Shown here one piece after another: positions 1 through 32,223 of a stretch of 32,223 bases of DNA (positions within the stretch are counted from its first letter, which is position 1; every line of letters begins with the position of its first letter). The translations under genes and the position numbers were made by a program. This DNA is from a bacterium. GTDB lineage: Bacteria; Patescibacteriota; Patescibacteriia; UBA2169. Under the pieces are notes generated by a model. It did not search any database, was not told where the DNA came from, and worked only from the letters and a program-made list of their open reading frames with translations. The stretch spans positions 1 through 32,223 of the forward strand of contig NZBL01000018.1 of assembly GCA_002687895.1 (NCBI GenBank). Direction: 5' to 3'.

Positions 1-2
1 GT

Positions 3-1073
3 GCTGTATTTACCTCTGGCATAGAAACTTTAAACATTGCAAAAGGAATTTCTTTTGATCATACAATAACTACTAATAAGAGTTCGGGAATTACAATTGA
101 ATCATTTTCAGGAGCAGGATGGATAGATGATGTAAGAGATGATGGATCATCTATACGATTACGAGGTACGCCTTCTGTGGAAGATACTTATAATGTAGTA
201 ATCGAAATTAGTCACGAATCCCTTACTACTCCCGAAATAGCTGAATTTTATATTGTGGTTGGAGCAAATACACCACCAGTTGCGGACGCTGGGCCAGACC
301 AAACTGTGCAGGCAAATGATGTTGTAACATTAAATGGCACTAATTCAAGAGATGATGATGGAAATCCACTTAATTATGAATGGACTTATTTGGAATACAG
401 AGATGTAAATGGTAATGTAGCCCCAAATCCGTCTCTTGCTGGATTTTCAACTAGTACGGAAGTAGTTTCATTTACGCCAACAGTAAAGGGCAAATATAGA
501 TTTAAGCTAGTTGTAAACGATAATTTAGGTGATAGTATTGATATAGATAATGAAGATCCATATGATTCATTTGTTGAAGTAACTGTTCTTGCGCCAATTG
601 TAGCAGGATGGTCAGAAAGATCTGGCTCTACTCAAAATCCACCATATACAACTAGCTGCGAAAATAACTTTGGCCAACGCCACATTTGCACAAAATCAGA
701 GTTTGATAAATATATTCGTTTAGGTTCGTCTTCTACGCACACGGGCTTTATTAATCATTCTATAAACGAATTTGTAGGATTTAGGTATGATGGGTTAATT
801 AATATTACAACTCCTGGAATCTATGGATTTAGCACTAGATCAGATGATCCATCGTTTTTAGACATAGAAGGCACTCAAGTAGTTGGTAATGGCGGAGATC
901 ATGGGTCTAGAACTAAGACTGGAATATATAATTTTCCTAGCCGAGGACTTTATAACATAACTGTTCGAGCTGCAAATAATAATGATGAAGGAGTAATTGA
1001 CGTATGGTGGCGTTTGCCCGCAAGCTCTAGGTGGTCAAGAATTCCAAGTTCTGTGATTTCGCATTCACTATAA
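3..1073 (+). CDS. Large surface protein, C-terminal part (Ig-like/PKD domain followed by PA14-like domain); 5' end outside window
   Basis: The frame is open upstream of the listed start at 177 back to base 3 (AVFTSGIETLNIAKGISFDHTITT...). PKD signature NTPPVADAGPDQTVQANDVVTLNGTNSRDDDGNPLNYEW; PA14-like end NITVRAANNNDEGVIDVWWRLP. Confidence 0.8.
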   Translation, partial: AVFTSGIETLNIAKGISFDHTITTNKSSGITIESFSGAGWIDDVRDDGSSIRLRGTPSVEDTYNVVIEISHESLTTPEIAEFYIVVGANTPPVADAGPDQTVQANDVVTLNGTNSRDDDGNPLNYEWTYLEYRDVNGNVAPNPSLAGFSTSTEVVSFTPTVKGKYRFKLVVNDNLGDSIDIDNEDPYDSFVEVTVLAPIVAGWSERSGSTQNPPYTTSCENNFGQRHICTKSEFDKYIRLGSSSTHTGFINHSINEFVGFRYDGLINITTPGIYGFSTRSDDPSFLDIEGTQVVGNGGDHGSRTKTGIYNFPSRGLYNITVRAANNNDEGVIDVWWRLPASSRWSRIPSSVISHSL

Positions 1074-1110
1074 AAAAACGCCTCCCTCGCGCTGCGCACG
1101 AGAGAGGTGG
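1072..1110 (-). terminator. Intrinsic terminator read on the minus strand
   Basis: 12-bp stem 1081-1092/1096-1107 with loop TGC. Its two plus-strand C/A mismatches become U-G wobble pairs on the minus strand. A7 at 1072-1078 gives a U7 tract on the minus strand. Confidence 0.75.
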
Positions 1111-1146
1111 TGTTAGGGCAAATGCCCTTGCTCGGAATTCCCGAGT

Positions 1147-1239
1147 CTAGTGGACTAGGGTCATTTTGCGTTCTTGGATGTGCCTGCCCGCGATCATGCG
1201 GTATAGGTACACTCCAGAAGCAGCGTTCTGACCACTCGC
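1147..1239 (-). pseudogene. Truncated C-terminal tail resembling a T9SS type A sorting / FlgD-Ig-like domain
   Basis: Minus-strand translation ...ASGQNAASGVYLYRMIAGRHIQERKMTLVH*, matching the family pattern (SGVYxYRxxAGxxxxxRKMxLx-stop). Followed on the same strand by the terminator at 1072-1110. In-frame TGA at 1282-1284 and no recognisable upstream domain. Confidence 0.6.
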
Positions 1240-1241
1240 CA

Positions 1242-1535
1242 GACGGGTGTGGCGGACTGAACGCCGCGGCGGGGCTCTTCTTCACCAGCCGCCAGTCAGG
1301 GTCCGGGTACGCGGACTGCGGCACCGGGGCCAACGACCTCTTCGGGTGCGGGACGGTAGGATCGTACGCGAAGCCGAGTTGCGCGCCCTACGACAGTTCC
1401 TCCAGCAACCTGTGTAAAGCCCTCGGCTCATCCTGGAGCTGCGGTGGAGACCAAATGAAAGAGGCCAACAACGTGACGAAGTCCTCCGCCGCTGGCGGAG
1501 GCGCGTTGTGTTGTCGCGACCTCCCAATAGAATAA
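1242..1535 (+). pseudogene. GC-rich Cys-rich domain fragment (DGCGGLNAAAGLFFTSRQSGSGYADCGTGANDLFGCGTVGSYAKPSC...EANNVTKSSAAGGGALCCRD)
   Basis: Open frame with regularly spaced Cys and a plausible extracellular domain. Composition differs sharply from the flanks. No credible start. Confidence 0.45.
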
Positions 1536-1771
1536 GAGCGCAAGTAGATAATAATGATACATATACTATTTCAACATCACTTGATGATTCAAGCTACAAT
1601 TTATTTTGGACTATTCCTATGGTCGCAGGCAGTGGACTGCGGTGGCGTGATAGCGACATCATAACAAGCACGCCAACGCGATATATAAAAATAAACGTGG
1701 TTAACGGAGATGGTTCGTATTCTGCTTCAGAGATTGAACTATATAATAACGGAACCAAATTAGGACCTTAA
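1508..1771 (+). pseudogene. C-terminal discoidin-like (F5/8 type C-like) domain fragment
   Basis: VDNNDTYTISTSLDDSSYNLFWTIPMVAGSGLRWRDSDIITSTPTRYIKINVVNGDGSYSASEIELY resembles the C-terminal half of discoidin-like domains. AT-rich again; no good start and the first residues lie in the GC-rich islet. Confidence 0.5.
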
Positions 1772-1829
1772 CATTGTTATAATATAAGAAATTATTGCTT
1801 TGAATCTATTTAAAAAGGCAGAGTTTTGA

Positions 1830-1858
1830 TTGACCAAAATATATTTGTTTGGTAATAT
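1830..1858 (+). promoter_or_regulatory. Putative sigma70-type promoter for efp (TTGACC - 17 - TAATAT)
   Basis: -35 TTGACC 1830-1835, -10 TAATAT 1853-1858 (alternative TATAAT 1856-1861); start codon only 7 nt downstream. Confidence 0.5.
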
Positions 1859-1865
1859 AATTTCT

Positions 1866-2420
1866 ATGATTTCACTTGGACAGATAAAAAAGGGACAAAC
1901 CATTCTGCATAACAATGAACCATATCTTGTTTTAGAAGCAGGGCATCATAAAATGGGCAGAGCAGGAGCAATTGTCCGCGCAAAGCTTAAACAGCTCAAA
2001 GGCAATTCTATTATAGAGCATACATTTCAAGGCAATGACAAGGTTGAGTTAGCTGATTTAGGATATAAGCGAGTTCAATTCCTATATACTGATGAAAGTG
2101 GAGCCCACTTTATGGATGAGCAATATGAACAATTTTCTCTGGATCGCGACTTTGCAAAGAACGACCTTTTGTATCTTAAAGAAGGACAAGCTGTTGATGT
2201 TGCTTTTTGGGACAAAAATCCAGTAAGCATAAAATTGCCTCCTAAAGTTGTGCTGGAGGTCGCGGAAGCCCCTCCTGCTGTTAAGGGAGATACAGCAAAT
2301 AATCCTTCTAAAACCATTGTATTAGAGACTGGTTTAAAGGTTCAAGCCCCTATGTTTGTTAGTCTTGGCGCTAAAGTCCGCATAAACACGGAAACAGGCG
2401 AATATGTGGAGCGGGCTTAA
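1866..2420 (+). CDS. efp: Translation elongation factor P
   Basis: MISLGQIKKGQTILHNNEPYLVLEAGHHKMGRAGAIVRAKLKQLKGNSIIEHTFQGNDKVE... EF-P KOW/OB architecture; ATG at 1866 preferred to the ORF-track start at 1830. Confidence 0.95.
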   Translation: MISLGQIKKGQTILHNNEPYLVLEAGHHKMGRAGAIVRAKLKQLKGNSIIEHTFQGNDKVELADLGYKRVQFLYTDESGAHFMDEQYEQFSLDRDFAKNDLLYLKEGQAVDVAFWDKNPVSIKLPPKVVLEVAEAPPAVKGDTANNPSKTIVLETGLKVQAPMFVSLGAKVRINTETGEYVERA

Positions 2421-2540
2421 GTAGTGGATAAATAATAAAATAACCTATTTTTGGAGCAAATAAGCGCAAATTTTAGGCGAAAATTAGCTTGAAATTTGAG
2501 TAGTTTTTGTTGTATAATTAGTAAAGATAATATAAAGAAA

Positions 2541-3161
2541 ATGTACTATTCAACTAAAAGAGGTTATTTAAATATTATTTTACTGATAATTATATTGCTT
2601 GCTCTTTTAGTGCTTGTTGCTTGGCTTGCGTATCAAGCAGGATCAAACGCGGCAGAAGGAAGAATTGCTAATTTTGAACAGGCAAATGTGATTGTAGACG
2701 GTTCTGACATAGCCTTAACAACTATTTCTTTAGCGCAAAACGCGAATTTGCAGAAAACATCTGCGGCAGCTCAAATAAGCTCTGAACAAGGAAAAGTGGA
2801 AATTGATGTTCGTTTGGACGAGGTTGCTGTTCTGCCGGAAAATTCTGTTTTAGCGGGATGGCTTGTGGATGCGGGCAAATTAGGAGGTTTGGGTGAAACA
2901 TCAGAAAGCGATCTGGACCAGCAATATGGAACCCCTTTTGCAAATATAGATTTTTCCAGCAGAGTTGGCGAAGCGCCGTATGCGCTATCTTTAGGAGGCC
3001 TAGCGTGGAATAGTGAAAGAAAAAGCTATTATCTATTTTTCAACGGAATTGATCCAATTATTCCATATGATGCTATAATGATTACATTGGAATCAGATGG
3101 AAATCAGGCTAATTTTGATCCAAGGCCGGGTACTCCAATATTAATAGGAGCAATACAATAA
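2541..3161 (+). CDS. Membrane-anchored protein, possible anti-sigma-K-factor-like C-terminal domain
   Basis: N-terminal TM helix (NIILLIIILLALLVLVAWLAY) then extracytoplasmic domain; ATG at 2541 preferred; promoter-like TTGAAA-18-TATAAT upstream (TATAAT 2513-2518). Confidence 0.65.
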   Translation: MYYSTKRGYLNIILLIIILLALLVLVAWLAYQAGSNAAEGRIANFEQANVIVDGSDIALTTISLAQNANLQKTSAAAQISSEQGKVEIDVRLDEVAVLPENSVLAGWLVDAGKLGGLGETSESDLDQQYGTPFANIDFSSRVGEAPYALSLGGLAWNSERKSYYLFFNGIDPIIPYDAIMITLESDGNQANFDPRPGTPILIGAIQ

Positions 3162-3163
3162 AT

Positions 3164-3646
3164 ATGATCAAAAAAATTATAATTTTAGGCATATTAGGGC
3201 TTGTATTATCTGGATGCACATCTGGCAAATCAGATAATAATTCTTCCAATACCCAGCAAAAGCAGTCAGACAGCATAGCAGTTCCTGTTGAAAAGTCAGA
3301 TGTCAGCGAGGGATATTCAATAAGGCTTACAAGCCCCCAAAAAGGACAAGTTTTAAAATCTCCTTTTTTAGTTGGGGGAGAGGCTAATCTTCCAGATAAT
3401 ATGGCTTATGTGAGGGTTAAAAAGCTGAATGGAGACATTGTAATAAGCGAAAAAGCGCGAATTAAATCAGATGCAGGAGAACTAGGGCCTTTTGGAGTAT
3501 TGCTTTCGTTTGAGTTTCAGGCTACAAATAAAGGAACAGTGGAAGTATATGGAATTGATCCTAATACTGGCAAAGAAGTTTCTTTAAAATCAGTTGATGT
3601 AAATTTTGATACAAGTTCTGGCGGAAGCGCTCAAATATTAAATTAA
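3164..3646 (+). CDS. Lipoprotein with Gmad2-like immunoglobulin-fold domain
   Basis: Lipobox LVLSGC; IRLTSPQKGQVLKSPFLVGGEANLPDNMAYVRVKKLNGDIV... fits Gmad2-type domains. Confidence 0.7.
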   Translation: MIKKIIILGILGLVLSGCTSGKSDNNSSNTQQKQSDSIAVPVEKSDVSEGYSIRLTSPQKGQVLKSPFLVGGEANLPDNMAYVRVKKLNGDIVISEKARIKSDAGELGPFGVLLSFEFQATNKGTVEVYGIDPNTGKEVSLKSVDVNFDTSSGGSAQILN

Positions 3647-3669
3647 TAAATTAACAGTAAGCAAATCCT

Positions 3670-3828
3670 ATGGATGAACAAAATCAGGCACCAGCACAAG
3701 GAGGCGGACAAGCTCCAGCTCCAGCCGGAGCACCAGCAGGAGGGGAAAAGAAGTCGCCCTTAAAGGTGATTATTCCTATTGTAGTGGTAGTGATTGTTAT
3801 TGCGGTGATTGTCTGGCGGGTAGTATAG
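3670..3828 (+). CDS. Small Pro/Ala/Gly-rich single-TM protein (52 aa)
   Basis: MDEQNQAPAQGGGQAPAPAGAPAGGEKKSPLKVIIPIVVVVIVIAVIVWRVV*; absent from the ORF track because it is short; co-directional with upstream genes. Confidence 0.65.
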   Translation: MDEQNQAPAQGGGQAPAPAGAPAGGEKKSPLKVIIPIVVVVIVIAVIVWRVV

Positions 3829-3850
3829 GCTTCTTAAAACAAAAGTAATA

Positions 3851-3894
3851 AAAAAGCAGACTAGAGATGTGCTTGTAATGTGGTCTGCTTTTTT
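3851..3894. terminator. Bidirectional intrinsic terminator between convergent transcription units
   Basis: AAAAAGCAGAC ... GTCTGCTTTTTT inverted repeat (3851-3861 / 3883-3894) between the 3670 ORF and the guaA 3' end. Confidence 0.75.
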
Positions 3895-3903
3895 AATTGC
3901 TTA

Positions 3904-5688
3904 TTATTCCCATTCAATGGTTGCTGGTGGTTTGTTTGTGATGTCATAGAATATATAGTCAATTTGCTTGGTTGCTAGTATTTTTCGCGTTATGTCATGA
4001 AGTATGGTTTTTGGCATCCTGTAAAAGCTGGCTGTCATTGCCTCTTTGCTCGCAACTGGGCGCAGGACAATTGATTCAAAGTGATTATTGCCAATTGGAG
4101 CTAAAGCAATTACAAACTGCCAAATATCATCATATATTCCCGTGTTCTTTATGTGTTGCATGACAATATCATCAATTTCTTGGAGCATAGTGATGCGGTC
4201 TTGAGATAATGTTTTGCTGCTGCGCGCGAGATTGAATTCAAGTTTTGCTTGGGGATTTAGCAGTAATAGCACGCGGTTAATACTATTTGTTGCATTGGTA
4301 ATATTGCTTGAGATTTGATCAAGCTTTTCCCAATCTTGTTCCCCCCATATTGCCAAAGGATGGGCATAAGTTCTGTTGTCGCCTTGCACGCCAACAGATT
4401 TTATGGGCAATATCGCGTGCGGAATTTTTAGGCCAGGAAGCGTGGAGTCAAAAATTTGCTTTTGATCATTGCTGTTGTGGCATAATATGCGTATGGCAAG
4501 CCCTGGGCCTGGGAAAGGATGCCTGTTAATCATATGCTTTGGCAGTCCAAGAAGAGCGCCGATTTCGCGGACTTCATCTTTGTAAAAATCCGCAATAGGC
4601 TCAATCACTTTTCCTTTGTCAATCAATTGTTGAATTGCGTCAACTCTGTTGTGATGGGTCTTGATTGTGTCTGCGTGTTTAGTTGCGCCAGTTTCAATAG
4701 TATCTGGGTAAATAGTTCCTTGTCCTAAAAGCCACTCATCTGAATCAAGCCCTAGATCTTTAACTGCTTTGTCTTTGACTTGAATAAACGCATTGCCGAT
4801 GATTTTTCGCTTTTCTTCTGGGTCAGTGATATTTTTAAGCTGATTATAGAATGTTTTACTTGCGTCAAGCACATGCAGATTATCAAATCCAGCATTATGA
4901 AGATTTTTTTTGATTTCTTGAGATTCATTTTTACGCATAAATCCAGTATCAACATATAATCCATATACCCTGCTTTTTCCTAAAGCTTTAGTCAAAAGCG
5001 CAAATGCCACAGATGAATCAACTCCTCCGCTTACAAGCAAAAATATTTTTTTATCTTTAACTTGAGATTGTATTTTTTTAATAATATCATCAATAATGTT
5101 TTTAATTTTCCAGTCATGTTTTGCATTGCATATATCAAATACAAAGTTTTTCAAAATCTGGGTTCCATGCTCTGTGTGGTGAACCTCTGGATGAAACTGC
5201 AAACCATAGAAATTACTGTCAATATCAGCCATTGCCGCAATGTCGCAGTCTGTTGTAGATCCTGTTGTAATAAATCCTTTTGCAAGCTTGGAAACAGAGT
5301 CTCCATGACTCATCCAAACAGTTGATATTTGGCTGATATTAGCCAAAAGAGGATTATCTTCTAAAACAGACAATTCAGCTCTGCCATATTCTTTTATTTT
5401 TCCGGATTTAACTGCTCCTTTAAGCATTTTAGCCATTAATTGATGTCCGTAGCACAAGCCTAAAATAGGTATTTTTAAATCAAAAATCCCCGTATCAATG
5501 GTCGGGGATTGGGCATCATAAACTGATTGAGGGCCTCCAGATAAAATTACGCCTATGCAGTCTTGTTTGTACGCGTCAATGGGCATATCTGGAGCATATA
5601 TCTTGGCAAGCACTTCTAGCTCGCGGATGCGGCGGCTGATTAAATGAGTATACTGTGAACCAAAATCAATAATTGCTATATGCTTCAT
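3904..5688 (-). CDS. guaA: GMP synthase (glutamine-hydrolysing)
   Basis: MKHIAIIDFGSQYTHLISRRIRE..., GLCYGHQ, SGGVDSSVAF, C-terminal PPATIEWE; ATG at 5688 preferred to 5724. Confidence 0.97.
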   Translation of the reverse strand: MKHIAIIDFGSQYTHLISRRIRELEVLAKIYAPDMPIDAYKQDCIGVILSGGPQSVYDAQSPTIDTGIFDLKIPILGLCYGHQLMAKMLKGAVKSGKIKEYGRAELSVLEDNPLLANISQISTVWMSHGDSVSKLAKGFITTGSTTDCDIAAMADIDSNFYGLQFHPEVHHTEHGTQILKNFVFDICNAKHDWKIKNIIDDIIKKIQSQVKDKKIFLLVSGGVDSSVAFALLTKALGKSRVYGLYVDTGFMRKNESQEIKKNLHNAGFDNLHVLDASKTFYNQLKNITDPEEKRKIIGNAFIQVKDKAVKDLGLDSDEWLLGQGTIYPDTIETGATKHADTIKTHHNRVDAIQQLIDKGKVIEPIADFYKDEVREIGALLGLPKHMINRHPFPGPGLAIRILCHNSNDQKQIFDSTLPGLKIPHAILPIKSVGVQGDNRTYAHPLAIWGEQDWEKLDQISSNITNATNSINRVLLLLNPQAKLEFNLARSSKTLSQDRITMLQEIDDIVMQHIKNTGIYDDIWQFVIALAPIGNNHFESIVLRPVASKEAMTASFYRMPKTILHDITRKILATKQIDYIFYDITNKPPATIEWE

Positions 5689-5747
5689 ATTTTGACTGTT
5701 TGTATCAATTAGGTTAGTATACACACAATCTTATCTGTAATTCTTAA

Positions 5748-7208
<1,461 letters not shown>

Positions 7209-7213
7209 CAGGC

Positions 7214-7675
7214 TTACTGAAGCGCAAACCAGACAAACACCGCAAGAAAGGGTATTTGAACTAATAATCCTTGAATAATGTTGATTTTTTTCTTGGTTAA
7301 AAAGTTATGCCCATTGCTGTGCCATCTGCGATACCAGCCCAAAAGAGGAGTCTTGGTTAATTCATGAAATCCCCATAAAGCGTCTGGTGCAATTCCGCCT
7401 GCCATTCCAGCTATTATGCTTGGCAATAGAGCAATATCAACCCTATTTATTAAAAAGATAAGCAAAATAGTTACTCCTATAAAGTCTATTAATGCGGCAG
7501 CAATTGTGCACTGCATTTTTGTTTTAAACCATATACATTTTTGTATTCCTTCATCACCATGCGGTATCATGTCTAGGATTAAATGGGAGATAAATCCGCC
7601 AATAAACGCGAGTATTGGGTTCAAGGTTAGGGTTCCTATTGCTGCTCCAGCAGCTGCGTGCACTGTTATATACAT
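7214..7675 (-). CDS. Integral membrane metal-dependent hydrolase-like protein (YdjM/DUF457-like)
   Basis: MYITVHAAAGAAIGTLTLNPILAFIGGFISHLILDMIPHGDEG, multiple TM helices; start at 7675 preferred because the longer ORF runs through a large palindrome. Confidence 0.6.
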   Translation of the reverse strand: MYITVHAAAGAAIGTLTLNPILAFIGGFISHLILDMIPHGDEGIQKCIWFKTKMQCTIAAALIDFIGVTILLIFLINRVDIALLPSIIAGMAGGIAPDALWGFHELTKTPLLGWYRRWHSNGHNFLTKKKINIIQGLLVQIPFLAVFVWFALQ

Positions 7676-7695
7676 ATGGCTAATTATACTTCGTG

Positions 7696-7754
7696 TAATC
7701 ACTGCGTTCGGACCAAATGAGAGCAAGCTCTCGTTTGGTCCTCACTTGTGATTA
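7696..7754. repeat. Nested inverted repeat between divergent promoters
   Basis: Inner 15-bp arms GGACCAAATGAGAGC (7710-7724) / GCTCTCGTTTGGTCC (7727-7741), AA loop; outer arms TAATCAC (7696-7702) / GTGATTA (7748-7754). Confidence 0.85.
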
Positions 7755-7766
7755 TAGCAGAAGAAC

Positions 7767-7795
7767 TTGCATAATGGAATAATCTATGGTATACA
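7767..7795 (+). promoter_or_regulatory. Putative promoter of the tRNA pair (TTGCAT - 17 - TATACA)
   Basis: -35 7767-7772, -10 7790-7795, tRNA begins about 40 nt downstream. Confidence 0.6.
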
Positions 7796-7834
7796 ATATG
7801 GGTATTATTTGTTACAGTTTTCTGCCTACGACCC

Positions 7835-7911
7835 ACCAGGGTAGCTCAGTTGGTTAGAGCGTGGGACTCATAAGCCCAAGGTCGTGGGTTCGATCCCCAC
7901 CCCTGGTACCA
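7835..7911 (+). tRNA. tRNA-Met (CAT), elongator-type (Ile2 lysidine-type not excluded)
   Basis: ACCAGGG/CCCTGGT acceptor, GCTC/GAGC D-stem, anticodon loop CTCATAA, T-arm GTGGG-TTCGATC-CCCAC, encoded CCA. Confidence 0.93.
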
Positions 7912-7912
7912 G

Positions 7913-7987
7913 CGCGGGGTAGAGCAATGGCAGCTCGCCAGGCCCATAACCTGGAGGTTGCGGGTTCGAATCCCGCCCCCGCTACCA
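7913..7987 (+). tRNA. Initiator tRNA-fMet (CAT)
   Basis: CGCGGGG/CCCCGCT acceptor with C1xU72 mismatch, A11-U24 pair in the D-stem, anticodon arm CCAGG-CCCATAA-CCTGG, T-arm GCGGG-TTCGAAT-CCCGC, encoded CCA. Confidence 0.9.
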
Positions 7988-7993
7988 AAAAAT

Positions 7994-8018
7994 ACCGACT
8001 CATTTGTCGGTGTTTTTT
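7994..8018. terminator. Intrinsic terminator (probably bidirectional) between convergent tRNA genes
   Basis: ACCGAC-tcattt-GTCGGT followed by GTTTTTTG; A-run on the other side. Confidence 0.75.
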
Positions 8019-8020
8019 GT

Positions 8021-8106
8021 TGGTGCCGGGAGAGAGACTCGAACTCTCATGTCCTAGGGACACTGGATTTTGAGTCCAGCGCGTCTACCAATTCCGCCAT
8101 CCCGGC
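8021..8106 (-). tRNA. tRNA-Leu (CAA)
   Basis: Reverse complement GCCGGGATGGCGGAATTGGTAGACGCGCTGGACTCAAAATCCAGTGTCCCTAGGACATGAGAGTTCGAGTCTCTCTCCCGGCACCA; class II long variable arm. Confidence 0.95.
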
Positions 8107-8146
8107 TTATGTATCAACAAAGCTATTCTAAATCAAAGTCAGCGTA

Positions 8147-8175
8147 TTGTCAAAGTACAGAATTTATTTTATAAT
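8147..8175 (+). promoter_or_regulatory. parA promoter (TTGTCA - 17 - TATAAT)
   Basis: -35 8147-8152, -10 8170-8175, 7 nt before ATG 8183. Confidence 0.65.
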
Positions 8176-8182
8176 ATCATAT

Positions 8183-8953
8183 ATGGCACGCATAATATCC
8201 GTAGTAAACCAGAAAGGCGGGGTTGGAAAAACAACCACATCAGTGAATTTAGCCGTATATCTTGCGGCCCTTGGAAAATACGTATTGCTCGTTGACTTGG
8301 ATCCGCAGGCAAATGCCACAAGCGGAATAGGAATATCGCATAATGAGCTGGAAAAGGGGCTATATGAGGTACTAAACGGAGATGCTGATTTGCGCTCTAT
8401 TATGCATCAGCATGAGCTAGACGGCTTAAAAGTGGCTCCAGCGACAAATGCCTTGGCTGGAGCATCAGTTGAGCTTGTAAACATGGATAGAAGGGAGTTT
8501 CGCTTGTTTGATGTGGTAGATCAAGTTCGGCATGAGTTTGACTATATTATAATAGATTCACCTCCTTCTTTAGGATTATTAACTTTAAATGGATTAGTTG
8601 CGGCAGATGAGATTTTAATACCTGTTCAAGCGGAATATTTTGCTTTAGAGGGATTAGGACAGCTCATGAACACTATTGCACTTATAAAAGAAAACATAAA
8701 GCCAGAAATTGAAGTTCTTGGCGCAGTGCTGACAATGTATGATGGACGCCAAAAGCTTTCTGAACAAGTAATGCATGAATTATACAAGCATTTTCCAGAT
8801 AAAATTTTCCGCAGCGTGATTCCGCGCAATGTAAGGCTTACAGAATCTCCTTCCTATGGAAAATCAATTTTACACTATGATCCAAAATCAAAAGGCGCAA
8901 AAGCATATGAGCGCCTAGCGCGCGAGCTATTAGAACTGCATGAAACATCATAA
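8183..8953 (+). CDS. parA: Chromosome partitioning ATPase ParA/Soj
   Basis: MARIISVVNQKGGVGKTTTSVNLAVYLAALGKYVLLVDLDPQANATSG deviant Walker A; ATG at 8183 preferred to 8147. Confidence 0.96.
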   Translation: MARIISVVNQKGGVGKTTTSVNLAVYLAALGKYVLLVDLDPQANATSGIGISHNELEKGLYEVLNGDADLRSIMHQHELDGLKVAPATNALAGASVELVNMDRREFRLFDVVDQVRHEFDYIIIDSPPSLGLLTLNGLVAADEILIPVQAEYFALEGLGQLMNTIALIKENIKPEIEVLGAVLTMYDGRQKLSEQVMHELYKHFPDKIFRSVIPRNVRLTESPSYGKSILHYDPKSKGAKAYERLARELLELHETS

Positions 8954-8959
8954 TAATAT

Positions 8960-9889
8960 ATGGCAAAACAAAACTATGGATTAGGGCGCGGCCTGGGCTC
9001 GCTTATACCAAGTAAGCAAGAGGCTGAAGCAAAGCTGAAAAAAGCAACAATTGCGAAATCATCACCAAAATCTTCTGACAGATCTTCTGTTGATCTTAAG
9101 GTCGCAAATTCGCAAATTCTGGAACTATCTGTTGAAAAGATTATTTCAAACAGGCATCAGCCGCGCAAGCATTTTGTACAAGAAGAGATCCAGGAACTCG
9201 CAGATTCAATTAAGGAGCATGGCATTATACAGCCTTTGGTTGTTGTTGGGGCTGAAGACGGGAAATACGAACTCATAGCCGGAGAGCGCAGAACCAGGGC
9301 GGCAAAAATAGCTGGACTTAAAAAAGTGCCGGTTATTGTGCGCGAGGCAAATGAATTAGAGCGCCTAGAGCTTGCTTTAATAGAAAATATCCAGCGTTCT
9401 GACCTTAACCCAATAGAAGAGGCAGAAGCCTACCAAAAGCTGAATGATGAATTTGGCCTTACTCACGAGGATATTGCAAAGCGGGTCGGCAAAAGCAGGC
9501 CCTTAATATCAAATGCCGTGCGATTATTAGGCTTGCCGGCTGAAATCCAGAAAGCCATTAGCGAGCGCAAAATAACAAGCGGGCACGCGCGCGCTATTCT
9601 TGAAGTTTTAGATGATGATAAGAGAATGGTATTGTTCCGCAAGGTAATTGACGAAAAGCTGACTATTGGCGACACAACGCAAGAAGCGAAAAAAGTAGAA
9701 GTAAACCGCCACACGCGCAATATTGTGAACAAGGATCCTAATATTGTGGCATACGAAAAACAGCTCATGGACATATTAGGCACAAAAGTAATAATTGGAA
9801 AGCGCGGAAAAAACCTCGGAGTGATCACTATTGAGTATTATGGAGATGACGAACTTTCAGGATTGGTTGCAAAATTAATTGGAGAGTAG
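8960..9889 (+). CDS. parB: Chromosome partitioning protein ParB/Spo0J
   Basis: GLGRGLGSLIPSK; IISNRHQPRKHF; YELIAGERRTRAAK; IENIQRSDLNPIEEAEAYQKL. Confidence 0.96.
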   Translation: MAKQNYGLGRGLGSLIPSKQEAEAKLKKATIAKSSPKSSDRSSVDLKVANSQILELSVEKIISNRHQPRKHFVQEEIQELADSIKEHGIIQPLVVVGAEDGKYELIAGERRTRAAKIAGLKKVPVIVREANELERLELALIENIQRSDLNPIEEAEAYQKLNDEFGLTHEDIAKRVGKSRPLISNAVRLLGLPAEIQKAISERKITSGHARAILEVLDDDKRMVLFRKVIDEKLTIGDTTQEAKKVEVNRHTRNIVNKDPNIVAYEKQLMDILGTKVIIGKRGKNLGVITIEYYGDDELSGLVAKLIGE

Positions 9890-11353
9890 CTATTCTTTTC
9901 CGCGAAGACTCGCAATAGTACCCCATAGGCCCTTTGGAGAGCCAGCTTTTATTTTGTCGCGCGCTGCTCTTGTTTTTACGAATTTCAGCCAGTCTCTGTT
10001 TGGGCCTTTTCTTCCTTTTTCGATTACAATTTCTACCATGTCTCCGCTTTTTAGGTGGGAATCCAGAGCTGCTATTTGATTGTTTACGCGCGCTGTTGTG
10101 GCTTTATCTCCGATTTCCGTGTGAATATGATACGCAAAATCAATTGGAGTTGAGTTTTCAGGCAGATCAATCACGTCTCCTTTCGGGGTAAACACAAAAA
10201 TCCTGTCTTGGAACACGTCAATTTTCAGGGAATCAAGATATTGCTTGCTGTCTTGAATTTCTTTTTGCCACTTTGAAAGTTCCTGAACCCAATCAAGGCC
10301 TTCATCCAGCTTAATTGATCCTTTTTCATCATAATGCCAATGCGCGGCAATTCCATATTCAGCTGCTTGGTGCATTGCAAGGGTTTTTATTTGCAGTTCA
10401 ACTGTTTTGCCTCTGTCGCAGAAAACAGTTGTATGCAAAGATTGATATCCATTCGGCTTTGGCTGGGCAATGTAATCTTTAAACCTGTTTGTAATAGGGC
10501 GCCATTTATTATGGACGACCCCAAGTGCTTTGTAGCAGTCAGCAACCTCTGGAACAATGATTCTTAAAGCGATAATATCATGAATGCGGTGAAGCTCGTT
10601 ATTATGGGCTTGCAGTTTTCTATACAAGCTCCACATGTCTTTTGTGCGCCCGGAAATTTCTATTATTTTTATTTTTTCTTTTTTGAGCATATCTGCGACC
10701 TTGAGTCTTAATTCTTTAAGAAGATCGCCGCGTTCGCTGAAATTTTTATCAAGCGCGATTTTAAGCTCTTTATGGTCTTTTGTGTATAAATACTTAAATG
10801 AAAGATCCTCAAGCTGGCCTTTTAACTGCCAAATACCCAAACGGTTCGCGATAGGGGCGTAGATTTCCAGAGTTTCGCGCGCTATGCGCTCCTGCTTTTT
10901 TGACTCCAAAGCATCAAGGGTTTTTAAGTTATGCAAACGGTCCGCGAATTTAATAAATATAACTCTTATGTCAGACGCCATTGCCACGAACATCTTGCGC
11001 AAGTTTTCTGTGTATCGCTCTATGCCGCGGTATTTTAATTTACCTAGCTTGGTTATGCCTTCTACTAGTTTCGCGACATTAGGCCCAAATTCTTTTTTTA
11101 CATCAGCTAATGATTTATCGGTGTCTTCTGGAACATCATGTAATAGGCCCGCTATAATTGTATCTTGGTCTAAATGGTATTTTGCTAAAGTTATGGCAGT
11201 GCATAATGGATGATTTATATATGATTCTCCATTTTTTCTTACTTGTCCTTTGTGCGCGTCTTTTGCGAAATCATAAGCCAAGCGCACAAGATCTTTGTCT
11301 ACTTTGAGCTTTTCTTGATTAATGATTTTGATGAGGTCGCCTATTGTTGCCAT
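9890..11353 (-). CDS. rel: Short RelA/SpoT-type (p)ppGpp synthetase/hydrolase (HD, synthetase and TGS; no ACT domain)
   Basis: LLHDVPEDTD; RFKDYIAQPKPNGYQSLHTTVF; TGS segment DRIFVFTPKGDVIDLPENSTPIDFAYHIHTEIGD. Confidence 0.93.
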   Translation of the reverse strand: MATIGDLIKIINQEKLKVDKDLVRLAYDFAKDAHKGQVRKNGESYINHPLCTAITLAKYHLDQDTIIAGLLHDVPEDTDKSLADVKKEFGPNVAKLVEGITKLGKLKYRGIERYTENLRKMFVAMASDIRVIFIKFADRLHNLKTLDALESKKQERIARETLEIYAPIANRLGIWQLKGQLEDLSFKYLYTKDHKELKIALDKNFSERGDLLKELRLKVADMLKKEKIKIIEISGRTKDMWSLYRKLQAHNNELHRIHDIIALRIIVPEVADCYKALGVVHNKWRPITNRFKDYIAQPKPNGYQSLHTTVFCDRGKTVELQIKTLAMHQAAEYGIAAHWHYDEKGSIKLDEGLDWVQELSKWQKEIQDSKQYLDSLKIDVFQDRIFVFTPKGDVIDLPENSTPIDFAYHIHTEIGDKATTARVNNQIAALDSHLKSGDMVEIVIEKGRKGPNRDWLKFVKTRAARDKIKAGSPKGLWGTIASLRGKE

Positions 11354-11390
11354 ATGATTATAGGTTAGATGAGAAATAGTTGTTTTGTCA

Positions 11391-11423
11391 ACTAAAAAAG
11401 GCGCTTAGAGCGCCTTTTTTAGT
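11391..11423. terminator. Intrinsic terminator downstream of topA
   Basis: ACTAAAAAAGGCGC-ttaga-GCGCCTTTTTTAGT perfect 14-bp inverted repeat. Confidence 0.8.
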
Positions 11424-11430
11424 ATAGATT

Positions 11431-13689
11431 TTATTCTGCAGATTTAGAGAATTTGCATTCTTTGCTGGAGCATTTGTGCGTTCCTTTTGGCCCAAATACT
11501 AATTGCGAACCGCAGTCTGGGCATTTTTCATCAACTGGCTTGGCAAAGAAAGCTGTTTTGCAGTCTGGATATTGGTTGCACGCAAAAAAGGTTCTGCCTT
11601 TTTTAGATTTTTTTTCTATAATTTCTCCTTTGCCGCATTCAGGGCAAGTAACGCCTGTGCCCTTTTCAATGTTTTTTATTCCTTTGCAATCTGGGTATTT
11701 GGTACATCCTAAGAATTTTCCATATCTGCCATGCTTAAATTGCATGGGTGCGCCGCATTCATCACATTTTTCATCTGTTGTTTCTGGCTCTTCTGGTTCG
11801 CCATTGCCGTTGATTGGCTTGGTGTTTTTGCAGTCTGGATACCCTGTGCAAGCTAAGAATCTGCCAAAGCGCCCAGTTTTAATAATCATTGGCTGGTTGC
11901 ATTTATCGCATACTTCATCTGTCTTTTCTTCGGTTAATTCCTTTTTATCTAAAGTTTCTGTTTTTTCCATGAGATTTTTTTTAAATGGTTGATAAAAGTC
12001 ATTAATTGATTTTTTCCATTCAAGTTTGCCTTCTGCTATTTCATCTAATTCATCTTCCATTTTAGCAGTAAATTTGTAATCAGCAACAGTTTCAAAATGC
12101 TTAACTAAAATGTCTGTGACCAAGAAGGCCATGTCAGTTGGCTTAAGTCTGCGGTTTTCAATACGTTCAACATACCCACGGTCAATAACTGTGCTAATCG
12201 TAGGAGCGTACGTAGATGGCCTGCCAATATCATATTCTTCTAAGGCCTTGACGAGCGAGGCGTCAGAGTAACGAGCCGGTGGTTCTGTGAAATGTTGATT
12301 TTGGTCAAGTTTTGCCAAATTAACTTCTTCTTTTTCGGAAAGTTCTGGAAGAATATCTTCTCGTTGAAGATTTGGATAGATTTTTAAGAATCCATCAAAT
12401 TTAACGGTCTGGCCTGTTGCGCGGAACATATACTCTTTGTCAGATTTAGTACTTACATCAACTGATGTATTGTCCATAATTGCTTCTGGCATTTGGCTAG
12501 CCATTGCTCGTCTCCAAATTAAACTATACAAGCGTGTTTGATGAGGGTCTAATGTAGATTTTAGCGAATCAGGATCTTGTGCTGCTTCTGTTGGCCTAAT
12601 TGCTTCATGCGCTTCTTGTGCTGATTTTGATTTTGCCTTAAATGCGCGCGGTTTATCCAGAGAATATTGTTTTCCAAAGTTTTTTTCTAAATATGATTTT
12701 GCATCTCCTAAGAATTTTCCAGAAAGAGTCAAAGAATCTGTACGCATGTACGTGATATATCCTTGTTCATACAATTGCTGAGCAATGCGCATTATCTGTT
12801 TGGATGAAAATCCTAGTTTGCGGTTTCCATCTTGTTGTAAGGTGGATGTAGTAAAAGGAGGAGAAGGTTTCTTTTTAGTTTCACGTTTTTCAATGCGTGT
12901 AATTGTGTACTTAGATTCTTTTAATGCTTCAAAGATTTTTTTCGCATCTTTTTCGTTTCCAATTGCAAATTTGTCCAAGGTTTTGCCATTAATTGCATTA
13001 AGCTTTGCAATAAAATGCCCTTCTGGGAGATTCTTTGGATCTAGCGTTCCAGCGTCACGGTCGCTGGGAGCGTCCGCGCCGCGTGCGTTCTGTTTATTGA
13101 ATATTGCATCAAGAGTCCAATATTCCTGTGGCTTAAATGCTTGAATCTCGCGCTCACGCTCAACAATCAAGCGAACTGCTACGGATTGTACGCGTCCTGC
13201 GCTAAGTCCGCGTGCCACCTTTTTCCATAAGAAAGGGGAGAGTTCATATCCAACTAATCTATCAAGAATTCTGCGGGCTTGCTGTGCATTAACATGCTTC
13301 ATATCAATGTCGCGCGGTTCTTGCAAAGATTCTTGAATCGCATCTTTTGTAATTTCGTGGAATGTAATGCGTTTTACTTGTTCTTTTTTAGGTTTAAGTA
13401 GTTCTACTAAATGCCAAGCAATTGCCTCGCCTTCGCGGTCTTCATCAGTTGCAAAGTATATGTATTTGCTTTTTTTAGCTGCTTTTTTTAGCTCATCAAC
13501 GGTCTTTTGCTTCTTTTCATCATCCACAACATAGGTAGGACTATAGTTGTCATCAACATCAACACCAATGTCTTTTTTTGGAAGATCACGAAGATGACCA
13601 AATGATGATTTGACTATGTAGTCTTTTCCTAAGTATTTAGTGATTGTTTTGGCTTTAGTTGGGGATTCTACAATAACTAAGTTAGACAT
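11431..13689 (-). CDS. topA: DNA topoisomerase I with C-terminal zinc-finger repeats
   Basis: MSNLVIVESPTKAKTITKYLG; GYITYMRTDS; ARYSDASLVKALEEYDIGRPSTYAPTI; four CxxC...C zinc-finger modules. Confidence 0.96.
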   Translation of the reverse strand: MSNLVIVESPTKAKTITKYLGKDYIVKSSFGHLRDLPKKDIGVDVDDNYSPTYVVDDEKKQKTVDELKKAAKKSKYIYFATDEDREGEAIAWHLVELLKPKKEQVKRITFHEITKDAIQESLQEPRDIDMKHVNAQQARRILDRLVGYELSPFLWKKVARGLSAGRVQSVAVRLIVEREREIQAFKPQEYWTLDAIFNKQNARGADAPSDRDAGTLDPKNLPEGHFIAKLNAINGKTLDKFAIGNEKDAKKIFEALKESKYTITRIEKRETKKKPSPPFTTSTLQQDGNRKLGFSSKQIMRIAQQLYEQGYITYMRTDSLTLSGKFLGDAKSYLEKNFGKQYSLDKPRAFKAKSKSAQEAHEAIRPTEAAQDPDSLKSTLDPHQTRLYSLIWRRAMASQMPEAIMDNTSVDVSTKSDKEYMFRATGQTVKFDGFLKIYPNLQREDILPELSEKEEVNLAKLDQNQHFTEPPARYSDASLVKALEEYDIGRPSTYAPTISTVIDRGYVERIENRRLKPTDMAFLVTDILVKHFETVADYKFTAKMEDELDEIAEGKLEWKKSINDFYQPFKKNLMEKTETLDKKELTEEKTDEVCDKCNQPMIIKTGRFGRFLACTGYPDCKNTKPINGNGEPEEPETTDEKCDECGAPMQFKHGRYGKFLGCTKYPDCKGIKNIEKGTGVTCPECGKGEIIEKKSKKGRTFFACNQYPDCKTAFFAKPVDEKCPDCGSQLVFGPKGTHKCSSKECKFSKSAE

Positions 13690-14956
13690 GTGCTCTATTC
13701 TTTAAAATATTATTTTCTGTAATCCAATTTTTCCTTAGTTCGCCTGTTAAATAGAATGAGCCAGTAATTAATAATGCATCATTCTTTTTTAATTTCTTTA
13801 GTGCTCTTTGCAGTGCTTTTTTTGGATTCTGTTCTAGTGATTTATCTTTAAATGATTTTGCAAATTTATTAAGTTCGCTCGCAGTATGGAAGTTTCTACC
13901 TTTTCCTTTGATAGTGGTCAAGATAAGTTTATCGCTTACTTTTGCAAGTTGCTTAAGCATTTTACTAGCATCCTTGGTAGTGCCGCTTGCAAACATAGTA
14001 TACAGTGTATCATATGTCAAATTTTTTAGGTTGTGGACAACGTTTCTAATCTTATCAGGATTATGTGCGCCATCTAGAATTATCAAAGGATTTTTTTGGA
14101 TTATTTCAAAGCGACAGGGAAGTGTGGTATGAGTAATTGCGTCATTGATGGTGTTATCGTCAATCTTGAGATGATGAGCAATTGCTGAAGCTAGTTTTTT
14201 GTTTGATTCATCAAATCCTTTGGATTTAATATGGTGATATTTAGTGTTTTGTCTTTTGCAGACATCCTTGAATAGTTTTAATAAGTTTGGTCTTTTTTCT
14301 GTTGTAAAAAAGTGAGAGTTTTTTCTGATAATACCTGCTTTTTCTTTAGCAATCTTCGCTAAAGTATTGCCAAGCAAATGCTGATGATCTAAGCCAATAT
14401 TTGTGGTTGCTATAATTGCTTTTGGTACAATCATGCCTGCATCATAGGTTCCACCACATCCAACTTCCATAATTACATAATCGCATTTCATTTTTTTGAA
14501 ATACAACATTGAGATTGCAAAGAATATTTCAAAATAACTAGGCCTTCCATACTTATAATTTTTATCCATCTTTTCAATCGCAGGCTTCATGTCATCCACA
14601 AGTTTTGCAAATACCAATGGATCAATTAGCTTGTCATCAACCTTAATTTTTTCAATAGAAGTAGTTGCGTACGGGGAAGTAAATGAACCAACTTTGTAGC
14701 AAGTTTTGTAAAGCATGTTATGCAGTAGTGCTACAGTAGAACCTTTGCCGCTAGTGCCAGAAATATGGATATACTTAAAACCTCGGTGAGGATTACCGAG
14801 GAGTTTTATTAATTCACGGGTTCTATCTACGTATTGCTGTGGATTATAATTCCTATTGTACATGTACGCTTGGTCATGTTGTGATGCTGCCAAGCTCTCA
14901 AGATAATCTACTGCTTTGTAGTAGGGTTTGAATTGTGATGTCCTTGTTTTAGCCAT
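13682..14956 (-). CDS. folC: Folylpolyglutamate synthase/dihydrofolate synthase (Mur ligase family)
   Basis: IHISGTSGKGSTVALLHNML; VIMEVGCGGTYDAGMIV; LDGAHNPDKIRNV. Confidence 0.88.
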   Translation of the reverse strand: MAKTRTSQFKPYYKAVDYLESLAASQHDQAYMYNRNYNPQQYVDRTRELIKLLGNPHRGFKYIHISGTSGKGSTVALLHNMLYKTCYKVGSFTSPYATTSIEKIKVDDKLIDPLVFAKLVDDMKPAIEKMDKNYKYGRPSYFEIFFAISMLYFKKMKCDYVIMEVGCGGTYDAGMIVPKAIIATTNIGLDHQHLLGNTLAKIAKEKAGIIRKNSHFFTTEKRPNLLKLFKDVCKRQNTKYHHIKSKGFDESNKKLASAIAHHLKIDDNTINDAITHTTLPCRFEIIQKNPLIILDGAHNPDKIRNVVHNLKNLTYDTLYTMFASGTTKDASKMLKQLAKVSDKLILTTIKGKGRNFHTASELNKFAKSFKDKSLEQNPKKALQRALKKLKKNDALLITGSFYLTGELRKNWITENNILKNRAHV

Positions 14957-15567
14957 GCTACGATTCCGTAAACAATTGGAGTATCAATTACGGCAAATGC
15001 GATTTTAAATAGCCAATATGGAATAATAAGTGAAAAGATAAATGGAACATCAAATTTTGGAGTTACTTGATAGAACGCGATAAACATAAACAAAGTTGTA
15101 TCAATAAACTGGCTTATGAAGGTAGAGAGATTGTTTCTGAACCAAAGGAATTTTCCATGTGTTTGCTTTTTCCAAAAGCTAAATGCCCAAATATCATGTG
15201 TTTGTGAAAGAAAGAAAGCAATTAAGGATGCAATAATAATACGGATTGAATTGCCAAAGATTAGGCCATATGCCTCATTATGCTCAAACCTAGTTGCAGG
15301 GGGCATTTTAATTGCAACAGCTACAATAATGAGCACTAAGATTTGCGCGACCAAAGCTCCATACATCAACTGCTTTGCTTTTTCTTTTCCAAATACTTCT
15401 TCTATTGAGTCAGTAATCAGAAATGTCAAAGGATACGCGAAAATACCAACAGAAACTGATACTCCAAGAATAGTCGTGATTTTACTGCCAAGTAAATTTG
15501 CCGCAATTAAAGCAGCAACAAAGATGGATGATAGAATTGCGAACTTTTGTTCTGTTGAAATTTTCAT
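14908..15567 (-). CDS. Queuosine precursor transporter family (YhhQ/VUT) membrane protein
   Basis: AALIAANLLGSKITTILGVSVSVGIFAYPLTFLITDSIEEVFGKEKAKQLMYGALVAQ; FISQFIDTTLFMFIAF. Confidence 0.88.
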   Translation of the reverse strand: MKISTEQKFAILSSIFVAALIAANLLGSKITTILGVSVSVGIFAYPLTFLITDSIEEVFGKEKAKQLMYGALVAQILVLIIVAVAIKMPPATRFEHNEAYGLIFGNSIRIIIASLIAFFLSQTHDIWAFSFWKKQTHGKFLWFRNNLSTFISQFIDTTLFMFIAFYQVTPKFDVPFIFSLIIPYWLFKIAFAVIDTPIVYGIVAWLKQGHHNSNPTTKQ

Positions 15568-15569
15568 AG

Positions 15570-16676
15570 TTATCTAGCTAGTATGTATTTCATTGCTCCT
15601 AAATGACGCACTTTGCCTTTCATTTCCATTAAGGTTAATGTTGCATTTATAGTGCTTGCGGGCAGATTAGTCAAGCGCCCTAAATCATCCACATGAATTG
15701 GCTCTTGTTTGAGATGATCTAATAGTTTTGCTTCTTCTGCAGTATCTGCGGTGATTTCTTTTGTTGCTGAAAACTCAACTGCTTGTTTTAGGTTGAGTGT
15801 ATCCAAAATATCACTTGCTTCTGTTACAGGTTTGGCTCCCATTTTAATTAAATTATTTGTGCCTTTTGATGATTCACTTGTAATTGGACCTGGAACTGCA
15901 AAGACCTCTCTATTTTGCTCAAGTGCGTGACGAGCCGTAATCAAAGCTCCTGATTTTTCTGCTGCTTCAACTACAAGTGTGCCAAGTGATAATCCGGAAA
16001 TCACACGATTACGTCTTGGAAAGCTTGCTTTATACGGAGGAGTTCCAATTGGGTGTTCGGAAATGATGCTTCCTCCGCAATCAATTATTTTTTCCCCAAG
16101 CATTCTGTTGTGCACAGGATAGATGTTTGATTTTTCTATGCCACATCCAAGTATTGCAACTGTTTTTGCATTAGCATCTAAGGTTGCTTCATGCGCAATG
16201 CCATCTATTCCTAAAGCTAAGCCGCTTACAATTACTAATTTGTTTTGCGCAAGTTCATATACAACAGAATAAGTTATTTGTTTTCCATAATTAGTGAATT
16301 TACGTGATCCTACTACCGCAAGCAAAAATTCATCGTCCGTAGGAAGAGTGCCTCTGTAGAAAAGTATAAATGGAGGAGAGTAAATCTCCTTGAGCAGGCT
16401 TGGATATTCTTCATCTTCGGTTGTCACAACTGAAATGTTTTCTTTTGCAAGTTTTTCTAGTTCTTTATCTAAATTAATTTCTTGGCGCAAACGTATGATT
16501 TCTGCGATGTTTTTTTGTGAAAATCCAAGCTGCTCCAATTGAGTCATTGGCGCGTTCCAAGCAAGCTCTAGTGATGGAAATGCCTTTTTGAGCTTACTGA
16601 ATTTGGCAGGCCCTATGCACGGTATTTTGCTGAATCCTATACAGTATTTTATATTGTTTTGATTTTGATTTGACAT
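15570..16676 (-). CDS. dprA: DNA processing protein DprA
   Basis: AVVGSRKFTNYGKQITYSVVYELAQNKLVIVSGLALGIDGIAHEATL; FPRRNRVISGLSLGTLVVEAAEKSGALITARHALEQNREVFAVPG. Confidence 0.95.
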   Translation of the reverse strand: MSNQNQNNIKYCIGFSKIPCIGPAKFSKLKKAFPSLELAWNAPMTQLEQLGFSQKNIAEIIRLRQEINLDKELEKLAKENISVVTTEDEEYPSLLKEIYSPPFILFYRGTLPTDDEFLLAVVGSRKFTNYGKQITYSVVYELAQNKLVIVSGLALGIDGIAHEATLDANAKTVAILGCGIEKSNIYPVHNRMLGEKIIDCGGSIISEHPIGTPPYKASFPRRNRVISGLSLGTLVVEAAEKSGALITARHALEQNREVFAVPGPITSESSKGTNNLIKMGAKPVTEASDILDTLNLKQAVEFSATKEITADTAEEAKLLDHLKQEPIHVDDLGRLTNLPASTINATLTLMEMKGKVRHLGAMKYILAR

Positions 16677-16699
16677 TTTTTGTGTTTGTGGTGCAATAT
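16670..16699 (+). promoter_or_regulatory. Putative promoter of small transcription unit (TTGACA - 18 - CAATAT)
   Basis: TTGACA 16670-16675 and CAATAT 16694-16699, upstream of an RBS-bearing small ORF. Confidence 0.45.
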
Positions 16700-16751
16700 T
16701 GGACAGTTTTTTAAATATAGGTTCTCATAATAAACATATTGGAGGCGAAAA

Positions 16752-16898
16752 ATGACAAAGAAAGAAATGATTGACCAGTTGGCCGGTGTTTCAGAATTAA
16801 AGGATGCTGGCATAAGTTGAAAGGCGATAAAGCGCCGACAGAAAAAGGAGCAAGAGCGCATGAAATATTATGCTCCGTACCAACGGAGTTTGTTCTAA
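16752..16898 (+). CDS. Small ORF: 22 aa to TGA at 16818-16820, or 48 codons if TGA is read through / is an error
   Basis: GGAGGCGAAAA RBS then MTKKEMIDQLAGVSELKDAGIS[TGA]KAIKRRQKKEQERMKYYAPYQRSLF*; own promoter-like sequence and terminator. Confidence 0.45.
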
Positions 16899-16933
16899 GT
16901 AATTATATCACAGTTTTTTTTGCACGATATATC

Positions 16934-16965
16934 AGGCATCCACATAAGGATGCCTTTTCTTTTTG
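16934..16965 (+). terminator. Intrinsic terminator of the small plus-strand unit
   Basis: AGGCATCC-acataa-GGATGCCT followed by TTTCTTTTTG. Confidence 0.8.
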
Positions 16966-16966
16966 T

Positions 16967-17000
16967 AAAAAAATAGGACTGGAAGGTGTTGTTCTTCCAG
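16967..17000 (-). terminator. Intrinsic terminator of the radical SAM gene
   Basis: CTGGAAG (16979-16985) / CTTCCAG (16994-17000); A7 at 16967-16973 gives a U tract on the minus strand. Confidence 0.7.
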
Positions 17001-17027
17001 CCCCTTTGTTAATTTGCATTCCACAAA

Positions 17028-18992
17028 TCAGATTAGCTCTTGCGACATGCTTTCATCAGAAAGTATGCCTTGAGCAATTTTGTTGAAATGCAAGCCTGTT
17101 ATTGCCAGTCTCAAGGATTTGATGAGGTTGCACCCTGGAAACCTGGCCATTTTTACGCAAGTTTGAAAATATGTGGCAGAGCCTTTGTATATCTTAAGGG
17201 CATTTTCGCGCGACAGTGATCCTTGCTTGATAGAGTTTTGAATTTCGCTAAAAAATTCAGCAATCTGATCAAGCTCTTGCGCAAGATCAAACCTGATAAA
17301 AGCTTGTCGCGCAGGATTGATCATTCTTTCAAATTGAGCAGACAGATATTCGTCCAGACTAATAGAACCACTTTTTGGCTCATTAATTAATTGCAAGATA
17401 TTTTTTAGTGATCCTAATTCATCCAGAGCCCAGATCTTCATTCTATTGTCCTCTGATATGCCTTCCTTAATCAGACTCCAATAGCGAGGATCAAATCGCA
17501 ATCCTTTTGTTCTACCTTGCTTGTACATGGAGATCACAGCAGCGCGCAGTTCACCATACCTAATGCGCCCCTTGTCAAAGATATTTGTATCAACTCCTGA
17601 TACCACGCTTTTCGCGCGTTCATATATAGGATCCATGTCAAAAAGAGACCTAATAATATGCAAGTATCCTTCTTGGAAGTCTGCTTCTCCCATTTTGGGC
17701 TTGAATCCAAGATTACTTGCCACATTATTGCCAAAAGCATCTACTTTTATCAATCTTCCTTGATTTTTCATTTCTACATACAAAGGAGTGTGAGGCATGG
17801 GAGATAGCTTTCCTGTCATAGAATTGAAGATTTTAGACTTTTTTGAAAAATCAACAATTCCTTGCGCAGTATGCTTTGTATCGGCATCACTTCCGTAAAT
17901 AAACCCAGCGAAAACTTCTATTCCTTTCTTTTGAAGCTTGCGTACTGTTTTTTCGGGTTTTGTTTTGAGATTTTGAATTTTACCCATTTCTTTTAATGCA
18001 ACTGGGTCTGGGTTTTCAACTCCCAAAAACACTCCCTTAAATCCAGCTTGCACCATAAGCTCAATCAAATGCGCAAAGTCATCCTTGCCCAAGTCAACAC
18101 TTGCCTGGGTTATGAACTTAAAAGGATAATTGTGCTGTCTTTGGAATTCAATCATCACTTCAAGAATAGCTTCCATTGCTTCTGGATCGCTGACAAAGTT
18201 GTCATCCACAGTAAACACCATGCCTGTGAATCCGGTATTATAGATTGCCTGCAGTTCTTGCTTTACCGTGGTTTTGTCTTTTGCGCGAGCAAATCCGCCG
18301 TTGAACTGCACAATATCGCAGAAATTACAGCGGAATCTGCAGCCAGCTGTTGTCTGCATCATCATGGATCTGTAATTTTTTCTGTCTATAAGATCCCATC
18401 TTGGAACTGGAATATTGCTAAGCGGTTTGAATATCTCTTGGTCGCGCAGATATTTGCGGGATCCGCTTGGCTCATCCAATACTCTTTGCGGAATAAAAAG
18501 ATGGGGTTTTGTTGCGCTGTGCACAGGATTCCTGTCAAGCGCTTCGCATAGCAGTTTGATCCATGGCGCAGCTTCGCCCCAAGCCAGAAAATCAATACCA
18601 TTATGAAGAATTTGATCGTCTTTTGTTTCAGGCTCAAGGATGATATCGCGATATGTGGAAGCCATTGGGCCTCCTAGCACAATGGGCGTGCTTGTTCCAT
18701 ATGCAGGCTCTTTAAGAAGGTGAATAATAGATTCTCTCTGAACATTCATTGCGCTGATAAATACTGCGTCAGCGCTTTCTATTATTTTTTTCATTTCAGC
18801 ATTAGTTGGCTTTTTGACATTAAAGTCAATAAGCTGAAATTCCCATTCATCCTGCGGCATAAGCGCGGCAAATGTTAGTGCACCTAATGGGGGATAAGCG
18901 GTAATATTCTTGCCAAGCATATTTAACGCGTGCTTCATTCCCCAATATAAACCATCTGGGAAAAGAGGCGAGATAAGAATTCCTTTTTTCAT
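17028..18992 (-). CDS. B12-binding-domain radical SAM protein
   Basis: TTAGCRFRCNFCDIVQFNGG (CxxxCxxC); N-terminal MKKGILISPLFPDGLYWGMKHALNMLGKNITAYPPLGALTFAALMP; start at 18992 preferred (AGAAAGGA upstream) over 19073. Confidence 0.88.
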   Translation of the reverse strand: MKKGILISPLFPDGLYWGMKHALNMLGKNITAYPPLGALTFAALMPQDEWEFQLIDFNVKKPTNAEMKKIIESADAVFISAMNVQRESIIHLLKEPAYGTSTPIVLGGPMASTYRDIILEPETKDDQILHNGIDFLAWGEAAPWIKLLCEALDRNPVHSATKPHLFIPQRVLDEPSGSRKYLRDQEIFKPLSNIPVPRWDLIDRKNYRSMMMQTTAGCRFRCNFCDIVQFNGGFARAKDKTTVKQELQAIYNTGFTGMVFTVDDNFVSDPEAMEAILEVMIEFQRQHNYPFKFITQASVDLGKDDFAHLIELMVQAGFKGVFLGVENPDPVALKEMGKIQNLKTKPEKTVRKLQKKGIEVFAGFIYGSDADTKHTAQGIVDFSKKSKIFNSMTGKLSPMPHTPLYVEMKNQGRLIKVDAFGNNVASNLGFKPKMGEADFQEGYLHIIRSLFDMDPIYERAKSVVSGVDTNIFDKGRIRYGELRAAVISMYKQGRTKGLRFDPRYWSLIKEGISEDNRMKIWALDELGSLKNILQLINEPKSGSISLDEYLSAQFERMINPARQAFIRFDLAQELDQIAEFFSEIQNSIKQGSLSRENALKIYKGSATYFQTCVKMARFPGCNLIKSLRLAITGLHFNKIAQGILSDESMSQELI

Positions 18993-19025
18993 AGCAGTTC
19001 CTTTCTGCGGAAGGGTGGTATGTTT

Positions 19026-19077
19026 TTGTTTGGGTTCAAATTGGGCTCTAATAAAAGCATAATTTGAACCCAAACAA
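19026..19077. repeat. Perfect 17-bp inverted repeat in the 5' leader of the radical SAM gene
   Basis: TTGTTTGGGTTCAAATT (19026-19042) / AATTTGAACCCAAACAA (19061-19077), 18-nt loop. Confidence 0.9.
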
Positions 19078-19134
19078 GATATTTGTAAATGTACTGCAAT
19101 TAGGATACCTGTATAATAGTTTTAGGTCAATAAA

Positions 19135-21978
19135 TTAATTGTTCACAAGGGTTTTTATACACATGTCTAATTTTTTCATCCAATCGCTTCCAAGGTCCTT
19201 TTTTGCAACCTTAATTTCCTCAACAGAGTATTGCCAATGCGGGCATTTATCAAGCATTTTCGCGAAAAGCTTTGGCTCAATAGGATTTTCCGTTTCTAAT
19301 ATGAATATTTGCTCGCTGGAATTTGCAGACGCAAATGAGGTATCAATAGAGCTAATCCCAGCTTTGCGGCCAAGAATTTTTAATCTTAAAATATAGAACA
19401 AATGTTCAACAGCTTGCGGAATTGATCCTTGTTTTTGCAGATCATCTTTTGCCTTTGCAAGATCATCAATAGAATCAATTAAAGCCCATTGGTGATACAG
19501 CTCAATGCGTTTTTCCTTATTAGTTTCAAAAAATTGCGGAATGCGCGCTTCAATTGGCAAATCAACAGAAATATCAGCCAAAGCCTCGCTTGGGTGGCCT
19601 GATTTAATTTCCTCAACAGCGCTATTAAGCAGGCGAACATATAATCCTAATCCAATTGATTTCACATGCCCATGCTGTGCTTTGCCAAGAACATTTCCAA
19701 CTCCGCGGATTTCCATATCTCTTTGCGCCAAATCAAATCCGCTTCCAAGCTCGCGCGCTTCTTCCAACGCTTGCAAACGTTTTTCTGCCTCACCAGTCAG
19801 TTTTTGGCGTTTGAAAAAGAAGTAAGCATAAGCTTGCCTATTGCCTCTGCCAATGCGTCCTCTAATTTGGTGTAGTTGCGATAACCCGAACTGTACAGCA
19901 TTATCAACAATTAAAGTATTAACATTTGGCAAATCCAAACCATTTTCAATAATTGTAGAGCATACTAAAACATCAATTTCGCGCTTATCAAATTTATGCA
20001 TTACTTTGGCAATATCTGCCTCTGGAAGCTGGCCATGCAGCATGCCGAATTTTACTTTTGGCATTAAGGCTTGCAGTTCTTGGGTTTTTACAGCCATTGT
20101 TTCCACATTATTGTACAAGTAATATACCTGTCCTTTGCGTTTAATCTCCTTTTCTATGGCGCTTTGAACATGCTTTTGGTTATGCGGCTCTATAATAGTC
20201 TCAATTGGCTTTCTGCCGCCTGGAGGAGTGGCAATAGTGGAAACAGCGCGCACGCCAGATAAGCCTAAATGCAAAGTTCTTGGGATCGGAGTTGCGGTTA
20301 AAGTCAAAACATGGGATTCAGAGCGTATTTTTTTGAGCTGTTCTTTGTGCGAGACTCCGAATCTCTGCTCTTCGTCTATAATAATTAAGCCAAGATTGCT
20401 GAATTTTACATCTTCGCTTAATAATCTATGAGTTCCAATTATAATATCAAGTGTTCCTTTTTCAAGTTTTTTTAATGACTCTTGCTGGTCGCTTTTAGAT
20501 TGAAACCGAGATAAGCCAGCAATTGTAATTGGGAAATCCTTTAAGCGGTCTGTAAAAGTATCTAAATGCTGTTGAGTTAAAATAGTAGTAGGCGAGAGTA
20601 CAGCAACCTGGAAACCAGACAAAGCCGCTTTTGCAGCAGCGCGGATTGCTACTTCTGTTTTTCCGAAACCAACATCACCGCACACTAATCTATCCATTGG
20701 AATATCTTGCTCAAGATCATTGTAAATTGTTGTGATAACATCTTTTTGGTCTTTTGTTTCTTCAAATGCAAATGACTTTGCAAGCTTTTTTTCAGCAGCA
20801 GTCGCGTTTGGAATTGAGGGAGCGCTTGCGAGCTGGCGGCGGGCCTGCGTGTTCAAAAGCTCGCGCGCGTGGTGCAAAGTATCTAAACTTGCTTTTTGCA
20901 TTACCTTTTGCCAGCCCGGTCCAGACAAGCGGGATAGCTGGGGATTTGGACCGCCAATATATTTTTCCATTTTTTCCGCCATTGTAACCGGCAAAAACAA
21001 AGTATCTCCTTCTGCATACGCAAGCTTGAAATATTCGCGCATAATTGCGTCCACATTTTGCTGAACCATTCCTTCAAACCGCGCAATTCCATGGTCCAAA
21101 TGAACAACATAATCTCCATTTTGCAGATGCTTTATAAAGCTTGGCTTTGCTTGATTGCTTTGCAGAGCTTCTTCTTTAGGAAGAATGCATGATGCAAGCT
21201 CATTTATTTCCGTGTTAGTGAATTGCAAAGTAGCGTCTGGCTTTTGCGGGAAAGCATCTAATACAATCTGCTTTATTTGCGGATTATAATCAAAAAGAGT
21301 TGATTTGCTTTCTAAGTGACTAAGATTATATGGAATGATTTTTGCTGATTCTTGGCTCGCGGATTTATTCTTGACTCGCTCCACTAGCTTGATTGAATCA
21401 ATTATTTCATCATCAAAGTCAATTCTAATGACATGCTTGCCATCAGAGCGAGCAATATCAACAATGCTGCCTCGGCTCGCGATTGACCCTTTTTCGCTTG
21501 CTGTGCGCTCTTTTGTGTATCCTGATTCAATTAGTTTTTTTAATAATGATTCTCTTGTGAATTTTTGTCTTGGCTTAACAAGAATGGTGTGTTTTTTAAA
21601 ATCATCCATGCTTGGAAGCAAAGTATTGATTTCTTCTTGCGTTAAAACAGCAAAACATTGCTTGTTCTGCATTATATCCCGCAAAGCAGGGGATTCTATA
21701 TTGGTGTGGATAATTATTTCAGCATTATAATGCTTAAGCCATTTTTTAGCGTAAGTGATTAAGTTCAGTTTTGCGAATTCATCCTGCACCACTAGCAAAA
21801 CAGGCGACTGTGGAAATCGCTTGGCTTTAGCAATATTTGCAAGCAAATAACTTTGTGAAACTGGGTTGCTTGGAGTTTTAATGCTTACTTTTTGCCTTGT
21901 TTGCAGTTTTTCCGCAATACCCTGAACACCTCCTGAAATATCAGGAGGATGTATATCCTTCTCCATAGTTTTCTGCAT
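19135..21978 (-). CDS. mfd: Transcription-repair coupling factor
   Basis: GDYVVHLDHGIARFEGM; RLVCGDVGFGKTEVAIRAA; IIDEEQRFGVSHKEQLK; TATPIPRTLHLGLSGVRAVSTIATPP; GRIGRGNRQAYAYFFF. Confidence 0.97.
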   Translation of the reverse strand: MQKTMEKDIHPPDISGGVQGIAEKLQTRQKVSIKTPSNPVSQSYLLANIAKAKRFPQSPVLLVVQDEFAKLNLITYAKKWLKHYNAEIIIHTNIESPALRDIMQNKQCFAVLTQEEINTLLPSMDDFKKHTILVKPRQKFTRESLLKKLIESGYTKERTASEKGSIASRGSIVDIARSDGKHVIRIDFDDEIIDSIKLVERVKNKSASQESAKIIPYNLSHLESKSTLFDYNPQIKQIVLDAFPQKPDATLQFTNTEINELASCILPKEEALQSNQAKPSFIKHLQNGDYVVHLDHGIARFEGMVQQNVDAIMREYFKLAYAEGDTLFLPVTMAEKMEKYIGGPNPQLSRLSGPGWQKVMQKASLDTLHHARELLNTQARRQLASAPSIPNATAAEKKLAKSFAFEETKDQKDVITTIYNDLEQDIPMDRLVCGDVGFGKTEVAIRAAAKAALSGFQVAVLSPTTILTQQHLDTFTDRLKDFPITIAGLSRFQSKSDQQESLKKLEKGTLDIIIGTHRLLSEDVKFSNLGLIIIDEEQRFGVSHKEQLKKIRSESHVLTLTATPIPRTLHLGLSGVRAVSTIATPPGGRKPIETIIEPHNQKHVQSAIEKEIKRKGQVYYLYNNVETMAVKTQELQALMPKVKFGMLHGQLPEADIAKVMHKFDKREIDVLVCSTIIENGLDLPNVNTLIVDNAVQFGLSQLHQIRGRIGRGNRQAYAYFFFKRQKLTGEAEKRLQALEEARELGSGFDLAQRDMEIRGVGNVLGKAQHGHVKSIGLGLYVRLLNSAVEEIKSGHPSEALADISVDLPIEARIPQFFETNKEKRIELYHQWALIDSIDDLAKAKDDLQKQGSIPQAVEHLFYILRLKILGRKAGISSIDTSFASANSSEQIFILETENPIEPKLFAKMLDKCPHWQYSVEEIKVAKKDLGSDWMKKLDMCIKTLVNN

Positions 21979-21998
21979 TTTAGCGCAATTCTAGCTTG

Positions 21999-22027
21999 TT
22001 GACAAGTGGATTACGCTGTGATAAGAT
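21999..22027 (+). promoter_or_regulatory. Strong sigma70-like promoter (TTGACA - 17 - TAAGAT)
   Basis: -35 TTGACA 21999-22004; -10 TAAGAT 22022-22027; no ORF downstream on this strand, but a structured RNA and terminator. Confidence 0.75.
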
Positions 22028-22033
22028 ACTCGT

Positions 22034-22190
22034 CCTTGCTCTTAGAAGTCTGCTTGTAGTCCGCTTAGTTGGGAACCCCTCCTAACTCAACTAGGCATTT
22101 AAGCAAGGTTTGGCGCCTTGTGCATCAATCCTTCGCTACAAGCAGGCTTGTGGGAGGAATATAAAATCCGCTTTTGGCGGATTTTTGGTT
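22034..22190 (+). ncRNA. Structured small RNA, possibly 6S-like; identity not established
   Basis: Promoter at 21999-22027; 14-bp stem AAGTCTGCTTGTAG (22046-22059) / CTACAAGCAGGCTT (22136-22149) enclosing CTTAGTTG/CAACTAGG and GCAAGG/CCTTG(T)GC hairpins; ends in the terminator at 22163-22188. Confidence 0.65.
22163..22188 (+). terminator. Intrinsic terminator of the ncRNA
   Basis: AAAATCCGC-ttttg-GCGGATTTTT hairpin and U tract. Confidence 0.8.
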
Positions 22191-22202
22191 TAAGTATATA
22201 TC

Positions 22203-22370
22203 CTATTTCAAAGCATCAACAAGAACTTCCTCTGCGCTATTAAAAACCCGCGTACTGTCTTTTGCGTCTACAATTGCCGCTCTCATGTCTTGGGCTTTTT
22301 GCGGACTAAATCCATTTTCGTCCCGTAATGTGTCGCCTCCATGGATTATAAATACTTGGATTTTTTTCAT
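22203..22370 (-). CDS. Hypothetical 55-residue protein downstream of the Fic module
   Basis: MKKIQVFIIHGGDTLRDENGFSPQKAQDMRAAIVDAKDSTRVFNSAEEVLVDALK*; subset of the ORF-track ORF 22203-22583. Confidence 0.45.
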   Translation of the reverse strand: MKKIQVFIIHGGDTLRDENGFSPQKAQDMRAAIVDAKDSTRVFNSAEEVLVDALK

Positions 22371-22398
22371 AGTGTTAAGCATTGTCAGATTATTATAA

Positions 22399-22794
22399 TT
22401 ATCGTTCCCAGTATTTGACATCAGGATGAAAATCAACTTGATACTCTGGAATGCCGAGTGTGATGCCGTACTGTTTTGCAGCGTTATATTGTTGTTTATT
22501 TTTTCGATCAATGTAAAAAATTTTACCAGTGAAAATAATATAGTGGTGGGTGCTATTTTTAAAATCAGCATACCAAGCGCCATGAGTTGTATTCAATGCT
22601 TTACTGATTATTTTTGCTATATTCAAAGCTTGGTTTGCTGGTATTTCAACCATGCGTTTGGTCCATTGTTTTACCCATGGTGTTTTATGTTTTTCGGTGA
22701 CTGGTTCAACATCGGTTGCTAGTATGGTGACTTTATCTAAAATGCTTTTGTCAGCCAAGCTCTCCTCAATTATTATACCTTTAAAGTTTTTCAT
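22399..22794 (-). CDS. Conserved hypothetical protein, translationally coupled to fic
   Basis: 131 aa; ATG overlaps the fic stop (ATGA at 22791-22794). Confidence 0.7.
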   Translation of the reverse strand: MKNFKGIIIEESLADKSILDKVTILATDVEPVTEKHKTPWVKQWTKRMVEIPANQALNIAKIISKALNTTHGAWYADFKNSTHHYIIFTGKIFYIDRKNKQQYNAAKQYGITLGIPEYQVDFHPDVKYWER

Positions 22795-23270
22795 AATTTT
22801 TTGGGAATAATACTCATTTGTCGTTTTAACCCATTGTATAAAATGATCTCCATTTTTTTGTTATCTTTTACCATACCATCAATACACGCATTAATATATC
22901 CTTGTTTTGATGATTTAGAATAATCTATCATTTCGTAACCAGAGTGCAAAGCAAGTAAATCCAAAAATAAGCGAATTATTCTACCATTTCCATCTCTGAA
23001 CGGATGTATTGCGTTTAACTCGCTGTGAATTAGTGCTAATTTTTGCGCAATTGTCTTTTTATCATCAGATTGTTTTGGAATATTCTTTTTGAGAATTTTT
23101 TTAAATTCCTTGAGTGATGAATTGATGTATCTACTTGATGCAAAAAGCATATTGTCTTTTGAAATATCAACCTCGCGAATCTTTCCTGCCCATGAATATA
23201 ATGTGTTAAGAAAATATTTATGTATATCAAACAATAAAGAGAGATTAAATTTAATCTCTCCCTTTTCCAA
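22791..23270 (-). CDS. fic: Fic/Doc family protein (AMPylase-type)
   Basis: Fic motif HPFRDGNGRIIR; start uncertain (TTG at 23270; frame open back to TAA at 23301-23303). Confidence 0.85.
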   Translation of the reverse strand: MEKGEIKFNLSLLFDIHKYFLNTLYSWAGKIREVDISKDNMLFASSRYINSSLKEFKKILKKNIPKQSDDKKTIAQKLALIHSELNAIHPFRDGNGRIIRLFLDLLALHSGYEMIDYSKSSKQGYINACIDGMVKDNKKMEIILYNGLKRQMSIIPKKL

Positions 23271-23300
23271 TATTTCTAGATAATGAGTATAGTAGAGACT

Positions 23301-23453
23301 TTATACCGAGAATGCTCTGCCATATTGTTTTAGTCTTTTTATAACAGATTTATTTAGTTTTGCGCGATACAAGCTTAGGCCTTCTAGTTTAGAGGATTGT
23401 GATACTGCTTTTTGGATGGATTTCTTATCTGCGGATTTTTTTGCTTTCTTCAT
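23301..23453 (-). CDS. Small Fic-associated antitoxin candidate (50 aa)
   Basis: MKKAKKSADKKSIQKAVSQSSKLEGLSLYRAKLNKSVIKRLKQYGRAFSV*; contains SSKLEG = (S/T)xxxE(G/N) Fic-inhibition motif; directly upstream of fic; absent from the ORF track. Confidence 0.75.
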   Translation of the reverse strand: MKKAKKSADKKSIQKAVSQSSKLEGLSLYRAKLNKSVIKRLKQYGRAFSV

Positions 23454-23491
23454 ATATGCTTATTTTAGCATATTTTTTGAAGTTTTTGAAG

Positions 23492-24049
23492 CTAAATGGC
23501 CATGGTTGTGGTATCATTTCCCGAAAGCCATTCGTCAATAATATCCACAACTAACTTTAACGACTTTTTTAATTTAATCTCACCAGATTTGCTTGGAGGC
23601 TTTAGGATGTAATCTTCACTGGAAATTCTTTGTTTTCCTGCTTTTTGGTCTGCAACACCTATTTTGAGGCGGGCTATTTTGTCAGATTTTAATGACGTCA
23701 ATACAGATTGCATGCCTTGATGCCCGCCGCTTGAGCCATCTGGTCTTAGCCGCAAAGTGCCGACCAAGAGATCAATATCATCAAAGATAATTAAAATATT
23801 TTCTTTTTTAATTTTGTAATATCGCGCGATCTTTCCAACAGCGTCTCCAGACTTATTCATAAAAGTTTGAGGCTTTGCAAGAATGGTTTTTGATTTACCA
23901 ATCTTGGTTTCAGCTATTTCTGCGTTAAACTTATCATTCATTTTCCAGTCGCCTTTATCAACTAAAACATCAACTGCGCGAAAGCCAGTATTATGTCGAG
24001 TTTTTTCATATTCTTTGCCTGGGTTGCCAAGGCCTATAATTAATTTCAT
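23492..24049 (-). CDS. pth: Peptidyl-tRNA hydrolase
   Basis: MKLIIGLGNPGKEYEKTRHNTGFRAVD; KPQTFMNKSGDAV; GSSGGHQGMQSV. Confidence 0.96.
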   Translation of the reverse strand: MKLIIGLGNPGKEYEKTRHNTGFRAVDVLVDKGDWKMNDKFNAEIAETKIGKSKTILAKPQTFMNKSGDAVGKIARYYKIKKENILIIFDDIDLLVGTLRLRPDGSSGGHQGMQSVLTSLKSDKIARLKIGVADQKAGKQRISSEDYILKPPSKSGEIKLKKSLKLVVDIIDEWLSGNDTTTMAI

Positions 24050-24052
24050 ATA

Positions 24053-25462
24053 TTATCTTTTAGGATTTTTTCTTGGTATGCGCCTGCTTCTATGGGTCAT
24101 GCGCTTCTTTTTTGGTTTTTCAATATTCATTTCATCTTTTTTCAATTCCCGCTCTTTTACTACTAGTTTAATGGGCACACCCTCAAAGTCAAATTTTTCC
24201 CTTAAAGAGTTTGTTAAGTATTGTTTATAGGACAATGCAAGTTTTGTTTTGTTAGGTATATCAAGTATAAATGATGGGGGATTGGTTGCTGTTTGCTTGA
24301 GCGACAGTAAGCGTGGCCTGCGAGTGCCTTTGCCAATTGTTGGTTTTCGTTTTTTGATTGAGGCTTTTAAGAATTTAGAAAGCGCGTTATCTGTAATTTC
24401 GCGGGAAAGATTTTTTTTGACATCACTTGCAAGCGTTAAAATTTCTTTTGTGCGCTTGTTATCTTGGGCAGAAGTAAATATAATAGGCACCCAAGAAAGA
24501 TTTGGAAAACTGGATGCAATATAATCAGTATACTTGTTAATAGTTTTTTCATCCTTTTCTGGAATTTTATCCCACTTGTTAGCCACAATAAACAATCCTT
24601 TATTTGTGTCTTCAATCTCTCGCGCAAGGCGGTGATCCTGTGAAGTCAGTTTTTCTGAAATATCCATAACCAAGGCAACCACATCGCTGCGGTTAATAGC
24701 TGCTATTGATTTATTAATGCTCAAGTGCTCAACTTCATTACCATGCTTTGTTTTTCTCCTTATTCCAGCTGTGTCAATTACATCAAATGCCGTATCTTTG
24801 TATTCAATCACAACATCCTGCGAATCGCGCGTAGTATGAGGCGTTTCCGAAACTATCATGCGCTCCTTTCCTAGTATGCTGTTTAAAAGAGATGATTTGC
24901 CCACATTAGGCTTTCCAATAAGAGCAAGTGTTATATCAGATTTAATATGCTCAACATCTGCATCTTTAATTAATTCAGTTATCTTGTCCAAAAGATCGCC
25001 GATTCCAGAGCCGTTTATGGCGCTTATTTTTTGCGTGTCCAGCTTAAATCTAGCGAACGCATTTGCGAGTTTTCTTTTTTTCGCGTTATCGCATTTATTG
25101 ATTACTAGAATTATGGGCTTTCCAAGCTTGCGCAGGCTTTTGATGATTTGCTGGTCTTGAGGCAAAGGCCCGATATCAGCGTCTACCATAAATAAGATAA
25201 GAGCGGCTTGTGATTGCGCTTGGCTAGCTTGCGCGATTATTGGGTCATGGTAAATGTCCTGCTTGCTAGGATCCAAGCCCCCTGTATCAACCAAAGTAAA
25301 TTGTTTTTTGCGCCACATAACTTGCGACTCCAGCCTGTCGCGCGTTGTTCCGGCCTCTGGAAGAACTAAGGCTTTTTTCTGTTCAGACACAGCATTAAAT
25401 AATGTTGATTTTCCAACATTGCTCCTTCCTACAATAACTACAAAAGGAAGTTCACGCGCCAT
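24053..25462 (-). CDS. der: Ribosome biogenesis GTPase Der (EngA)
   Basis: Two tandem GTPase domains, GRSNVGKSTLFN and GKPNVGKSSLLN, plus KH-like C-terminus. Confidence 0.96.
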   Translation of the reverse strand: MARELPFVVIVGRSNVGKSTLFNAVSEQKKALVLPEAGTTRDRLESQVMWRKKQFTLVDTGGLDPSKQDIYHDPIIAQASQAQSQAALILFMVDADIGPLPQDQQIIKSLRKLGKPIILVINKCDNAKKRKLANAFARFKLDTQKISAINGSGIGDLLDKITELIKDADVEHIKSDITLALIGKPNVGKSSLLNSILGKERMIVSETPHTTRDSQDVVIEYKDTAFDVIDTAGIRRKTKHGNEVEHLSINKSIAAINRSDVVALVMDISEKLTSQDHRLAREIEDTNKGLFIVANKWDKIPEKDEKTINKYTDYIASSFPNLSWVPIIFTSAQDNKRTKEILTLASDVKKNLSREITDNALSKFLKASIKKRKPTIGKGTRRPRLLSLKQTATNPPSFILDIPNKTKLALSYKQYLTNSLREKFDFEGVPIKLVVKERELKKDEMNIEKPKKKRMTHRSRRIPRKNPKR

Positions 25463-25465
25463 AGG

Positions 25466-26923
25466 CTATGAAACAGAATCTGACCCAACTATAATAAGCA
25501 TATCAGCGTCAGGAACTGTAATAAAATTAGGAAGGCTTGGGGCCACGTTTGCGTTTAAAGTTTCTATAATAAGCTGCATATCGCTTGCTGGAACTTGGTC
25601 TGAAAGCTTGTATATGACTGTTTTTTCATAATCCCGCATAGGAGAGTTCGCAATCTGGGTTATGTTGTATGAAAGCTTTTCAAGCTCAAGCGCTGTGTTG
25701 GCTGCAAGCCCCTCGCTTAGCGTGCCGTTATGAATTACTATTTTCAGCCCTTCTGCGATATCGCTCGCGCTGACCACGGAAAGCATCGGGTCTTGATATA
25801 GTAAATTTCTTGCTACTTTCTTGATTTCAGAAAAGTCTGTGCTAGCGAGCCTTGGGCGAAGAAGATAAGAGCCTTCTTCGTTTGTGTCGGCAATTAGCAA
25901 TCCTCCTTGTTCTGTGCTTAAAACAACTTGAGTTATATTCTGCTTGTCTGCTTTTTTAGCTATTTCATACAGCCTGAACAGCTGCCATAGCTTCATGTCA
26001 GTTTCTACATGCTCTCCAATAATATCAGATAAGCTTAAAAGCTTGTTTGGGTTAATAAGAGTTGAAAGCGCTAGCGTGCGCGCCTGCAAAGCCTGCAATA
26101 TCTGCTGCTGCCTTCTTGCGCGCGCGAAATCTGTTCCTTCTCCGTCTGTGCCGTGCCTGGAGCGGACATATTTCAAAGCCTCATTGCCTTTTAAGTTCTG
26201 CCATCCAGAATCAAAGTGCACTGGCTCATATCCAAAGCTGTCGTCTGGATATTGGTAATCAGTAAATTCAGAAGGTATATCAACCCTAATTCCTCCAAGA
26301 GCGTCTACTATTTTTACAAAACCCTCAAAGTCCAGCTTTATATAGTAGTGCATGCTAAGGCTGGTTATGGCGCTGACTGTTTTTTTGGAAAGATCTGCTC
26401 CAGCCCGAATTTCATCTGGATTCATCGCGGCTCCATATGCGTTTGCGGAGTTTATTTTTTGCCATCCAACCCCAGGAATAGGCGCAACCAAGTCGCGAGG
26501 TATGGAAAGAAGACCAGTTTCTCCGTTTAATGGGTTAATGCTTGCCACTATTATTGTGTCAGTCAGCTGTCCTCCATCATGCTCCTCTCCTCCTATTCCA
26601 AGAAGCAGTATATTGATTCTTTCTTGATCTTCTCCAAGAAGGGGCTTGTCTCCTGAAACAGCTAAATGCTTTATCTGCTCAAATACAGAGGCATTGCCCA
26701 ATTGATGGGCTAAATCATTGCTGGAGATTACGGCGCGCGTTGTATATACTAGTCCAAGCAATAGGATAAATGTAATGGCAGTCGGCGCTATTTTGCCCCA
26801 CGTAAAAAATTTTTTCTTCTGTTTAGGAGAAAATTCCTGAATTACTTTTTCGCTTTCTTCGGCTGCATCCTCTACAAAATCGCGAGTAGTGCGTAAAAAA
26901 TCTATTTGTTTGCGCTTGTACAT
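25466..26923 (-). CDS. LytR-CpsA-Psr (LCP) family protein with LytR_C-like tail
   Basis: TM helix, INILLLGIGGEEHDGGQLTDTIIVASINPLNGETGLLSIPRDLVAPIPG...KINSANAYG; RSRHGTDGEGTDFARARRQQQ. Confidence 0.93.
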   Translation of the reverse strand: MYKRKQIDFLRTTRDFVEDAAEESEKVIQEFSPKQKKKFFTWGKIAPTAITFILLLGLVYTTRAVISSNDLAHQLGNASVFEQIKHLAVSGDKPLLGEDQERINILLLGIGGEEHDGGQLTDTIIVASINPLNGETGLLSIPRDLVAPIPGVGWQKINSANAYGAAMNPDEIRAGADLSKKTVSAITSLSMHYYIKLDFEGFVKIVDALGGIRVDIPSEFTDYQYPDDSFGYEPVHFDSGWQNLKGNEALKYVRSRHGTDGEGTDFARARRQQQILQALQARTLALSTLINPNKLLSLSDIIGEHVETDMKLWQLFRLYEIAKKADKQNITQVVLSTEQGGLLIADTNEEGSYLLRPRLASTDFSEIKKVARNLLYQDPMLSVVSASDIAEGLKIVIHNGTLSEGLAANTALELEKLSYNITQIANSPMRDYEKTVIYKLSDQVPASDMQLIIETLNANVAPSLPNFITVPDADMLIIVGSDSVS

Positions 26924-27018
26924 GATTATTCAAACTTAGCTGGAATTTGTGAACTTTCAATGATAGTATTATACAAGATTAATAAGGTTTAGTAAATCGT
27001 ATTTTACAGCTCCAAACA

Positions 27019-27046
27019 TTGCAAATTATAAAACATCTGCTATAAT
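27019..27046 (+). promoter_or_regulatory. lepB promoter (TTGCAA - 16 - TATAAT)
   Basis: -35 27019-27024; -10 27041-27046; ATG at 27058. Confidence 0.6.
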
Positions 27047-27057
27047 CACAGGGTTTT

Positions 27058-27696
27058 ATGGGTAATATAGAATCAAAAAAACAACATAGCAAACAAGCAT
27101 CAGAAATGGATAAGATGATGAAAGACGCGTCCCACATAACAGGAGGCGGTGTATTGGCGTTTATTACAGAGCTGATTAAAATAGTCTTGATCGCGCTTGC
27201 TATTATTATTCCTGTTAGATATTTTTTAATAAAGCCGTTTTACGTGAACGGCGCTTCAATGGAGCCCACATATCAAAACCGCGAATATCTTATTATTGAT
27301 GAAATCAGCTATAGATTTTCCGAGCCAATACGCGGAGAAGTGGTTGTGTTTAAGTATCCAGAAGACCCAAGCCAGTTTTTTATAAAAAGAATAATAGGCC
27401 TGCCTAACGAGCGTCTAGTGGTACAAGACGGTTCTGTTGTGCTATATAACAGCCAGAATCCAAACGGCTTAACCCTTAATGAGCCATATCTTTCAGATAA
27501 TATAATTACAGTTGGATTCAGCGATGTTAAGCTTGGCAAAGGAGAATATTTTGTGCTTGGGGACAATAGAACAGCAAGTTTGGATTCCAGAAGGTTTGGG
27601 CCTCTTATGAAAGACGAGCTAATTGGAAAGGTGTGGCTTCGCGGATGGCCATTAAACCGCATAGGCGTGCTGCAGCACTATTCATTTGGATTTTAA
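27058..27696 (+). CDS. lepB: Signal peptidase I
   Basis: VNGASMEPTYQNREYLIIDE; FFIKRIIGLPNE; GEYFVLGDNRTASLDSRRFGPL. Confidence 0.95.
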   Translation: MGNIESKKQHSKQASEMDKMMKDASHITGGGVLAFITELIKIVLIALAIIIPVRYFLIKPFYVNGASMEPTYQNREYLIIDEISYRFSEPIRGEVVVFKYPEDPSQFFIKRIIGLPNERLVVQDGSVVLYNSQNPNGLTLNEPYLSDNIITVGFSDVKLGKGEYFVLGDNRTASLDSRRFGPLMKDELIGKVWLRGWPLNRIGVLQHYSFGF

Positions 27697-27707
27697 TATA
27701 ATAAATT

Positions 27708-29063
27708 ATGACAGCTGATACTCAAACCAAAAAAACCAAGCAAGCAGGCTCGCACGCAAAAAGAACGCCCAAGCCCCCAAAGCTGCTTCGCGGATTTAGG
27801 GATATCTTGCCAGAAGATTCAATATTTTGGCAGCATGCCAAGCAAACCGCGTTTTCCACTTTATTGGATTATGGATATGGAGAAATAGACACTCCAATGC
27901 TGGAGCAGACTAGCTTGTTCAAAAGAACTATTGGCGAGCATACTGATATTGTTTCAAAAGAAATGTTCACATTTGAGGACAAAGGAGGGGATTCAGTAAC
28001 AATGCGCCCAGAGTTCACAGCAAGCTTTGCGCGCGCTTACGTGGAGCACGGAATGTTCAACAGGCCCCAGCCAGTTAAGCTTTTCAGCATTGGCCCGGCT
28101 TTTAGATATGACAGGCCACAGGCTGGGCGTTTTAGGCAGTTCAACCAGATAAATTTTGAAATTTTCGGAAATGACCATCCTGTGGCTGACGCTGAAATTA
28201 TTTTTCTTTCCTATTTAATATGCAAGCAGCTTGGATTGGATATTAGTATTCACGTGAACAGCCTTGGCACTCCAGAATCTCGGGAAGAGTATGTTGGAAT
28301 TCTTAAAGAATATTTTAAATCAAAGCGAAGGCTTTTGTGCGAAGACTGCAAAAAGCGCCTTACAAAAAATACTTTGCGCATTTTAGACTGCAAAGAAGAG
28401 GAATGCAATCAGCTTGCGCAGTCAGCTCCCCAGCTTGTAGATCATCTTGACGAAGAGTCTAAGCAGCATTTTGTGGCTGTTTTAGAGCATTTAGACGAGT
28501 CAGAGGTTCCATATGAGCTTAATCCATATATTGTGCGAGGGCTTGACTACTACAATAGGACAGCATTTGAAATTTTCGCGAAAATAGGCGAGCATACAGA
28601 AGATCAATCCGAGTCCAAGCCAATCGCATTAGGAGGAGGAGGAAGATATGACGGCTTGGTTGAGCTTTTAGGGGGAAGGGAAACTCCTGGAGTTGGAGTT
28701 GCAATCGGGATAGAGCGTATAATTGACGCAATAAAAAAATTAGGCCAAAAGCCCACAAGTCAAAAAAAGCCCCAAGTATTTTTAGCCCAGCTTGGAGAGG
28801 AGGCCACAAAGCACGCTTTTACTTTGTTTGAAACTCTGCGAACTGCTGGAATAAGGACTAGGGCCAATTTCGCAAAGTCAGGATTAAAGGAGCAATTAGA
28901 GCACGCAGACAAGCTAGGGGTATTGTATGCTGTTATATTAGGCCAAAAAGAGCTTTTAGATGAAACAGTTATTATTCGGGACATGGAAAATGGAATTCAA
29001 GAAGTGGTTGATCTCGCGAAAATTGCTGAAGAGCTTAAAAAGAGGCTTAAGAAAGGAATATAA
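27708..29063 (+). CDS. hisS: Histidyl-tRNA synthetase
   Basis: RGFRDILPEDSIFW; TMRPEFTASFARAY; FRYDRPQAGRFRQFNQINFEIFG; RGLDYYNRTAFEIF; GGGGRYDGLVELLGG. Confidence 0.97.
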   Translation: MTADTQTKKTKQAGSHAKRTPKPPKLLRGFRDILPEDSIFWQHAKQTAFSTLLDYGYGEIDTPMLEQTSLFKRTIGEHTDIVSKEMFTFEDKGGDSVTMRPEFTASFARAYVEHGMFNRPQPVKLFSIGPAFRYDRPQAGRFRQFNQINFEIFGNDHPVADAEIIFLSYLICKQLGLDISIHVNSLGTPESREEYVGILKEYFKSKRRLLCEDCKKRLTKNTLRILDCKEEECNQLAQSAPQLVDHLDEESKQHFVAVLEHLDESEVPYELNPYIVRGLDYYNRTAFEIFAKIGEHTEDQSESKPIALGGGGRYDGLVELLGGRETPGVGVAIGIERIIDAIKKLGQKPTSQKKPQVFLAQLGEEATKHAFTLFETLRTAGIRTRANFAKSGLKEQLEHADKLGVLYAVILGQKELLDETVIIRDMENGIQEVVDLAKIAEELKKRLKKGI

Positions 29064-29139
29064 ATATTATTGACAATTTACTTTATGTTGTGTTACTCTA
29101 TAATTAAGATTTTTTAATTTATTTACATAATTAGGTTTC

Positions 29140-29391
29140 ATGCCAATTACACTAAAAAGACGAGACAATGAATCCAATGAGCGATTGATTCGCAGATTTT
29201 CCCGAAGAATTCAGACTTCTGGCCTTTTATTGCGCGCAAAAAGGCGCCAATATTTTGAGCAGCCGAAAAATAGCAATAGAAAGAAGAAAGATGCTTTGCG
29301 AAGACTGCTTATGAGAGCTCGCGAAGATTATCTGCGTAAAATAGGGGAATTGGAGGAAGATACATATACAACAAGAAATAAAAGAGGCTAA
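29140..29391 (+). CDS. rpsU: 30S ribosomal protein S21-like
   Basis: MPITLKRRDNESNERLIRRFSRRIQTSGLLLRAKRRQYFEQPKN; TATAAT at 29099-29104 upstream. Confidence 0.85.
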   Translation: MPITLKRRDNESNERLIRRFSRRIQTSGLLLRAKRRQYFEQPKNSNRKKKDALRRLLMRAREDYLRKIGELEEDTYTTRNKRG

Positions 29392-29404
29392 AAAAGCCTA
29401 GGAT

Positions 29405-29854
29405 ATGAGCCTAAGCGAACAACTGGATAGTGATTTTAAAGAATCACTAAAAAACAAAGAAGCTGAAAAACTTTCAATTTTGCGTTTAGTCCGTTCAAGC
29501 ATAAAGAATTTAGAAATTACTAAGCAGGCAGAGGCTTCTGACGAAGATATAATAGAAATTCTGCAGCGAGAGGTTAAGCAGCATAAGGAATCTATTGAAG
29601 CTAATGTTAAGGCCAATAGAGATGACGAAGTAAAGCGCTTGCAGTCGGAAGTAGAGCTTTTAAAGCAGTATTTGCCTGAAGAGTTATCTTCTGGAGAATT
29701 AAAAGATGTCATAGAAGGCGCGATAAGCGAAACTCAGGCTTCTGGCGTATCTGATGTGGGCAAAGTAATGGGAAAGGTAATGGGAAAGGTAAAAGGCCGC
29801 GCAAGCGGAGACGAAGTAGGGCAAATGGTTAGGGATTTACTTTCTAATAAATAA
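29405..29854 (+). CDS. GatB/YqeY domain protein
   Basis: MSLSEQLDSDFKESLKNKEAEKLSILRLVRSSIKNLEITKQ...QYLPEELSSGELKDVIEGAI...VMGKVMGKVKGRASGDEV. Confidence 0.92.
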   Translation: MSLSEQLDSDFKESLKNKEAEKLSILRLVRSSIKNLEITKQAEASDEDIIEILQREVKQHKESIEANVKANRDDEVKRLQSEVELLKQYLPEELSSGELKDVIEGAISETQASGVSDVGKVMGKVMGKVKGRASGDEVGQMVRDLLSNK

Positions 29855-29872
29855 ATTAAATTAAAACAAAAT

Positions 29873-30130
29873 ATGGCTAAAGGAAAATTCGTGTTCGGAG
29901 CTTTGCTTGGGGCCGCGGCTGCGGCGCTTTTAACTCCTGTGGCTGGCAAAAAAGCCCGCAAAAAAGTAGCTGATACAGCTGAAAAAGCTGGAATTGACAA
30001 GGAAAAAATAGATCAAGTAGTTGGCCAAGCAAAAGACATTGGAGGCGGTTTGCTTAAAAAAGCTCAAACAGCGGCAAAAGAAAAAGCAGATTCTATTTCT
30101 TCCAATCCTAAAACCAAAACTAAAAAGTAA
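29873..30130 (+). CDS. YtxH-like small protein
   Basis: MAKGKFVFGALLGAAAAALLTPVAGKKARKKVADTAEKAG; glycine-zipper TM plus amphipathic Lys/Ala tail. Confidence 0.7.
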   Translation: MAKGKFVFGALLGAAAAALLTPVAGKKARKKVADTAEKAGIDKEKIDQVVGQAKDIGGGLLKKAQTAAKEKADSISSNPKTKTKK

Positions 30131-30136
30131 TCAAAC

Positions 30137-32223
30137 ATGCATTATCTGCATCAAGCTTTGATCCAGAAGTTTCTTTGGGCACGTTTGGTGCTATGTATTT
30201 TCGCTTGCCTGTTATTGGCAGGCTTTTTGTTTTTCGCGAGCCCGGCTTTTGCGCAAGCAGATCCTATTGCAGAGGAGTTTGGGCTTAATACTAGTTTTCA
30301 GCAAGTAGGGGTTGCTGGAAGCAGCGACATCAAAGGCATAATAGCGAACATTATCAACATTACTCTTGGATTCTTGGGAATTGTGGCAGTCATCATCATC
30401 CTCTATGCGGGCTATATGTGGATGACTGCTGGAGGCAACGAGGAAAAAGTTTCAAAAGCAAAACTTATTTTGCGAAACGCAATAATTGGCTTGGTAATTA
30501 TTCTTGCTTCTTGGGGCATTGCCGCGTTTATTATGAGCAAACTAGGGGATGCAACAGGAGTGGGTGGAGGAATTGGGGCGAATTGCTCTTCTGATTTTCC
30601 AGATTCGTGCATTCCAGATAACTCTTTTTGCGCTTCTGGGCTTGAATGTTCCGCATTATGTACTTGCCAACTGCCCCATGAAGAGATTACTCCAGAGCCA
30701 TTTAAGATAAAATACTTTCAAACAGCTCATGAAGGCCCAGCAGGCCCTTATGATGATGTGTACTTATGCAGTCAAGTAGATTCTGTTTTTAATGAAATGC
30801 TAAACCAAGAAAGTGTTATTGACGCATGGCTAGATGGAGCAGGGGAATTAAAAATAGTACAAATATCAGACGCAGACGTCCCTCTTGACACTCCAATAGT
30901 TATGACAGCTCATATGGCTTCTGCTGGAAATGTAATTGGAATTTCTCCAAGAGAAGGTGATAATGAGTGGCCTAGTAATGGAACATTTGAACTGTATATT
31001 CCAAAAACAATTAAAGGTGTTTCTAAAAGATTTTTAGATGAATGTTTAAGAGCTGGAAGCAGGTGCAATGACAGGGGAACATATTTTTCTTGGAGCTTTA
31101 TTACAACAAACAAAAAAGATTTAGTTGATCCTGTTTTGGAATCTGCATATCCTCCATCTCCTCCAGAACCAGAAGATGAAAATGTAAACCGCAGTTTTAC
31201 TTTTAGTTTAAACTTTTCTGAGGCAATTAATATGATTCCTTTTGTAGATGGAACCACATTCAAAGCTGGGTCTACTAATGTTCTTGTGAATCAGTTAGAT
31301 GGCCAAGCAGGAGCTGTTGTTCGGCAGATTCCTTTGGCTAATTTTAATGTTCGCAAAACATCTACAGGGCTTTACTTTAATTTGAATGCCAGCGAGATTT
31401 CGGATTATGACGGATTGCCTGCTCATTTTAATCCATATACTTGGTACAGAATTACTGTGCAGAATATAACAGATATGTGCGGAAGAACAATGTCTCCAAC
31501 TCCTGTTGTTTGGGAATTCAAAACAAATGGAGTAAGCGCTGGGGTATATGGAACATATCCTCCGCATGAGTTTGCTAACACATGCCCAAGCGCTGAAACA
31601 TTTATCCAGTTCAGAACCTCTATGTATGATATTATTGAAGATTCATGCGCTGTAGGAGTTGGTGCAAGTACAGGCTTAGTTGATGATGGTTTAGGCATTT
31701 TAGAGCGTACAATTTTAGCAGTTGCACCACATGGAGAAGAGGGCGGAGATCTTAACATTGGAGGAGCATGGGATCCAAGCAACCCGAACAAATATTGCAG
31801 AATATATGATTTTACTCCGAAAACAAATCTTCTTGATGTTGGCACAACATATACTCCAATAGTTACCTACAAGGCATCGCCAAGTGCAACTCCAATAAAA
31901 TTCAACCAAGCAGGTGATGAATGGGAATTTATAGTAACTCCAGCAGACAGATGTGCAAACCCTCCATATATTAAAAGCATAAATCCAGTAGAGGGAGCAT
32001 GGGGACAGTGCACAACTATTAGAGGATTGTATTTAGGAACTTCTGGAGATGTTAAATCAAAGCTTGTATTGGATGAAGACCCAAATGACGCAGCAAAGCG
32101 CAAGAATCACGGACAAGAAATTAGTGATCCAGATGTTATAGATTACTGGGAAACAGGGCTAGGAAAACCTGGAATTATTTTTTCTGAAGTTCCTGTATGG
32201 GATGAATCTTATGTTATTGCTGA
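30137..32223 (+). CDS. Large surface protein: signal peptide, TrbC/VirB2-like two-TM pilin module, then long extracellular Ig-like region; truncated by window end
   Basis: MHYLHQALIQKFLWARLVLCIFACLLLAGFLFFASPAFAQADPIAEEFG...NIINITLGFLGIVAVIIILYAGYMWMTAGGNEEKVSKAKLILRNAIIGLVIILASWGIAAFIMSKL; frame open to 32223; not in ORF track because no stop is reached. Confidence 0.85.
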   Translation, partial: MHYLHQALIQKFLWARLVLCIFACLLLAGFLFFASPAFAQADPIAEEFGLNTSFQQVGVAGSSDIKGIIANIINITLGFLGIVAVIIILYAGYMWMTAGGNEEKVSKAKLILRNAIIGLVIILASWGIAAFIMSKLGDATGVGGGIGANCSSDFPDSCIPDNSFCASGLECSALCTCQLPHEEITPEPFKIKYFQTAHEGPAGPYDDVYLCSQVDSVFNEMLNQESVIDAWLDGAGELKIVQISDADVPLDTPIVMTAHMASAGNVIGISPREGDNEWPSNGTFELYIPKTIKGVSKRFLDECLRAGSRCNDRGTYFSWSFITTNKKDLVDPVLESAYPPSPPEPEDENVNRSFTFSLNFSEAINMIPFVDGTTFKAGSTNVLVNQLDGQAGAVVRQIPLANFNVRKTSTGLYFNLNASEISDYDGLPAHFNPYTWYRITVQNITDMCGRTMSPTPVVWEFKTNGVSAGVYGTYPPHEFANTCPSAETFIQFRTSMYDIIEDSCAVGVGASTGLVDDGLGILERTILAVAPHGEEGGDLNIGGAWDPSNPNKYCRIYDFTPKTNLLDVGTTYTPIVTYKASPSATPIKFNQAGDEWEFIVTPADRCANPPYIKSINPVEGAWGQCTTIRGLYLGTSGDVKSKLVLDEDPNDAAKRKNHGQEISDPDVIDYWETGLGKPGIIFSEVPVWDESYVIA

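Follow-up and report, generated by a model that had tools for sequence, protein, structure and literature searches.

How could some 450 GC-rich bases, built from the 3' ends of unrelated genes, have come to lie in the AT-rich surface-protein region of a contig assigned to a bacterium with a tiny genome? The window analysed here covers contig C18 from end to end (32,223 bases); the genome to which it belongs comprises 735,221 bases in 23 contigs, is rated 96.2% complete and 1.0% contaminated and, judging from its size and relatives, probably falls in Patescibacteria. Elsewhere, C18 carries a set of core genes, namely those for EF-P, GMP synthase, IMP dehydrogenase, ParA/ParB, a RelA/SpoT-type protein, topoisomerase I, DprA, Mfd, EngA and HisRS, and a 695-codon ORF (30137-32221) that has no match to any Pfam family at E 1e-8 runs off its right end. 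Since the window is one entire contig, the islet is located only 1.1-1.5 kb from the nearest contig end, a position equally close to some end being shared by 9.5% of the genome. The GC content at 1079-1525 is 63.3%, compared to a mean of 39.3% (sd 3.7, maximum 50.2%) for the stretches of the same length from position 1540 on in C18, and the tetranucleotide distance of the islet is greater than that of any of the ~1500 host stretches matched to it in length. The flanks fall within the host distribution, the fraction of host stretches that are at least as far being 0.11 for the left flank and 0.35 for the right one. The GC and tetranucleotide profiles thus bear out a GC-rich islet amid AT-rich flanks, as described in the initial annotation, the borders of which were correct to within ~10 bases of the refined span (~1072-1522, ~450 bases).

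What, then, does the islet consist of? To the left lies an AT-rich ORF (3-1073, plus strand) that is open at the left end of the contig and encodes PKD and PA14 domains; its TAA stop falls at the first junction, which the GC profile, the position of a terminator and the sequence itself place inside or beside an A7 run (1067-1079). The adjacent minus-strand remnant (~1072-1239), in which the gene body upstream of the tail is missing, consists of the last ~30-32 codons and the stop of a T9SS/FlgD-type C-terminal secretion tail (1147-1239, minus strand; ASGQNAASGVYLYRMIAGRHIQERKMTLVH, then the stop at 1149-1147), identified by a profile match and its translation, and of a strong intrinsic terminator (1072-1107, minus strand) with a 12-bp stem, a 3-nt loop and T7. 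The curated model TIGR04183 spans 72 positions and the remnant, at ~32 residues, is too short to be scored by it or by the other models of Pfam and NCBIfam; accordingly, five C-terminal tails of Rhodothermota/Bacteroidota proteins, one of them annotated as a T9SS type A sorting domain, served to construct a small profile. The five sequences are annotated plasmid proteins, and a consensus from general knowledge was used only to fetch them. Searched with this profile, the full set of six-frame ORFs from the window yielded a single significant match, the minus-strand piece (E 9.6e-5, the next hit being at 2.3), which reaches within one position of the end of the profile; together with the 12-bp stem and T7, this result upholds the sorting-domain-like tail with its own terminator that had been read from the letters. 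No other T9SS-type tail above the cut-off was found in the host genome, and none in the sampled Myxococcota genomes, the latter search having no positive control. Three consecutive short palindromes, GGGCAAATGCCC, CTCGGAATTCCCGAG and CTAGTGGACTAG, surround the stop codon of the tail at 1113-1158, ahead of the terminator.

The plus-strand piece (1236-1520) corresponds, by homology, to the C-terminal ~95 residues (SPDGC...GGALCCRD) of a Cys-rich domain of Myxococcota, its translation being SPDGCGGLNAAAGLFF...GGALCCRD. Of 284 Myxococcota genomes, 40 encode the domain according to a targeted search, with the best homolog at E 4e-26 and 55% identity, and every locus recovered by a scan of 84,980 species genomes belonged to Deltaproteobacteria/Myxococcales; the domain was found in none of 286 further genomes sampled from the host phylum. 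On the latter finding, the possibility that the islet is one ordinary host gene was also rejected. In the homologs, the domain spans ~165 residues at the protein C-terminus and most of these proteins stop right after CCRD or CCKD, so the initial description of this piece as a truncated Cys-rich remnant holds. The islet copy retains all 18 invariant residues and all eight cysteines, and the piece is a gene end that has undergone no decay. A full-length member of the family matched no model in Pfam or NCBIfam, and the motif GCxDGxREGF ... DLCxxGWHVC ... FGCGxxG ... GGxLCCRD recurs across many Myxococcota proteins (loci L023-L027 and L067-L106).

The two pieces meet at their truncated 5' sides, head to head and not as neighbouring genes, at the second junction (1231-1245), which is delimited by the homology limits on both sides; at the third junction (1521-1528), GC-rich sequence gives way to AT-rich sequence. 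Beyond it lies the C-terminal half of an F5/8 type C (discoidin) domain (1526-1771, plus strand), detected by alignment with a homolog from another genome of the phylum (E 6.8e-13), the domain of which is recognised by Pfam as F5/8 type C. The alignment begins in the middle of the domain (NRIRAQVDNND / ERVKLQADGND), the first ~50 residues being missing. The discoidin-like nature previously ascribed to the out-of-frame, AT-rich fragment at the right edge is thereby supported. Homologs thus support the entire anatomy that was initially proposed, that is, two opposed, 5'-truncated remnants with a terminator and an out-of-frame discoidin fragment. Because half of the discoidin domain is lost, the islet is no clean insertion into a discoidin gene: either some sequence has disappeared or the left flank was never part of that gene. 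An intact relative that would join PA14 to F5/8 type C, or otherwise link both flanks, was found in none of 380 genomes. Upstream of EF-P, gene order and content differ among family members and there is, therefore, no empty site for comparison, nor was any locus homologous to that of the islet, whether allele or empty site, found in relatives. The homology limits allow a parental overlap of ~8 bases at most at the second and third junctions, the parents themselves not being in hand. Such joins, with microhomology or none and with the A7 run at the first junction, are of the kind that illegitimate DNA capture would leave, and no target duplication, inverted termini or recombination-site repeats were seen at the islet. 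The scanned genes of the window include no recombinase, integrase, reverse transcriptase or transposase. Several other identities were considered and rejected: the islet is not a recognisable structured RNA, given that an Rfam search found nothing even at a permissive threshold, and against a phage or plasmid origin, the records of both contained nothing that matched at the DNA level. In IMG/VR, neither the Cys-rich domain nor the left-flank protein was found, and the exact sequence across the second junction is absent.

So where do these pieces come from? Within ~460 bases, three joins connect four pieces that derive from at least three lineages, and sequences of different organismal origin, as judged by composition and homology, lie side by side, as expected of a chimeric contig. 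We consider it probable that the islet is a multi-piece chimera produced during library preparation, amplification or assembly, with no function in the organism. Near the contig end, short stretches from two community members, one myxobacterium-like and the other FCB-like, would have become fused to AT-rich host sequence, either with host sequence on both sides or at its edge, where the partners have few or no bases in common; the joins, we infer, are absent from the living chromosome. This is the simplest reading because joins of mixed lineage occur near a contig end, without decay and without machinery. The membership of the plus-strand piece in a Myxococcota family and the match of the minus-strand piece to Rhodothermota/Bacteroidota tails speak for it, as do the lack of any other such tail above the cut-off in the genome, the loss of half of the discoidin domain and the lack of a recombinase or repeats. 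In metagenome-assembled genomes, local assembly errors are reported to be common and cross-organism chimeras to occur, though rarely (PMC7111523). On the other side, three false joins in ~460 bases are unusual in themselves, and a simple assembly error caused by a repeat would need more than the ~8 bases shared at most at the second and third junctions, so that the chimera would have had to arise in the DNA or in chimeric reads. Of the three options initially put forward, an acquired cassette, a site that captures gene ends and an assembly chimera, the last fits best, an acquired fragment is less likely and the capture site finds no support.

The flanks fit the host composition, and both encode adhesin-type domains of a kind that a single surface gene could carry; a host gene may thus be where the foreign DNA really lies. 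This possibility takes its most plausible form, although we rate it well below the chimera, in a very recent scar: environmental DNA would have been taken up, and microhomology-mediated illegitimate recombination would have joined one or two fragments into a surface-protein gene while deleting the start of the discoidin domain, leaving a broken gene and a functionless insert. Besides the host-like flanks, such a scar is compatible with the presence on the contig of DprA, a natural-transformation protein, with the natural transformability of a saccharibacterium, another member of Patescibacteria, through comEC (PMC10633639), with the demonstration that bacteria can be transformed by short foreign DNA (PMC11580795), and with the almost complete lack of sequence in common at the joins, for which end-joining is a better fit than a simple graph error due to repeats. 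However, two fragments of different lineages would be needed at one place, or else a donor in which they were already joined, and no sampled Myxococcota genome carries such a tail, with the above caveat on positive control; the scar would have to be very young given that the foreign pieces show no decay, neither allele nor empty site is seen in sister genomes, and the proximity to a contig end would be a coincidence. That the islet is real in the chromosome, such that a tiny-genome bacterium stitched the gene 3' ends of two unrelated lineages into a surface-protein gene and shows illegitimate capture of DNA from its community at one moment in time, is in our judgement rather unlikely. A deletion between two divergent genes of one donor, which would yield the head-to-head orientation, could have produced a single fragment containing both gene ends, to be inserted or misjoined once, and both pieces are indeed GC-rich; yet they differ in GC content (58% vs 66%) and a limited search found no genome with both features, so we regard this scenario as improbable. 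Still harder to credit, and to our mind barely worth retaining, is an active site or element gathering the 3' ends of genes, for instance by copying terminated transcripts: both pieces are such ends, one reaching as far as the T run of its terminator and the other ending only a few bases away from where the stop usually lies, but this scenario is at odds with the lack of an integrase, reverse transcriptase or transposase among the scanned window genes, of recombination-site repeats and an Rfam match, and of a second such islet in ~470 kb.

The islet resembles the cross-organism chimeras and local errors of metagenomes (PMC7111523) in its abrupt change of origin and composition, without machinery and near a contig end, but, where such contigs have one join, it packs four pieces into ~460 bases. 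With illegitimate recombination that follows the uptake of short DNA from the environment it shares short foreign fragments, joins with little or no homology and a host that encodes DprA; unlike the products of that process, it combines two unrelated donors at one site and has joins that may not exist in the cell. Like integron gene cassettes, it is a small mosaic of foreign coding pieces, but these are truncated, opposed gene ends, not complete genes, and neither an integrase, among the scanned window genes, nor repeats that would fit attC-type recombination sites were seen. Should the islet be an artefact, it provides an instructive case of a short chimera of multiple origins in a genome scored at 96% completeness and 1% contamination; scores of this type miss such chimeras, and false genes enter databases. 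If it is real, small-genome bacteria would patch random community DNA into their chromosomes by illegitimate joining.

Is the islet at least unique in its genome? The survey drew on stretches from all 23 contigs, ~470 kb of 735 kb or about two thirds, and no second islet of this kind was found in them. Other 300-base stretches of at least 54% GC within these ~470 kb are located on contigs C5, C17, C14 and C3, and none of the GC-rich stretches that were read resembled paired truncated gene ends: the stretch on C5, recognised by eye, is ribosomal-RNA-like, that on C17 is a structured non-coding element, and those on C14 and C3 are GC-rich genes. The idea that GC-rich genes are a habit of this host, with the islet as one more instance, was rejected, the C3 and C14 examples that were read being whole ORFs between AT-rich spacers. 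These are complete small ORFs for secreted or coiled-coil proteins (L041 on C14, 4900-6400; L109 on C3, 3548-4090 and 7050-7736), far GC-richer than the host and set between AT-rich promoters and terminators. The C17 stretch (L044, 13340-13820, minus strand), with no long ORF, no Rfam match and no tmRNA, is ~450 nt long, GC-rich and strongly folded (z -6.2); it is located between an O-antigen-ligase-like gene and groES, ends in a long perfect hairpin with a T run, and is a candidate for an undescribed structured RNA.
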